Below are positions 1 through 64,000 of a stretch of 64,000 nt of DNA, one piece after another (within the stretch, counting starts at the first letter, position 1; each line of letters opens with the position of its first letter). A program made the position numbers and the translations under genes. Origin of the DNA: Neisseriaceae bacterium JH1-16 (GTDB lineage Bacteria > Pseudomonadota > Gammaproteobacteria > Burkholderiales > Chromobacteriaceae); the NCBI GenBank assembly GCA_025989215.1, contig JAPDNP010000001.1, positions 124,001 to 188,000 of the forward strand, read 5' to 3'. Under the pieces are notes generated by a model. It was given only the letters and a program-made list of their open reading frames with translations, searched no databases and had not been told where the DNA came from.

Positions 1-58
1 CGTTGTTGAATAGTTCCTTGACGCCGCGGCGCAGGCTGAGACTCTTTAGCTGGATCAT
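1..58 (-). CDS. ABC-F family ATPase, N-terminal fragment (runs off the window)
   Basis: Only the first 19 codons lie in the window, read leftward from an ATG at 58. The visible peptide begins MIQLKSLSLRRGVKELF, which matches the opening strand of the first nucleotide-binding domain in ABC-F proteins of the YheS/Uup type, soluble twin-ATPase proteins that act on ribosomes. The Walker A motif would lie outside the window. The gene is read in the same direction as tsaD, which ends 80 bases upstream of it. The call rests on a short N-terminus, so the exact ABC-F subfamily is open. Confidence 0.6.
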   Translation of the reverse strand, partial: MIQLKSLSLRRGVKELFNN

Positions 59-138
59 GGGCTCGTCGGTAAGGCGGCCATCGCGTCGCAAGGCTGGCTG
101 AAAGGCGGCGCGTGGCGGGTAATCGATAAATGAAAGGG

Positions 139-1164
139 TCAGACCTTCGGCAGCGTGCCCAGGTCCCAGCGCGGCTTCACGCCGAAGCCGCCGGCCTCGC
201 GGGCAAACTTCAGCCGCTGGGCGCCGGCGTAGGCGATCATCGCGCCGTTGTCGGTGCACAGCGCCAGCGGCGGGTAGAACACCGCGAAGCCGCGCTTAGT
301 GGCGGCCGCATCGAGTGCCGTGCGCAGCTGTTTGTTGGCGCCGACGCCGCCGGCGACCACCAGCTGATTCATGTCGGCGCGCTTCAGCGCTTTCAGCGAC
401 TTCTGCACCAGCACATCCACGATCGCCTCCTGGAAGGCGCGGCAGATGTCGTTGCGGGTGGCGTCGTCGAGTTCACCCGACTCGGCTTGTACCTGCTTGA
501 CCAAGGTCAGCACTGCCGTCTTCAGCCCCGAGAAGCTCATCTCCAGATTGTCCGACTTCAGCATTGGGCGCGGCAACGTAAAGCGGTTCGGATCGCCCTT
601 TTCGGCCAACTGCGACAGCAGTGGGCCGCCGGGATAGGGCAGGCCGAGCAGCTTGGCGGTCTTGTCGAACGCTTCGCCGGCGGCGTCGTCGAGCGTCTCG
701 CCGAGAATCTCGTAGTCGCCGACGCCGCGCACCGCCATCAGCTGGGTGTGGCCGCCGGAAACCAGCAGCGCGACGAAGGGGAAGGTCGGGTGCGGTTCGG
801 CCAACAGCGGTGACAGCAGGTGGCCTTCCAGGTGGTGCACGCTGATCACCGGAATGCCCAGGCCGAACGCTAGTGCATTGGCGTAGCTGGCGCCGACCAG
901 CAGCGCGCCGCCCAGGCCGGGACCCTCGGTGTAGGCGATCGCGTCGAGATCGGCTAGCGTCTTGCCGGCCTCGGCCAGGCAGGCCTCGGTCAGCGGCACG
1001 ACGCGGCGGATGTGGTCGCGGCTGGCCAGCTCAGGCACCACGCCGCCGTACTCGGCGTGCATCGCCATCTGCGTGTGCAGGTGGTGCGCGATCAGCCCGG
1101 CATCGGTGTCGTAGAGGGCGACGCCGGTCTCGTCGCAGGAAGATTCAATACCCAGTACCAACAT
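139..1164 (-). CDS. tsaD: tRNA N6-adenosine threonylcarbamoyltransferase TsaD
   Basis: TsaD transfers the threonylcarbamoyl group from TC-AMP to A37 of ANN-decoding tRNAs, working with TsaB and TsaE in the cytoplasm. The protein opens with [14 protein letters not shown], the family hallmark. It carries the metal-binding HHLEGH motif near residue 111, the VSGGHT nucleotide-binding loop, and a C-terminal [10 protein letters not shown] segment with the last metal ligand. From the ATG at 1164 it is 341 residues, close to the E. coli protein. The frame stays open to a TTG at 1176 and another ATG at 1173, but family alignment favours 1164; no upstream Shine-Dalgarno is clear. Two copies of the GTTGGCCGAA repeat lie inside, at 601 and 796, both read as Leu-Ala-Glu. 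Confidence 0.95.
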
Positions 1165-1274
1165 GGCGGTCATCAAAGCAAGTCAAGGTGGCCATTTTAC
1201 CGGCGATTGTTGGTTCTCCCAAACCGGGATGCTACTCTATGCCGTTAGCGTCAAATAATTAGGCAGAGAGCGCA

Positions 1275-1694
1275 ATGAAAGGCAGATTGAAGTGGGTGGA
1301 TGGTGTGTGCTTCATGGGCGAAACCGGTAGCGGTCACGCCGTGGTGATGGACGGCGCCCCGGAGGGCGGCGGCCGTAACCTGGGGCCGCGTCCGATGGAG
1401 CTGTTGCTGATGGGTACCGCCGGCTGCACTAGCTACGACGTGATCAACATCCTGAAGAAGTCGCGCCAGGATGTGCGCGACTGCTGGGTGGAGATGGAGG
1501 CCGAGCGCGCCGACGTCGAGCCCAAGGTGTTTACCAAGATTCACTTCCACTTCGTGGTGGTCGGTCGCAATCTGAAGCCGGATACGGTCGAGCGTGCGAT
1601 CAAGCTGTCGGCCGAAAAATACTGTTCGGCATCGATCATGCTCGGCAAGACCGCCGATATCACGCACGATTTCGAAGTGCGCGAGTACGAGTAA
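1275..1694 (+). CDS. OsmC family protein (YhfA-like)
   Basis: A 139-residue protein of the OsmC/Ohr fold. The central MGTAGCTSYDVINIL segment holds the first conserved cysteine near residue 50, and YCSASIML near residue 117 holds the second, the arrangement of the peroxidatic and resolving cysteines in thiol-dependent peroxidases of this family. The length and the KWVDGVCFMGE opening are closest to YhfA-type members, whose substrate is not established. A GAGAG Shine-Dalgarno precedes the ATG. It is monocistronic, divergent from tsaD and followed by a 330-base gap before the flagellar operon. I am sure of the family and unsure of the physiological role. Confidence 0.88.
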   Translation: MKGRLKWVDGVCFMGETGSGHAVVMDGAPEGGGRNLGPRPMELLLMGTAGCTSYDVINILKKSRQDVRDCWVEMEAERADVEPKVFTKIHFHFVVVGRNLKPDTVERAIKLSAEKYCSASIMLGKTADITHDFEVREYE

Positions 1695-2026
1695 GCGTCA
1701 GGACGGTGGGTCACCCTTGGGTGGCCCGCGCTGCATCTGCACCCATCTGGCGTATTTTCTCTTGGCCGTCTACCGGGCTTTGGTGAATATTTGATTGTCG
1801 TCAAGCCTTGCTGTGCCTGGCTTTGGGCCGGAGTTTCGGTCAAAATTGCCGCCTGCACTGTTGTTGATTTGTCGCCAATTGCCGACAGCAGCGGCAAATT
1901 TTGCCGGTTCTTGGTTTTGTCTTTTAAATGTCGGATATATTTGCGTGGTTTTGCTAAACGATACGTTCAAAATCTCGCTGGCATGAATCATGCTTAATGC
2001 TGCGGAGTTTTGGAGAAACCCTGACT
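1695..2026 (+). other. Intergenic region ahead of flgB
   Basis: This gap of about 330 bases is A+T-richer than its surroundings, especially between 1850 and 1990. I see no credible gene in it. The only element I can support is the sigma-54-type promoter at its right edge. An upstream enhancer site for a flagellar activator would be expected here, but I could not recognise one by eye. Confidence 0.6.
1978..1994 (+). promoter_or_regulatory. Candidate sigma-54 promoter of the flgB operon
   Basis: The 17 bases CTGGCATGAATCATGCT match the -24/-12 consensus YTGGCACGRNNNTTGCW at all but two specified positions, with GG and GC separated by exactly 10 bases. Transcription would start near 2005, about 20 bases before the flgB ATG. 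RpoN control of rod/hook genes is known in several flagellated proteobacteria; control here is inferred. Confidence 0.65.
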
Positions 2027-2440
2027 ATGCTCGACAAGATTGCAAAGCACTTCGATTTTCAACAGCAGGCGCTCGACGTGCGTGCCAAACGAGCCGAAGT
2101 GATCGCCAGTAACATCGCCAACGCGGATACACCGTACTACAAGGCGATGGACCTGGACTTCAAGGCGGCGATGCAGGCTGCTTCTGGCACCGGACAGAAG
2201 ACACTTGCCCTGGTTACGACCAGTCCTGAACACATCAGCGGCGGCGGCTTGCCCGGCTTCGACGACAAGACGGCGCTGATGTACCGCTCGCAGGTGCAGC
2301 CCAGTCTGGACGGCAACACCGTCGATATGGACATCGAGCGTGGGCAGTTCACCGACAACGCCATGAAGTATCAGGCTAGTTTGACGTTCCTAAACCGCCG
2401 TATCGCCGGCTTGTCCGAAGCGATCAAGGGAGGCCAGTAA
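2027..2440 (+). CDS. flgB: Flagellar proximal rod protein FlgB
   Basis: FlgB forms the proximal rod of the flagellar basal body in the periplasm and is exported by the flagellar type III apparatus, so it has no Sec signal. The product is 137 residues and shows the rod/hook signature VIASNIANADTPYYKAMDLDF near residue 26, with a C-terminal ISGLSEAIKGGQ helix region of the usual type. The frame extends upstream to 1997, but the ATG at 2027 has a GGAG about 10 bases before it and gives the normal family length and N-terminus (MLDKIAKHFDFQQQAL). It opens the run flgBCDEFGHIJ; flgA and flgM, often adjacent, are not in this window. Confidence 0.93.
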   Translation: MLDKIAKHFDFQQQALDVRAKRAEVIASNIANADTPYYKAMDLDFKAAMQAASGTGQKTLALVTTSPEHISGGGLPGFDDKTALMYRSQVQPSLDGNTVDMDIERGQFTDNAMKYQASLTFLNRRIAGLSEAIKGGQ

Positions 2441-2443
2441 TCA

Positions 2444-2857
2444 ATGTCGCTTTCTAATGTGTTCTCGATCGCCGGCTCGGCGCTGACTGCCCAGTCGATG
2501 CGCCTGAACCTGATCGCCAGTAACATCGCCAACGCCGACAGCTCGACCAGCGCGACCGGCGACTCGTACAAGGCACGTCACGCCATCTTTACCGCTACGC
2601 CGGTGTCGGCCAACGAGCCGCGCATCGCCGGTGTGCGGGTGACGTCGGTAGCGGAGAACAGCAGCCCGCCGCGCATGAAGTACGACCCGAGCAATCCTCT
2701 GGCCGACGCCAAGGGCTATGTCACTATGCCGAACGTCAATCCGGTCGAAGAGATGGCCGACATGATCTCGGCATCGCGCTCCTATCAGACCAACGTCGAA
2801 ATGATGAACACCACCAAGACCCTGATGCAGAAAACCCTGCAACTGGGCTCTGCTTGA
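2444..2857 (+). CDS. flgC: Flagellar proximal rod protein FlgC
   Basis: FlgC is the second proximal rod subunit, assembled on FlgB and exported by the flagellar secretion system. The 137-residue product has the N-terminal rod motif LNLIASNIANADSS and the conserved C-terminal helix ending SYQTNVEMMNTTKTLMQKTL, both needed for coiled-coil packing in the rod. The central VKYDPSNPLADAKGYV-type block (here MKYDPSNPLADAKGYV) is characteristic of FlgC. It starts three bases after the flgB stop, so the two are surely co-transcribed and probably translationally coupled, with the Shine-Dalgarno GGGAGG lying inside the end of flgB. Confidence 0.96.
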   Translation: MSLSNVFSIAGSALTAQSMRLNLIASNIANADSSTSATGDSYKARHAIFTATPVSANEPRIAGVRVTSVAENSSPPRMKYDPSNPLADAKGYVTMPNVNPVEEMADMISASRSYQTNVEMMNTTKTLMQKTLQLGSA

Positions 2858-2872
2858 AGCGAGATTTAGGCG

Positions 2873-3547
2873 ATGACTATCGGCAGCGTTGACAACCAAA
2901 CGACCGGGGGCACCTCGAAGACCTCGAACACTCTGAGTAACCCGGCCAGTGCGGCGGACATCCAGAACCAGTTCCTGACTCTGCTGGTGACGCAGCTGCA
3001 GGCACAGGATCCGCTCAATCCGATGGACAACAGCCAGATGACCAGTCAGATGGCGCAGATTAGTACTGTTGGCGGTCTGCAGCAGCTGAACGCGACGATG
3101 AATTCGGTGTTGCAGTCGCAGGTGGCCAACCAGGCAATGATGGCGACGTCGCTGGTCGGCAGCAAGGTAATGCTGGCCGGCAACAACTTGTCGCTCGGAG
3201 CCAGCGGCGGCGTGCAGGGCGGGGTGGTGCTGGCCGGTGCCGCCGCCAATATGAACATCACCGTGACCGACAGCAACGGCAACGTCGTCGACTCGATCCC
3301 GGTATCGCCTGCTCAGGCCGGTCTCAACAACTTTACCTGGGATGGCACCGACGGCAACGGCAACCGCTTGCCGGCAGGTAATTACAGCTTCTCGGCCAAG
3401 GCCTACGACAACACCGGTGCTGCGGTCACAACCACGGCCTACGGCTACCAGGCCGTTACCGCGGTGACCTGGAACCAGGGCGTGCCGATGGTGGTAACGA
3501 GCGACGGTAAGCAGCACGGCTTGGGCGACGTGATCCAGTTGAGCTGA
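2873..3547 (+). CDS. flgD: Flagellar hook assembly scaffold FlgD
   Basis: FlgD caps the growing hook and is discarded when the hook reaches full length. The 224-residue product shows the conserved N-terminal block with FLTLLVTQLQAQDPLNPMDN near residue 37, the strongest FlgD signature, followed by a FlgD tudor-like/Ig-like region with WDGTDGNGNRLPAGNYSF near residue 150. Its first 20 residues are Ser/Thr-rich and probably disordered, as expected of an export signal region. It follows flgC after 15 bases and precedes flgE, the order seen in most flg operons. Length and motif order are normal. Confidence 0.95.
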   Translation: MTIGSVDNQTTGGTSKTSNTLSNPASAADIQNQFLTLLVTQLQAQDPLNPMDNSQMTSQMAQISTVGGLQQLNATMNSVLQSQVANQAMMATSLVGSKVMLAGNNLSLGASGGVQGGVVLAGAAANMNITVTDSNGNVVDSIPVSPAQAGLNNFTWDGTDGNGNRLPAGNYSFSAKAYDNTGAAVTTTAYGYQAVTAVTWNQGVPMVVTSDGKQHGLGDVIQLS

Positions 3548-3603
3548 TTCGGCTCCGGATAGAACAACAGCAAAACAGAATCCAGAAAATTCAGGAGAGC
3601 GTA

Positions 3604-4887
3604 ATGGGCTTCCAGCAGGCTTTGAGTGGTGTAAACGCAGCATCGCAGCAACTCAGCGTGATCGGCAACAACGTTGCCAACGCATCGACGGTAGGTTTCA
3701 AGAGTTCGCGTGCCGAATTCGCCGACATGTATGCTGCTGGTTTCTCCTCCGGTGGTGGTTCGAATCAGGCGGGGATCGGTGTTCAAGTTACCGGCGTGTC
3801 GCAAGGCTTCAATACGGCCAACATTACGACGACAGGCCGAAATCTGGACTTGGCCATCAATGGCAACGGTTTCTTTATTGTCAAAGACACGGCCGCAAGC
3901 GCGACCAACGGTGCCGGCTCCATCGAGTACACCCGTAACGGCCAGTTCCAGCAGGACAAGAACGGTTATATCGTTAATGGCACGGACCGCCTGCAGGGCT
4001 GGATGGCCAATTCCAGTGGCGTTATTACCCCGGGTCCGATCGGCGATATGGTACTGAGCTCCGCTCAGCAGCCGCCGCAACAGACGGCGAATCTCAAGTT
4101 GGCTGTGAACCTGAACTCGGCGACGACCAACCCGACCGTTTCCCCTATTGGCCAGATCCCGCCGACGCCTCCGGCCGTTTTGAAGCCGACCGACGCGATC
4201 GACCCGAACAGCTACAACTACACCTCTTCGAGTAATGTGTACGACAGCCTCGGCAACACGCATACGCTCAACTACTACTATGCCAAGACGGGTGCCAACC
4301 AGTGGACCGTCTCGGTGTATGCCGACGGTGTCAATACTGCGCCTATCGGTACCCAGGCGCTGACCTTCAATACCAACGGTACTCTGGCTACTCCGACTAC
4401 TCCGTTCACGGTGCCGGTGCCTTCCGGTACGGGCTCTGCGACACCGTTCAATGTCGCGATCAACCTGGCTGGCACCACGCAGTTCTCTTCTCAGAACGCC
4501 ATCGTCACCAACCAGGGCGACGGCTATCCGCCGGGGCAGTTGACCAACTTTTCGTTCGACAAAAACGGCGTCCTGACGGCCAACTATTCGAATGGCCAGA
4601 ACAAGATTGTGGGACAGCTGGCACTGGCGACCTTTGCCAACCCGCAAGGCCTGCAACAGCAGGGCAATAACCGCTGGACCGAGGCATCTGCTTCCGGCTC
4701 GCCGGCAGTTAATACGCCGGGCGCCTCCAATACCGGTCTGATCACCTCCAGTGCCCTGGAGGACTCCAACGTCGACCTAACCGGCGAACTGGTCAACATG
4801 ATCACCGCGCAGCGCTATTACCAGGCTAATGCGCAGACCATCAAGACCGAAGATCAGATCATGCAGACTTTGGTCAGCCTGCGTTAA
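3604..4887 (+). CDS. flgE: Flagellar hook protein FlgE
   Basis: FlgE polymerises into the flagellar hook, the universal joint between rod and filament. The product is 427 residues with the typical start MGFQQALSGVNAASQQL, the VIGNNVANASTVGFKSSRAEF rod/hook motif near residue 20, and a C-terminal LVNMITAQRYYQANAQTI helix. The middle (about residues 150-340) is Asn/Thr/Gly/Pro-rich and forms the outer D1-D2 domains. This part varies most between species. A good AGGAG Shine-Dalgarno precedes the start, within a 56-base gap after flgD that holds no recognisable promoter. Confidence 0.96.
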   Translation: MGFQQALSGVNAASQQLSVIGNNVANASTVGFKSSRAEFADMYAAGFSSGGGSNQAGIGVQVTGVSQGFNTANITTTGRNLDLAINGNGFFIVKDTAASATNGAGSIEYTRNGQFQQDKNGYIVNGTDRLQGWMANSSGVITPGPIGDMVLSSAQQPPQQTANLKLAVNLNSATTNPTVSPIGQIPPTPPAVLKPTDAIDPNSYNYTSSSNVYDSLGNTHTLNYYYAKTGANQWTVSVYADGVNTAPIGTQALTFNTNGTLATPTTPFTVPVPSGTGSATPFNVAINLAGTTQFSSQNAIVTNQGDGYPPGQLTNFSFDKNGVLTANYSNGQNKIVGQLALATFANPQGLQQQGNNRWTEASASGSPAVNTPGASNTGLITSSALEDSNVDLTGELVNMITAQRYYQANAQTIKTEDQIMQTLVSLR

Positions 4888-4910
4888 TCGGCGAGGCTGA
4901 GGAGTAGATC

Positions 4911-5660
4911 ATGGATCGCATGTTGTTTCTGGCGATGAACGGCGCCAAACACGTCGAAATGCAGCAGTCGACGACGACCAACAACCTGGCCAACGTGCAC
5001 ACCACCGGCTTCAAAGCCGATATGGTGGCTTTTCGGGCGTTGCCGGTCGTTGGGCAGGGCGCGCCTACCCGTACCTATGTCGTCGACAGCACCGTCGGTC
5101 ACGACATGAGCGCGGGCAGCATGATGCAGACCGGCAGCGACTCTGACTTCGCTGTCGGCACCTCCGGCTTTTTTGCCGTGCAGGCACCGGACGGGTCTGA
5201 GGCCTATAGCCGCGATGGCGGTTTCGTTGTCGACGACGCCGGCACGATGCGCACCCGCAGCGGTTTGCCGATTCTGTCGGATAGTGGCCCGATCACGGTG
5301 CCGCAAGGCATGAAGATCAATGTCGCCAGCGACGGAACCGTGTCGGCCTTTCCGATCGACCAGGGGCAGTCGCCGATCATTCCGGAGACGGTGGCTCAGA
5401 TCAAACTGGTCAACCCTGGCGATCGAGCGGTCTACAAGGGGGGGGATGGCCTGTTCCACCTGCAGGGTGGTGGCGTGGCCCAGGCAGATGCCAACGTCAG
5501 CCTGGTGCCTGGTGCGCTTGAGAATAGTAATGTCAACGCGGTCGACTCACTGGTGCAGATGATCTCGCATGCACGCCAGTTCGACTTGAACGTGAAAATG
5601 ATGCAGACCGCCGATGAGGATGAGAAGTCGGCTACGCAGATCATGGCCATCAACGGCTGA
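4911..5660 (+). CDS. flgF: Flagellar proximal rod protein FlgF
   Basis: FlgF is a rod protein between FlgC and FlgG. The 249-residue product has the N-terminal signature QSTTTNNLANVHTTGFKADM near residue 22 and the C-terminal VQMISHARQFDLNVKMMQTA helix, in addition to the FlgE/F/G central domain with a YSRDGGF motif near residue 99. Start is set by GAGGAG eight bases upstream. An unusual point is a run of eight G residues at 5438-5445 inside the coding sequence, reading Lys-Gly-Gly-Asp, which is long enough to slip during replication and would then frameshift the gene. Confidence 0.94.
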   Translation: MDRMLFLAMNGAKHVEMQQSTTTNNLANVHTTGFKADMVAFRALPVVGQGAPTRTYVVDSTVGHDMSAGSMMQTGSDSDFAVGTSGFFAVQAPDGSEAYSRDGGFVVDDAGTMRTRSGLPILSDSGPITVPQGMKINVASDGTVSAFPIDQGQSPIIPETVAQIKLVNPGDRAVYKGGDGLFHLQGGGVAQADANVSLVPGALENSNVNAVDSLVQMISHARQFDLNVKMMQTADEDEKSATQIMAING

Positions 5661-5697
5661 TCGACGCGAACAAGCTAAAACATAAGGCAATTACGAT

Positions 5698-6480
5698 ATG
5701 ATGCGTTCCCTCTACATCGCCAAGACCGGGATGGACTCGAGCCAGTTCCAGCTCGACGTAACGTCGAACAACTTGGCCAACGTGAATACCAAAGGCTTCA
5801 AGCGTGGCAATGCCGTGTTCGAAGACTTGTACTATCAGACCATTCGTCAGCCGGGCGCTCAGCTCTCCAATGGCAATACCGTGCCGACAGGCCTGCAGGT
5901 AGGTTCGGGTTCTACGCCGGTCGCCGCGGTGAAGGTCTTTACCGAAGGTAACCTCGAACAGACCAGCCAGCCGCTCGATATGGCGATTCAGGGTGATGGT
6001 TTCTTCCGCGTTACCCAGGCAGACGGGACGATTGCCTACACTCGTGATGGCGAATTCCGTCGTAATGAAAACGGCGACATCGTGACTGCAAACGGTTTGC
6101 AGCTCGACCCGAACATTAATATTCCGGCCAATGCGAGAAATGTCACCATTTCCCAGGCTGGCGTGGTGCAGTACACCGTGCCGGGTAATACGGCATTACA
6201 GAACGCTGGCACCATCCAACTGTCGACTTTCATCAATCCGCAAGGTCTCAACAGTATCGGACAGAACCTGTATCTGGAGACCGCAGCCTCCGGTGCTCCG
6301 CAGGATGGTGACCCTGCCACCGACAGCCGTGGCACTGTGATGCAGGGCTGGCTGGAAGACTCAAACGTTAATGTCACGCAAGAACTGGTGAACATGATTC
6401 AGGCTCAACGCTCGTTTGAGATGAACTCGCGTGCGATCAAGACCTCCGACGAGATGCTGCAGCGTGTTGCTCAGCTGTAA
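5698..6480 (+). CDS. flgG: Flagellar distal rod protein FlgG
   Basis: FlgG builds the distal rod, the drive shaft through the P and L rings. The product is 260 residues, the same as in E. coli, when translated from the first of two adjacent ATG codons. It shows MRSLYIAKTGMDSSQ, then the TSNNLANVNTKGFKRG motif, the DLYYQTIRQPGAQ stretch that distinguishes FlgG from FlgF, a YTRDGEF block and the C-terminal LVNMIQAQRSFEMNSRAI helix. It follows flgF by 37 bases and is followed by flgH, as in the canonical operon. Nothing is odd about it. Confidence 0.97.
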   Translation: MMRSLYIAKTGMDSSQFQLDVTSNNLANVNTKGFKRGNAVFEDLYYQTIRQPGAQLSNGNTVPTGLQVGSGSTPVAAVKVFTEGNLEQTSQPLDMAIQGDGFFRVTQADGTIAYTRDGEFRRNENGDIVTANGLQLDPNINIPANARNVTISQAGVVQYTVPGNTALQNAGTIQLSTFINPQGLNSIGQNLYLETAASGAPQDGDPATDSRGTVMQGWLEDSNVNVTQELVNMIQAQRSFEMNSRAIKTSDEMLQRVAQL

Positions 6481-6570
6481 CAATGGCGGGAGGCACTTTG
6501 TGTCTCCCCTCAGGCTTAGTTAGTTTTGGTCGGCGGCATGACCTGCCGACTCATGGACACAGATGCAACG

Positions 6571-7284
6571 ATGATTCGGCCAACTTTCTCTCAGTATCTT
6601 TCGCGGCTTGGCCGCCTCGCATTGTTGCCGGCCTCTGCGGTGCTGTTGGTGGCCTGTGCCAATCAGCAGCCTTCGATCATCCAGCAGCCTACGACCGCGC
6701 GCCCACAGCCGGTGCCGGTGCAAGCTCAGGCCAATGGCTCCATCTTCCAGTCGGCCAGCTACCGCCCCTTGTTTCAGGACCGCTCTCCCGCCTATGTCGG
6801 CGATACCTTGACCGTGCTGATCCAGGAGCAGACCAGCGTCAGCAACTCGGAGCAGGTCAGCGGCAGCCGTACAGGTACGGCTACAGCCAATATCGGTGGC
6901 ATCTCTTTGCCATTCTTCCCCGGCTATCTGGAAAACAAGATGGGCAATGCCTCGCTCAATGGTAGCGGGGGGCTGCAGTCGTCCGGCAAGGGCAGCAACA
7001 TCAATTCCAGTTCATTCACCAGCTCGATCACGGTGACGGTGATCGAGCAGCTCGCCAATGGCAACCTGGTGGTCAGCGGGGAGAAGCAAATTCGCGTCAA
7101 TGGCGAGAACGAGTTTGTCCGCCTGTCGGGTGTGGTTAATCCGCGTGACATTCTGCCGGGCAATCAAGTGTCGTCGACTAAAGTGGCCGACGCCCGTATC
7201 GAGCAGCAGACCGAAGGTAATAACCGCCGTTTTGCCGATCCGGGCTGGATGACCCGTATTTTCCAGTCGGTGTTGCCGTTCTGA
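6571..7284 (+). CDS. flgH: Flagellar L-ring lipoprotein FlgH
   Basis: FlgH forms the L ring in the outer membrane that acts as a bushing for the rod. From the ATG at 6571 it is 237 residues with a Sec/lipoprotein signal: basic start MIRPTFSQYLSRLG, a hydrophobic stretch, and the lipobox LLVAC near residues 26-30. The mature part has the family blocks SYRPLFQDRSPAYVGDTLTV and a C-terminal VVNPRDILPGNQVSSTKVAD. The frame is open further upstream (ATG at 6553, TTG at 6526), but these give an atypically long leader and none has a strong Shine-Dalgarno, so the start is uncertain by about 15 codons. A GTTGGCCGAA repeat copy overlaps the first codons at 6575. Confidence 0.93.
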   Translation: MIRPTFSQYLSRLGRLALLPASAVLLVACANQQPSIIQQPTTARPQPVPVQAQANGSIFQSASYRPLFQDRSPAYVGDTLTVLIQEQTSVSNSEQVSGSRTGTATANIGGISLPFFPGYLENKMGNASLNGSGGLQSSGKGSNINSSSFTSSITVTVIEQLANGNLVVSGEKQIRVNGENEFVRLSGVVNPRDILPGNQVSSTKVADARIEQQTEGNNRRFADPGWMTRIFQSVLPF

Positions 7285-7306
7285 CGCCGACTTAGTCTGG
7301 AATACC

Positions 7307-8404
7307 ATGAAACGTTTCGCTTTCCTCGCGCTTGCTGCGCTCAGTCTGTCCGCACCGGCCTTTGCCGAGAGGATCAAGGACATCGCCAGTATTGGCGGCG
7401 TCCGTTCCAACCAATTGGTCGGTTACGGTTTGGTGGTCGGTCTGGATGGCAGTGGCGATAAACAAAGCTCGTCCCCGTTCACGGTACTGTCGATGAACAA
7501 TATGCTGTCGCAGCTGGGTGTTCAGGTGCCGCCAGGCGTTCGGATCGACCCGAAAAACGTCGCAGCGGTGATGATCACCAGCTCGCTGCCGGCATTCGCT
7601 CGGCGCGGTCAGGCTATCGATGTCACGGTGTCCTCGATGGGCGATGCCAAGAGTCTGCGTGGTGGCACCCTGTTGCTGTCTCCGCTGAAGGGGGCTGATG
7701 GCCAGATCTATGCAATGGCACAAGGCAACGTGGTGATTGGCGGGGCCGGGGCCTCGGCGGCGGGTAGTAAGGTGCAGATCAACCAGTTGAATGCCGGACG
7801 GATTCCGAATGGTGCGATGGTCGAGCGTGAGGTGGGGAGTAGCCTGAATGAAGGGCCGATGGTGCAGTTGGAGCTGACCGAGTCGGACTTTACCACCGCC
7901 AATCGTGCGGTGCAGGCGATCAATAAGAGCTTCGGTTATGACACGGCCCGTGCCGTTGACGGCCGGCTGATCGAAGTCAGGGCTCCGCTGGACTCCAGTC
8001 AGCGCGTGCAATTCCTGTCCCGTCTGGAGAATATCCATGTCGAGCCGGGTGAGGTGTCGCCGCTGGTCATTATCAATGCCCGTACTGGTTCGGTGGTGAT
8101 GAACAAGGCGGTGACCATCGACCCAGTGGCTGTGGCACACGGCAACCTGTCTGTCACCATCAACAATACGCCGCAAGTGAGTCAGCCGGCTCCATTTTCG
8201 AACGGCAGAACCGTCACGACCAATCAGGCGGATATCAGTGTCAAGCAGGATCAGGGTAAAGTTGTCAGCTTGCCGCGTGGTGCCAATCTGAATCAGGTGG
8301 TGAATGCGCTGAACGCGGTTGGCGCTACGCCGGCCGATCTGGTGTCGGTGCTTCAGGCGATGAAGGCGGCCGGTGCGCTGCATGCCGAGCTGCAAATTAT
8401 CTAA
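7307..8404 (+). CDS. flgI: Flagellar P-ring protein FlgI
   Basis: FlgI assembles the periplasmic P ring around the rod. The 365-residue product has a cleavable signal peptide (MKRFAFLALAALSLSAPAFA, cleavage after AFA) and then the nearly invariant start of the mature protein, ERIKDIASIGGVRSNQLVGY, followed by GLVVGLDGSGD. The C-terminal GANLNQVVNALNAVGATPAD block and ALHAELQII end are also typical. Export is by Sec, unlike the rod and hook subunits. It lies 22 bases after flgH and 75 bases before flgJ in the same transcription unit. Confidence 0.97.
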   Translation: MKRFAFLALAALSLSAPAFAERIKDIASIGGVRSNQLVGYGLVVGLDGSGDKQSSSPFTVLSMNNMLSQLGVQVPPGVRIDPKNVAAVMITSSLPAFARRGQAIDVTVSSMGDAKSLRGGTLLLSPLKGADGQIYAMAQGNVVIGGAGASAAGSKVQINQLNAGRIPNGAMVEREVGSSLNEGPMVQLELTESDFTTANRAVQAINKSFGYDTARAVDGRLIEVRAPLDSSQRVQFLSRLENIHVEPGEVSPLVIINARTGSVVMNKAVTIDPVAVAHGNLSVTINNTPQVSQPAPFSNGRTVTTNQADISVKQDQGKVVSLPRGANLNQVVNALNAVGATPADLVSVLQAMKAAGALHAELQII

Positions 8405-8479
8405 TCCAGTGTCAGGGCTGGTTAGTTTGCTGGCCCAACTCAAGGTGGCCGCCATATTGCGGTCGACCCCGGAGTTTTC

Positions 8480-9472
8480 ATGAGTCTTGCCAATTCCCCG
8501 CTGTTATCGCCAACTGGCCTCAAGGCTAACTCGCTGGCCGCTGACCCGACTGCTCTCAATGCACTGAAGACGAGTGCGGGCAAGGATCAGGGGGCTGCGA
8601 TCAAGCAGGTCGCCAGCCAGTTTGAGGCGATGTTTCTCGATACGCTGGTCAAGCAGATGCGCACCACTTCGCTGGATGGCGAGGAGAAGAGTAGCGATAT
8701 GGATACCTACCAGGGGCTGTTCGATCAGCAACTGGTACAGAATCTGACGCAGGCCGGTGGGGTGGGGCTCGGTGAGGTGCTGGCAAAGCAGATTGGCAAG
8801 CTGGCCGGGGTGACTGAGAAGGATATTGCCGGCCACACGGTGGGGCTGGCGCCGTTGCCGCCTGTACCTCAGGGCAGTTATCGGAGTGCTCAGGCAAATG
8901 TAGCCGATCGCCTGCAGGCGCTGGCTCTGCGTGCCAGCGCGAACCTCGACGTGATAAACGGCAGTGGCGGAGGTGGTGGAACTAGCACTACTGCCGTGTC
9001 GGCCGACGCCAGTGAGTTCGTCAAGGCAGTACTGCCGGATGCACGCCAGGCAGCTCAGAAGCTTGGGGTGGCACCGGCGCTGGTGGTGGCGCATGCCGCT
9101 TTGGAAAGTGGATGGGGCAGGCGTGCGATCCGCCATGCTGATGGTCGCGACAGCCACAACCTGTTTGGCATTAAGGCTTCGTCTGATTGGTCTGGACCTA
9201 CCGTCGATGTATTGACTACCGAGTATGTGAACGGTGCTCCACAAAAGAAAGTGGCACGCTTCCGTTCCTATGCTTCGTACGCAGAGTCGCTATCCGACTA
9301 CGCCAAGCTGTTGACCGATAACCCGCGCTATAAAGCCGTGCTGGGGCAGGGGCAGAATCTGCAGGGCTTTGCCCAAGGATTGCAGAATGCCGGCTATGCG
9401 ACTGATCCTCGCTATGCCAAGAAGCTGACCGATGTTGCCAGTTCGTTGTTGAGTAGAAGCGGTGGCAGTTGA
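8480..9472 (+). CDS. flgJ: Flagellar rod-capping protein and peptidoglycan hydrolase FlgJ
   Basis: FlgJ caps the growing rod and cuts peptidoglycan so that the rod can cross the wall. The 330-residue product is of the two-domain kind: an N-terminal rod-binding domain with VASQFEAMFLDTLVKQMR near residue 40, and a C-terminal glucosaminidase-type domain from about residue 175, with the catalytic glutamate in AHAALESGWGRRAI and the following HNLFGIKASSDW block. The linker near residues 150-170 is Gly/Thr/Ser-rich. A GGAG precedes the ATG. The 65-base gap after it contains the flgKL promoter. Confidence 0.95.
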   Translation: MSLANSPLLSPTGLKANSLAADPTALNALKTSAGKDQGAAIKQVASQFEAMFLDTLVKQMRTTSLDGEEKSSDMDTYQGLFDQQLVQNLTQAGGVGLGEVLAKQIGKLAGVTEKDIAGHTVGLAPLPPVPQGSYRSAQANVADRLQALALRASANLDVINGSGGGGGTSTTAVSADASEFVKAVLPDARQAAQKLGVAPALVVAHAALESGWGRRAIRHADGRDSHNLFGIKASSDWSGPTVDVLTTEYVNGAPQKKVARFRSYASYAESLSDYAKLLTDNPRYKAVLGQGQNLQGFAQGLQNAGYATDPRYAKKLTDVASSLLSRSGGS

Positions 9473-9496
9473 AATGCGTTGAGTAAGCAATACGGG

Positions 9497-9523
9497 TCAA
9501 GTTTGTCCTGCATGGGCCGATAA
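9497..9523 (+). promoter_or_regulatory. Sigma-28 (FliA) promoter of flgKL
   Basis: TCAAGTTT at 9497-9504, an 11-base spacer, then GCCGATAA at 9516-9523 matches the flagellar sigma-28 consensus TAAAGTTT-N11-GCCGATAA with one mismatch. It lies 24 bases before the flgK ATG. This places flgKL in the late class of flagellar genes, separate from the sigma-54-type start before flgB. Confidence 0.88.
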
Positions 9524-9546
9524 CAACGCAAAAGGGAGTGGGAATT

Positions 9547-11328
9547 ATGGCGACAGATATCTACGGAATTGGCTTGAGTGGCTTGAATGCTGCTCAGGGC
9601 GCTTTGAGTGTCATTGGTAACAACATCTCCAATGTCAACACCCCCGGCTACAACCGTCAGGTGGTCAACCTGTCGAACCGTAGTCCGTTGGCTATTGGTT
9701 CATCGTTTTTCGGTACCGGTGTCGATCTCAATTCGGTGAGTCGCGTATACGACAAGTACTTGACGCAACAGGTACAAAACGCCACCTCTCAGAACAGTAG
9801 TTATCAGTCGCAGCTGACTTTCCTCAATCAGCTCGATAGTGCCATGTCCGACAGCAGTAATGGCCTGAGTTCGAGCCTGCAGAGCTTCTACAGCGCTTTG
9901 CAGAGCCTGTCTTCGGCACCCTCCTCGTCGCCCAGTCGGCAGAGCGTGGTCAGCATGGGCCAGGCCCTGGCCACTCAGTTCCAGTCTATCGATTCCCGCT
10001 TGACCGAGTTGCATAGCGGGATTAATTCGCAGATTACGTCGTCGGTCGGCAGCGTCAATGCGCTGCTCGACACCATCAGCAAACTCAACGGCCAAATTAC
10101 TGCCTTGTCGGGACAGGGCACGCCCAACGATCTGATGGATCAGCGCGATCAAGCTGTAACGCAACTGAACCAGCAGGTGGGCGTCAGCGTCGTGAGCCAG
10201 ACTGATGGTAGCTACAGTGTCTTCCTCAGCTCGGGGCAGACCCTGGTGCAGGGCAATACGGTGAATCATCTGGCTATTCAGCCCGACCCGGCCAACCCGC
10301 AGGACGTGCAGTTGGTGCTCAATAGCCCGAATGGCACCAATACGGTAGTTGCCAGCAATGCGTTGAACGGTGGCACGCTGGCGGGCTTGTTCACGGTCCG
10401 GGATGGCACGCTGAAGAATGCACAGACGCAGCTAGGCAATTTGGCGATCGACTTCTCGACCGCGATGAACTACCAGAGCCAGCTTGGCGTCGACCTGAAC
10501 GGTAATCCTGGCGGACCGATGTTCACCGACCTGACGGGCTATGTGAACAACCCGGCCGCGGCGACCCAGCAACTGCAAATGCTGATCGCCGATCCGCAGA
10601 AGTTGCCGATGGCGTCCAATTTGAAGCTTCAGGGCAATGCGGCCTCGAATGGCGTGGCATTGACCGGTGTATCGAGCACGTTGCCGGGGAACTACGGCTG
10701 GACTGCCGGCCCGCCGTTAGTAGCGCCGAACCCGGCCAACAATCCCGGCAATATCGGCCCAGGGGGCTCGATCACGATTAACGGGACCACTGGTCAAGCC
10801 ACCATTGCCGGCGGGCCCGCGCCGGGTGTTTACAACATTGTGCCGGACCCGACCGTCTCGAACGGCTACAAGCTCGTCACGACGACGGCACCTGCGACCG
10901 ATATAGGTGTCCAGTTCAAATTGTCGGCGCAGCTCTCCACCGGGACGTCGTTTACAGTGGTGCAGAATACTGCGCCGATCGGCACCGGCGATAACGGCAA
11001 CCTGCTGGCTATTGCGAACCTGCAGACCGCGCCCATCGTGAATACGGGTGTCCGTGGCGCTGCCGGTAACAGCATGGCCAGTGTGCAAAGCTATTACGCA
11101 ACGCTGGTGAGCACGGTTGGCAGTATGACCAACCAGGTTCAGTCGGCATCGACCGCCCAGACAAATACCCTCAAGCAGGTGACTACCGCCCAGCAGTCGG
11201 TGTCGGGTGTGAACCTGGATGAGGAGGCCACTAATTTATTGCGCTACCAGCAGGCTTATCAGGCCTCCAGCAAGTTGATCACGATTGCACAGCAGATGTT
11301 TGCGAGCCTGATTGCCATCGGCGGCTAA
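9547..11328 (+). CDS. flgK: Flagellar hook-filament junction protein FlgK (HAP1)
   Basis: FlgK is the first hook-associated protein, joining hook to filament together with FlgL. From the ATG at 9547, placed by GGGAG nine bases upstream, it is 593 residues. It has the start MATDIYGIGLSGLNAAQGAL, the SVIGNNISNVNTPGYNRQVV motif near residue 20 and the C-terminal end LDEEATNLLRYQQAYQASSK followed by ITIAQQMFASLIAIGG, the FlgK signature. The central part, roughly residues 330-500, is a variable Gly/Pro/Asn/Thr-rich surface domain. The frame begins at 9538, three codons earlier, but spacing favours 9547. Confidence 0.96.
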   Translation: MATDIYGIGLSGLNAAQGALSVIGNNISNVNTPGYNRQVVNLSNRSPLAIGSSFFGTGVDLNSVSRVYDKYLTQQVQNATSQNSSYQSQLTFLNQLDSAMSDSSNGLSSSLQSFYSALQSLSSAPSSSPSRQSVVSMGQALATQFQSIDSRLTELHSGINSQITSSVGSVNALLDTISKLNGQITALSGQGTPNDLMDQRDQAVTQLNQQVGVSVVSQTDGSYSVFLSSGQTLVQGNTVNHLAIQPDPANPQDVQLVLNSPNGTNTVVASNALNGGTLAGLFTVRDGTLKNAQTQLGNLAIDFSTAMNYQSQLGVDLNGNPGGPMFTDLTGYVNNPAAATQQLQMLIADPQKLPMASNLKLQGNAASNGVALTGVSSTLPGNYGWTAGPPLVAPNPANNPGNIGPGGSITINGTTGQATIAGGPAPGVYNIVPDPTVSNGYKLVTTTAPATDIGVQFKLSAQLSTGTSFTVVQNTAPIGTGDNGNLLAIANLQTAPIVNTGVRGAAGNSMASVQSYYATLVSTVGSMTNQVQSASTAQTNTLKQVTTAQQSVSGVNLDEEATNLLRYQQAYQASSKLITIAQQMFASLIAIGG

Positions 11329-11354
11329 ACGCAGCGATTTAACGGAGTAGACCC

Positions 11355-12275
11355 ATGCGTGTCAGTACCAACTCTTTCTACGCCCTTGGTGCCAGCTCGA
11401 TGATGCAGGGCCAGTCGAATCTGGCCCAATTACAGCAGCAGATATCGACGATGAAACGGGTGAACAATCCGTCGGACGACCCGATCGCATCGGCGCAGAT
11501 TCTGTTGCTGAATCAGTCGAGCGGCCGCAACGATCAGTTCATCACCAACACCAAGGCAGTCGACTCGTCGCTGTCGCTGTCGAGCCAGACGCTGCAAAAT
11601 ACTGCTGATCTGTTGGGGAGTTTGAGTACCTTGGCCGTCTCGGCGGGTAGCGGGATTCTGACGACGACGAACTTGCAGGATATTCAAACCCAAGCCAACC
11701 AGATGTTCCAGACTCTGGTCGGCTACGGTAATACCCGCGACGGGCAGGGCAACTACCTGTTTGCCGGTAATGCGATCGGCAATGCGCCGTTTGTAGTCAA
11801 TGGTGCGACCTCGCCGGCAGTGACGACCTACCAGGGAGATACCGGGCAGCGCGACGTGCAGGTCAGCCCGTCCGGCCAGATCTCGGTGACCGAAGTTGGT
11901 TCTTTGGTGTTCGGTAACGGTACCCAGCCGACCAAGGCCTTCGATGATGTGCAGCAGTTCATCAGCCTGCTTGGCCAGAACCCGAAGCCGGCTAACTTCA
12001 GTACTCAGCTCAGTACCATCATCGGTAACTTTAAGAGCGACCAGCAGCAGGTGTTGACAGCCAATGCTTCGATTGGTGCGCGCCAGAACCAGAACGACGC
12101 TGTGCAGAATAATGATACGAGTGTCGGCTTGCAATATCAGACGGCGCTGAGCGGCCTGCAAGACCTAGACATGGGTAAGGCCAGTAGCGACTTACTGATG
12201 GCGCAGTCCTCGCTGCAGTATTCGCAGCTAGTGTTTCAGAAGGTGCAGGGCTTGAGTCTGTTTAACAATATTTGA
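11355..12275 (+). CDS. flgL: Flagellar hook-filament junction protein FlgL (HAP3)
   Basis: FlgL is the second junction protein and is homologous to flagellin at both ends. The 306-residue product starts MRVSTNSFYALGASSMMQGQ and contains KRVNNPSDDPIASAQILLLN near residue 34, the flagellin-like N-terminal signature, with a C-terminal SSDLLMAQSSLQYSQLVFQK helix. A CGGAG Shine-Dalgarno lies in the 26-base gap after flgK. It is the last gene of this flagellar block and ends just before a strong bidirectional terminator shared with the opposing astE. Flagellin, cap and export genes are not in the window. Confidence 0.96.
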   Translation: MRVSTNSFYALGASSMMQGQSNLAQLQQQISTMKRVNNPSDDPIASAQILLLNQSSGRNDQFITNTKAVDSSLSLSSQTLQNTADLLGSLSTLAVSAGSGILTTTNLQDIQTQANQMFQTLVGYGNTRDGQGNYLFAGNAIGNAPFVVNGATSPAVTTYQGDTGQRDVQVSPSGQISVTEVGSLVFGNGTQPTKAFDDVQQFISLLGQNPKPANFSTQLSTIIGNFKSDQQQVLTANASIGARQNQNDAVQNNDTSVGLQYQTALSGLQDLDMGKASSDLLMAQSSLQYSQLVFQKVQGLSLFNNI

Positions 12276-12291
12276 GTGGGTTGTACGACAC

Positions 12292-12320
12292 AAAAAAAGC
12301 CGGCAAATGCCGGCTTTTTT
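12292..12320. terminator. Bidirectional terminator between flgL and astE
   Basis: A GCCGGCA/TGCCGGC hairpin is flanked by seven A residues on the left and six T residues on the right, so it can terminate transcripts of flgL rightward and of astE leftward. A GTTGGCCGAA repeat begins 11 bases further on. Confidence 0.9.
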
Positions 12321-12330
12321 CATGTCTGTA

Positions 12331-12340
12331 GTTGGCCGAA
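12331..12340 (+). repeat. GTTGGCCGAA uptake-like repeat, intergenic copy
   Basis: A full 10-mer sits between the flgL/astE terminator and the end of astE. See the finding on this repeat for the list of copies. Confidence 0.6.
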
Positions 12341-12346
12341 GGCCAC

Positions 12347-13351
12347 TTACAGCTCGACCGGTTCGACCACGATGCCGGCCCGCAACCCGTTCTGGACCTT
12401 GGGGTTGGGGAACAGGATGCGCTCTTCACCACCTTCGGCTACGTAGCGAGTGTCACCATCTTCGGCGATCAGGAAGCCGTCGGGTAGGGCGGTGAAGTTT
12501 TCGACGTCGTCGGCAAGATGCAGACGGAACGCATCGCTGGCCTTGATCAGGTTGTACTTGGCGCGGAACAGTTGTAAGGAGCCATCGCCTACGCGCGGAG
12601 CAGCTTGGCCACTGACCAGCGCGCGCAGGGCGACGTCAATGCCGGCAAAGCGGCTCAAGTCATTCTCGCCGAAGGGACGGGCCTTGCCCAGTTCCAGGGT
12701 GAACGAGTCGGCGCCATGCTGACGGCTGGTGTAGTAGCTGAAGGTGTTGGCTGGCGCACTGTGCAAGAGCACGGTATTGACGCCGCAGTCTGCCAGCCAG
12801 TCGAGCTGGGTGCGGTTGTGCTGGCGCTCGTGCAGGAACGGATAGATAGCGAATTTCTCATAGACCGAACCGCGGATTGCGGTGTGCAGGTCGTAGTGCA
12901 GGCGACGGGCAGCGGCGGGGCTGCGGGCGAAGAAGGCATCTGCTTGCGCTTCGAGCTGCGCGGCACGGGTAGCCTCGCGAGCCGCGGACTGCTGTCGGTG
13001 GGCGCCGTTGAACAGCCGGTTCATGTCGTAGTCTAGATAACGTTCGCCGGCCCGCATCGCGTCTGGATTGCCGAGTAGCACCAGCAGATCGACGGCCAGC
13101 GGCAGCCGACCGGCCAGCAAGTCGGTGATGATGCCGGCTAGCACTTCGATTGGAGCGGTCTCGTTACCGTGAACGCCGGCACTGAGTAGTACACGATCGG
13201 CATCGACGGGGAGTGTCGTGGGGGTCAGCCGCAATACGCCAATGTCAGGCCAATCCAGTGTCAATCCATCCAGCGATAAGGGAGCATGCAGGTGGGGTTG
13301 TTGGCGCAGCGTGGCGGCAAGAAAGTCGTCGAAGGGCAGGGCGCTAGTCAT
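12347..13351 (-). CDS. astE: Succinylglutamate desuccinylase AstE
   Basis: AstE hydrolyses N-succinylglutamate to succinate and glutamate, the last step of the arginine succinyltransferase (AST) route of arginine breakdown. The 334-residue product is a zinc carboxypeptidase-like AspA/AstE protein: the metal site is seen as GVHGNETAPIE near residue 60 (His and Glu ligands) and the later DLHTAIRGS His near residue 152; LELGKARPFGEND near residue 220 carries the catalytic glutamate region. It stands alone here, without astCADB beside it. An upstream hairpin at 13449 and a downstream terminator at 12292 frame it. The start MTSALPFDDFLAATL agrees with the family. Confidence 0.92.
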   Translation of the reverse strand: MTSALPFDDFLAATLRQQPHLHAPLSLDGLTLDWPDIGVLRLTPTTLPVDADRVLLSAGVHGNETAPIEVLAGIITDLLAGRLPLAVDLLVLLGNPDAMRAGERYLDYDMNRLFNGAHRQQSAAREATRAAQLEAQADAFFARSPAAARRLHYDLHTAIRGSVYEKFAIYPFLHERQHNRTQLDWLADCGVNTVLLHSAPANTFSYYTSRQHGADSFTLELGKARPFGENDLSRFAGIDVALRALVSGQAAPRVGDGSLQLFRAKYNLIKASDAFRLHLADDVENFTALPDGFLIAEDGDTRYVAEGGEERILFPNPKVQNGLRAGIVVEPVEL

Positions 13352-13448
13352 GACAGTCCGTAGCGGTGGGCGATGTACGACAGTCTAAGCAAGAATGCGT
13401 GGTCGAAGACGGCGACGCCGCAGTGATGTACGAACATGACGTTAGTGT

Positions 13449-13481
13449 GTAAATCGCCCGCCATGCAGGCGGGCGATTTAC
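13449..13481. terminator. Strong hairpin between the enoyl-CoA hydratase gene and astE
   Basis: A perfect 14-base stem with a five-base loop lies just beyond the stop of the leftward hydratase gene. No T-run follows on that strand, so it is a hairpin that could slow or stabilise transcript ends rather than a textbook intrinsic terminator. Confidence 0.55.
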
Positions 13482-13506
13482 GTGAGTGAGGCCGTATGCG
13501 GGCGCG

Positions 13507-14295
13507 TTAGTCGAGCCAGCGGGGTCTGCGCTGCTCGAGGAAGGCATAGATGCCCTCGCGGCCTTCTTCGCTGGAGCGCACCCGTACGATCGCGGTGATC
13601 GTTTCGTCGATCAAGGCGCTGTCGGGGCTGCGTGAAGCAATCAGATCGACCAGTTGCTTGGCCTCGTGCATCGCCTGAGGGCCGTTGAGCAGCAGATGGC
13701 TGGCGCAGTGTTCGACGGCGCTGTCGAGTTCGTCGAGCTCGACCACTTGATGCAGTAAGCCGAGTCGCTTGGCCTTGCCGGCGTTGAAGCGCTCGGCGCT
13801 GACGAAGTAGCGGCGGGTCGCGCGCGGGCCGATGGCGCGGACGATATAGGGGGCTGCAAGGGCCGGAATCACGCCGAGTTTCGCCTCGTTGAAGCTGAAC
13901 AGTGCTTCGGATGCGCCGATCGCGATGTCGCAGCAGGCGACCAGCCCCGCTCCCAAACCGAAGGCCGAGCCCTGAATCTGGGCAATGGTTGGTTTCGGCA
14001 GGGTGTCGAGGGTGCGCAGCAACTGGGCCAGTAGCTGTGCGTCGCGGCGCAGCTCGGTTTCGCTGAAACTGGCCATATGGCGCATCCAGTCGCTGTCGTG
14101 ACCGGCCGAGAAGCTGATGCCCTGGCCGGTCAGGATCACGACGCGGACGCTGTCGTCTTCGGCCAACGTTTCCAGCGTGGCGGCGAGCAGGCTGGCGGTG
14201 TCGTCGTCGATTGCATTGTGCAGCTCGGGCCGATTGAGTGTGACGGTGGCCACGCCGCGCGGATCGACGTGCAGTAAGACGGAGGGTTGGGTCAT
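13507..14295 (-). CDS. Enoyl-CoA hydratase/isomerase family protein
   Basis: A 262-residue crotonase-fold protein that likely hydrates or isomerises an enoyl-CoA ester in the cytoplasm. The first oxyanion-hole segment is seen as GISFSAGHDSDWM near residue 60, the second as QGSAFGLGAGLVACCDIAIG near residue 108, and a glutamate in the active-site loop is present in FSFNEAKLGVIPALAAPYIV near residue 138. This last block resembles methylglutaconyl-CoA hydratases (LiuC) as well as general EchA proteins, so the substrate cannot be fixed. It is 24 bases downstream of an alpha/beta hydrolase gene and probably in one operon with it. No other fatty-acid or leucine catabolic gene is next to it. Confidence 0.85.
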   Translation of the reverse strand: MTQPSVLLHVDPRGVATVTLNRPELHNAIDDDTASLLAATLETLAEDDSVRVVILTGQGISFSAGHDSDWMRHMASFSETELRRDAQLLAQLLRTLDTLPKPTIAQIQGSAFGLGAGLVACCDIAIGASEALFSFNEAKLGVIPALAAPYIVRAIGPRATRRYFVSAERFNAGKAKRLGLLHQVVELDELDSAVEHCASHLLLNGPQAMHEAKQLVDLIASRSPDSALIDETITAIVRVRSSEEGREGIYAFLEQRRPRWLD

Positions 14296-14319
14296 AGCGG
14301 TTTCCTCGACTGGTGGCGT

Positions 14320-15108
14320 TCAGCCCGGGCAGAACTCCATCACCAGCCGGGCAAAGGTCTCGACGGCTTCCAAGTGAAGTGCGTGGCCGGCTCCGGGGAT
14401 GATGGTGAGTTGTGCGTGCGGCATATATGTTGAAAGCATTTCCGATTGATGCAGCGGCGTCAAGCGGTCTTCGCTGCCAACGATGACCCGGGTCGGGGTG
14501 GTGATCGACGAGAGCCAAGTGCGTGCGTCGTGTTCGCGCATGCCGGCGAGCAGGCGAAGAACCGCTTTCCACTCGAACTGCTCTGCCACTGTCTTCAGCT
14601 CATTCAGCTGATCGGGGTGGCTGGAGAGAAAGCGGCTGGAGAACAGCCAGGGCAGGCTGACGGCGAAGCGTAGGTCCAGTCCGCCACTTTCGGCGGCGGC
14701 AACCCAGCTGGCGGCGATTGCCTGGTCGACCGCGTCGGAGCAGGCCAGGGTGGCAGCCAATACCAGATGGCCGACCCGTTCTGGGTGTCGATGAGCAAGA
14801 TGCTGGGCGACCATGCCGCCGTAGGATAGGCCGACCACGTGGCAGTGGGTGAGAGCCAGAGTGTCGAGCAGGCCGGCGGCCAGGTCGGCCTGCTCGGGCA
14901 GCGGGTAAGTGTCACCGGCCGGTTTGTCGCTTTGCCCCTGGCCGAGCAGGTCGAGGCGAATCAGCCGATAACGAGCCTCGAGGCGCGGCAGCAGCAGGGT
15001 CCAGCCAGCAGTAGACATGGTCAGGCCGTTGAGCAGCAACAGGGGGCTTTCGCCGCGACCGCTTTCTTCGTAGTACAACCGGTGACCATGGTGGGTGGTG
15101 TAAGGCAT
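14320..15108 (-). CDS. Alpha/beta-fold hydrolase
   Basis: A 262-residue alpha/beta hydrolase with the full catalytic triad visible: the nucleophile serine in VGLSYGGMVAQ near residue 93, an aspartate in VGSEDRLTP near residue 213, and the histidine in GAGHALHLE near residue 240. The oxyanion loop is LNGLTMSTAGW. The pattern is that of small ester or lactone hydrolases (BioH, PcaD and RutD-like), and I cannot name a substrate. The frame also permits an ATG at 15132; I chose 15108 because it has GGGGA upstream and yields the usual MPYTTHHGHRLYYEE start. It heads a two-gene unit with the enoyl-CoA hydratase. Confidence 0.8.
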   Translation of the reverse strand: MPYTTHHGHRLYYEESGRGESPLLLLNGLTMSTAGWTLLLPRLEARYRLIRLDLLGQGQSDKPAGDTYPLPEQADLAAGLLDTLALTHCHVVGLSYGGMVAQHLAHRHPERVGHLVLAATLACSDAVDQAIAASWVAAAESGGLDLRFAVSLPWLFSSRFLSSHPDQLNELKTVAEQFEWKAVLRLLAGMREHDARTWLSSITTPTRVIVGSEDRLTPLHQSEMLSTYMPHAQLTIIPGAGHALHLEAVETFARLVMEFCPG

Positions 15109-15224
15109 GTCAGCGTCCCCAGGGGTGGGCATCGCCCGGTAATCGGTGCAGGCAGGGGAGGCGTCATAGGAACGTCATTCCCTTTTGCTAGCATGATGAC
15201 AATTTCTGGTCAGAATAAATTGCT

Positions 15225-17018
15225 GTGGAACTTATCGCGCCCCTTCTATTTACTGTTTTGCCATCGCGAGCTGCGCTGCCTTCGCAACGACAGGAGCTCA
15301 CCCGCTTGATCGAGGCTCGCGGGCTGACTGCGGTGTTTCAACCCATCGTCGATCTGAGTAACGGCGATATCGTCGGCTATGAAGGATTGATTCGACCGCC
15401 CGCCGATAGTTCTCTATCGTCACCACTGGCGCTTTTTGAAGCGGCGGCTGCTTGCGGGATGGAGCGTGAACTCGATCTTGCCTGCCGCGACGTCACTGCG
15501 CGGCGTTTTGCCCAGCTGAATCTGCCGGGGCGTTTATTTCTCAATCTCTTGCCCGATACCTTGGCCGAAGGGCCGCTGCCAGCGTCCGAATTCGAGGTCA
15601 GTAGCGGTCTGGCTGCTTCGCGAGTGACTGTCGAGTTGACCGAGCACCGCCCGAGCAGCAGTTATCAGTCGCTGCGCGAGGCGAGTGTGCGCTGGCGGGA
15701 GCAGGGTTATACATTGGCGCTCGATGACCTGGGAGAGGGCTTTGCCAATTTGCGGATGTGGTCTGAGCTGCGTCCGGAGTGGGTCAAGCTCGACAAGTGT
15801 CTGGTGCACAATCTGGCTGGCGATCCGCTGAAGGAGCAGTTTGTCCGCTCCTTGCTCGATATGGCACGGGTCGCCGGTGCGAAGCTGGTTGCCGAAGGTA
15901 TCGAAACCACGGCCGAGCTGATGGCGCTGCGCAGGCTCGGGGTGCGTTATGGCCAGGGCTACCTGATCGCACCGCCACAGTCCGACCCGCCGCGCAAGCT
16001 GGCCGCGAGTCAGCAGTTCGGCCAACTGGGCCGGCGAGCGGCGCTGCAACAGCAGCCGGTGGCGCGGGATCTGGTGGTGGCGGTGGAGCCGCTGGCCCCG
16101 GAGGCGGCGAACGAGCAGGCTTACCAGCGTTTTGCCGCCGATCCGACCTGCATGGCCCTGCCGGTGGTGGCGCGGGGCGTGCCGCTTGGGCTGTTGCGCC
16201 GACAGGACTTTCTTGAGAGCTTTGCCAAGCCGTTCAATCGCGAGTTATACGGCAAGAAGCCGTGCCGGCTACTGATGGACTCGCAAGCGCTGGTGGTGTC
16301 AGCCGAACTGGGGCTGCTCGATCTATCGCACCGGATGGTGACTAGCGAACGCAACCATTTGGTCGATGGCTTCATCCTCACCGAGGACGGGCGCTATCTT
16401 GGCATGGGGACTGGGCTAGAACTGATGCGGCGGGTCACGGAGCTGCAGATTTCGACCGCACGCTATGCCAACCCGTTGACCGGTCTGCCCGGGAATGTGC
16501 CGATTCATGAAACGATAGGCCGCTTGTTGGAGGCAGGGGAGTCGTTCGTGGTGGCGTATGCCGATCTCGACAACTTCAAGCCGTTCAATGATCTGTACGG
16601 CTATTCGGCCGGCGATGGCTTGATCCTGCGGCTGGCACAGCTCTTGCTGGAGGAGATGGACCCGCATAGTGACTTCATCGGTCACATCGGTGGCGACGAC
16701 TTTGTGGTGTTGATGCAGAGCCTGGATTGGCAGGCGCGTTTGCAACGCTTGCTCGGCCGTTTCGACTCGGCGGTGTGGTCGCATTTCGATGCCTCGCATC
16801 GCGAGGCCGGCGGTTTCGAGGTGGCGGGGCGGAATGGCGTGGTCAGCTTCTTTGCGCTGACTTCGGTGTCGATAGGCGTACTGCTGGTGCGGGCCGGCCA
16901 GTTTCACTCGCCCTATGATGTGGCGTTGGCGGCGGCCGAAGCGAAGAAGTCGGCGAAAACCTTGCTGGGCAGCCAGCTGTTCGTTGTGCAGCCGGAGACG
17001 CTGCACAGCGTTGTTTGA
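15225..17018 (+). CDS. EAL-CBS-GGDEF cyclic di-GMP signalling protein
   Basis: A 597-residue soluble protein with an EAL domain first (about residues 28-245), a middle region of CBS-pair type (about 270-400) and a GGDEF domain last (about 410-580). The EAL motif reads YEGLIRP at residue 52, followed by ELTEH and DDLGEGFANLRM, and the terminal VAEGIET and GQGYLIAPP blocks; the phosphodiesterase acidic residues look mostly kept. The GGDEF signature is GGDDF near residue 489, a functional variant. Either or both activities may be real. There is no transmembrane segment; the CBS region suggests nucleotide sensing. Translation appears to begin at a GTG. It is divergent from the hydrolase gene. Confidence 0.88.
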   Translation: MELIAPLLFTVLPSRAALPSQRQELTRLIEARGLTAVFQPIVDLSNGDIVGYEGLIRPPADSSLSSPLALFEAAAACGMERELDLACRDVTARRFAQLNLPGRLFLNLLPDTLAEGPLPASEFEVSSGLAASRVTVELTEHRPSSSYQSLREASVRWREQGYTLALDDLGEGFANLRMWSELRPEWVKLDKCLVHNLAGDPLKEQFVRSLLDMARVAGAKLVAEGIETTAELMALRRLGVRYGQGYLIAPPQSDPPRKLAASQQFGQLGRRAALQQQPVARDLVVAVEPLAPEAANEQAYQRFAADPTCMALPVVARGVPLGLLRRQDFLESFAKPFNRELYGKKPCRLLMDSQALVVSAELGLLDLSHRMVTSERNHLVDGFILTEDGRYLGMGTGLELMRRVTELQISTARYANPLTGLPGNVPIHETIGRLLEAGESFVVAYADLDNFKPFNDLYGYSAGDGLILRLAQLLLEEMDPHSDFIGHIGGDDFVVLMQSLDWQARLQRLLGRFDSAVWSHFDASHREAGGFEVAGRNGVVSFFALTSVSIGVLLVRAGQFHSPYDVALAAAEAKKSAKTLLGSQLFVVQPETLHSVV

Positions 17019-17323
17019 CTAATTAAACACCCTCTTCGGCACCATCCTGGCTGTCGAGCTGTACTTCCTCCTGCATCATTCCCTTATCTTGCTGTTTCGA
17101 GGCGGAGTATTGCCTTCTTTGGCGAGATTTCGTTGTCGTGCTGCATTCGACTTGTCAATTTTATTAAACGTGGGATAAGCTGTGATCAAACAGGTTTCAT
17201 CAACGAAACTATAACAGCCACCACAACAAGACACGAAACGTGCACGCAGCGCAACCACTAGGTCGCTGCCGGTGGAACGCAGTCCCGGAAACGGGATACT
17301 GCAAAGGAGAAAGAGGAGTTTTT
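17019..17323 (+). other. Regulatory gap ahead of the polyamine transport operon
   Basis: This gap of about 300 bases has an A+T-rich patch near 17150-17215. TTGTCA at 17152 and GATAAG at 17174 are spaced 16 bases and make a plausible sigma-70 promoter. Just downstream, GTTTC at 17194 and GAAAC at 17205 form a small inverted repeat that could be an operator. No gene is recognisable. Confidence 0.5.
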
Positions 17324-17593
17324 ATGTTACGGGTTCCGCCCCGCTCGAACCGCCCGCTTGCCTGGTCGGAGAAGTCGCGCCGCTTGGCTCAGCCGGCCGA
17401 CGCATCGATAGCGCCCGACTCTACTCGCTTGGCCCTTGGCCAGCCCCCGCTTTCGTCGGATCTCGACCCCCCATCGCTTATTGCCTCATCGCCGCCTGCC
17501 CCCTATCTGCACCCGCTGCTGCCCGCCGACCGCCTGGGTAGCCGTGCCGGTGTGCGTCCGCTCAGCCGCGGAACGGGTGAGCCGGAGCGCTAA
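17324..17593 (+). CDS. Proline-rich leader ORF ahead of potGHI
   Basis: An 89-codon frame that I do not recognise. It has one of the best ribosome binding sites in the window, AAAGGAGAAAGAGGAG, ending six bases before its ATG. The product is rich in Pro, Arg, Leu and Ser, with Pro-Pro pairs in VPPRS, QPPLSS, DPPSL and SPPAP and no signal peptide or membrane segment. It lies where a periplasmic binding-protein gene (potF) would normally sit before potGHI, yet it has no resemblance to PotF. It may be a translated leader that controls the operon, an unannotated small protein, or a chance frame in G+C-rich DNA behind a real ribosome-binding sequence. The 116 bases to potG contain no obvious terminator. 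Confidence 0.4.
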   Translation: MLRVPPRSNRPLAWSEKSRRLAQPADASIAPDSTRLALGQPPLSSDLDPPSLIASSPPAPYLHPLLPADRLGSRAGVRPLSRGTGEPER

Positions 17594-17709
17594 GGCGCAA
17601 CGTACTTCGCGAACCGGACGATAAGTCCGAACACGTTGTTGGCGACATCGTCGCAACTGCCTGTATAGGGCTAGTTGTTGCTGGCCCTTGGGATTTAGGG
17701 AGTAAAAGC

Positions 17710-18849
17710 ATGATGGAAGCTGCTGTAAAGTCGGCCCAGGCGGCCAAGACCACCGAACGTCCGTACCTGCAAATTGCCGGTCTGGTGAAGAAATTCGGTG
17801 ACAACCTCGCGGTCGATCACGTCGACCTCAACATCCAGCAACACGAAATCTTCGCGCTCTTGGGTAGCTCCGGCTGCGGCAAGTCGACGCTGTTGCGCAT
17901 GCTCGCCGGTATGGAGCGGCCGACCTCGGGCAAGGTGATCCTGGATGGTCAGGATGTCACCATGCTGGCGCCGTACGACCGCCCGATGAACATGATGTTC
18001 CAGAGCTACGCGCTGTTCCCGCACATGTCGGTGGAGGAGAACATCGCCTTCGGCCTGGTGCAGGACAAGCTGCCCAAGGGCGAGATCAACGCCCGGGTGA
18101 TGGAGATGCTCGACCTGGTGCAGCTGCGCAAATACGCCAAGCGCAAGCCCTACCAGTTGTCCGGTGGCCAGCAGCAGCGCGTGGCGCTGGCGCGCAGCCT
18201 AGCCAAGCGCCCGAAGATGCTGTTGCTGGATGAGCCGCTCGGCGCGCTCGACAAGAAACTGCGTCAGCAGACCCAGCTGGAACTGGTGAACACGCTGGAG
18301 AAGGTCGGCGTGACCTGCATCATGGTGACGCACGATCAGGAAGAAGCGATGACGATGGCGACCCGCATCGGCATCATGAGCGAGGGCCAGTTGCTGCAGG
18401 TTGGCACCCCGTCGGAAATCTACGAATACCCGAACTGTCGCTTCACCGCCGAGTTCATCGGTGAGACCAATCTGTTCCCGGGGCAGGTGGTGGTGGACGA
18501 GCCGGACCGCGTCGAGATCGAGTCGTCGCAGCTGGGCAACCGCATCCTGATCGACCACGGCATCACCGGCCCGAAGGGCATGGAGGTGTGGACCAGCATT
18601 CGTCCGGAGGATGTGCGGCTGGACCGCCGCCCGCCGGCAGCCGGCCACAACGCCGCTCAGGGCAAGGTCGAGGACATCGCTTATCTCGGCAGCTTCTCGA
18701 TCTACCACGTCAAACTCGCCAGCGGCAAGGTGGTGAAATCGACCGTGCCGTCGTCGCGCTGGTACGAAGCGAACGAAGAGCCGCCGACCTGGGGTGACCC
18801 GGTGTTCGTCAGCTGGCGTTCTGACCTGCCGGTCGTGTTGACCCGTTAA
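17710..18849 (+). CDS. potG: Putrescine ABC transporter ATP-binding protein PotG
   Basis: A 379-residue ABC ATPase energising polyamine import at the inner membrane. Walker A is GSSGCGKST near residue 53, the signature is LSGGQQQR near residue 153, Walker B is [12 protein letters not shown], and the switch histidine is in VTHDQEEAM. After residue 260 comes a C-terminal TOBE-type regulatory domain (SIRPEDVRL and [17 protein letters not shown]), as in PotG and PotA. It heads the run potG-potH-potI; both permeases follow directly. The putrescine rather than spermidine assignment follows from the PotG-like C-terminus and from a PuuB-like oxidase gene downstream. GGGAG precedes the ATG. Confidence 0.9.
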
Positions 18850-18866
18850 GCGCAAAGGGCTGAACC

Positions 18867-19784
18867 ATGGACCTCAAACGTTTGTTAAAACGCGTCAAGC
18901 CCGGCCGGGGCGCGGTGATTTCCCTGCCGTATGTCTGGCTCTTGGTGTTCTTCCTGGTGCCGTTTCTGATCGTGCTGAAGATCAGCTTCGCATCGCAGGA
19001 CATCGCGATTCCGCCGTTTACCCACCTGATGACCTTCGGGGACGACGGCACGCTGAACATCGCGCTCAATCTGGCGAACTTCCAGTTCATCCTGACCGAT
19101 GCGCTGTACGCCGACACCTATCTGTCCTCGCTGCGGGTGGCCTTCGTTACCACCGTGCTGTGCCTGATGATCGGCTACCCGATCGCCTACGCGATTGCCC
19201 GGGCCCGTCCGGATATCCGCAACGGTCTCCTGCTGGCGGTGATGCTGCCGTTCTGGACCTCGTTCCTGCTGCGGGTGTACGCGTGGATGGGGCTGTTGAA
19301 CCAGAACGGGCTGATCAACCAGTTCCTGGTGGCGACCGGCATCGTGCACGAGCCGCTGCAACTGTTCCACAACGACTTCTCGCTGTACCTGGTGATGTTG
19401 TACGCCTACCTGCCGTTCATGATCCTGCCGCTGTATTCGCACCTGGTGAAGATGGATCTGCGGCTGTTGGAGGCCGCCAACGATCTGGGCGCGCGGCCGC
19501 TCAAGGCGTTCTGGAAGATCACTCTGCCGCTGTCCAAGAACGGCATCATTGCCGGCGCGATGATGGTGTTCATCCCGGCGGTCGGCGAGTTCGTGATTCC
19601 GGAGCTGGTTGGTGGTTCGGACACGCTGATGATTGGCAAGGTGCTGTGGAATGAGTTCTTCGACAATAACAACTGGCCGATGGCCTCGGCGGTGGCGACC
19701 TTCATGGTGGTGTTGCTGATCGTGCCGATCGCGCTGTTCCACCGCTTCGAAACCCGCCAGCTGGAGGGAGAGAAACATGTATAA
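18867..19784 (+). CDS. potH: Putrescine ABC transporter permease PotH
   Basis: A 305-residue inner-membrane permease with six predicted transmembrane segments, beginning with the LPYVWLLVFFLVPFLIVLKI helix near residue 19. The cytoplasmic EAA loop that contacts the ATPase reads EAANDLGARPLKAFWKITLP near residue 203. The ISFASQDIAIPPFTHL segment after helix 1 is typical of PotH. It begins 17 bases after potG and overlaps potI by eight bases, so translation of the two permeases is probably coupled. Confidence 0.93.
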   Translation: MDLKRLLKRVKPGRGAVISLPYVWLLVFFLVPFLIVLKISFASQDIAIPPFTHLMTFGDDGTLNIALNLANFQFILTDALYADTYLSSLRVAFVTTVLCLMIGYPIAYAIARARPDIRNGLLLAVMLPFWTSFLLRVYAWMGLLNQNGLINQFLVATGIVHEPLQLFHNDFSLYLVMLYAYLPFMILPLYSHLVKMDLRLLEAANDLGARPLKAFWKITLPLSKNGIIAGAMMVFIPAVGEFVIPELVGGSDTLMIGKVLWNEFFDNNNWPMASAVATFMVVLLIVPIALFHRFETRQLEGEKHV

Positions 19785-20670
19785 CGACGGCCGTCTTTCC
19801 TGGTTCCTGAAGGGTGTGTTGGCGCTGGGCTATCTGTTCCTGTACGTGCCGATCCTGAGTCTGATCGTGTATTCGTTCAACGCATCGAAACTGGTGACGG
19901 TGTGGGGCGGTTTCTCCACTCGCTGGTACAGCTCGCTGTTCCAGAACGACCAGATCATCTCGGCGGTGCTGCTGTCGGCCAAGATTGCGCTGGCCAGTGC
20001 CTGCGCGGCGGTGGTGCTCGGCACGGTAGCCGGCTTCGTGCTGGCGCGTTTCAAGCGCTTCCGCGGCAGCACCCTGTTCGCCGGCATGATGACGGCACCG
20101 ATGGTGATGCCTGAGGTGATTACCGGCCTGTCGATGCTGCTGTTGTTCATCTCGATGCAGCAGTTCTTCGGTGTGCCGTCCGAGCGTGGCTTCTTCACCA
20201 TCTGGGTAGGCCACACCACGCTGTGCATGGCCTATGTGTCGGTGGTGGTGCGTTCGCGTCTGCTGGAGATCGACCAGTCGCTGGAAGACGCGGCGATGGA
20301 TCTGGGTGCGCGCCCGATGAAGATCTTCTTCAAGATCACGCTGCCGCTGGTGTCGCAGGCGATCGCCTCGGGCTTCCTGCTGTCGATCACCCTGTCGCTG
20401 GACGACCTGGTGACCACCGCCTTCCTGTCCGGTCCGGGCTCGACCACGCTGCCGCAGGTGATCTTCTCCAAGGTGCGGCTGGGTCTCAACCCGGAGATCA
20501 ATGCACTGGCGACGATTACCGTGCTGGTGGTCGGTACCATCGTCATCGTGGCCAACTACCTGATGATGAATGCCCAGCGTAAGCGCGACAAAGCGATTGC
20601 CGCTGCGATGCGTGCCAACGACGCCGACTCGCAAAATAGCGCCGGCAAGCCGGCTGTCAGCCTGGCGTAA
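19777..20670 (+). CDS. potI: Putrescine ABC transporter permease PotI
   Basis: The partner permease, 297 residues with six predicted membrane segments. The first helix region contains YLFLYVPILSLIVYSFNASK, the PotI signature, and the EAA loop reads EDAAMDLGARPMKIFFKITL near residue 168. A strong GGAGGGAGAG lies inside the end of potH. A binding protein gene (potF) is missing from both ends of the operon, so the importer must use one encoded elsewhere or the operon has lost it. The next gene is a PuuB-like oxidase 175 bases on. Confidence 0.93.
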   Translation: MYNDGRLSWFLKGVLALGYLFLYVPILSLIVYSFNASKLVTVWGGFSTRWYSSLFQNDQIISAVLLSAKIALASACAAVVLGTVAGFVLARFKRFRGSTLFAGMMTAPMVMPEVITGLSMLLLFISMQQFFGVPSERGFFTIWVGHTTLCMAYVSVVVRSRLLEIDQSLEDAAMDLGARPMKIFFKITLPLVSQAIASGFLLSITLSLDDLVTTAFLSGPGSTTLPQVIFSKVRLGLNPEINALATITVLVVGTIVIVANYLMMNAQRKRDKAIAAAMRANDADSQNSAGKPAVSLA

Positions 20671-20722
20671 ACTGTAGTGATTGACCTCGGCGCGGGCCTC
20701 GGCCCGTGCCGTCCGATTCTTT

Positions 20723-20753
20723 CGAAAGCGGCTCCGTGCCGCTTTCGGCCAAC
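20723..20753 (+). repeat. Hairpin overlapping a GTTGGCCGAA repeat, between potI and the oxidase gene
   Basis: CGAAAGCGG at 20723 pairs with CCGCTTTCG at 20739, and the complement of GTTGGCCGAA occupies 20744-20753. No T-run follows, so termination here is doubtful. The extended form AAGGTTGGCCGAA is present on the minus strand. Confidence 0.5.
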
Positions 20754-20845
20754 CTTGTTGCGGTATGCGACCAGCACCGCACGCGAGGAAACCGTAGTGA
20801 TCCTGACCATTCCCTGATTCGTCCGACCCATACACAGAGGTGTTT

Positions 20846-22135
20846 ATGCTCGACTTCGCTCGCCAGCCCCATGCCCCATCGTATTACGCAGCGACGGCCG
20901 TCCCGTGGCCGTTGCACCCGGAGCTGAAAGGGGGTGTGTCGTGCGATGTCTGTGTGGTGGGCGGCGGCTTGTCGGGGGTGTCTGCCGCGCTCAATCTGGC
21001 CGAAAAGGGCTTCAAGGTCGTGCTGCTCGAAGGGTCGCGGATAGGCTTTGGCGCCTCCGGGCGCAACGGCGGGCAGGTGATCGCCGGCTACGCCTGCGAT
21101 ATCGACACCATACGTAGCCAGCTCGGCGACGAGCTGGCACGTGCGATGTGGGACATGTCGGTGGAGGCGGTCGACATCATCGACCAGCGGGTGAAGCAGC
21201 ATGCGATCGACTGCGATTGGGTGCGCGGCTATGCCAGCGTGGCGGTCAAGCCCGGTCAGATGGCCGAGCTGGAGGACTGGTGCGAGGAGGCGGCCAGTCG
21301 CTACGGCTACCGCCATCTGACGCTGTGGGACAAGGCGACGCTGCGCCAGCAAGTCGGATCTGAACGCTACCAAGGCGGTTTGTTCGACAGCTTTTCCGGG
21401 CACATCCATCCGCTCAACTACAACTTGGGGCTCGCCCGGGCGGCCGAAGAGGCCGGCGTGACCATTTATGAGAACTCGCCGGTGGTGAGGCTGGAGCAGG
21501 GTGGTCGGCCGCGCCTGGTGACCGAGCACGGCACGGTGACCTGCACCGAGGTCGTGCTGGCGTGCAATTCCTACATCGGCAAGCTGGTACCGTCGCTCGA
21601 TCGGCGCATCATGCCGGCCGGCACCTACGTGATTGCCACAGAACCGTTGGGCGAGGCGCGCGCCAAAAGCCTGATCGCCAACAATATGGCGGTGTGCGAC
21701 ACCAACTTCGTGCTCGATTACTACCGCCTTTCGGCCGACCATCGTTTGTTGTTCGGCGGCAAGGTCAGCTACTCGGGGCACGAGCCGCACAATCTGGCCG
21801 AGGCGATGCGCAGGGACATGCTACGGGTGTACCCACAGTTGGCCGATGTGAAGATCGACTACGCCTGGGGCGGTTACTGCGACATCACCTTGAACCGGGC
21901 TCCGGACTTCGGGCGGCTATCCAATAACGTGTATTACCTGCAGGGCTTCTCCGGTCATGGCGTGAATGTCACCGGGCTGGCCGGCAAAGTGGTGGCCGAA
22001 GCGATAGCCGGCAGTGCCGGGCGGCTCGATCTGTTCGAGAAGCTGCGGCATCGCAATTTTCCGGGCGGACCACTGTTGCGTACGCCGGCGCTGGTGCTGG
22101 GCATGGCCTATTACCGCCTGCGCGACTATTTCTAA
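20846..22135 (+). CDS. puuB: FAD-dependent oxidoreductase, gamma-glutamylputrescine oxidase-like
   Basis: A 429-residue DAO-fold flavoenzyme. The FAD dinucleotide motif is VCVVGGGLSGVSAALNLAEK near residue 31, followed by GSRIGFGASGRNGGQVIAGY, the signature of PuuB/OrdL proteins, and a C-terminal GFSGHGVNVTGLAGKVVAEA block. PuuB oxidises gamma-glutamylputrescine to the aldehyde, and the adjacent putrescine-type importer supports that role, but other OrdL-like amine oxidases look alike. GAGGTG precedes the ATG at 20846; a GTG two codons earlier is the alternative. Other puu genes (puuA, puuC, puuD) are not in the window. Confidence 0.75.
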   Translation: MLDFARQPHAPSYYAATAVPWPLHPELKGGVSCDVCVVGGGLSGVSAALNLAEKGFKVVLLEGSRIGFGASGRNGGQVIAGYACDIDTIRSQLGDELARAMWDMSVEAVDIIDQRVKQHAIDCDWVRGYASVAVKPGQMAELEDWCEEAASRYGYRHLTLWDKATLRQQVGSERYQGGLFDSFSGHIHPLNYNLGLARAAEEAGVTIYENSPVVRLEQGGRPRLVTEHGTVTCTEVVLACNSYIGKLVPSLDRRIMPAGTYVIATEPLGEARAKSLIANNMAVCDTNFVLDYYRLSADHRLLFGGKVSYSGHEPHNLAEAMRRDMLRVYPQLADVKIDYAWGGYCDITLNRAPDFGRLSNNVYYLQGFSGHGVNVTGLAGKVVAEAIAGSAGRLDLFEKLRHRNFPGGPLLRTPALVLGMAYYRLRDYF

Positions 22136-22160
22136 GCGAGGGCGTCGGTCGTAACGACAG

Positions 22161-22203
22161 GCCGGTGAATCCGCGGGCAACCGTGGCTTCATCGGCTTTT
22201 TTC
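22161..22203 (+). terminator. Intrinsic terminator after the oxidase gene
   Basis: GCCGGTGAA and TTCATCGGC pair with one G-U pair around an inner imperfect stem, followed directly by six T residues. It would end the pot/oxidase transcript. Confidence 0.75.
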
Positions 22204-22229
22204 ATGCGTGACCTAGACGAAGCAGGGGG

Positions 22230-22430
22230 TCAATAGTGCTGGCGTGAACGGCGAGGGCGGGAGGGGCTGGATACCTCGGGGCTGGAGCCAAAGGCACCGA
22301 CCAGCATCGCATAGAGGCTGACGCGGGCGGCAAGCTGGAGGGGGGCGGTAAACAGGTAATTGTCGGGCGATTGCTGCTGGGAGTTGCTGCGGCGGGTGGT
22401 GCGGGTAGGAGCGTGGCGCAACGTAAACAT
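22230..22430 (-). CDS. Possible small basic protein
   Basis: A 66-codon frame with a basic start (MFTLRHAPTRTTRRSN) and an amphipathic or weakly hydrophobic middle with LQLAARVSLYAMLVGAFG near residue 31. I know no family for it. The frame continues upstream to 22499, but that extension looks less protein-like. No clear Shine-Dalgarno precedes the ATG at 22430. It lies alone in the long gap between the oxidase gene and speA. Its codon use is not decisive, so it may not be real. Confidence 0.3.
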   Translation of the reverse strand: MFTLRHAPTRTTRRSNSQQQSPDNYLFTAPLQLAARVSLYAMLVGAFGSSPEVSSPSRPRRSRQHY

Positions 22431-22918
22431 ACAGGGTCTGTCGATGATAAAGATGGCGCGATGATACGCGCCGATTGTGAAAAAATCATTAAAATTCATA
22501 AAGTTGCCGGTTTTATTCTATGTGAAGCCAATGCTGCGTTTTATTTTTGTTCTTTTAATTCAATGGCTTGAAATATTCGGCGGTCCGTCGAATATTTTCT
22601 ACACGCGCTAGCGCGTTGCGAGGCGCGCCTGGGTGTAAACCGTTCAGGTTTGCGACTGATTTTTTTGCAGTTTTGCCAATGTCAAGCCGGATTGTCCGGC
22701 AAGGTCTAAGGCCTTGATTTGCTAGGCCGTCCATTAAATTGGACAAGCGAAAATTTCACTTGTCCTCACCCCCCTAGCTGCCTAAAATCCGCCCTCATTC
22801 TGATTTTCTATAGTGCAGTGCAACCTGCATTGCATCGCCCCGACATCCTTGGCAAACGTTGGCCCGCAGCCGTGCACTAAGGGGCGTGATTTCTACTGCT
22901 TTATCTTGAGGAATACTC
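22431..22918 (+). other. Long A+T-richer leader region before speA
   Basis: I see no gene here. Two inverted repeats are close together: GAAATATTCG at 22570 with CGAATATTTT at 22589, and the perfect 14-base palindrome ACGCGCTAGCGCGT at 22603-22616. Nearer speA lies a double TGCANTGCA site at 22814-22834. The region looks like an untranslated leader or regulatory stretch for speA. Confidence 0.5.
22814..22834 (+). promoter_or_regulatory. Double TGCANTGCA site upstream of speA
   Basis: TGCAGTGCA and TGCATTGCA, each nearly self-complementary, are separated by ACC, about 85 bases before the speA start. The symmetry and position suggest an operator for an unknown regulator. Confidence 0.4.
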
Positions 22919-24799
<1,881 letters not shown>

Positions 24800-24834
24800 T
24801 ACTCGGGCAGGGCGGCATGCCGCCCGCGCTTGCC

Positions 24835-24877
24835 AAGGTTGGCCGAACCCTGTTGTGGGGTTCGGCCAACCTTTTTT
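24835..24877 (+). terminator. speA terminator built from an inverted pair of GTTGGCCGAA repeats
   Basis: A 16-base perfect stem with a seven-base loop is followed by a run of T residues. Each arm carries one full 10-mer, at 24838-24847 and 24861-24870. Paired uptake sequences acting as terminators are well known in Neisseria; this has the same form with a different core. Confidence 0.92.
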
Positions 24878-24943
24878 CTTATGCAGCGGCCATGCTAAGG
24901 TGGGGGCTGGCATTGTTGCCGGCTTTTGACGAACGGAGTTTCG

Positions 24944-25414
24944 ATGGCCTCGTATACCGCCACTGTCGCCTGGCTGTGCAACGGGCAGACCTTCACCGAT
25001 AACCGCTACAGTCGTGCTCATGTCTGGCGCTTCGATGGCGGCATCGAGGTGCCCGGCTCATCGTCGCCGCACGTGGTGCCGCTGCCGTATTCGAGCGAAG
25101 CGGCGGTCGACCCGGAAGAGGCCTTCATCGCCTCGCTGTCTAGCTGCCACATGCTGTGGTTCCTGTCGCTGGCGGTGGAACAGGGCTGGACGGTGGATAG
25201 CTATCACGACGAGGCGGTCGGCAAGATGGGGCGCAATGCCGAGAAGAAGCTGGCGATGACCGAAGTGGTGCTGCGGCCGCGGGTGGTGTTCGGCGGGGAG
25301 AGGCAGCCGAGCCACGAGCAGTTGGATGCCTTGCACCACGCGGCCCACGAGGCCTGCTTCATCGCCAATTCGGTGAAGACCGAGGTGCGCTGCGAGGCGC
25401 AGTTTGTAGAGTGA
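24944..25414 (+). CDS. OsmC family peroxide-resistance protein
   Basis: A 156-residue OsmC-fold protein, distinct from the one at 1275. The first conserved cysteine is in FIASLSSCHMLWFLSLA near residue 60, next to the usual EEAF glutamate, and the second is in AHEACFIANSVKTEV near residue 137. Such proteins reduce organic hydroperoxides with thiol help. The start ATG at 24944 follows ACGGAG; the frame reaches back to 24926 without improving the fit. It lies between the speA terminator and a terminator shared with the opposing phaA. The closest known subgroup would need a database comparison. Confidence 0.85.
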   Translation: MASYTATVAWLCNGQTFTDNRYSRAHVWRFDGGIEVPGSSSPHVVPLPYSSEAAVDPEEAFIASLSSCHMLWFLSLAVEQGWTVDSYHDEAVGKMGRNAEKKLAMTEVVLRPRVVFGGERQPSHEQLDALHHAAHEACFIANSVKTEVRCEAQFVE

Positions 25415-25461
25415 GTTCGGCGGTCTGTAAGCTTGGCCGAAGGCGCTGCGCGTAGGCAAAC

Positions 25462-25490
25462 AAAAACCGGGACACGAGGTCCCGGTTTTT
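25462..25490. terminator. Bidirectional terminator between the OsmC gene and phaA
   Basis: AAAAACCGGGA at 25462 pairs with TCCCGGTTTTT, giving A- and T-flanked arms usable in both directions. The nine-base form TTGGCCGAA of the repeat is just to the left, at 25433. Confidence 0.9.
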
Positions 25491-25510
25491 CTATGGCGAG
25501 GGGAGAGGCG

Positions 25511-26692
25511 TTAGACGCGCTCGACCGCCAGTGCCACGCCCATGCCGCCGCCGATGCACAGCGTGGCCAGGCCCTTCTTGGCTTCGCTGCGCTGCATTTC
25601 GTGCAGCAGCGTCACCAGCACGCGGGCGCCGGATGCGCCGATCGGGTGACCCAGTGCAATTGCACCGCCGTTGACGTTGACCTTGGACAGATCCCACTTC
25701 AGCTCGCGGGTCACGCCCAGCGCCTGGGCGGCGAATGCTTCGTTGGCCTCGATCACGTCGAGGTCTTCGACGCTCCAGCCGGCCTTGGCCAGTGCCTTGC
25801 GGGTGGCGCTGACCGGGCCCATGCCCATGATTTCCGGCGCGCAGCCGGACAGCGCGTAGCCGCGTACCACGGCCAGCGGTTTCAGGCCCAGTTCCTTGGC
25901 CTTGGCGGCCGACATCATCAGAACAGCGGCGGCGCCGTCGTTCAGGCCCGAAGCGTTACCAGCGGTGACGGTGCCTTCCTTCTTGAACGCCGCGCGCAGC
26001 TTGCCGAGGCCTTCGGCGGTGGCGCCAGCCTTGATGAATTCGTCGCGGGCGAAGGCGACCGGGTCACCTTTGCGTTGCGGCACCAGCACCGGCACGATCT
26101 CGGCGTCGAACTTGCCGGCGGCCTGGGCGGCTTCGGCGCGGTTCTGCGAGGTGGTCGCCAGTTGGTCCTGCTCTTCACGGCTGATGCCGTATTTTTCGGC
26201 GATGTTCTCGGCGGTGATACCCATATGGTACTGGTTGTACACATCGGTCAGGCCGTCGTAGACCATGGTGTCGACCAACTGGGCGTTGCCCATGCGGAAG
26301 CCGTCACGCGAACCCGGCAGGATGTGTGGGGAGAGCGACATGCTTTCCTGGCCGCCGGCGATGACGATCTCGGCGTCGCCGTTGGCGATAGCCTGGGCGG
26401 CGAGGTGGGTGGCACGCAGACCGGAGCCGCACACCACGTTCAGCGTGGTGGCCGGGGTGGTGACCGGCAGACCGGCCTTGATCAGCGCCTGGCGGGCCGG
26501 GTTCTGGCCCGAGCCGGCGGTCAGCACTTGACCCAGGATGACTTCGGAGACCTGCTCCGGCGCGATGCCGGTGTCTTCCAGCAGCGCTTTGATTACGGTA
26601 GCGCCCAGTTCCGGGGCGGGAATCTTGGCAAGCGAACCACCGAAGTTACCAATGGCGGTGCGGCGGGCGGCAACAATCACTACGTCTTGCAT
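25511..26692 (-). CDS. phaA: Acetyl-CoA acetyltransferase (beta-ketothiolase)
   Basis: The enzyme condenses two acetyl-CoA to acetoacetyl-CoA. In this context it supplies the first step to poly-3-hydroxybutyrate. The 393-residue product has the acyl-accepting cysteine in [13 protein letters not shown] near residue 88, [10 protein letters not shown] near residue 316, the catalytic histidine in [17 protein letters not shown] near residue 349, and the second cysteine in [16 protein letters not shown] at the end. GGAG lies before the ATG. It is 82 bases downstream of phaC, so the pair is likely one transcript. The reductase gene phaB, which completes the pathway, is not in the window. A degradative AtoB role is possible too. 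Confidence 0.9.
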
Positions 26693-26774
26693 TGCGTTTC
26701 ATCTCCGTATCGAGGGGCGCCGGGTTACCCCGGCGGGTCGGCATGCTGGCGTCTTCGGCCAGCTTTTCTCTTTA

Positions 26775-28538
26775 TCAGTGTAGGTGGGCGAGCTGCGGAA
26801 CAATGGCCTTGGCGCGAACGTATTCGCCGGGCGCGGCGGCCAGCGGCGGGTATTCCTTGCTGCCCAGGGCCTTCGGCGCGGCGACCTGCTTGCCCGACTG
26901 CGGGGCGAGCCAAGCGTCCCAGTCCTTCCACCAGCTACCCGGGCGGCTCTCCGCGCCTTCGAACCAGGCCTCGGCCGTTTCCGGCTGGTTCTCGTTCACC
27001 CAGTAGTTGCGCTTGTCCTTGGTGACCGGATTGATCGAGCCTGCGATATGGCCGGAGGCGCCGAGCACGAAGCGACGGCTCGGTGTGCCAGACAGGTATT
27101 TCAGGCCGTTGAAGGCGCCTTGCCACAGCACGATATGGTCTTCGCGGGCGGCGAACACGTAGATCGGGATGTCGATCTGGCTGACATCGACCGGCACGCC
27201 GCACAGCGTGATGCTGCCCGGCTTCACCAGCGCGTTGTTGAGGTAGAACTCGCGCAGGAAGAAGGTGTGCATCGGCAGCGGCAGGTCGACCGCGTCGTTG
27301 TTCCAGTAGAGCAGGTCGAACGGCGGCGGGGTCTTGCCGAGCAGGTAGTTGTTGACGACGTAGTTCCACACCAGGTCGTTGGCGCGCAAGCTGGCGAAGC
27401 TGCGGCCCAGTTCCTTGCCGCTGATGATGCCGCCCTGCGCCAGTTTGGCCTCGCGGCTGGCGATCAGATTGGGGTCGACGTAGACCTTGATGTCGCCCGG
27501 CTCGGAGTGGTCGAGCAGCGAGGTCATGAAGGTGGCCGAATCGAAGCAGTTGATGCCCTTGGCCTTCATCACCGCCAGGGTAGTGGCGAGGATCACGCCG
27601 CCGATGCAGAAGCCCAGCACGTTCATCGTCGGCTGCTTGGTGATCTTCTTCACCGCCTCGGTGGCAGCGATCACGCCCAGGTCGACATAGGTGTCCCAGG
27701 TGAAGTGCTTCATCGCTGGGGTGGCCGAGCGCCAGGAAATCAGGAAGACCTTGTAACCCTGGGCCACGAAGTGGCGCACCATCGAGTTGTCCGGCTGCAG
27801 GTCCATCAGGTAGTACTTGTTGATGCACGGCGGCACGATCAACAGCGGCTTCTCAAAGACCTGGCCGGTGGTCGGGGTGTACTGGATCAGCTCGATCAGT
27901 TCGTTGCGGAACACCACTTCGCCAGGGGTGGTGACGATGTTCACGCCGATCTCGAAGTGGGTCTCATCCGACATCGAGATATGGCCCTTCTGGATGTCGT
28001 CGACCATGTTCTTCATGCCTTCGACCAGGCTCTCGCCCTTGCTCTCGATGGCGCGCTTGATCACCTCGGGGTTGGTCAGCATGAAGTTGGTCGGCGCCAT
28101 CGCGTCGACGTACTGGCGGGTGATGAAGCTGATGCGCTCCTTGGTGTCGCCTTCGAGCTGAGCCTGGTCGATCAACTCCAGCATCCACTTGGAGGTAAGC
28201 AGGTAGCTTTGCTTGAGGAAACTGTAGAACGGATGCTCGTCCCACTCCGGCGCAGCGAAGCGGCGGTCGCCGTTCTTGGCGGCGGCGTCTTGAGGCTTCT
28301 GGCCGAGGAAGTTCATCCATAGGCCGAGCTGCTGCTGGTAGAGCTCGGTCTGCAGGTTGACGAACTGGTTGGCGTTACTCATCAACTGTGCCCAGGCATC
28401 GGTCACCGAGGCGGGTGCCTGGTCGGGCGCTTGCTGGCCCAGCGTCAACGTGTTGACGAATTGCTGCATCCATTGCTGGTTGGCGGCGGTCAGACTGCTG
28501 AAAAAAGCTTCCAGCGAGGCGTGGTTATCCTGGCTCAA
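26775..28538 (-). CDS. phaC: Class I polyhydroxyalkanoate synthase PhaC
   Basis: PhaC polymerises (R)-3-hydroxyacyl-CoA into storage polyester at the granule surface. The 587-residue length and N-terminal domain fit class I. The lipase-like box with the nucleophile cysteine is [17 protein letters not shown] near residue 315, the aspartate is in [12 protein letters not shown] near residue 473 and the histidine is in [12 protein letters not shown] near residue 502. Conserved blocks such as [13 protein letters not shown] and VSWRS-type (here LISWRSATP) surround them. The start is a TTG at 28538 with AGGAG nine bases upstream, an unusual initiation codon. It leads phaC-phaA; neither phasin nor PhaR regulator genes lie beside it. 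Confidence 0.95.
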
Positions 28539-28882
28539 CTAACGGTCTCCTAGGCAAAACGTGGCAACCTGCAAGACTGGGTGCTGCAGGTGCGGAATCG
28601 AGCGAGTGGTCAGCTCATGATTTCCATCAAAATTTAACAGCAATTTATGACAAATGCACGATATGCCGAAGGCAGCGGCCGCATGGCGTAGGGTCACCGT
28701 GCTGCACCTGCGTAGAGTTTTCCCCCTAATCGCTGCGCTTGGCAAGTGCTATGTGAGCAGGAGGCCCCACAAGCTGTGGATTGTCAGACAAAATTTTGTG
28801 CATTGCAACAACACTTGAAAAGCAAGCGGGTATCACCCAACTAAGATTCATCTTGATGATGATCGTAGAGAGGAACTGATCC
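28539..28882. other. Divergent promoter region between phaC and clpB
   Basis: About 340 bases separate the leftward phaC from the rightward clpB, so both promoters lie here. I see a sigma-32-like element for clpB at its right side. For phaC nothing stands out beyond an A+T-richer patch near 28620-28660. There is no gene. Confidence 0.6.
28814..28843 (+). promoter_or_regulatory. Candidate heat-shock (sigma-32) promoter of clpB
   Basis: CTTGAAA at 28814 and CCCAACTA at 28836, with 15 bases between, match the RpoH consensus CTTGAAA-N13 to 17-CCCCATNT except for one central -10 base. clpB is a classical RpoH target, which supports the call. Confidence 0.7.
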
Positions 28883-31459
<2,577 letters not shown>

Positions 31460-31486
31460 GCGGTGCGTCGCCGTTGCTGCTGATCG

Positions 31487-31511
31487 AGAGAGCCCCCTGG
31501 GCTCTCTTTTT
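31487..31511 (+). terminator. clpB terminator
   Basis: AGAGAGCCC and GGGCTCTCT form a nine-base stem with a three-base loop followed by TTTTT. The position shows that alkA must use a start downstream of it. Confidence 0.88.
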
Positions 31512-31584
31512 GCTATGGGCTTGGCCGAAACGACGGGGTATGCTCAGGCTCCGCAAGATTCGGGTTGCCGCACAGGGCAGGGTG

Positions 31585-32517
31585 ATGAACACTCGCCGTC
31601 TTACCTATCGATTGGAGCCCACGGCCGTGCCCGATTTCGTCATCCCCTTGCCGCCGGCGTTCCGCCGCAGCGAAGTGCTCGCCTTTCACAGCCGCGACCC
31701 CTTGCAGCTGGCCGAACGGTTGGACGGTGAGGTACTGCGCAAGGGGCTGCTGCTCGGCGGCCGGGCCGTGGTGCTGACCGTTGCGCTGGGCGAGGACGAG
31801 GCGCGTTGTGGCATTGAGTGCGACGGCGCGGGCGAGGTGCCGGATCAGGCGATGCTTACCGATATGGTCGAGCGCATGCTCGGCCTGCACTTGGACCCGG
31901 CGCCGTTCGAGGCGTGCTTTCACGCCGACCCGCTGCTTGGGCCGCTGATCGCGCAGCAATCGGGGCTGCGCATTCCGCAGGCGGCGACGGCATTCGAAGC
32001 ATTGACCTGGGCGATCACCGGCCAGCAGATCAATTTGGCCTTTGCGATTACTTTGCGGTGCCGTTTGATCGAACGCGCCGGGCATCGCCATTCCGGTGGC
32101 TTGTGGTGCTATCCGCAGGCCGAACAGCTGGCCGGTTTGACGCCGGACGATTTGGGCGGGCTGAAGTTTACCCGCGCCAAGAGCGAGACGCTGGTGCGGG
32201 TGGCGCAGCAGGTGGCCAGCGGGGCGCTCAATCTGGACGCGCTGGCTGGCCAGGAACCGTCTGAGGCCGAGCACAGCTTGACGGCAGTGAAGGGCATCGG
32301 CCCGTGGACCGCGCATTACACGCTGCTACGCGGCTTGGGGATGGCGGACTGCTCGCTGCATGGCGATGTAGCGGTGCGCAATGCGCTGACCACGCAGACC
32401 GGTCGTGCCGAGCGGGTCGGACAGGGCGAGGCGGCGCAGCTGCTTGGCCGCTATGCCCCGTTCCGCTCGCTGGCGGCCGCCCACCTGTGGGCGAGCCTGA
32501 GCATGGCCGGGGCGTAA
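31585..32517 (+). CDS. alkA: DNA-3-methyladenine glycosylase II (AlkA-type)
   Basis: A 310-residue HhH-GPD base-excision enzyme that removes alkylated purines such as 3-methyladenine. The helix-hairpin-helix with GIGPWTAHYTLLRGLG and the catalytic aspartate in SLHGDVAVRNAL lie near residues 240-270; FEALTWAITGQQINLAFAI near residue 140 is the first core helix pair. The frame opens at 31474, but that start falls inside the clpB terminator, so I take the ATG at 31585. There is no Ada methyltransferase domain in front. The stop codon TAA coincides with the target-site duplication of a MITE-like element inserted directly behind the gene. Confidence 0.88.
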   Translation: MNTRRLTYRLEPTAVPDFVIPLPPAFRRSEVLAFHSRDPLQLAERLDGEVLRKGLLLGGRAVVLTVALGEDEARCGIECDGAGEVPDQAMLTDMVERMLGLHLDPAPFEACFHADPLLGPLIAQQSGLRIPQAATAFEALTWAITGQQINLAFAITLRCRLIERAGHRHSGGLWCYPQAEQLAGLTPDDLGGLKFTRAKSETLVRVAQQVASGALNLDALAGQEPSEAEHSLTAVKGIGPWTAHYTLLRGLGMADCSLHGDVAVRNALTTQTGRAERVGQGEAAQLLGRYAPFRSLAAAHLWASLSMAGA

Positions 32518-32649
32518 GAACCTGTTCACGATCTCGCGAATGAAGGGTCAATGACGCGAAAAAGCGGCGTGCACTCATAGAGTAGACAAGCATGTTGAGC
32601 GGTATTCCAACGCAGGATCGCCCGAGTGCAGCAAATCGTGAACAGCTTC
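32518..32649. mobile_element. MITE-like element, copy 1
   Basis: A 132-base non-coding element with imperfect terminal inverted repeats: GAACCTGTTCACGAT at the left end and the complement of GAAGCTGTTCACGAT at the right. It is flanked by TAA on both sides (32515-32517 and 32650-32652), the three-base TNA duplication seen in IS5-family elements of the IS1031 subgroup. The left TAA serves as the alkA stop codon. A second copy of about 80% identity lies inverted at 44087. No transposase is encoded in it. Confidence 0.8.
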
Positions 32650-32661
32650 TAAGGCCCCGGC

Positions 32662-33273
32662 TCAATCTTCCAGTAGTTGCCGCACCACCTTGCCGAGCAC
32701 GGCGCTGACCTGGTCGCGGTTCAGCTGAGGGTGCGAGACGCCGCGGCAGTTGAGGCCTTCGAACAGCGCGATCATCACGTCGACCCGGGCGGCCAGCTCC
32801 GGTGCCTGCAGCGGCGGCAGGCCGCGCTGCAAGCGACCGTTCGCGATCGTGTCGCACAGCAGCCTTCGGCCAACCTCGTCCTTGGCCCGGGCAAGCTTGG
32901 CGACCTCCGGGTTGCGCGAGGACTCGGCCAGGATTTCCAGCTGCAGGGCCGAGTCGCGCGCGTCGGTGTGCGCATCGATATCGATGGAGATCTGCCGGAT
33001 CATGGCCTTGAGGATGTCTTCCGCGTTTCTGAAGCCTTCCAGTATCTCGATGATGCGCGCCAGGTCGCGATCGACGATGGCGGCGATGATCGCTTCCTTG
33101 TTATCGAAGTAATGATAGATGTGACCGACGCTCATACCGGCTTCGCGGGCGATCTGCGCCATGCCGGCGCTGTGGAAGCCATGACGGCGGAAGCAGTCGG
33201 CGGCGGCATCGAGTACCTGTTGGCGACGTAAACCCGCGCTTTCGCGCTCACAGCGAACCGGAATCGGAACCAT
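32662..33273 (-). CDS. TetR/AcrR family repressor of the adjacent RND pump
   Basis: A 203-residue TetR-family regulator. The N-terminal helix-turn-helix is clear: RRQQVLDAAADCFRRHGFHS, then MAQIAREAGMSVGHIYHYF near residue 38, the usual recognition helix ending in YHYF. The rest is a helical ligand-binding domain of the AcrR kind. The ATG at 33273 follows a perfect GGAGG; a TTG four codons earlier is less likely. It is divergent from a three-gene RND efflux operon, with a double palindromic operator in the shared promoter region, so it very probably represses the pump, as CdeR does CdeAB-OprM in Chromobacterium violaceum. Ligand unknown. Confidence 0.9.
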   Translation of the reverse strand: MVPIPVRCERESAGLRRQQVLDAAADCFRRHGFHSAGMAQIAREAGMSVGHIYHYFDNKEAIIAAIVDRDLARIIEILEGFRNAEDILKAMIRQISIDIDAHTDARDSALQLEILAESSRNPEVAKLARAKDEVGRRLLCDTIANGRLQRGLPPLQAPELAARVDVMIALFEGLNCRGVSHPQLNRDQVSAVLGKVVRQLLED

Positions 33274-33352
33274 CTGACCCTCCAAGGTGTCTTTTTGTGT
33301 TTATGTAGTACCGGGCGAAATTATTCGCTTGTCAGTCTTGTTGCTACGAAAC

Positions 33353-33386
33353 TAGAATGCTCATTCTAGAATGATCGTTCATTCTA
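33353..33386. promoter_or_regulatory. Double TetR-type operator
   Basis: Two overlapping palindromes sit between the TetR gene and the RND operon. TAGAATG-CT-CATTCTA occupies 33353-33368 and TAGAATGA-TCGT-TCATTCTA occupies 33367-33386, giving four TAGAATG half-sites. The arrangement suits two repressor dimers bound in tandem and would control both directions. Confidence 0.8.
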
Positions 33387-33537
33387 AGTTTTATTCGGCA
33401 GTTCTTCCAGTTACGTGTCGCCCTGCGATCTTGCATGGCCGTTGGCCACGCGATGTTATTAACGCAGGCGATCTTGAGGGTGGTGACTGTGTCGGGGGTG
33501 ACCGATGCGGTCGAGGTTTATTAGTCAGAGGTAGTTT

Positions 33538-34737
33538 ATGCAAAGTGGAACAAGACGCGCATTGTTCGCCGTCGGCCTGATCGCCGGCAGTCTCGCGCTG
33601 GCCGGTTGCGGTCAATCATCCGCGGCCAATGCGCCGGCGCCGACCGGGCCGGTCGAAGTCGGCGTGGTGACGATCCAGCCGCAGCGCGTAGCGCTGACCA
33701 GCGAGCTGCCGGGTCGCACCGCACCGTATATGGTGTCGGAAGTGCGTCCGCAGGTCGGCGGCATCATCCAGAAGCGCCTGTTCAAAGAGGGCGGCGAGAT
33801 CAAAGCCGGGCAGGTGCTGTATCAGATCGACCCGGCCAGCTACCAGGCCGCCTACGACAGCGCCCGCGCGGCGCTGGACAAGGCGCGCGCCACGCAGGGC
33901 TCGGTCAAGCTGAAGGCCGACCGCTACAAGGAGCTGGTCGCGATCAATGCCGTATCGAAGCAGGACTTCGATGATGCCTCCGCCTCGCTCAAGCAGGCCG
34001 AGGCCGACGTGGCTTCGGCCAAGGCTGCGGTTGATACCGCGCGCATCAACCTCGACTACACCCGCATCACGTCGCCGATCTCCGGCCGTATCGGCCGCTC
34101 GCTGGTGACGCCGGGTGCGCTGGTGACCGCCAACCAGACGCTGGCCTTGTCGACGGTGCAGCAGCTCGATCCGATCTATGTCGACGTGACCCAGGCCAGC
34201 ACCCAGGTGCTGAAGCTCAAGCGCGAGTTGGCCGAAGGCCAACTGCAAAGCGACGGCGACAACGGCGCCAAGGTGAAGCTGGTGTTGGAAGACGGCAGCG
34301 CCTACCCGATCGAGGGCCACCTGGAGCTGTCCGAAGTGACCGTGGACCAGACCACCGGCAGCATCACGATGCGCGCGGTGTTCCCGAACCCGAAGCATGA
34401 GTTGTTGCCCGGCATGTTCGTGCGCGCCCAGCTGATCGAAGGGGTGAAGAACGAGGCGATCCTGGCGCCGCAGCAGGGCGTGACCCGCGACCACAAGGGT
34501 GCGGCAACCGCGATGGTGGTGGGCAAGAACGGCAAGGCCGAACTGCGTCAGCTGACCACCAGCCGTGCGCTGGGCGCCAACTGGCTGGTGACCTCCGGCC
34601 TGAACGCGGGCGATCAGCTGATCGTGGAAGGCCTGCAGAAGATCAAGCCGGGCGTGCCGGTGAAGACCGTGCCGGCGAGCAATGTCGCGGCGGCGCCAGC
34701 CGCCAAACCGGCCGCTTCGGCGCCGGTGGCGGGTTAA
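33538..34737 (+). CDS. RND efflux periplasmic adaptor (AcrA/MexA/CdeA-type)
   Basis: A 399-residue membrane fusion lipoprotein linking an RND pump to an outer-membrane channel. The signal ends in the lipobox SLALAGC near residues 19-25. The mature protein has the barrel-sandwich start VRPQVGGIIQKRLFKEGGEI, a coiled coil around residues 105-165, the second lipoyl half TRITSPISGRIGRSLVTPGA, and a beta-barrel with TVDQTTGSITMRAVFPNPK. All are typical of AcrA/MexA. The C-terminal 25 residues are Ala/Pro/Lys-rich. It is the first gene of a three-gene unit with a 15-base gap to the pump gene. Confidence 0.93.
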   Translation: MQSGTRRALFAVGLIAGSLALAGCGQSSAANAPAPTGPVEVGVVTIQPQRVALTSELPGRTAPYMVSEVRPQVGGIIQKRLFKEGGEIKAGQVLYQIDPASYQAAYDSARAALDKARATQGSVKLKADRYKELVAINAVSKQDFDDASASLKQAEADVASAKAAVDTARINLDYTRITSPISGRIGRSLVTPGALVTANQTLALSTVQQLDPIYVDVTQASTQVLKLKRELAEGQLQSDGDNGAKVKLVLEDGSAYPIEGHLELSEVTVDQTTGSITMRAVFPNPKHELLPGMFVRAQLIEGVKNEAILAPQQGVTRDHKGAATAMVVGKNGKAELRQLTTSRALGANWLVTSGLNAGDQLIVEGLQKIKPGVPVKTVPASNVAAAPAAKPAASAPVAG

Positions 34738-34752
34738 GGCGAGGAGCGCTGA

Positions 34753-37700
34753 ATGTCTAGATTCTTTATCGACCGGCCAATCTTCGCCTGGGTGATCGCG
34801 ATTGTGATCATGCTGGCCGGCGCCTTGTCGATCTTCAAGCTGCCGGTGTCGCAATACCCGGCGATTGCGCCGCCGTCGGTGTCGATCAGCACCAACTATC
34901 CGGGCGCTTCGGCCAAGACGCTGGAAGACACCGTGACCCAGGTGATCGAGCAGCAGATGAACGGCATCGACAACCTGATGTACATGGCGTCGACCAGCGA
35001 TTCGTCGGGTAGCGCCACCATCACGCTGACCTTCAAGGCCGGTACCAACCCCGACATCGCCCAGGTGCAGGTGCAGAACAAGCTGCAGCTGGCGACGCCG
35101 CTGTTGCCGCAGGAAGTGCAGCAGCAGGGTATCCGGGTGGCCAAGGCGACCAAGAACTTCCTGGTGATCGTCGGTCTGGTTTCGACCGATGGCAGCATGG
35201 ATAAGAACGACCTTGGCGACTACATTTCGGCCAACATCAAAGACCCGATCAGCCGTCTGCCCGGCGTCGGCGACATCCAGGTATTCGGTTCGCAGTACGC
35301 GATGCGCATCTGGCTGGACCCGAACAAGCTCAACAGCTACCAGCTGACCGCGCTGGACGTCAGCAGCGCGATCAGCGCACAGAACGTGCAGGTGTCGTCC
35401 GGCCAGCTCGGCGGCGCACCGGCGGTGCCGGGGCAGCAGCTCAACGCGACCATTACCGCGCAGACCCGTCTGCAGACGCCCGAGCAGTTCGGCAACATCC
35501 TGCTGAAGGTGAACACCGACGGCTCCAAAGTGCTGCTGCGTGACGTGGCGCGGATGGAGCTGGGTGGCGAGGACTACTCGATCCTGAGTCGCTACAACGG
35601 CAAGCCGGCCTCGGGTATCGCGATCAAGCTGGCGAGCAACGCCAACGCGCTCGACACCACCGAGGCGGTGCGCGCGAAGATGGACGAGCTGCAGAAGTTC
35701 TTCCCGCCGTCGCTGAAGGTGGTCTACCCGTACGACACCACCCCGTTCGTGAAGCTGTCGATCCATGAAGTGGTGAAGACGCTGGCCGAAGCGATCGTGC
35801 TGGTGTTCCTGGTGATGTACCTGTTCCTGCAGAACTTCCGCGCGACGCTGATCCCGACCATCGCGGTGCCGGTGGTGCTGCTCGGCACCTTCGGCGTGCT
35901 GGCGGTGTTCGGCTTCTCGATCAACACCCTGACCATGTTCGGCATGGTGCTCGCCATCGGCCTGTTGGTGGACGATGCGATCGTGGTGGTCGAGAACGTC
36001 GAGCGGGTGATGAGCGAGGAGGGCTTGTCACCGAAGGAGGCGACCCGCAAGTCGATGGGCCAGATCACCGGCGCGCTGGTGGGTATCGCGCTGGTTCTGT
36101 CGGCGGTGTTCGTGCCGATGGCGTTCTTCGGCGGCTCGACCGGCGCGATCTATCGCCAGTTCTCGATCACCATCGTGTCGTCGATGGCGCTGTCGGTGGT
36201 CGTGGCGCTGGTGCTGACCCCGGCGCTGTGCGCGACCATGCTCAAGCCGATCGCCAAGGGCCATCACGCCGTCGATACTGGTTTCTTCGGCTGGTTCAAT
36301 CGCACCTTCGACGCCAACAATGCCCGCTACCAGTCGGTGGTGGGGCGCATGCTGGCCAAGAGCGGCCGCTACCTGATCATCTATGGCGCCATCGTCGGCA
36401 TCATGGTGTTCCTGTTCATGCGCATGCCGACCGCGTTCCTGCCGGACGAGGACCAGGGCATCCTGTTCAGCAACGTCGAGCTGCCGGTGGGTGCGACCCA
36501 GGAGCGCACGCTGAAGGTGATCGAGCAGGCGGAAAACCACTTCCTGAAGGACGAGAGCAAGTCGGTGGAGTCGGTGTTCTCGGTGGTGGGCTTCAGCTTC
36601 GCCGGTCGCGGTCAGAACATGGGCCTGACCTTCGTGAAGCTGAAGGACTGGGAGCAGCGTAATTCGGCCGACCAGAAGGTCGGGGCGATCGCCGGTCGCG
36701 CCATGGCCGCCTTCGGCCAGATCAAGGACGCGATGGCATTCGCCTTCGCTCCGCCGGCGGTGATGGAGCTGGGTAACGCCACCGGTTTCGACCTGCAGCT
36801 GCAGGACCGCGGCGGCGTCGGCCATGAAAAGCTGATGGAAGCGCGCAATATGCTGCTGGGCATGGCCAAGCAGAGCCACGACGTGGTGGCCGTGCGTCCG
36901 AACGGCATGAGCGACAACCCGCAGTACAAGATCGACATCGACCAGGAAAAGGCCTCGGCGCTGGGCGTGTCGCTGACCGACATCAACAAGACCCTGGCAA
37001 CCGCCTGGGGCGGTTCCTACGTCAATGACTTCATCGACAAGGGCCGGGTGAAGAAGGTCTACCTGCAGGCCGACGCGCCGTTCCGGATGCTGCCGGAAGA
37101 CGTCGACAAGTGGTTCGTGCGCAATGCCAAAGGCGAGATGGTGCCGTTCTCGGCGTTCTCGACTGCCCACTGGACCTACGGCTCGCCGAAGCTGGAGCGT
37201 TACAACGGCGTGTCCTCGGTGGAAATCCTCGGCGCCCCGGCGCCGGGCAAGAGTACCGGTCAGGCGATGAAGGCGATGGAAGACATGGTCGCCAAACTGC
37301 CGGCGGGTATCGGCTACGAGTGGACCGGCCTGTCGTATGAAGAGCGTGCCTCTGGTTCGCAAGCGCCGGCACTGTACGCCATCTCGCTGCTGGTGGTGTT
37401 CCTGTGCTTGGCCGCCTTGTACGAGAGCTGGGCGATTCCGTTCTCGGTGATGCTGGTGGTGCCGCTCGGCGTGGTCGGCGCGCTGTTGGCGGCCAGTCTG
37501 CGCGGCCTGCCCAACGACGTGTACTTCCAGGTGGGCCTGTTGACCACCATCGGTCTGTCGGCGAAGAACGCGATCCTGATCGTCGAATTCGCCAAGGAGC
37601 TGCATGAACAGGGCAAGGGCCTGGTCGAAGCCACGCTGGAGGCGGTGCGGATGCGTCTGCGCCCGATCCTGATGACCTCGATCGCCTTCCTGCTCGGCGT

Positions 37701-37908
37701 GCTGCCGCTGGTGATCGCCCATGGCGCCGGTTCCGGCAGCCAGAACGCGATCGGTACCGGTGTGGCCGGCGGCATGATCAGCGCCACGGTGCTGGCGATC
37801 TTCTTCGTGCCGGTGTTCTTCGTGGTGGTGTACAAGCTGTTCAAGATCGACGAGAAGGCTCACAAGGGGGCAACCCCGTCGGAGCCGGCAACGGCCAAGG
37901 AACAATAA
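34753..37908 (+). CDS. RND multidrug efflux transporter (AcrB/MexB-type, HAE1)
   Basis: A 1051-residue proton-driven trimeric inner-membrane pump. The N-terminal [20 protein letters not shown], with its first membrane helix, is the HAE1 signature. The proton-relay aspartates are in [15 protein letters not shown] near residue 408 and the relay lysine is in [16 protein letters not shown] near residue 940. [14 protein letters not shown] and FLPDEDQG blocks also agree with AcrB. Two large periplasmic loops and 12 membrane segments are expected. Substrates cannot be read from sequence; for the related Chromobacterium system chloramphenicol is known. The 3' end is one base from the next ATG. Confidence 0.96.
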
Positions 37909-37909
37909 G

Positions 37910-39352
37910 ATGATGAAAACTACCGTGAGCCTGGCCGTGCTCGCCGCCCTGCTGACCGGCTGCGGCACGATGGCACCGGACTACCAGCGTCCGGCCTCGC
38001 CGGCGCCAACCAGCGTGTCCGGCCCGGCCTATCAGGCCGGCAACGGCAACGCCAAGCAGTTCGGCGATACCGTCTGGCGCGACTACTTCAGCGACGCCAA
38101 GCTGCAGCAACTGATTGCCCTGGCGCTCGATAACAACCGCGACCTGCGCGTGGCGGCGCTGAACATCGAGAAGGCGCGCGCCCAGTACCAGATTCAGCGC
38201 GCCGACCTGTTCCCGACCATCAATGCCACCGGCAGCGGCACGAGCAAGCGCACGCCGGCGAGCCTGTCGGGCACCGGTCAGCCGGAGATCTCGCATAGCT
38301 ACAGCGCCGGTCTGGGCTTTGCTTCCTATGAGCTGGACTTCTTCGGCCGGGTACGCAGCCTGAAGGACGCCGCGCTGGAGCAGTACCTGGCGACGTCCGA
38401 GGCGCGCGACTGCACCCAGATCAGTCTGATCGCCGAGGTGGCCAACGCCTACCTGACGCTCGGTGCCGACAATGAGCGGCTCAAGCTCGCCAAGGACACG
38501 CTGACCAGTCAGCAGTCCTCGTTCGGCCTGACCCAGCGCAGCTTCGAGTTGGGGGTGGCGTCCGAGCTGGATCTGCGCCAGGCGCAGACCAGCGTCGAGT
38601 CGGCCCGGGTCGACGTGGCACGCTACACCGGCCTGGTGGCGCAGGACGAGAACGCGCTGACCTTGTTGGTCGGCACTACCGTGCCGGCTGACGCGATGCC
38701 GACCGCCGAGGTCGATACGGTGACCGCGGTGGAGGACGTGCCGTCCGACATTCCGTCCGAGGTGTTGCAGCGCCGTCCCGACATCCAGCAGGCCGAACAC
38801 CTGCTGAAGTCGGCCAACGCCAATATCGGCGCGGCGCGGGCGGCGTTCTTCCCGAGCATCACGCTGACCGCTGCGGCCGGCAGCGCCAGCGCGCGGCTGT
38901 CCGACCTGTTCAAGGCCGGCGCCGGTGCATGGAGCTTTATGCCGCAGGTCACCCTGCCGATCTTCGATGGTGGTCGCAATATGGCCAACCTGGACATGGC
39001 CAAGGCCGACGAGAAGATCGCGGTGGCGCAGTACGAGAAATCGATCCAGAGCGCGTTCCGCGAAGTGGCCGATGCGCTGGCCACCCGCGGCACCATCGAC
39101 GACCAGCTCAAGGCCCAGCAGGCGCTGGTCGATGCGACCAACCGCAGCTACACGCTGTCGGATGCGCGCTACCGCAAGGGCGTGGACAGCTATCTGAACG
39201 TGCTCGATGCGCAGCGCTCGCTGTATAGCGCACAGCAGAACCTGATCACCATCCGTCTGGCGCGCCAGGCCAATCTGGTGACCTTGTACAAGGTGTTCGG
39301 TGGCGGTTGGCAGCAGGGTCAGCCCGAAGCGGCCCCGGCCAAGGCCGGCTGA
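37910..39352 (+). CDS. Outer-membrane efflux channel (OprM/NodT family lipoprotein)
   Basis: A 480-residue TolC-like outer-membrane factor. It has a lipoprotein signal with lipobox ALLTGC near residues 13-18, then MAPDYQRP, a phrase found at the start of nearly all OprM-type channels. Two homologous halves, each with a long helical hairpin, are marked by [20 protein letters not shown] near residue 145 and [20 protein letters not shown] near residue 285. It starts two bases after the pump stop, so the three genes form one operon making a complete tripartite pump. A strong terminator follows. Confidence 0.94.
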
Positions 39353-39358
39353 GCGCCG

Positions 39359-39368
39359 TTCGGCCAAC
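39359..39368 (-). repeat. GTTGGCCGAA uptake-like repeat, intergenic copy
   Basis: The complement of the full 10-mer lies between the end of the OprM gene and its terminator. Read on the minus strand it has the extended form CAAGGTTGGCCGAA. Confidence 0.6.
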
Positions 39369-39373
39369 CTTGA

Positions 39374-39399
39374 AGCCCGCCTTTCGGCGGGCTTTTTTT
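39374..39399 (+). terminator. Terminator of the RND operon
   Basis: AGCCCGCC and GGCGGGCT form an eight-base stem with a TTTC loop, followed by seven T residues. Confidence 0.92.
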
Positions 39400-39899
39400 A
39401 TGGCCACGGCCGGGGCGCACTCGTCGTGGCGGGGCGATGTCGGCCTGCCGGTTTGCGCGATTTTGTTTGATGCGGGAGGGAGGGGGCTCGATTGCCAGGG
39501 GGTAGTGGCAGGGTTAGGGCTGCCGGGCGTGCTTGCGAGATGGGTATCGTTATTTGTGTACATATTATTTATTGTTTTGTACACAAAAAATTATCTTAAT
39601 GCTTTCGGTAAATTGATTTTGTCAGACATTGGGATGAATTTCCAATAAATAACAATTTAAAATCATTGGTTTGTCGTGTTGTATTTTGTTACGTATACAT
39701 ATAATCGACATATTGTGTACCATGTTTGCCGTACTGACTGTAGGTAAGAGTCGACAAGAACTCGTCAACGCCCGGCCTCCCATTCGGGGGAGCGACGATG
39801 CATCAAGAGACTGCCCCGGCCCGACCGGGACGTGCGCGAAGACGCTGCAAAGATAAGCAGCGCACGCCAGCACGCAGCAACAGCAAGGAGAAACCAAGG
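39400..39899 (+). other. A+T-rich regulatory region before the NCS1 permease gene
   Basis: About 500 bases without a gene. The part from 39540 to 39730 is strikingly A+T-rich against the surrounding sequence. It contains the dyad described at 39554 and a third partial copy of the half-site, TTGTGTAC, at 39713. The rest (39740-39890) is G+C-rich leader. Confidence 0.55.
39554..39586. promoter_or_regulatory. Inverted TTGTGTACA dyad, candidate operator
   Basis: TTGTGTACA at 39554-39562 is repeated in inverted form as TGTACACAA at 39578-39586, with 15 bases between. The half-site recurs at 39713 as TTGTGTAC. GntR-family regulators often bind sites of this GTAC-centred kind, but no such gene is next to it. 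Confidence 0.5.
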
Positions 39900-41432
39900 A
39901 TGAAACTCGAAGCAGGCAACCAGGCAGGCGTATTGGCCCTGTCCGGCCACGACACACCGCCGGCCGACGCCGTGCCGGACTATCCGGCGCTGAGCCCGCG
40001 GCTGCACAACGCCGACCTCGCGCCGACCAAGGTGGAAGGGCGGCGCTGGGGGGGCTACAGCATCTTCGCGCTGTGGACCAACGACGTGAACAATATCGCC
40101 AACTACTCGTTCGCGATCGGGCTGTTCTCGCTGGGCCTGTCCGGCTGGCAGATGCTCGCCTCGCTGGCTATCGGCGCCACGCTGGTGTACTTCTTCATGA
40201 ACCTGTCCGGCTATATGGGGCAGAAGACCGGCGTGCCGTTCCCGGTGATCAGCCGCATGAGCTTCGGCATCTACGGCGCGCAGCTACCGGCGCTGATCCG
40301 GGCGACCATCGCCATCGCCTGGTTCGGCATCCAGACTTATCTGGCCTCGGTGGTGCTGATCGTGCTGGTCACCGCGATCTGGCCCAGCCTGTCCAGCCTC
40401 GACCACAATTCCATCCTCGGCCTGTCGACGCTCGGCTGGATCAGCTTCATCGCCATCTGGCTGCTGCAGCTGGCGATCCTGTCCTACGGCATGGAGGCGG
40501 TGCGCCAGTACGAGGCCTTCGCCGGCCCGATCATCCTGGTCACGGTCAGCGCGCTGGCGCTGTGGATGTACAGCCGGGTGGACGGCCACATCGCGCTGTC
40601 GATGGGCAAGCCGCTGAGCGGCATGAAGATGTGGATCCAGGTGCTGGGCGGCAGCGCCCTGTGGCTGGCGATCTACGGCACGCTGGCGCTGAATTTCAGC
40701 GACTTCACTCGCTCGTCGCCGTCGCGCAAGACCATACGCACCGGCAATTTCTGGGGGCTGCCGGTCAACATCATGCTGTTCGCGGTGATCAGCTTCGTGC
40801 TGGCCGGCGCGCAGTTCCGCCTGAACGGCCACGTCATTCACAGCCCCACCGACATCATCGCGACCATTCCGGACAAGACCTTCCTGGTGCTGGGCTGCCT
40901 GGCCTTCCTGATGGTGACCGTGGCGGTGAACATCATGGCCAACTTCGTGGCGCCGGCCTTCGTGCTGGCCAGCCTGGCGCCGCGCCGGCTGGACTTCCGC
41001 CGCGCCGGGCTGATCAGCGCCACCGTGGCGGTGCTGATCCTGCCGTGGAACCTCTATAACAGCCCGACGGTGATCTTCTACTTCCTGTCCGGCCTGGGCG
41101 CGCTGCTGGGGCCCTTGTACGGGATCATCATGGTCGATTACTGGCTGGTGAGGAAAACCCGGGTCCACGTGCCGGACCTCTACACCGAATCGCCTAGCGG
41201 CACCTATTTCTACACCCGCGGCGTCAACTACAAGGCGGTCGCGGCGCTGCTGCCGGCGGCGCTGACCTCGGTCACCCTGGCGCTGGTGCCGGCCTTCAGC
41301 GAACTGACGCCGTTCTCCTGGCTGCTGGGTGCCGCCATCGCCGGCGGCGTGTACTGGCTGATCTCCGATCGCAAGCAACGCTACGAGGACTGCTCGGGCG
41401 AGCACTTCGCGGTGGAGTGCGCTCACCACTGA
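39900..41432 (+). CDS. NCS1 family nucleobase/hydantoin/allantoin permease
   Basis: A 510-residue inner-membrane permease of the nucleobase-cation-symport-1 family. About 12 membrane segments are visible. The family motif WTNDVNNIANYSFAIGL lies near residue 57 (helix 1), a helix 3 region GVPFPVISRMSFGIYGAQLP near residue 111, and NFSDFTRSSPSRKTI near residue 264. These features are shared by allantoin, uracil, cytosine and hydantoin carriers, so the substrate is open; no purine or pyrimidine catabolic gene is adjacent. AAGGAG-containing leader supports the ATG at 39900 rather than the upstream open frame to 39798. It carries a G7 run at 40048. Confidence 0.85.
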   Translation: MKLEAGNQAGVLALSGHDTPPADAVPDYPALSPRLHNADLAPTKVEGRRWGGYSIFALWTNDVNNIANYSFAIGLFSLGLSGWQMLASLAIGATLVYFFMNLSGYMGQKTGVPFPVISRMSFGIYGAQLPALIRATIAIAWFGIQTYLASVVLIVLVTAIWPSLSSLDHNSILGLSTLGWISFIAIWLLQLAILSYGMEAVRQYEAFAGPIILVTVSALALWMYSRVDGHIALSMGKPLSGMKMWIQVLGGSALWLAIYGTLALNFSDFTRSSPSRKTIRTGNFWGLPVNIMLFAVISFVLAGAQFRLNGHVIHSPTDIIATIPDKTFLVLGCLAFLMVTVAVNIMANFVAPAFVLASLAPRRLDFRRAGLISATVAVLILPWNLYNSPTVIFYFLSGLGALLGPLYGIIMVDYWLVRKTRVHVPDLYTESPSGTYFYTRGVNYKAVAALLPAALTSVTLALVPAFSELTPFSWLLGAAIAGGVYWLISDRKQRYEDCSGEHFAVECAHH

Positions 41433-41538
41433 TCGTTCGGGCCGGCGCCGGTCGGCTCTCCAACGTGTCCTGAGCGGGCAGGGCGGGCGTGCCCGCTCTG
41501 CCGGCCTTGCTCCGATCCATCCCGATCCGACGCGGCCG

Positions 41539-41548
41539 TTCGGCCAAC
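41539..41548 (-). repeat. GTTGGCCGAA uptake-like repeat, intergenic copy
   Basis: The complement of the 10-mer lies in the gap between the permease gene and the chemoreceptor gene. Confidence 0.6.
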
Positions 41549-41612
41549 GTCGACCTTGTCGCGCCGCTCCGGCGGCGCTTTCCCTCGACCTCCGTTTCCT
41601 CGGAAGTGAACC

Positions 41613-43223
41613 ATGACCATTACGAAGAAGATCTGGGCGCTGGTCGCCATTGCGCTGATCGGCATGCTGGCCACGGTGGCCACCGGCTGGATGCAGGCCC
41701 GCGAGCAGCAGGCGCGCACCGACAGCATCATCGACAACTCCGTGCAGGGTATGCTGCTGGTCGACGGCATCACCTTGCATTTCAAGGAGATGCGCAATCT
41801 GCTGTTCATCCACATCCTGTCGGAGCCGGCCTGGTCGAAGAAGACCCGGCAGGACATCGAGGCCGAGCTGACGCAGCTGCAGGGCATCAGCGCCCGCTAT
41901 CGCCAGACCATGAGCGGCGCCCAGCGCGCCGAGCGCATCGACCAGTTCGATACCGCGCTGAACGCCTATCTGCCGAAGATGCGCGAGGTGCTGGACCTGT
42001 CCGAGGCCGGCAACAAGACCGCGGCGCGCGATGCGGCCATCCATGCTTCGTACTCGACCTATCTGGCGACGCTGAAGGCGCTGGAGGCGCTCAATCGGCT
42101 GAACTTCGATGAGGCGGCAGCCAGCAGCGCCAGCGGCCGGGCGGCCAGCGCCGCCGCGATCCAGCGCTTCGTGGCGGTGTCGGCCACGGCGGTATTGCTG
42201 CTGGTCGGCATCGCTTTGCTGATCGTGCGGGCGGTCAAGCGGCCGCTCAATAGCTCTTTGGCGACGCTGGCGTCGATCCGCCACCAACTGGACTTCACCG
42301 CCCGCATCGAGGTGCAGAGCCGCGATGAGGTCGGCAGTCTGGTCGAGTCGGTGAACGAGCTGCTCGACACCACCCACCAGACGCTGAAGGTGTTGCACGC
42401 CGGCACGGACAAGGTGAATCGGGCGTCGTCGGAGTTGCTCGGCTCGGCCCACGGCCTGTCCGATGCCTCGACCCACGCCAGCGACTCGGCGGCGGCGATC
42501 GCCGCGACCATCGAACAGATGACCGAGAGCATCGCGGTGGTGGCACAGCGTTCGGTCGAGGTCGACCAGCGCGCCCGGCGCTCCGGCTCGCTGGCGCAAG
42601 AGGGGGCGCAGTCGATCGAGACCACGGCCGACCATGTGCGCGAGCTGGCCGAGGCGATCCGTTCGGCTTCCCGCCAGATCGGCGAGCTGCAGACGGCCAA
42701 CGAGTCGATCGCCTCGGTGGTCAACGTGATCCAGGGCATTGCCGAGCAGACCAATCTGCTGGCGCTGAACGCGGCGATCGAGGCGGCGCGGGCCGGGCAG
42801 GAGGGGCGCGGCTTCGCGGTGGTGGCCGACGAGGTGCGCAAGTTGGCCGAACGCACCACCGCGTCGACGGTCGACATCGGCAACACCGTCGCGCTGATCC
42901 ACAAGGTATCCGGCGAGGCGGTAGAGAGCATGACCGCGGTGGTCGCCCAGGTCGAGCAGGGGGTCGGGCACGCCGAGCAGGCTGGCACCACGATCCGCGG
43001 CATCCTGGCCGGCTCCAGCGACGTGGTCGAGCACGTGTCGGACATCAGCAGCGCGCTGCGCGAGCAGAGCGGTGCCAGCAATGTGATCGCCCAGCAGGTG
43101 GAGCGCATCGCCCAGCTGGCGCGGCAGAACCAGGACCTGGCCGGCGCGTCGCGCGACTCGGCCGCCGCGCTGGGCCAGATGGCGGCCGGCATGGGCGAGG
43201 AGCTGGCGCGCTATCGACTGTGA
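41613..43223 (+). CDS. Methyl-accepting chemotaxis protein
   Basis: A 536-residue membrane chemoreceptor. Helix 1 (about 8-25) is followed by a periplasmic four-helix-bundle sensor of the 4HB_MCP type (about 30-190), helix 2 (about 190-208, [16 protein letters not shown]), a HAMP domain (about 210-265), and a cytoplasmic signalling hairpin. The CheA/CheW-binding tip is unmistakable: [20 protein letters not shown] followed by [20 protein letters not shown] with Q for the first E. No C-terminal CheR/CheB-binding pentapeptide is seen. Its ligand is unknown. GGAAGTG precedes the ATG. Together with the flagellar operon it shows a chemotactic organism; no che genes are in the window. Confidence 0.94.
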
Positions 43224-43264
43224 TTGTCCGCAGTCTGCCGGCCGGCAGGCTGCCTTGTGTCAAG

Positions 43265-43274
43265 GTTGGCCGAA
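43265..43274 (+). repeat. GTTGGCCGAA uptake-like repeat, intergenic copy
   Basis: A full 10-mer in the extended form CAAGGTTGGCCGAAGG lies about 40 bases after the chemoreceptor stop. Confidence 0.6.
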
Positions 43275-43362
43275 GGCGGCGTAAAGTATTCGTAAATCCG
43301 TTCATGGCGGGGCGCGGCCATCCGATAGGGCGAGTGTGAGCGCAACCACGGGGAGCCCCGCC

Positions 43363-44019
43363 ATGAGCATTGCCGGTCTATCCAGCCTGTCGTCCCTGAC
43401 ATCGTCCTACCCGAGCACCGGGTCGGCCAGCAGTTCCAGCAGCACTACCACCAATAGCACCAGCAGCGGCAGCACGGCCGACGGCATCGACAATAGCCTG
43501 AGCGGCGAGGCGGCGGTTGCGCAGAACCTGGCATTGCTGGCGACCAGCTTCGCCAGCTCGGCCGGCATCATCGATGGCCTCACCGGTGGCAGCAGCAGTA
43601 ACTCCAGCGTCACCAATGTGCTCGACAGCCTGATCAGCGCGGTACAGCAGAACCAGACCTATGCGCAGATCGCGGCGAACAATGCCTCGGGCGGCACTGC
43701 CAATGCCAGCAGCGACGGCAGCACCGTCGATCCCAGCAGTGCTGACCCTGGCAGTACCGATGCGAGCAGCACCGACCTGAGCAGCATCATCGCCGATGAC
43801 GGTACGGACAGCCTCATCGACAGTCTCGATGGCACGAGCGGCAGCAGCACCTCGGGGGTCTACGACGCCAGCGGCGCGCTGCAGTCCACCGCCGGCTACG
43901 ACTACGTGTCGGGCGATGCCAATGCCAACTGGGCGCAGATCGTGCAGAACGATCCAAGCATGGCCAGCGAAGCGACCGGCTTCGAACTGCTGCAGAACGT
44001 CGTCAATACTTTGGCATAA
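43363..44019 (+). CDS. Low-complexity Ser/Thr/Asp/Gly-rich protein of unknown function
   Basis: A 218-residue protein with no cysteine and no Sec signal or membrane segment. The start MSIAGLSSLSSL leads into a Ser/Thr-rich stretch (about 15-50), then an Ala/Leu-rich helix-like segment with EAAVAQNLALLATSF near residue 55, an NVLDSLISAVQQNQTYAQIA helix near residue 90, an Asp/Ser/Thr repeat-like linker (about 115-160), and a more structured C-terminus ending FELLQNVVNTLA. The composition recalls proteins exported without a cleaved signal, for instance flagellar or type I substrates, but this is inference. GGGGAG lies before the ATG; a GTG at 43336 is an alternative. A good terminator follows. 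Confidence 0.7.
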   Translation: MSIAGLSSLSSLTSSYPSTGSASSSSSTTTNSTSSGSTADGIDNSLSGEAAVAQNLALLATSFASSAGIIDGLTGGSSSNSSVTNVLDSLISAVQQNQTYAQIAANNASGGTANASSDGSTVDPSSADPGSTDASSTDLSSIIADDGTDSLIDSLDGTSGSSTSGVYDASGALQSTAGYDYVSGDANANWAQIVQNDPSMASEATGFELLQNVVNTLA

Positions 44020-44059
44020 CGGAGGGCGTTGGCCGGTTCGGCCGACGTAGCTTGGCTAT

Positions 44060-44085
44060 GGCGGCCCCGAGGGGCCGCCTTTTTT
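44060..44085 (+). terminator. Terminator after the Ser/Thr-rich protein gene
   Basis: GGCGGCCC and GGGCCGCC pair around a CGAG loop and are followed by six T residues. The next MITE-like element begins within two bases of the end of this T-run. Confidence 0.92.
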
Positions 44086-44086
44086 A

Positions 44087-44227
44087 GAACCTGCTTACGA
44101 TCTGCTGCACTCGGGTGATTCTGCGTTGAAATGCCGCTCAAAATGCTCATGGACTCTGTGTCCATTCCGCTTTTTCGCGTCATTTCGCCTTGTCTGACCC
44201 TTCGTTCGCGAGATCGTAAACAGCTTC
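44087..44227. mobile_element. MITE-like element, copy 2 (inverted relative to copy 1)
   Basis: A 141-base non-coding element. Its left end, GAACCTGCTTACGATCTGC, and the complement of its right end, GAAGCTGTTTACGATCTCGC, form imperfect terminal repeats. It aligns with the reverse complement of the copy at 32518 over its whole length at roughly 80% identity, apart from about nine extra bases near 44190. Flanks are TTA and CTA, a degenerate TNA. The CTA at 44228-44230 is the complement of the TAG stop of the ABC ATPase gene. Confidence 0.78.
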
Positions 44228-45010
44228 CTATGCCGTGGCGGCGGTCTGTTGCCAGCTCTCCGGCAGGCTGGCGGTGAGGGTGGCCACATACTCGGCGGTG
44301 CGCGGCTGGCGCGGGCGGGTGAACAGCTCGCGGGCGTTGCCGTGCTCGACCACCTGGCCCGCTTCCAGGAACACCACCTGGTCGGCGATGCTGGCGGCCA
44401 GGCGCAGGTCGTGGGTAGCCATCAGCATGGTCATGCCGTCGGCGGCCAGCTGCTTGAGCACTTCCACCACCTCGGCCGCCAGCTCCGGGTCGAGCGCCGA
44501 GGTCGGCTCGTCGCACAGCAGTACCCGTGGCGCCGGCGCCAGCGCACGGGCAATCGCCACGCGCTGCTGCTGGCCGCCGGACAGCGTCCCCGGCCAGTCG
44601 TCGGCCTTGTGCGCTAGGCCGACCCGGTCGAGCAGCTCGCCGGCGCGCTGGCGCGCGCGGGTCTTGTCCCACTTCTGTACGGTGACCAGGCCTTCCATCA
44701 CGTTGGCGATTACGGTCTGGTGTGGAAACAGCTGGAAGTTCTGAAACACCATGCCGGTCTGGCGGCGCACCCGCTGCACCGCGTCGCAGCGCGGCGCGGC
44801 ATGCGGGGTGAAGCGGATCTGCGCCTCGCCCAGTTGCAGCTCGCCACCCTGCGGCAGCTCCAGCAGGTTCACGCAGCGCAGCAGCGTGCTCTTGCCGCTG
44901 CCGGACGGGCCGATCAGCGCGGTGACCTGGCCCTCGGCGATGGCGAGGTCGACGCCCTTCAACACATGCTGCGGGCCGAAATGCTTGTCGATGGCGGTGA
45001 GGCGGATCAT
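44228..45010 (-). CDS. tcyN: Polar amino acid (cystine-type) ABC transporter ATP-binding protein
   Basis: A 260-residue ATPase of the GlnQ/ArtP/TcyN group. Walker A is ALIGPSGSGKSTLLRC near residue 34, the Q-loop is MVFQNFQLFPH, the signature is LSGGQQQR near residue 150, Walker B is VLLCDEPTSALDPE and the H-loop is MATHD. The start at 45010 overlaps the upstream permease stop by four bases (ATGA); the frame stays open far upstream into the permease gene, which is a chance overlap. The cystine assignment depends on the binding protein of the same operon. Its TAG stop directly abuts the MITE-like element. Confidence 0.85.
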   Translation of the reverse strand: MIRLTAIDKHFGPQHVLKGVDLAIAEGQVTALIGPSGSGKSTLLRCVNLLELPQGGELQLGEAQIRFTPHAAPRCDAVQRVRRQTGMVFQNFQLFPHQTVIANVMEGLVTVQKWDKTRARQRAGELLDRVGLAHKADDWPGTLSGGQQQRVAIARALAPAPRVLLCDEPTSALDPELAAEVVEVLKQLAADGMTMLMATHDLRLAASIADQVVFLEAGQVVEHGNARELFTRPRQPRTAEYVATLTASLPESWQQTAATA

Positions 45011-45687
45011 GCGTGGGCTCCCAGGGCGAAGGCATGTTGGCCGAAGCGTTGTTCCAACCGGGTTTGCAGCGCGGACAGCACCGAGCTGAACAGCAGGTAG
45101 ATCAGCGCGGTCTCGGTATAGAGGATCAGCGGTTCGTAGGTGACCGCGGCGATGCGCTGGGCGGCCTGGAAGATTTCCGGCACGGTAATCACCGCGGCGA
45201 GCGAGGTGTCCTTGATCAAGGAGATGAAGCTGTTGGACAAGGGCGGCACCGCGGTTCGCGCCGCCTGCGGCAGCACGGTGCGATACATGGCTTGCGGCCA
45301 GCTCATCCCAATCGAATAGGCGGCCTCCCACTGGCCCTTGGGAACCGACTCGATGACCGCGCGGATCACCTCCGAGGTGTAGGCACCGACGCAGAGCACG
45401 AAGCCGAGCAGGGCGGCCGGGAACGGGTCGAACACGATGCCGACTGAAGGCAGGCCGTAGAAAATCACGAACAGCTGGACCAAGAGAGGCGTGCCGCGGA
45501 TCAGCCAGACGTAGAAGCGCACCACTGCTACCAGCGGGGCGGGTCCGAACAGGCGGGCCAGCGCCACCACGAAGCCGAGCGTCAGGCCGCCGGCGAAGGA
45601 CAATAGGGTCAGCGGTACGGTAAAGACCAACCCGGCATAGAGTAGGGGCCAGAACGACTCGGCCATTAGTTGCAACCAGTGGGGCAT
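45007..45687 (-). CDS. tcyL: Polar amino acid (cystine-type) ABC transporter permease
   Basis: A 226-residue inner-membrane permease of the His/Glu/Gln/Arg/cystine class, with about five membrane helices. The class motif is FYVWLIRGTPLLVQLFVIFY near residue 57. The EAA-like loop is SYSIGMSWPQAMYRTVLPQA (printed here from AYSIG) near residue 135, next to SLIKDTSLAAVITVPE, which is highly conserved in TcyL/YecS. Genes run binding protein, permease, ATPase, with a 4-base overlap to the ATPase. No strong Shine-Dalgarno is visible at this start. Confidence 0.85.
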   Translation of the reverse strand: MPHWLQLMAESFWPLLYAGLVFTVPLTLLSFAGGLTLGFVVALARLFGPAPLVAVVRFYVWLIRGTPLLVQLFVIFYGLPSVGIVFDPFPAALLGFVLCVGAYTSEVIRAVIESVPKGQWEAAYSIGMSWPQAMYRTVLPQAARTAVPPLSNSFISLIKDTSLAAVITVPEIFQAAQRIAAVTYEPLILYTETALIYLLFSSVLSALQTRLEQRFGQHAFALGAHA

Positions 45688-45767
45688 ACGACAGACTCAA
45701 TCAAACGCCCGGCCGCTGGGGCCGGGCGGGAACAGGCAGGGGCGGTGCCGGTGGGCGCCGCAGGCTA

Positions 45768-46541
45768 TTACTGCGATACATCCGCGCCGAAGTACTTGCG
45801 CGAAATCTTCAGGTAGGTGCCGTCGGCCTTGATGCCGGCCAGCGCCTGGTTGATTGCCGCCTGCAGTTCCGGATTGCCCTTGCGGATGATCACGCCGGAG
45901 TAGTCGGCGTTCGGTGCGGTGGCCGCGACCTTCACCTTGACATCCGGCTTCTGCTTCTTGAGGTCGAGGAAGGACAGGCCGTCATTGACGGCAGCGTCGA
46001 CGCGGCCGGAGGTCAGCAGGTCGATCGCTTCGCTGAAGCTCTGCGAGTTGACCAGCTCTGCGCCGTTATCCTGGGCCAGCTTGCCGAGGTTGCTGGCCAG
46101 CGCATTGGCCGACTTCTTGCCCTTCAGGTCGGAGAAGCGTTTGATCGTGGTGTTGTCGGACCGGACGATCAGCACAGCCCTAGAGGTGATGTAGGGGTTG
46201 GAGAAATCGTACTTGGCCTTGCGTGCTTCGGTGATCGCTACCTGGTTGATCACCGCGTCGTAGCGGTTGGCGTCGAGGCCGGCGATCAGTCCATCCCACT
46301 TGCCCTCGACGAACTGGGCTTTCACGCCCAAGCGCTTGGCGATCGCCTGGCCGATCTCGACGTCGAAGCCGACCAGGGTGCCTGAGGCGTTGTGGAAAGT
46401 GTAGGGGGCGTAGGTGCCCTCGGTGCCGATCTTGAACACACCGGCGGCCTTGATCTGTTCCAGCCCGGTTTGGGCGTGGGCGGTGGCGGCGAGCAGCAGT
46501 TGCAGGGCGGTGAGGGTCAACGTCGAACGGGTCAGCTTCAT
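45768..46541 (-). CDS. tcyJ: Amino acid ABC transporter substrate-binding protein, cystine-binding type
   Basis: A 257-residue periplasmic binding protein with signal peptide MKLTRSTLTLTALQLLLAATAHAQ, cleaved after AHA. The SBP family 3 signature GFDVEIGQAIAKRLG lies near residue 59, and the ligand loop KWDGLIAGLDANRYDAVINQ near residue 82 plus the end KISRKYFGADVSQ are close to TcyJ (FliY) of E. coli, which binds cystine. TEGTYAPYTF near residue 40 is also shared. AAGGAG precedes the ATG. It leads the three-gene importer. Cystine is the best guess; other polar amino acids are possible. Confidence 0.83.
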   Translation of the reverse strand: MKLTRSTLTLTALQLLLAATAHAQTGLEQIKAAGVFKIGTEGTYAPYTFHNASGTLVGFDVEIGQAIAKRLGVKAQFVEGKWDGLIAGLDANRYDAVINQVAITEARKAKYDFSNPYITSRAVLIVRSDNTTIKRFSDLKGKKSANALASNLGKLAQDNGAELVNSQSFSEAIDLLTSGRVDAAVNDGLSFLDLKKQKPDVKVKVAATAPNADYSGVIIRKGNPELQAAINQALAGIKADGTYLKISRKYFGADVSQ

Positions 46542-47194
46542 GTCAGTGCTCCTTGTGCGGAAAGGGGGTCATGCCTGCGGGATCAGGGCGTCGGGCGGCA
46601 TGGCTGACGAGCACTGTAGCAATCGGCTTAATATCTCAGCAAGTTATATAAAAAACTACATTAATAAATAAAACGTATAACAAAACGAAGAGATGTGTTC
46701 TGCGTAATTAATGTCGTGAACGACCATGAAAGTCATAAATGGGCCAATAAAGTCGTAAACGTGGCTTCTGATGGCCGCGCCGATCCCCCATTCTCATAGT
46801 GCCAGTACCGCAAGAAGGCACCCGGGAAGGTGGGCAAAGATTGGTCAACCCTCGACGTTATCCATTGAAAAGCTTCGTCGTGAGCTCTGCTCGGTGGTGA
46901 GCAAGTGCGCTCTATAAGAAACTGGTTATAGGCTTGCCAGTTGGTGGTCTTGTACTTGGGCGGGAAGGGGGGTCATGCCGTCATTTTAACTGGCAGGGGC
47001 TACCCGACGATTCGTGTAACAAAGCTCCGGCACGTTGTGTGGTACTTGGCGGGCAGTGGCTTACCGGTTCGGCAAAACTACAGGAGTCCACGCAGTACTG
47101 CGGTATGGGGTGAGTTATGCAACGATGCCATCATCGCCCCTACCGGAACCATCCGTGGTAAAGGGTAAAACCCCGTGAGTGGTCTAGTGGTTCA
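46542..47194. other. Gene-free gap between the ABC importer and the MFS gene
   Basis: About 650 bases without a credible gene. The first 150 bases beyond the importer start are A+T-rich (46615-46700) and probably hold its promoter. The remainder has mixed composition, contains none of the GTTGGCCGAA repeats and shows no terminator, tRNA or insertion-sequence end that I recognise. It may be a junction of foreign DNA. Confidence 0.5.
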
Positions 47195-48526
47195 TCAGTC
47201 GCGGGCGCCCAACGCTTTGTTCACCCGCAGTGCGATCAGCGTGCAGACCACGCCGGAGAGCAGATAGAGCGTTGCCGCAATCAGACCAAAGCGGAACGAC
47301 AGCCCCAGCGCGACCAACGGCGCAAAGGCCGCACCAATCAACCAGGCAAAGTCCGACGTTAGCGCCGCACCGGTGTAGCGGAAGCGAGGCTCGAAGTTGG
47401 CGGTGACGCTGCCGGCGGCCTGGCCATAGGACAGGCCGAGCAGCGCGAAGCCGATCAGGATGAAGGCATCCTGTGCGGTCTGGCCGCCCCCCAGCAGAAA
47501 AGGCGTCACCAGGGCGAACACGCCGATCAGCCCGGCAACGGCGCCCAGCGTGGTACGTCGACCGATGCGGTCGGCGATGAGGCCCGAGGCAATGATGCCG
47601 AGCATGCCCACACCGGCCCCGACGATCTGCACAACCAGCACGGTGGCCACGGATTGTGTTTCGCCGAGCACGATCCACGACAGCGGAAAAATGGTGACCA
47701 GGTGGAACAGCGCATAACTGGCCAGTGCAGCGAACGCGCCGATGAGAATGTTGCCACCCTGCTTGCGCAGCATCTCTACGATGCCGATCGGCTCAAGCTC
47801 GCGCTCCTCCAGCGCCAGGGTGTATTCCTCGGTCACCACCAGGCGCAGGCGTGCGAACAGTGCCACCACGTTGATCGCGAATGCCACGAAGAAAGGATAG
47901 CGCCACCCCCAGTCGATGAAGTCGGCATCGTCGAGCTGGGTGCGCAGAAACAGGAACAACGCACCGGCGATCATGAAGCCGATCGGCGCACTCAGCTGAC
48001 CCAGCATGGCGTACCAACCGCGGCGCTGCGGCGGCGTGTTCAGTGCCAGCAACGAGGGTAGGCCATCCCACGAACCGCCGAGCCCGATGCCCTGCAAGAG
48101 CCGCAACAACACCAGCAGCAGGATCGACCAGCCACCGATGGCGGCGTAGCCGGGCAGGAAAGCGATGCCCGCGGTGGCGATGCCCAGCGTGAACAGAGCG
48201 ATTGTGAGCTTGGTGCCGCGGCCCCAACGGCGCTGGAAGTTCATGAACAGCATGGTGCCCAGCGGTCGCACCACGAACGCCGGGGCGAATACCACGAAGG
48301 CCAACAGCATGCCGTCCAGCGGGCTGACGAAGGGGAAGAACACTGCGGGGAAGACCAACACGCAGGCGATGCCGAACACGAAGAAATCGAAATACTCGGA
48401 GGTGCGGCCAATAACCACGCCGACTGCGATCTCGCCGGGTGCCAGCTTGGCATGGGCCTGGATGCGCTCGATCTCCTCTGCCGAGGAGCCTTTGGAACCG
48501 GGGCCTTCCTGCATCGTGCTTGACAT
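47195..48526 (-). CDS. MFS transporter, metabolite:H+ symporter (MHS) type
   Basis: A 443-residue 12-helix major facilitator. The start region with GVVIGRTSEYFDFFVFGIAC near residue 38, the loop motif GRRTTLG after helix 8 (residues near 305, written IADRIGRRTTLG), and FMNFQRRWGRGTKL after helix 2 resemble ShiA/ProP/KgtP-like symporters. A long N-terminal tail precedes helix 1. The substrate is unknown. GAGGTG eight bases before the ATG at 48526 fixes the start. The gene is divergent from cyoABCD; an MFS gene next to cyo genes is a pairing I recall from other proteobacteria, so it may be functionally linked to the oxidase or simply hitchhike with it. Confidence 0.82.
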   Translation of the reverse strand: MSSTMQEGPGSKGSSAEEIERIQAHAKLAPGEIAVGVVIGRTSEYFDFFVFGIACVLVFPAVFFPFVSPLDGMLLAFVVFAPAFVVRPLGTMLFMNFQRRWGRGTKLTIALFTLGIATAGIAFLPGYAAIGGWSILLLVLLRLLQGIGLGGSWDGLPSLLALNTPPQRRGWYAMLGQLSAPIGFMIAGALFLFLRTQLDDADFIDWGWRYPFFVAFAINVVALFARLRLVVTEEYTLALEERELEPIGIVEMLRKQGGNILIGAFAALASYALFHLVTIFPLSWIVLGETQSVATVLVVQIVGAGVGMLGIIASGLIADRIGRRTTLGAVAGLIGVFALVTPFLLGGGQTAQDAFILIGFALLGLSYGQAAGSVTANFEPRFRYTGAALTSDFAWLIGAAFAPLVALGLSFRFGLIAATLYLLSGVVCTLIALRVNKALGARD

Positions 48527-48660
48527 TGCAGTCACCTCGAAGTATCGAAAGTAAAGAAGATGTAGCGACGATCGAGTCTCCAGTCTTTATAGCCGCGTCG
48601 CAGGTGCCAGGTGGAAATAGACGGTCAACCGGTATCGATCAGAGCGGGGTGTCGCCAGCC

Positions 48661-49659
48661 ATGTTCAACAAACCGATACGCGGATTACTGGCGATGGCCG
48701 TCGTCGTGCCATTGGCCGGTTGCCAGGCCGTGTTGCTGTCACCCTCGGGCGACCTCGCGCTGCGCCAGCGCGATTTGATTATCATCTCGACGCTGCTGAT
48801 GCTGATCATCATCGTGCCGGTGATCGTGCTCACCCTGCTGTTCGCCTGGCGCTACCGCGCCTCCAATCAGAACGCTGTCTACGACCCGGACTGGGACCAC
48901 TCCACCCGGCTCGAACTGCTGATCTGGGCGGCCCCCCTGCTGATCATCATTGCGCTCGGTGCACTGACCTGGGTCAGCACGCACAAGCTCGACCCTTTCC
49001 GTCCTCTCGACCGTCTCGCGGCCGACCGCCCCATCCCCACAGACGCTAGGCCCCTTGTGATCGACGTGGTCGCGCTAGACTGGAAATGGCTGTTTATCTA
49101 CCCCGAGCAAGGCATCGCCACGGTGAACGAGGTGGCCGCGCCGGTAGACCGGCCGATCCGCTTTCACATCACCGCCACCAGCGTGATGAACTCCTTCTTC
49201 ATCCCCGCGGTGGCCGGGCAGATCTACGCGATGCCGGGCATGGAGACCAAGCTGCAGGCGGTGGTGAACCAGCCGGGCGAGTTCGAGGGGTTTTCGGCCA
49301 ACTTCAGTGGCGATGGCTTCAATGGCATGCATTTTGTGTTCCACGGCATGAGCGACGACGCCTTCACGCAATGGGTGCAGCAGGCGAAGTCCGGCGGCCA
49401 GGCGCTGGGGCGCAGTACCTACTTGAAGCTGGCGCAGCCCAGTGAGAACGAGCCGGTAGCTCGTTACGCGACCGTGGCAGCGGGCCTGTTCGACGACATC
49501 GTCACCAACTGCGTGCAATCGAACCCTTACTGCATGGGCCGCATGCCGTCCGCCGAGCTTGGACAAAGCGTCGCGGCAAACTTCTGTGCTGCTCCTGCCC
49601 CCCAATACCGGCGAACCAGCCGGAGCGCGAACGGTGCCGACCATGTCCACCCCCTCTGA
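48661..49659 (+). CDS. cyoA: Cytochrome bo3 ubiquinol oxidase subunit II
   Basis: CyoA is the membrane-anchored subunit II of the quinol oxidase that reduces O2 while pumping protons. From the ATG at 48661 it is 332 residues with a lipoprotein signal, lipobox PLAGC near residue 18, and two membrane helices (about 37-60 and 80-100). The cupredoxin domain follows with [20 protein letters not shown] near residue 137 and [20 protein letters not shown]. The copper-A ligands of cytochrome c oxidases are absent, as expected for a quinol oxidase. The open frame reaches back to 48439, but there is no sensible start there. It overlaps cyoB by 17 bases. Confidence 0.92.
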
Positions 49660-51646
49660 TCTCAGCACACTGATCTTCGGCCGACTCACGCTGGATCAAC
49701 TGCCGCTGCACGTGCCGATCGTGCTGGCGACTTTCGCGGTGGTGGCGATCGCCGGCATCGCCCTGTTGGGCGTAATCACCTACTACCGCCTGTGGGGTTA
49801 CCTCTGGCGCGAGTGGTTCACCAGCATCGATCACAAGAAGATCGGCATCATGTACATCGTGCTGGGCTTGGTGATGCTGCTGCGCGGCTTCGCCGATGCG
49901 CTGATGATGCGCGCCCAGCAGGCGATCTCGTTCGGCCATTCGCTGGGCTACCTGCCCCCCGAGCACTACAACCAGATCTTCACCGCGCACGGCGTGATCA
50001 TGATCTTCTTCGTGGCCATGCCGCTGATCACCGGCCTCATGAACTTCGTGATGCCGCTGCAGATCGGCGCGCGCGACGTGGCCTTCCCGTTTCTCAACAA
50101 CTTCAGTTTCTGGATGACGGTGTCCGGCGCGGTGCTGGTGATGCTGTCACTGTTCGTGGGCGAGTTCGCGCGCACCGGCTGGCTGGCCTACCCGCCACTG
50201 TCGGACATCGTCGCCAGCCCCGACGCCGGAGTGGACTACTACATCTGGGCGCTGCAGATCGCCGGCGTGGGCACGCTGTTGTCAGGCATCAATCTGCTCA
50301 CCACGATCATCAAGATGCGCGCCCCAGGCATGACGCTGATGCGCATGCCCATCTTCACCTGGACCGCGCTGTGCACCAATGTCTTGATCGTGGCTGCGTT
50401 CCCGGTGCTCACCGCGGTGCTGGCGCTGCTGGCGCTGGACCGTTACGTGGGCACCAACTTCTTCACCACCGTGCTCGGCGGCAACGCCATGATGTACGTG
50501 AATCTGATCTGGATCTGGGGCCATCCGGAGGTCTACATCCTGATCCTGCCGTGTTTCGGCATCTACTCGGAAGTGACCTCGACGTTTTGCCGCAAGCGCC
50601 TGTTCGGTTACGCCTCTATGGTGTATGCCACGGTGGTGATCACCGTGCTGTCCTACCTGGTATGGCTTCACCACTTCTTCACCATGGGCTCGGGCGCCAG
50701 CGTCAACTCGTTCTTCGGCATCACCACGATGATCATCTCGATCCCCACCGGCGCGAAGATCTTCAACTGGCTGTTCACCATGTACCGTGGCCGCATCAGG
50801 CTCGAGGTGCCGATGCTGTGGACGATAGGCTTCATGCTGACCTTCGTGATCGGCGGCATGACCGGCGTGCTGTTGGCCGTGCCGCCAGCGGACTTCTCGC
50901 TGCATAACAGCCTGTTTCTGATCGCGCACTTCCACAACGTGATCATCGGCGGCGTGGTGTTCGGCCTGTTCGCCGGAATTAACTACTGGTTCCCGAAGGC
51001 ATTCGGCTTCCGGCTCGACCCATTCTGGGGCAAGTGTTCGTTCTGGTTCTGGCTGGTGGGCTTCTGGGTCGCCTTCATGCCGCTGTACCAGCTGGGCATG
51101 ATGGGGGTGACGCGCAGGCTCAGCCACTTCGAGAACTCCTCGCTACAGGTCTGGTTCGTGATCGCGGCGTTCGGCGCCTTCCTGATCCTGCTCGGCATCG
51201 TCAGCATGCTGATCCAGTTCTGGGTGAGCTTCCGCCGCCGCGAAGCATTGCGTGACGTCACGGGCGACCCGTGGGACGGCCGTACGCTGGAGTGGTCCAC
51301 CTCGTCGCCGCCGCCACAGTACAACTTCGCGTTCACACCGCTGGTCCACGGCCAGGAGGCTTGGTGGGAAATGAAGCGGCACGGCTACCGGCGGCCGGTG
51401 ACGGGCTTCGTGCCCTTGCACATGCCCAAAAATACCGGTGCGGGCGTCATTCTGGCCGGCCTCAGTCTGGTGTTCGGCTTTGCGATGATCTGGTACATGT
51501 GGCCGTTGGCGGCGATTTCCTTCGTCGCGCTGTTGGCCACCGCGATTGGTCACACTTTCAACTACCTGCGCGACTACCACCTGCCAGCTGCCGAAGTGGC
51601 CCGTGTCGAAGCCGCGCGCACCGCGCTCCTGGATAGCCATGTCTGA
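49643..51646 (+). CDS. cyoB: Cytochrome bo3 ubiquinol oxidase subunit I
   Basis: The catalytic heme-copper subunit, 667 residues with about 15 membrane helices. Low-spin heme ligand is in [15 protein letters not shown] near residue 113; the copper-B site with the cross-linked His-Tyr and proton-channel Glu is [19 protein letters not shown] near residue 290; the two adjacent copper-B histidines are in WLHHFFTMG near residue 340; and the heme o3 and heme b histidines are in [11 protein letters not shown] near residue 427. [10 protein letters not shown] near residue 68 is also typical. The ATG at 49643 gives the usual N-terminus; the frame is open to 49559. It overlaps cyoA and cyoC, a sign of tight coupling. 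Confidence 0.95.
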
Positions 51647-52274
51647 TACCACGCTCCCCCTCTCTTCAGGCGGCACGTCGGAGCCGCTGCGATTCCACGT
51701 CGCCGAGGAGCCGCATCCGCCCAACGGCACGCTGCTGGGCTTCTGGCTGTACCTGATGAGCGACTGCCTGATCTTCGCCTGCCTGTTCGCCGCCTACGGC
51801 GTGCTGGGCCGAGAATACGCGGGCGGCCCCACCGGTACGCAGGTGCTCGAGCTGCCCACGGTGGCACTCAACACCACCATGCTGCTGCTGTCCTCGATCA
51901 CCTACGGCTTCGCGGTGCTGGAGATGCAGCGCAATCGCCAGAAGCCGATGATGGTGTGGCTGGCCGTCACCGGCCTGCTCGGCGCCGCCTTCGTCGCCCT
52001 GGAACTGACCGAGTTCGCCCACCTGATCGCGGACGGCAACGGCCCGCAACGCAGCGCCTTCCTGTCCTCGTTCTTTGCCCTGGTCGGTACGCACGGCCTG
52101 CACGTTACCTGCGGCATCATCTGGCTGATCGTGCTGATGGTACAGGTGAAGCAGAAGGGCCTGATCCTGGCGAACAAGCGGCGCCTGATGTGCCTGTCCA
52201 TGTTCTGGCACTTCCTCGACGTGATCTGGGTGGGGGTGTTCAGCTTCGTTTACCTGATGGGGGTATTACCATGA
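51639..52274 (+). CDS. cyoC: Cytochrome bo3 ubiquinol oxidase subunit III
   Basis: A 211-residue membrane subunit with five predicted helices. [20 protein letters not shown] near residue 35 and the conserved [20 protein letters not shown] block near residue 150 mark subunit III of quinol oxidases. The gene begins eight bases before the cyoB stop and ends in an ATGA overlap with cyoD. Length is near the E. coli value of 204. Confidence 0.93.
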
Positions 52275-52657
52275 GTACGCATGAGGAAATGCATCCAGAT
52301 CACGGTGACGGACACGACGAGCTGGGCGTGCATGCCACGCTGAAGGGCTACTTCACCGGTTTCTTGCTGGCGGCCGGGCTCACAATCATCCCGTTCTGGC
52401 TGGTGATGGGCGGCGTTTTCACCAAGTCCGGCCCCGCCGATGCCTTCATCCTGCTGCTGGCCGCGGTGCAGATCGTGGTGCATGCGATCTATTTTCTACA
52501 CATGAACACCAAGTCCGAGGGCGGCTGGAACCTGCTGGCGCTGATCTTCACCCTGGTACTGGTCGTGATCACGCTGAGCGGCTCGGTCTGGATCATGTTC
52601 CACCTCAACGACAACATGATGCCGATGACCCTGCAGCAGGCGCGCAACCTGCCGTGA
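52271..52657 (+). CDS. cyoD: Cytochrome bo3 ubiquinol oxidase subunit IV
   Basis: A 128-residue small subunit with three helices. A His/Asp-rich N-terminus (MHPDHGDGHDELG) precedes the conserved LKGYFTGFLLAAGLTIIPFW and QIVVHAIYFLHMNTKSEGGW blocks. It starts within the cyoC stop (ATGA). The heme O synthase gene cyoE, or a SURF1-like gene, which often follow, are not found downstream; the next gene is on the other strand. Heme O synthase must be encoded elsewhere. Confidence 0.92.
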   Translation: MSTHEEMHPDHGDGHDELGVHATLKGYFTGFLLAAGLTIIPFWLVMGGVFTKSGPADAFILLLAAVQIVVHAIYFLHMNTKSEGGWNLLALIFTLVLVVITLSGSVWIMFHLNDNMMPMTLQQARNLP

Positions 52658-52813
52658 GCGCGGTGGCGCTTGAGGCGATCATGCGCATCGCAGCCGCTTC
52701 CAGAAACCACACCGGATGACGGTCAGCGCAGTATGCGCGGGCTGTTCGCGCCGACCCTGGTGCTGGCCGCTTGGTGTAGTGCGTTCGATTCGGCCAAGGT
52801 GGCCGATGCGGGG

Positions 52814-53350
52814 CTAGAAAAACAGGAAGAAGCCGTCCGCGAAATAGCTCAGGCCCAAGGCCCCCAGCGGCAACGCCGCCAGCCAAAGCGCGCGCCGCTT
52901 GAACAGGCCGGCGATTGACGAGATCAGGATGGCGATCTGCAGGAAGATCACAGCAATGCCGAACGGCTGGCTGTGGCGCTGCGCCTCGTCGCGCTGTTTC
53001 TCCAGCGCCCGAGCCTTGGTCTGCAACTGGTTGCGCTCGTCGGTGTAGCGCAGCAGCTTCTTGCTGTAGTCGTCGACCAGCGCCGCGTAGCGCTGGCGGG
53101 TGCTCTCCGGCGCGCTCGCCGGTAGCGTCTGCAACTCCAGCGCCAGCTTGTCGCGCTGCATCTCGTACAGATTGGCCTTGACGCTCTTGGACTGGTAATA
53201 CGCCCACTGGTCGGACGCTTGCGCCTGGCTGATCACGCTGCGGGTGGAATAGCCGCCGCCCTTGAACGTCGACAGCGTGGCGCATACCGCCAGGATCACG
53301 GTGGTCAGCGCCAGGTGGTTCAGCCAGGGGTCTTTCTTCTCTTCGGCCAT
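52814..53350 (-). CDS. DUF4337 domain-containing membrane protein
   Basis: A 178-residue protein of the DUF4337 type as I remember it: a short start MAEEKKDPWLNHLALTTVIL with one membrane helix, a central coiled coil (about residues 45-120, rich in Gln, Lys, Arg and Glu), and two C-terminal helices including IAVIFLQIAILISSIAGLFK. The function is unknown; the topology suggests a bundle in the inner membrane with a periplasmic or cytoplasmic coil. I chose the ATG at 53350; the frame is open to 53431. It is convergent with cyoD and has no operon partner, although queF lies upstream on the same strand beyond a terminator. Confidence 0.75.
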   Translation of the reverse strand: MAEEKKDPWLNHLALTTVILAVCATLSTFKGGGYSTRSVISQAQASDQWAYYQSKSVKANLYEMQRDKLALELQTLPASAPESTRQRYAALVDDYSKKLLRYTDERNQLQTKARALEKQRDEAQRHSQPFGIAVIFLQIAILISSIAGLFKRRALWLAALPLGALGLSYFADGFFLFF

Positions 53351-53439
53351 GCTAGTAAGGCTTTCGTTACGACGTGGGGTGGATGGGGTCGATGGGCGGC
53401 AACACGCTGTTGCCGCCCGGTAAAGGGCCATCGGCTACG

Positions 53440-53461
53440 AAAAAGGGCGCGACTGCGCCCC
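53440..53461 (-). terminator. queF terminator
   Basis: Read leftward, GGGCGC and GCGCCC pair around a four-base loop and are followed by five T residues, just after the queF stop. Confidence 0.85.
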
Positions 53462-53493
53462 GGATCATCGGCCCTTGAGCCTGTCGGCCCAGC

Positions 53494-53925
53494 TTACGGC
53501 TTGTGGTATTCGGCGACCGGCCACAGCGGGATGCCGCCGCGCGGAGTGAAGCGGCCTTCGACCTTGATCCACTTCGGCTGCAGCAGATTCACCAGGTCGT
53601 TGCAGATGCGGCAGATGCACGCCTCGTGGAATTCGCCGTGCATGCGGAACGAGCCGAGGTAGAGCTTCAGTGACTTCGATTCAACGCACCAGCCGTCCGG
53701 CTGCATGTCGATGACGATGGTGGCGAAATCGGGCTGGCCGGTCACCGGGCACAGGCTGGTGAATTCCGGGCAGGTCATGTTGAGCGTGCCGGTGACGCCG
53801 TTCGGGTTGATCTCGCTCTTGCCGAACGGGTTGGGGAAGCGCTCCAGCAGCGAAGCGTCCGGCTCGTCGTAGCGGTAGTCGGTCTTCTTGTTGCCGAGTG
53901 CTTGCAGATTGTCGTGCAGGTTCAT
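53494..53925 (-). CDS. queF: NADPH-dependent 7-cyano-7-deazaguanine reductase QueF
   Basis: QueF reduces preQ0 to preQ1 with NADPH, the last small-molecule step before queuine is placed in tRNA. The 143-residue product is the short, single-T-fold type. The nucleophile cysteine is in FTSLCPVTGQPDF near residue 55, and the NADPH-binding QueF motif reads ESKSLKLYLGSFR near residue 81. The ATG at 53925 has GGAA upstream and gives MNLHDNLQALG; a TTG two codons earlier is possible. It is about 100 bases downstream of queE on the same strand, so it may belong to the queCDE transcript or have its own promoter. Confidence 0.94.
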   Translation of the reverse strand: MNLHDNLQALGNKKTDYRYDEPDASLLERFPNPFGKSEINPNGVTGTLNMTCPEFTSLCPVTGQPDFATIVIDMQPDGWCVESKSLKLYLGSFRMHGEFHEACICRICNDLVNLLQPKWIKVEGRFTPRGGIPLWPVAEYHKP

Positions 53926-54033
53926 GGTCAATTCCTTGTATATCAGTGTCTTGTATCGCTAACGAAATCCAGCGTAGCGGCTCCGGCTAGGCATAGGCAG
54001 TGCAACAACGCAGGAGGGGTTTGCTAGTCGTTA

Positions 54034-54666
54034 TCAGCGGATGCCGGTCATCTTGTGCGTCTGCAGCGACAAGCGCCACTGCGGGTGCTGCAGGCAGTAG
54101 TCGATTGCCGCGACGGTGTTGTCGCGCTGCGTCGGGCTGTCCATCGGCTGCAGATAGAAGTGGGCGAAGTCCAGGTGGGCGAACTGCTCGGGCAGCGCGT
54201 CGAGCTGCGGGTAGACCAGCTTGAGCTCGTGGCCGGAGGTCTGCGCCAAGGCGTTGGCGCCCTTCGGGCTGACGCACAGCCAGTCGATGCCGGCCGGCGC
54301 CGCGATGGTGCCGTTGGTTTCGACGGCCACGTCGAAGCCGACCGCGTGCATCGCGTCGATCAGCGCGGTATCGAGCTGCAGCAGCGGCTCGCCGCCGGTG
54401 AACACCACACAGGGCATGCCGCCGGGGGCGCCGCGCCATTCGCTGGCGATGCGTTCGGCCAACGTTTGCGCGTCGGCGAATTTGCCGCCGTCCGGACCGG
54501 TGCCAATGAAGTCGGTATCGCAGAAGCGGCACAGGGCGCTGGCGCGGTCCTGCTCGCGGCCGCTCCACAGATTGCAGCCGGCAAAGCGGCAGAACACCGC
54601 CGGGCGGCCGGCCTGGCCGCCTTCGCCTTGCAGCGTGTAGAAGATTTCCTTCACCGTATACGTCAT
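54034..54666 (-). CDS. queE: 7-carboxy-7-deazaguanine synthase QueE
   Basis: QueE is a radical-SAM enzyme that contracts 6-carboxytetrahydropterin to 7-carboxy-7-deazaguanine. The 210-residue product starts VKEIFYTLQGEGGQAGRPAV, the substrate-binding signature of the family. The 4Fe-4S cluster cysteines are spaced C-x14-C-x2-C, in CNLWSGREQ..., C and RFCDTDF near residues 31-49, the longer spacing typical of QueE. FTGGEPLLQ near residue 89 binds SAM, and ETNGT near residue 115 follows. Its ATG overlaps the queD stop by four bases. Confidence 0.95.
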   Translation of the reverse strand: MTYTVKEIFYTLQGEGGQAGRPAVFCRFAGCNLWSGREQDRASALCRFCDTDFIGTGPDGGKFADAQTLAERIASEWRGAPGGMPCVVFTGGEPLLQLDTALIDAMHAVGFDVAVETNGTIAAPAGIDWLCVSPKGANALAQTSGHELKLVYPQLDALPEQFAHLDFAHFYLQPMDSPTQRDNTVAAIDYCLQHPQWRLSLQTHKMTGIR

Positions 54667-55661
54667 CGTGCCGCTCCCAGGCGCAAGCGTGCGCCTTCAT
54701 GCTCGTTCTCGAACAGGTCGATCTGCGCCAGCTCCGGTAGCTCCGGGCGCAATTGCGTTGCGATCCACTCGGCAATACCGGCGCAGTCGTGCGCGGCGAT
54801 GCCGGGCAGGGTGTCGAGGGCGTGGTGGTCGAGCTGGCGGTACAGGGGGGCGAACAGCGCCTTCACTTCGGCGAAGTCGCGCAGCCAGCCGCTGTTGGCA
54901 TCCGGCGAGCCGGCCAGGTACAGCCGCACCAGGTAGCTGTGGCCGGTGTAGCGCCCCTCGGCATCGAACGGCCGGGCCGCCTCGAAGCGCTGTTCCTTCC
55001 AGATGGTGTAGCCGTCTGCGTCGCGGCGGCTGCCGGCGGTAGCGGTCTCGAACACTTCCACGGCGCGGATGGCCGGCAGCGTGTCGGCCAAGCGGTGCCA
55101 CAGCCAGTCGGACAGCACTTCGCTGGTCGGGTTGGCGAGGCCGGGCAGGTCGTTCAGGTAGCGGTGTTGCAGTTGGCCGAACAGCGGCTGCCAAGCGGCG
55201 GCGAGCTCGGCATCGGTGCAGGCGCCGGCATCGGCGACCAGTCGCACGCCGAAACCGTGGCCGTGCAGGCGGCCGCACTGGTGCCCCGGCGCGACGTTCG
55301 GCAGCTGGTGGGCTGCCTCGAAGCCGGTGGACAGCCAGCGTTGCGCGCGGCCGTCGGCCTCGAGTTCGATGCCGCGCTCCGGTGCCGAGCGCAACGTCAG
55401 CCGCACCGGGCTGCGCAGGCGGTCGGCGATGCCGGTGGCGAGTGCCAGATCGTCGGGTTCGGGCAACAGGCTATTGAGATCGCGGTAGTCGAGCGGCGCA
55501 CAGACTTCGCCCAGGCGCTGGCGCAGCGCAGCTAGGTCGAGCGTCGCGCTCTCTGCGGTCACGAAAAAGCTGTGGCCATGCGGGCGGCTGGTTGGGCCGT
55601 CGACCTGGCCGAGCCGGCGCGCGGCCTCGAAACCGCTCGTGGCAAGATGGGTGGTGGGCAT
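54663..55661 (-). CDS. queD: Tandem triple-domain 6-carboxytetrahydropterin synthase (QueD-like)
   Basis: QueD converts dihydroneopterin triphosphate to 6-carboxytetrahydropterin and is normally about 120 residues with one PTPS domain. This product has 332 residues and three consecutive PTPS-like units. Unit 1 (about 8-110) keeps HGHSFFV but has Ser-Arg-Pro where the cysteine should be. Unit 2 (about 112-220) has the full set: AHQLPN, HQCGRLHGHGFGV with catalytic cysteine and zinc histidines, LQHRYLNDLPGLANPTSEVL and VEVFETAT. Unit 3 (about 225-332) keeps only TGHSYLVRLYL and LDHHALDTLPG. So one active site is probably complete and two are divergent. The ATG at 55661 follows GGAG; the queC stop is one base away. 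Confidence 0.9.
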   Translation of the reverse strand: MPTTHLATSGFEAARRLGQVDGPTSRPHGHSFFVTAESATLDLAALRQRLGEVCAPLDYRDLNSLLPEPDDLALATGIADRLRSPVRLTLRSAPERGIELEADGRAQRWLSTGFEAAHQLPNVAPGHQCGRLHGHGFGVRLVADAGACTDAELAAAWQPLFGQLQHRYLNDLPGLANPTSEVLSDWLWHRLADTLPAIRAVEVFETATAGSRRDADGYTIWKEQRFEAARPFDAEGRYTGHSYLVRLYLAGSPDANSGWLRDFAEVKALFAPLYRQLDHHALDTLPGIAAHDCAGIAEWIATQLRPELPELAQIDLFENEHEGARLRLGAAR

Positions 55662-55662
55662 C

Positions 55663-56361
55663 TCAGGCTCCGGTGGTACGGACGACGAGCGGGTCGGCGA
55701 CGCCGGCCTCGGCGAAGCCCTTGGCGCGCAGCTCGCACGAGGCACAGACGCCGCACGGCGGCACCGCGCCGTTGTAACAGGTGTGGCTGTACGCCAGTGC
55801 GTCCATCGCGCCCACCTGTTCGGCCAAATGCACCGTGTCGGCCTTGCTCATGAACATCAGCGGCGCGTGCAGCGTCACCGGACTGTCCATGCCGAGCCGG
55901 ATCGCCAGCTCCAGCGCCTTCAGCGTGTTCTCGCGGCAGTCGGGGTAGCCGGAGTAGTCGGTCTGCGCGACCCCGGTGACCACATGCTCAATGCCTTTTT
56001 GATAGGCGAGCGCGGCGGCAAATGTAAGGAAGATCAGATTGCGGCCCGGCACAAAGGTGTTGGGCAGGGCGGTCTCGGCGTCGTCGCGGGTGCCGGTTTC
56101 CGGCGTGATGTCGTCGGTCAGCGCGTTGCCGCCCATGACGCCGAAGGTGTCGATCGGCAGCACAGTCTGGCGTACACCGGCCATGTCGGCGATCTGCTTC
56201 GCGGCATCAAGTTCGACGCGGTGGCGTTGGCCATAGTCGAATGTGACGGCCTCGACCGCGTCGCGGCCAAAGCGTTGGATAGCCCAGTACAGGCAGGTGG
56301 TCGAGTCTTGACCGCCAGACAGGACGACCAGCGCCCTTCCGGCTCGAGACGGAATGCTCAT
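55663..56361 (-). CDS. queC: 7-cyano-7-deazaguanine synthase QueC
   Basis: QueC makes preQ0 from 7-carboxy-7-deazaguanine using ATP and ammonia. The 232-residue product has the PP-loop LVVLSGGQDSTTCLYWA near residue 12, the VTFDYGQRHRVEL block and VPGRNLIFLTFAAALA near residue 103. The C-terminal zinc site is in SHTCYNGAVPPCGVCASCELR near residue 192, abbreviated here by its cysteines at TCY, PCGVC and SC. AAGGAG precedes the ATG. It is the first gene of queC-queD-queE, tightly packed on the minus strand. I looked for a preQ1 riboswitch in its leader and did not see one. Confidence 0.95.
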   Translation of the reverse strand: MSIPSRAGRALVVLSGGQDSTTCLYWAIQRFGRDAVEAVTFDYGQRHRVELDAAKQIADMAGVRQTVLPIDTFGVMGGNALTDDITPETGTRDDAETALPNTFVPGRNLIFLTFAAALAYQKGIEHVVTGVAQTDYSGYPDCRENTLKALELAIRLGMDSPVTLHAPLMFMSKADTVHLAEQVGAMDALAYSHTCYNGAVPPCGVCASCELRAKGFAEAGVADPLVVRTTGA

Positions 56362-56594
56362 AAAGGTGCTCCTTCGAAAAACAGTCGAAGTAGGGAAATT
56401 TGGGCGCTCTTCCGCTCAGTGATCGCGGCGCGCGGGGGCGAGTGTAGCGGGTTTGTCGAACAATGAAAACCGTGGCGGGGCGGGGTTTCGCGGCTGGTTA
56501 TGGCTGCTCCGGCCAGGCAAGGCGAGTGGCATTATTTTTCGATGCCAGATTAATTGTTTGGCATCGAATAGGGGCGTGATTTTGAGGGGCTGAA

Positions 56595-56615
56595 GCAGCC
56601 CCAGATGGGGGCTGC
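56595..56615 (-). terminator. Hairpin after the DUF3298 protein gene
   Basis: GCAGCCCC and GGGGCTGC pair around a short loop just beyond the stop. The T-run is weak, so it is only a possible terminator. Confidence 0.4.
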
Positions 56616-56624
56616 GAGCCGGAT

Positions 56625-57401
56625 TCAGTACGGCAGCTTGTTCTGATACGCAGGTTTCAGCAGCGGTTTGAGTGTGGCAAGCGGGATCGCAAAAGTGGGG
56701 ATGCCGGCGGAGTACGGTGCGATCTCATACAGGCCGAAGAACACGTCGAGCTCGTCGTTCTTCAGACAGGCCTGCTTCAGGTCGGTCACACTGGCATCCT
56801 CGTAGGCGCGCTGGCTCGGATCGCTGCTGCCATTGTCCTGACGGTACTGGGTGTTGGCTGCATCGATCTGCCGGGCCAGTTCGGCATTGATTGCGGCGAG
56901 CGCCGCGTGCCGGTCGGCGAACAGGTCGAGCATATTCAGGCGTCGGCCGCTGACGGGGTCGAACAGATAGGCGCTGCGATCGGTGCCACCATGTGCGCCG
57001 CCGGTGTAGGCATAGTCGTCCACTGTTAGCGAGATCAGACCGAGCCGGTTGGGGTAGCTGTCGAAGCTGATCGCGAACTGCTGCGGCCAGCGCTGCACCT
57101 TGGCGGCTTTCAACTGCTGCGCACGCTTGATCAGCGGTTGGCTGAGGTTGAGATAGACCGCTAGCTCGGCGGCGGGCGTCAGCCCCTTCACCACCGGCAC
57201 CTTCACTGAGACCTGCATCCGTGGGTGCTTGCGCTCGTAGCTGCGCGTATCGACCGCCCAGCTGTGCGCAATCGGTGGCAGCACCACCGGCTTGGCCGGT
57301 ACGACCTGCGGTTGCGGGGCCGGCGCGGAGGCATTGTCGCTTGCCGCCAGTGTCGGCAGGGACAGGCAGGCGAGCAGGGTGAGCGGGAGCAGGCGGGTCA
57401 T
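56625..57401 (-). CDS. Secreted DUF3298/RsiV-like protein
   Basis: A 258-residue exported protein with a cleavable signal (MTRLLPLTLLACLSLPTLAA). The mature part matches the DUF4163-DUF3298 arrangement known from RsiV-type proteins: FAISFDSYPNRLGLISLTVD near residue 110, then the diagnostic YAYTGGAHGGT near residue 130 and YLFDPVSGRRLNMLDLFAD near residue 143, ending with the IPLATLKPLLKP strand. In Bacillus such domains bind lysozyme as the extracytoplasmic half of an anti-sigma factor. Here there is no anti-sigma segment, so it is a free periplasmic protein of unknown role. GAGG precedes the ATG. It lies 9 bases downstream of tag and may share its transcript. Confidence 0.8.
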   Translation of the reverse strand: MTRLLPLTLLACLSLPTLAASDNASAPAPQPQVVPAKPVVLPPIAHSWAVDTRSYERKHPRMQVSVKVPVVKGLTPAAELAVYLNLSQPLIKRAQQLKAAKVQRWPQQFAISFDSYPNRLGLISLTVDDYAYTGGAHGGTDRSAYLFDPVSGRRLNMLDLFADRHAALAAINAELARQIDAANTQYRQDNGSSDPSQRAYEDASVTDLKQACLKNDELDVFFGLYEIAPYSAGIPTFAIPLATLKPLLKPAYQNKLPY

Positions 57402-57410
57402 GGGGCCTCT

Positions 57411-58025
57411 TTACTCGTGAACGCTGGCGGTTGGCACGCGCACCCGTCCGGCCGGGCCATGGGGGTAGCGATGGCAGTCGGTCAGATGATCGTTGACCAC
57501 GCCGGTGGCCTGCAGGAAGGCATAGATGATGGTGCTGCCGACAAAATTCATCCCGGCCTTCTTCAATGTCTTGCTGATCTGGTCGGACAGCTCGCTGGTG
57601 GCCGGCGCGTCGCCCAGTCGCTGCAGCCGGTTGAGCTGCGGGGTGTAATCGACCTGGCGCCATAGCCAGTCGGCAAAGCTGCCATGTTGCTGCTGCAATG
57701 CGATGAACACGCGGGCGTTGCGGATGGCGCTGGCGATCTTCAATCGGTTGCGCACGATACCTTCGTCGGCCATCAACCGCGCCACGTCCGCCTCGTCGAA
57801 GCGCGCCACCGCGGCCGGCTCGAAGTCGGCGAATGCCCGCCGGTAGTTCTCGCGCTTGCGCAGGATGGTGATCCAAGCCAGGCCCGCCTGTGCGCCCTCC
57901 AGTATCAGCATCTCGAATAGCTTGCGGTCGTCGGTGACCGGCACGCCCCATTCCTCGTCGTGATAGGCGATATAGAGCGGGTCGTCGCTGCACCAGGAGC
58001 AGCGGGTGAGGGGGGCGAGGGACAT
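57411..58025 (-). CDS. tag: DNA-3-methyladenine glycosylase I (Tag)
   Basis: Tag excises 3-methyladenine from DNA. The 204-residue product starts with the zinc cysteine in TRCSWCSDDPLYIAYHDEEW, whose histidine is the second ligand near residue 22; the other ligands are in VVNDHLTDCHRY near residue 178. The EEWGVP and LILEGAQAGLAWITILRKRE blocks (active-site glutamate near residue 43) are present. It is a constitutive enzyme in E. coli; with the inducible-type alkA at 31585 the window holds both activities. No clear Shine-Dalgarno precedes the start. It is convergent-free and opposite to the broken HD-GYP gene. Confidence 0.94.
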   Translation of the reverse strand: MSLAPLTRCSWCSDDPLYIAYHDEEWGVPVTDDRKLFEMLILEGAQAGLAWITILRKRENYRRAFADFEPAAVARFDEADVARLMADEGIVRNRLKIASAIRNARVFIALQQQHGSFADWLWRQVDYTPQLNRLQRLGDAPATSELSDQISKTLKKAGMNFVGSTIIYAFLQATGVVNDHLTDCHRYPHGPAGRVRVPTASVHE

Positions 58026-58042
58026 CTGCGTGGCTGGAAGAA

Positions 58043-58627
58043 GTGGGTAGAGAGAGTTTGCAGTGGGTCCCAGCTATAAATCAATCATTGATCATTACGT
58101 ACCCTGACGAGGTAGCCGTTGCCATGGCTGTTGCGTTGCATCCGCGACCGCTTGGCTTGTTGCTGCTGCCCGATCAGCCACAGCTGAGCTTTGCCAGTGC
58201 CTTGTCGGGGATGGCATCGATGTCGCTGGAGACCCAGGCACTGATCCGCGCGCAGCGTAAGCTTTTCGAGGCGTTGATCCAATTGATCGCCGGTGCGATC
58301 GACGCCAAGAGCCCCTATACCGGTGGTCATTGTGCCCGGGTGCCGGCCTTGACCAAGATGCTGGCGCAGGCGACCTGCGTCGACAAGGCGACACCGTTTG
58401 CCGACTTCGCCCTGAACGAGGAGGAGTGGCAGGCGGTACACGTGGCCGGCTGGCTACACGATTGCGGCAAGATCACCACGCCCGAGTATCTGGTCGACAA
58501 GGCGACCAAGCTGGAGGCTCTGTACGACCGCTTGCACGAATTCTCCCAGCGTTCAATATGTCGCTTGCGGCAGGGCCCTTGTCAATCTTTACTTTCATCA
58601 GTACGCATCGTTTTCACTGTTGCGTAA
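58043..58627 (+). pseudogene. Truncated HD-GYP phosphodiesterase gene
   Basis: The frame gives a clear piece of an HD-GYP cyclic di-GMP phosphodiesterase. QLIAGAIDAKSPYTGGHCAR near residue 80 and the HD site VHVAGWLHDCGKITTPEYLV near residue 133 are intact. The downstream GYP part is missing: homology stops after DRLHEF near residue 168, about position 58546, and the last 27 codons are unrelated. The N-terminal sensory part also seems absent, since only about 70 residues precede the domain. The break lies about 110 bases from an IS5-family fragment, so insertion and deletion are the likely cause. As it stands the domain lacks half of its metal ligands and should be inactive. Confidence 0.8.
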
Positions 58628-58654
58628 AGATGGTTCTCTAGAGTGTTTTGGGTG

Positions 58655-58965
58655 GCATCGGCGTTGTTGCAGAACTCCGCCGCTCATCCGCTGGGGGCTG
58701 TTGTCCGGTAGGCTTGCGGCATGAGTAAACCATCGCCCGCCAAGTACCGTACAACGACTGGAAGACCTACAACGCGGCCTTGAAGCAACGAGGTTCGCTG
58801 ATGATCTGGCTAGACAAGAACCTCGCGTGGCGCGGGCCGGCGACGGGGGTGCCGGGACGGCCCAAGGACTTCAGCGACGCAGCTATCCCGTTCTGCCTCA
58901 ACATCAAGTGCCTCAACTGCATCCCGTTCCCCTTCTCTTATCACGAAAGCCCCCTAGGAGCTTAA
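58655..58965 (+). mobile_element. Remnant of an IS5-family insertion sequence
   Basis: An element end with TGTTGCAGAACTCCGC near 58667 is followed by the start of a transposase at 58721 (MSKPSPAKYRTT). A one-base frameshift near 58750 then moves the reading into DWKTYNAALKQRGSLMIWLD, and PGRPKDFSDAAIPFCLNIK follows, the conserved N-terminal region of one IS5-family subgroup. Homology ends near 58925, so the catalytic domain is gone. It is a decayed fragment that cannot move by itself. Confidence 0.75.
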
Positions 58966-59159
58966 GCATTGCCAGAGATGTCAGACTACCTTCCTAGGGT
59001 ATGTCATTCGATTGGCATGGTGTTAAGCGGAGGACGATTCGTGGCACTCGGCGCCCCAGTGGCTGTTCCTCGGCCAAAGCAGTCGTTCGAAGTCTCTACA
59101 AAAGCTGGGGCTATTCACTCAATGGGCCAGGCCTGGACTCAGCCTCCCAATTAGAGCCG

Positions 59160-59687
59160 CTAACAAAACCGGTAGACAAAGCGTAGGCAAATCAAGGAAC
59201 AAGCCAGTTTGAGCAGGGCGTAATGGGTGTCCAGTCGTCGCTCGAAGCGAATGCGCAGCTTGCCGAGCGCGGCAAACCAAGCGTGGGTGCGTTCGACCAC
59301 CCAGCGGTGCCGCCCCAGTTTCTCGCTGCTCTCGATGCCTCGACGGGCAATCCGGGCCTGAATGCCCCGACGTTGCAAGTGTTCACGACAACGGCGGAAA
59401 TCGTAGCCTTTGTCCGCATGCAGTTTGTGTGGGCGCTGGCGAGGACGCCCCGGCAGACCGGGAATGGCGGGGATGGCATCCACCAAGGCCTCGAAGACCA
59501 TCGAGTCGTGGCGGTTGGCCCCCGTCACGCTCAGCGCCAGCGGCACGCCGCGTCGGTCTACGATCAGGTGCCGCTTGCTGCCGAGCTTGCCGCGGTCGGT
59601 GGGGTTGGGGCCGGTTTGTTGGCCCCCCGGGGGCTGGCGACACTGGCCCCGTCGATGCTGGCGCGACTCCAGTCGATCTGGTCGCAT
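59160..59687 (-). CDS. IS5-family transposase, second frame (OrfB)
   Basis: This frame holds the catalytic C-terminal half from about residue 29 onward: TGPNPTDRGKLGSKRHLIVD, then the second catalytic aspartate in KLHADKGYDFRRCREHL near residue 91 and the glutamate in HRWVVERTHAWFAALGKLRI near residue 128, completing the DDE triad with OrfA. The first 28 codons overlap OrfA and are probably not used on their own. The stop at 59160 lies in the left inverted end, as is usual for compact IS5 elements. Confidence 0.85.
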   Translation of the reverse strand: MRPDRLESRQHRRGQCRQPPGGQQTGPNPTDRGKLGSKRHLIVDRRGVPLALSVTGANRHDSMVFEALVDAIPAIPGLPGRPRQRPHKLHADKGYDFRRCREHLQRRGIQARIARRGIESSEKLGRHRWVVERTHAWFAALGKLRIRFERRLDTHYALLKLACSLICLRFVYRFC

Positions 59688-59962
59688 TGGCGCAATTGGG
59701 TCAACAACGCCAGATGCAGGCGATCCCAGACGCCTTGTTGCTGCCAGTCGCGCAAGCGACGCCAGCAGGTCATGCCGCTACCAAAGCCCAGTTCCCGCGG
59801 CAGGTCTTCCCAAGGGATGCCGGTGGTGAGGACGAACAGGATGCCGCTGAGGGCGGCCTTGTCATCTAGGCGAGGACGGCCGCCCCGGCGGGAGCGGGGT
59901 GAAGTGGGCAACAGCGGTTGCAACGATTTCCAGAGCTTTTGACTGACGATGCTTCGTTTCAT
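59564..59962 (-). CDS. IS5-family transposase, first frame (OrfA)
   Basis: A 132-codon frame covering the N-terminal half of the transposase. It has the DUF4096-like helix-turn-helix region with GGRPRLDDKAALSGILFVLT near residue 27 and GIPWEDLPRELGFGSGMTCW near residue 48, and it reaches the first catalytic aspartate in ASIDGASVASP near residue 101. The true family sequence then continues in the second frame: reading switches by -1 at a run of six G residues near 59630, which turns SPRG into SPRGGQQTGPNP. Family members of this subgroup express the full protein by frameshifting, so this is probably normal. Confidence 0.85.
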   Translation of the reverse strand: MKRSIVSQKLWKSLQPLLPTSPRSRRGGRPRLDDKAALSGILFVLTTGIPWEDLPRELGFGSGMTCWRRLRDWQQQGVWDRLHLALLTQLRQCDQIDWSRASIDGASVASPRGANKPAPTPPTAASSAASGT

Positions 59963-60060
59963 GCTGATCAGATGGGGTTTTACGCTTTCGACATCAAGTA
60001 GGTTTTGTTAGCGGCTCTAAGCCACTATTGGAACAATAATGCCTCGTGAAGGTGATCCAT

Positions 60061-60399
60061 ATGCGCAAACCATTTAGCTGCATGCTGCACTCATGGGCCC
60101 AACATGCGTGCCGGCTGGCATTGGTGACTGCGGCCCTGGCTTTCGCCGTGGCGGCGACTGGAACTCATGCCCTGGGGAATCCTACGTCCGTCATGGACGG
60201 AACCTACCTTTATGCGGCAGTGCCGGGCGTCGGCAACCATTTTGAGAAGGGTGGCGACGGGATAGTCGTGTTCGATGTTGACCATGGATTCAAGTTCGTC
60301 AAGCGCATCTCGCTGCCGACCCTGCGAAACCGGCCGCCGGAGCTCGCCAAGGGCATCGTCTCGCATCTCAGGAAAGCGGCTGTTAGTGTATTTCGCTAA
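60061..60399 (+). pseudogene. 5' fragment of a secreted beta-propeller protein gene
   Basis: The frame gives a signal peptide, with MRKPFSCMLHSWAQHACRLA and a hydrophobic stretch ending in AVAATGTHA, then the first strands of what looks like a YVTN/quinoprotein-type propeller: YLYAAVPGVGNHFEKGGDGI and VVFDVDHGFKFVKRISLPTL. After KGIVSHLRK the sequence becomes unrelated and stops within seven codons. Full-length relatives should be well over 300 residues, so only the first fifth remains. The ATG at 60061 follows AAGGTG; a GTG at 60046 is possible. It lies between the insertion sequence and a MerR gene that is convergent to it. Confidence 0.6.
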
Positions 60400-60479
60400 A
60401 CGGTGCACAGAAGGCTACGAAGCAGGGGGCTACCACGTACCCGGACGGGAACTGTGGCCGTCATCCTTCCTCAAGCAGT

Positions 60480-60878
60480 TCACCCCGTCTGCTGGCACTC
60501 GTCACGAATACTGGCTAGTGCCAGTTTCAGCTCTCTTGAAAGCTCCTGTAGTTCTGAAATCTTTCGATCGATGACCACAATCTTGTCGGCAATCACTGCG
60601 CGCTTCTGTTCCGGCCTGAAGGTGTGATTGGCCCATGCATCCAGCAGTTCTTGAATTTCTCCAAGTGAAAAGCCCAGTGCCTTGGCCTGCTTGATCAGGC
60701 CCAGGCGTCGAACAACCGACACATCGTAACGGCGATAGCCGTGGCGGCCTTCTTGACCGCGTTCTGGCTTGATGAGGCTTATTCGCTCGTAGAAACGGAT
60801 AGCATCGCGAGTCATCCCCGTCTGTTCTGCCAGTTCCCCGATCCGCACGATCAAATCCTCCCGGTAAATTACGTTCAT
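60480..60878 (-). CDS. MerR family transcriptional regulator
   Basis: A 132-residue regulator with the MerR winged helix at the N-terminus: IVRIGELAEQTGMTRDAIRF near residue 10, then YERISLIKPERG and YRRYDVSVVRRLGLIKQAKA. A dimerisation coiled coil fills residues 85-125 (KIVVIDRKISELQELSREL). No cysteine metal-binding loop is present, so it is not a metal sensor of the MerR/CueR sort. AAGGT lies before the ATG. It is divergent from an SDR gene, and the promoter of that gene has the lengthened spacer typical of MerR targets, so the SDR gene is its probable target. Confidence 0.87.
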   Translation of the reverse strand: MNVIYREDLIVRIGELAEQTGMTRDAIRFYERISLIKPERGQEGRHGYRRYDVSVVRRLGLIKQAKALGFSLGEIQELLDAWANHTFRPEQKRAVIADKIVVIDRKISELQELSRELKLALASIRDECQQTG

Positions 60879-60879
60879 C

Positions 60880-60911
60880 TTGACCTTGGACTTTACACCA
60901 ATGTTTACAGT
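60880..60911 (+). promoter_or_regulatory. MerR-type promoter of the SDR gene
   Basis: TTGACC at 60880-60885 and TTACAG at 60905 are 19 bases apart, the long spacing that MerR-family activators correct. An imperfect dyad, CCTTGG and CCAATG, fills the spacer. The promoter begins right at the MerR start codon. Confidence 0.55.
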
Positions 60912-60978
60912 GCTCTTTCGAACAGCCTTGGCTGACTTCCAAAGCGCCCTGTTATGGGCCGACGATCAGGGGAAAAAC

Positions 60979-62007
60979 ATGAGGCAAGAGAAAATCGCAT
61001 TTGTCACCGGCGCCACCGGATTGCTGGGTAACAATCTTGTTCGCCTGCTGCTGGCTGAAGGCTACCGGGTCAAGGCACTAGCGCGGTCAGCACAAAAAGC
61101 CCGGGAGCAGTTCGGGGGACTAGTAGATGACCGCCTGGAGTTGGTACTAGGCGATCTCGCGGGTGTGGAGGGGTTCGCGCCAGCATTGCAAGGCTGCGAG
61201 GTTCTTTTTCATACGGCGGCCTACTTCCGCGAAAGCTACAAAGGCGGTCGCCATCTGGCCGCCTTGTACAAGACCAATGTCGAGGGCACGCAAGCCCTGC
61301 TGAACGAGGCATATGCGGCAGGTATTCGACGCATGGTCCACATTAGCTCCATCGCGGTACTGGGCCGCAATTCGGCTGGATTGACGGACGAGACCATGGT
61401 GCTGGCAAGAGAAATGGCACCGGATGACTATTACCGCAGCAAGATCGAAACCGACGAGGTGGTGTTCGCTTTCCTCGACAGCCATCCCGACATGCACATT
61501 TCCCTCGTCTTGCCCGGCTGGATGCATGGCCCGGGCGATCTTGGCCCGACCTCGGCTGGGCAATTCGTACAGGATTACCTGCAACGAAAAATTCCGGGGG
61601 TGGCCGATGCGGCCTTCTCCGTGGTGGATGCCCGGGATGTGGCTCGAGTCGCTTTGGCATCCAGTAGGACGGGGGAACGGGGCGAGCGCTATTTGGCAGC
61701 AGGCCACCCTGTCAGCATGGCCAGGCTTTTGCAGGTGATGGAAGCCGTAACCGGCGTGCCTGCTCCGCGCCGCAAACTGCCTCGAGCGATGTTGTATGCC
61801 ATCGCCTTTCTGCAGGAGGCATATGCTCGACTGACCGGCAGGTCGGTATTGCTCAGCTTGGCCACGGTAAACAATATGGCAAACGATTACGGAAGAAGAT
61901 TCTCTGCGGAAAAGATTCGGAGGGAGTTTGACCTGGGCTTCAGGCCCATGGAGGAGACTCTGGCGGACGAAGTAATGTGGACTCGTCAGCGAACGACGCG
62001 AGGGTAG
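60979..62007 (+). CDS. Extended SDR (NAD(P)-dependent epimerase/dihydroflavonol-4-reductase-like)
   Basis: A 342-residue extended short-chain dehydrogenase. The dinucleotide-binding motif is VTGATGLLGNNLVRLLLAEG near residue 9, followed by VKALARSAQKAR. The catalytic tyrosine and lysine are in DDYYRSKIETDE near residue 152, with the serine in VHISSIAVLG near residue 124. GWMHGPGDLGPTSAG is the usual substrate-side loop. Substrate unknown; relatives reduce aldehydes, ketones or sugar nucleotides. The ATG at 60979 has GGGG seven bases upstream; the frame is open to 60880, where translation would overlap the promoter. Divergent MerR regulator upstream; no downstream partner. Confidence 0.85.
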   Translation: MRQEKIAFVTGATGLLGNNLVRLLLAEGYRVKALARSAQKAREQFGGLVDDRLELVLGDLAGVEGFAPALQGCEVLFHTAAYFRESYKGGRHLAALYKTNVEGTQALLNEAYAAGIRRMVHISSIAVLGRNSAGLTDETMVLAREMAPDDYYRSKIETDEVVFAFLDSHPDMHISLVLPGWMHGPGDLGPTSAGQFVQDYLQRKIPGVADAAFSVVDARDVARVALASSRTGERGERYLAAGHPVSMARLLQVMEAVTGVPAPRRKLPRAMLYAIAFLQEAYARLTGRSVLLSLATVNNMANDYGRRFSAEKIRREFDLGFRPMEETLADEVMWTRQRTTRG

Positions 62008-62429
62008 TCATGTGGCTGTCCAAAATGGATTTCCCCTGTTTCGGTAAATATCCCTGACCGATCGCTTGTGGCTGGCGGTTAACACACCGCATCCAGCCCT
62101 AAAGCGACCGCATGCCCCGCGGAGAACTGCGCCGCATGCGGCCACTGCAATGGCCTGGAGATCTTCGGTTTGCTCCGAGTTCTCCAGAACGTCATCGACA
62201 TCAATCTCAAGGTATCTCACGGCACCCTGAAATTGACGGCCGTTTAATGACCGCGACCGTCCAGAGGCGGACGTAGTCCGGTACCGCCACGACTGACCGG
62301 AAGTCGGCCAAAGCGGATGCTGGCGACACGTCTCGCTAGCGCCGGCTTTAAGTTAAAAGCAGACGCTAATACCTCTAGCGGGCCTGTAGCGTGTGACTCA
62401 AGGCTGCCTAGGAAAGTAGAGGCGATTCA
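62008..62429. other. Gene-free gap between the SDR gene and the AEC transporter gene
   Basis: About 420 bases without a start-to-stop frame that I trust. A short open stretch near 62110-62230 would encode Cys-Ala-Ala-Cys-Gly-His-Cys but has no start codon. I see no terminator or mobile-element ends here. Confidence 0.5.
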
Positions 62430-63344
62430 CTAGTGCGTCACCACCATCAGCAAGGGCATCGTCAAAGCGGCCAAAGCAGTTTGTACGGTAATGATCCCCG
62501 CTGCCAGTCGATGATCCCCGCCCAGCAATTTGGCCATAATGTAAGCGGATGGCGTGCAGGGTAGCGAGTTGAACAGGACGATGATCGTCAGCTCGGGCCC
62601 GGTAATATTCAGCGCTGCGCCAATCCACAGGGTCAGCAACGGAACCAGCAGCAGCTTGACGATGGACGATTGCAGCACTGGCCCATGCGCCTGACGTGCA
62701 GCCTGAAGGTCGAGGCCTGCGCCAACGGCGAGTAACCCTAAAGGCAGTGACGCACCACCAAGTATGCCGAAGAAATTACTGACCATCGTTGGTAGTGCCT
62801 GGCCGCTCAGGTTGAAGGTCGCCCCCAGCAGGACAGACACAATCACAGGGTTTCTGATCAGGGTCTTGCCGATGTGCCTGGCTGTTGGTGCCGTCCCACG
62901 GCCGTACCGCATCAGGATAATGATGGACGCCACATTCAGAAGTGGAATGGCAAGGGCGATGCTGATCGATGTGATGGTCAAACCAATATTGCCATACATC
63001 GCGGCCGCGGCCGCAACACCGACGTAGGTGTTGGGTCGCAATGCTCCTTGAATGACCGAGGAAAAAACCGCGCCGGATTGCCCGGCCCAGGCCCGCCAGC
63101 CCAACAACAGGAGTGCCCCAATGCCGACCGCACCCAGTAACGCCGCGGCTATCGGTCCGAGCGGAAACTGAGTCAGATTGGCCTTAGCAACCTGGCTAAA
63201 CATCAATACAGGGAACAGGTAGAAATAGTTCAGCTGTTCGCAGGGAAGCCAAAATGCCTCGCTGAGCATGCCGCGCTGGCGTAGAGCAAATCCCATCAAG
63301 ATCAGTGCAAAAATGGGAAGCAGAGCGGTTAGAACCTCGGTCAT
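62430..63344 (-). CDS. AEC (auxin efflux carrier) family transporter
   Basis: A 304-residue membrane protein with about ten helices in two inverted halves, as in the AEC family. Typical features are the N-terminal ALLPIFALILMGFALRQRGM and CEQLNYFYLFPVLMFSQVAK, the RPNTYVGVAAAAAMYGN loop between helices 3 and 5, the SLPLGLLAVGAGLDL motif near residue 198, and the ending NSLPCTPSAYIMAKLLGGDH. Bacterial members carry malate, malonate or similar acids, but the substrate here is not known. GGGG precedes the ATG. A small chimeric ORF lies 13 bases upstream on the same strand and may be co-transcribed. Confidence 0.85.
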   Translation of the reverse strand: MTEVLTALLPIFALILMGFALRQRGMLSEAFWLPCEQLNYFYLFPVLMFSQVAKANLTQFPLGPIAAALLGAVGIGALLLLGWRAWAGQSGAVFSSVIQGALRPNTYVGVAAAAAMYGNIGLTITSISIALAIPLLNVASIIILMRYGRGTAPTARHIGKTLIRNPVIVSVLLGATFNLSGQALPTMVSNFFGILGGASLPLGLLAVGAGLDLQAARQAHGPVLQSSIVKLLLVPLLTLWIGAALNITGPELTIIVLFNSLPCTPSAYIMAKLLGGDHRLAAGIITVQTALAALTMPLLMVVTH

Positions 63345-63357
63345 GATGCAACCCCAA

Positions 63358-63570
63358 TCACAGGTATGTTCTGGCCAGAATCACGACACCATAGGCTGCG
63401 ATAAAGGCCGTGATGCTGCGTTCATAGACGGGGGCACTTGTTCGTTTGAACAGTACATTACCGATGCCCAGGTAGATCAGAGCAGCCATCCCTGCCGCGG
63501 CCAATGCCTTAAGTGTGGCGGAGTTGTTCGAAACGGGGCCGATCGTGGCCACAATACTTGTCTTAGCCAT
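63358..63570 (-). CDS. Small chimeric ORF with a pyruvate-kinase-like N-terminus
   Basis: A 70-codon frame. The first 28 residues, KTSIVATIGPVSNNSATLK and then ALAAAGM, closely resemble the start of pyruvate kinase (IVATIGPASN and the following helix). The remaining 42 residues do not continue that fold: they contain ALIYLGIGNVLFKRTSAPVY and a second hydrophobic stretch, SITAFIAAYGVVILARTYL, like the end of a small membrane protein. A fusion of a pyk 5' end to an unrelated 3' end by deletion would explain it. It could also be expressed, since the A+T-rich region upstream looks like a promoter. It lies directly before the AEC gene. Confidence 0.5.
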   Translation of the reverse strand: MAKTSIVATIGPVSNNSATLKALAAAGMAALIYLGIGNVLFKRTSAPVYERSITAFIAAYGVVILARTYL

Positions 63571-64000
63571 CGTGTAATGCCTTATGTTTTGTGAAGGAAT
63601 TGAGGCATTAAGATGACAAATTAATGTCAAGACAAGAAGGAATTGCATGTGTATTGCATATTCCAAACCGGCCTAATTAGATTTTGTTTTTTATTAATAA
63701 GAATGAGTGTTATTTATTACCGAGAGGGCTTGACCCTTTCGGGGGCTGAGGAGACGTCACCCAGCGTGCAGACAGAGTCCATTGGCGACTTTTGTTGGGG
63801 GGGGGAAGATTGGTAGAGCTTTGAGCTTGTGCTGCTGATGTCAGGTCTAGTTAGTCGCCACGACTTCTGTAGGCTCCAAACGGCCCTTTGAAAGATTCAA
63901 ACCGGACACTCGCAGGGGATGGTGCCGTTGGCTGCTTTGGCCGAGCTGCTGACGAATTCGCAGTAATCAAGGATGGCCACCATCAGCACTAGGGACTAAG
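63571..64000. other. Gene-free right end of the window
   Basis: The stretch 63571-63720 is A+T-rich and probably holds the promoter for the leftward small ORF and AEC gene. Beyond it I see no gene on either strand. A run of nine G residues lies at 63797-63805, outside any frame I can support. No repeat of the GTTGGCCGAA type occurs here. Confidence 0.5.

Follow-up and report, generated by a model that had tools for sequence, protein, structure and literature searches.

QueD, the 6-carboxytetrahydropterin synthase of the queuosine pathway (PTPS-I, COG0720; E. coli QueD, 4ntk), has identical sites and chains that each consist of one unit of about 120 residues. Tandem T-folds also occur in urate oxidase and GTP cyclohydrolase IB, among which we know of no three-unit chain. 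For E. coli QueD (numbering counted on the 4ntm sequence), we take C27 to be the catalytic cysteine, D70 and H71 the catalytic Asp-His pair and E110 the pterin-anchoring glutamate, and the roles of the zinc histidine triad and of this glutamate are in part presumed as well. The CxxxHGH motif is given as the signature of QueD, and CxxxxxHGH as that of PTPS-II of the biopterin pathway, in PMC5041015. In the double ring of PTPS, each active site is described as shared by two neighbouring monomers (PMC7546909), and the catalytic triad is intersubunit according to the title of Burgisser 1995, cited in PMC7546909 and PMC2229834. Bimodular QueF from V. cholerae and E. coli is described as carrying the QueF motif and the Cys/Glu in separate T-fold domains, joined as an interdomain site (PMC5372742).

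The gene reported here, labelled queD3 in this analysis, resembles single-unit QueD in its fold, its zinc/Cys/Asp-His/Glu residue set, its CxxxHGH motif and its gene neighbourhood, but it encodes three unlike units, with the residue set split over two of them. Mammalian PTPS (PTPS-II) shares the T-fold, the zinc site and the intersubunit triad with queD3, but differs in its CxxxxxHGH spacing, its biopterin pathway and its single unit. By analogy of architecture, the closest precedent is bimodular QueF, which also has tandem T-folds, belongs to the queuosine pathway and divides its catalytic elements between domains, although it has two domains, no tunnel and another reaction, and the QueF of this genome is itself single-domain. 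The locus lies in the window, that is, the whole stretch of 64,000 nucleotides that was analysed, and comprises the following genes.

54663..55661, minus strand: queD3, three-unit 6-carboxytetrahydropterin synthase (QueD), from the ORF, its translation, PTPS in three stretches and TIGR03367.
55663..56361, minus strand: queC, upstream neighbour across a 1-nt gap; TIGR00364, 238.6 bits.
54034..54666, minus strand: queE, downstream neighbour, overlapping the queD3 stop by 4 nt; TIGR04508, 351.7 bits.
53494..53931, minus strand: queF, single-domain type, further downstream, 145 aa (longest reading, TTG start); Pfam QueF, 107.9 bits.

The queD3 frame is open from the ATG at 55661 to the stop at 54663-54665 and encodes 332 aa; the plus-strand reading of the same interval contains stops and is no gene. 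Its longest reading begins within queC, at a GTG (55745), and gives 360 aa; the start was taken to be the ATG at 55661, directly after the queC stop. Pfam PTPS matches queD3 in three stretches (139.2 bits in all), and the units cut apart each exceed the cut-off of 22.4 bits (26.5, 64.8 and 58.0 bits for units 1, 2 and 3), which bears out the proposal of an earlier note on this DNA that three PTPS units are read in one frame between queC and queE, here on the minus strand. PTPS is the sole Pfam match at E<=1, with no QueF domain found in queD3. The NCBIfam equivalog TIGR03367 (QueD) is passed with 104.2 bits over three stretches (cut-off 89.25), and the subfamily TIGR00039 (PTPS/QueD), which is not required for the QueD name, stays below threshold (93.2 bits, cut-off 125.5). 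Unit 2 carries the QueD signature as CGRLHGH, not the PTPS-II spacing CxxxxxHGH, and its GRLHGH departs from the ExxHGH of PTPS-III. Linkage to queC and queE is that of a QueD gene, and the chain is not a single unit of about 120 aa but three units in 332 aa. As there are three units with the residues spread over two of them, queD3 is filed as a QueD variant, not as a standard member.

Genes tgt and folE are present elsewhere in the genome, queC, queE and queF lie on the queD3 strand, and the QueF match at 53494..53931 is the sole one in the genome. The three PTPS matches of the genome are the three queD3 units, with no further PTPS gene found. Since tgt, queF and folE were all found, the queuosine pathway appears to be complete, making queD3 the candidate for QueD. 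With a single-domain QueF close to a three-unit QueD, this pathway has two T-fold enzymes whose architectures are opposite. Positions 50000-60000 of the window gave no Rfam match at the gathering threshold.

For comparison, 65 non-redundant three-unit proteins were assembled, which are related to one another and not independent: 30 family loci (the best 30 of 59 full-length family genomes), 17 further loci and 18 class-level loci. Identical proteins (L002-L004, L034-L036, L053) were counted once, and L055, a short-stretch match whose translation read as an unrelated protein, was left out. The units and half-sites of queD3, with their conservation among these 65 proteins, are as follows.

55341..55661, minus strand: unit 1, residues 1-107, with HGH at 28-30, Arg15 at the first zinc His and Asp58-Tyr59 for Asp-His, without the catalytic Cys and Glu (Pfam, AF2, residues).
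55008..55340, minus strand: unit 2, residues 108-218, with zinc site H118/H133/H135, Cys129, Glu205 and Gln165 at the catalytic Asp, without GWxxDF (Pfam, 4ntk fit, residues).
54666..55007, minus strand: unit 3, residues 219-332, with GW at 258-259, D262 and D278-H279 intact, without the Cys and the first zinc His, and with TGH for HGH (Pfam, 3i2b fit, residues).
55257..55310, minus strand: zinc/Cys half-site of unit 2, with H118 at 55308-55310, C129 at 55275-55277, H133 at 55263-55265 and H135 at 55257-55259, each 65/65.
54825..54887, minus strand: Asp-His half-site of unit 3, with W259 at 54885-54887, D262 at 54876-54878, D278 at 54828-54830 and H279 at 54825-54827, each 65/65.
55572-55580 and 55485-55490, minus strand: codons of the unit 1 HGH (65/65) and Asp-Tyr (55/65).

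The AF2 model of queD3, built with 22 sequences (pLDDT 91.8, pTM 0.87), arranges each unit as strand-strand-helix-helix-strand-strand. Unit 2 of the model fits E. coli QueD 4ntk over 114 residues (Z 12.3, rmsd 1.2, 46% identity), and unit 3 (residues 216-329) fits human PTPS 3i2b over 113 residues (Z 10.7, rmsd 1.8). Folded alone, unit 1 reaches a pLDDT of 91.9, with its best fits to Pyrococcus PTPS 2dj6 (Z 14.9) and E. coli QueD (Z 13.7). All three units are thus predicted to be T-folds, and the structure prediction that had been suggested as a check finds the PTPS fold in units 1 and 3, whose lack of this fold the earlier note had named as a refuting outcome. Among tandem T-folds, V. cholerae QueF 3rzp fits the model with Z 8.8 and rmsd 5.4, and urate oxidase and GTP cyclohydrolase IB, which differ from queD3 in their chemistry, fit mostly units 2 and 3 over about 190-207 residues (Z about 9.5-11.7, rmsd 4.2-6.3, 5-10% identity).

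The motifs listed in the earlier note are present, namely Cys129, HGH 133-135 and Glu205 in unit 2, HGH in unit 1 and TGH in unit 3, but its conclusion that only the middle unit is complete does not stand, as it missed that the Asp of unit 2 is replaced by Gln165 and that unit 3 has both the Asp-His pair and the GWxxDF motif unimpaired. The zinc histidine triad and the pterin glutamate of QueD are found in unit 2 (H118, H133, H135 and E205, each 65/65), and unit 2 alone has a His (H118) as first zinc ligand, the position of His16 in E. coli QueD, which the note also missed. The Asp-His pair is found in unit 3 (D278/H279) and not in unit 2, which retains His166 beside Gln165. This partition recurs among the relatives. 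In E. coli numbering, unit 2 has His16, His25, Cys27, Arg29, His31, His33, Thr84, Ser85, Glu86, Glu110 and Thr111 in 65/65, with Asp70 in 15/65 and His71 in 47/65, the latter including queD3. Unit 3 has Trp51, Asp54, Asp70 and His71 each in 65/65, His16 and Cys27 each in 0/65, His31 in 33/65 and Glu110 in 48/65. The Trp is absent from units 1 and 2 of these proteins, and the Asp and His are partly or wholly lost there. Unit 1 has Arg (57 proteins) or Cys (8) at position 16, Cys at 27 in 2/65, Asp70 in 57/65, Tyr at 71 in 62/65, and Glu110 and Asp-His each in 0/65. It keeps its HGH throughout and Asp-Tyr in 55/65, although it is without the first zinc His and, in 63/65, without the Cys; we know of no role for these two elements.

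Comparison with 12 single QueDs (the best 11 single-unit matches of queD3 in the class sample, of which L078 and L084 are nearly identical, plus E. coli QueD) divides the chain along similar lines. The single QueDs are closer to unit 2 at positions 11-36, 73-90 and 105-116 and to unit 3 at 50-72, each in 65/65; positions 37-49 are nearer unit 3 in 62/65, and positions 91-104 are mixed (42 to 23). With phmmer, the alignment of P. aeruginosa QueD 2oba switched from unit 2 to unit 3 and back to unit 2, and E. coli QueD aligned in one stretch with unit 2 only (residues 113-211). The full set His16/Cys27/His31/His33/Asp70/His71/Glu110 is found in unit 2 alone in 10/65 proteins, queD3 not among them, and over units 2 and 3 together in 65/65.

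These data bear on the reading that unit 2 is a complete enzyme and that units 1 and 3 merely build or regulate the ring. Unit 2 holds the zinc ligands, Cys, Glu and His166, has the top Pfam score of the three and the rmsd of 1.2 to E. coli QueD, is the one unit on which phmmer places E. coli QueD, and has the full residue set in those 10 relatives; however, its Asp position is Gln in queD3 and non-Asp in 50/65, and a purely structural role leaves the invariant D54, D70 and H71 of unit 3 unexplained, so that we consider this reading very unlikely. As Asp70-His71 comes from unit 3 in 65/65 and unit 2 alone is full in 10/65, unit 3 is very probably catalytic, to judge from sequence conservation, contrary to the suggestion of the earlier note that the side units have structural or regulatory roles. 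Unit 2 alone should be unable to replace a queD mutant. Because unit 2 has its own Asp-His in 10/65, a site without unit 3 is possible in those proteins, which perhaps represent an earlier stage or another arrangement.

It is very likely that queD3 is the QueD of this genome and a covalent pseudo-trimer, in which units 2 and 3 form one composite site at their interface and unit 1 closes the ring. It would convert dihydroneopterin triphosphate to 6-carboxytetrahydropterin. A single-unit QueD would have been triplicated and fused, followed by reciprocal decay of the copies, in which the zinc histidines would have survived in unit 2 along with the catalytic Cys and the Glu that anchors the pterin, and the Asp-His pair in unit 3 along with the GWxxDF/first-helix face, leaving unit 1 with neither full residue set. 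With the units no longer required to be identical, each would be free to lose its unused half, and the observed pattern, with one whole set left, fits this. The three units would form a closed T-fold ring in which the interface between units 2 and 3 holds the single working site, compared with three equal sites in an ordinary QueD ring. Two chains would probably stack head to head like ordinary PTPS, so that six units would hold two working sites and not six. That C129 touches D278/H279, that the ring closes and the chains stack, in which order the events took place and that queD3 has QueD activity are what we infer from these observations. The covalent trimer with one active site that had been considered plausible is thus retained as the simplest reading, with the site itself apparently split between units 2 and 3 instead of confined to one unit.

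Which neighbour faces which in the ring is likewise suggested by conservation, and the ring could be reversed, with the zinc face of unit 2 meeting Asp58-Tyr59 of unit 1 and the Asp-His of unit 3 meeting the HGH of unit 1, yielding one unusual site (Tyr for His) or two half-sites. The persistence of the unit 1 HGH and Asp-Tyr, which seems more than would be required of an inactive unit, speaks for such an arrangement. It is nevertheless highly improbable, as it would leave no canonical site although every canonical residue is present once, and the triple is the sole PTPS found in 16/18 class-level genomes carrying it and in the family genomes with a match. Within the composite-site reading, the ring would be asymmetric, and its decayed interfaces (unit 1 HGH with unit 2, and unit 1 Asp-Tyr with unit 3) could be conserved ligand or docking sites, with QueE or QueC as examples of partners, through which the product is handed on or a metabolite of the pathway is sensed, a rather doubtful proposal.

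The architecture search that had been suggested showed that the triple is common in the GTDB family, with a full-length copy without stops in 59/61 genomes; an assembly or frameshift artefact is ruled out by this full-length open frame. Of the other two, G046 (84% complete) gave no match, and G044 (80% complete, 7% contaminated) carries the triple in two adjacent frames, units 1-2 and then unit 3 (contig C3:681458-682425), through either a possible sequencing error or a genuine split of the gene. A full-length triple was also found in 19/369 class-drawn genomes and 14/398 phylum-drawn genomes, this genome included in both, with 11 of the latter outside the class, in two families; both sets are evenly drawn samples, and these counts are not frequencies. 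Three of the 19 class matches start at residue 45-47, and the 18 class proteins fetched all align from residue 3-11. Named relatives with the triple include Crenobacter, Craterilacuibacter, Aquaspirillum, Allochromatium, Thiorhodococcus, Plasticicumulans, a Halieaceae and a Magnetococcales bin, and the closest named one among the matches listed is Crenobacter oryzisoli (87%). No two-unit-only match was found among the matches listed for the family, class and phylum samples. The triple was likewise not found in phages (5 records) or plasmids (120 records), with no record covering 80%, nor in viral contigs (80 of 84 loci kept, matches of at most 507 bases).

Among 65 loci, some with short flanks, queC neighbours the triple in 52 and queE in 55, with both in 51. 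The order is queC, triple, queE at loci with both neighbours, except at L056, where it is queC, queE, triple. Two of the 18 class-level genomes with the triple, G383 and G390, also carry a separate PTPS gene (105 and 50 bits), and would be useful for comparing roles. Such separate genes are what would be expected if the triple had lost QueD activity and taken another role while a separate QueD does the work. For queD3 this is extremely improbable, as no second PTPS gene was found in this genome, nor, across the 60 matching family genomes, any PTPS match outside the triple locus, and as queD3 sits in an operon with queC and queE in a genome with tgt, queF and folE, and the full catalytic set is present over units 2 and 3 in 65/65.

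In an unrooted tree of units from 17 of the 65 proteins and the 12 single QueDs (120 columns), units 1, 2 and 3 form separate groups with support of 100/100, 99/95 and 100/100, which rules out a recent duplication; two long unit-1 branches, L066 and L072, were flagged and joined. Each unit falls to one side of a branch, which is most simply explained by one triplication and subsequent descent or transfer, and a single origin of the triple appears likeliest. Against the nearest relative (L034, 87% identical), dN/dS is 0.16, 0.11 and 0.10 for units 1, 2 and 3, with corresponding values of 0.46, 0.35 and 0.26 against L053 and 0.26, 0.23 and 0.23 against L035. All three units are under purifying selection, unit 1 least, and the L034 values, like the open frame across the family, speak against a reading of the triple as chance or artefact.

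No description of a three-unit QueD by title or abstract, and no characterisation of this architecture, was found among the open-licence literature matches listed. The InterPro family has 18 domain architectures according to PMC5445326, and the triple may already be catalogued there. What appears to be new is the combination of three units, QueD chemistry and an apparently single-site ring. For annotation, queD3 carries a warning, since NCBIfam names it QueD and a motif reading of its best unit alone would give the wrong active site. The pathway is ordinary and the architecture unusual: queD3 appears to be a natural example of identical ring subunits merged into a single chain, with the catalytic residues divided among the units and a symmetric multi-site enzyme turned into a single-site one. 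Such a protein makes it possible to study the purpose of ring symmetry in T-fold enzymes, and it offers a chain whose faces can be altered separately.
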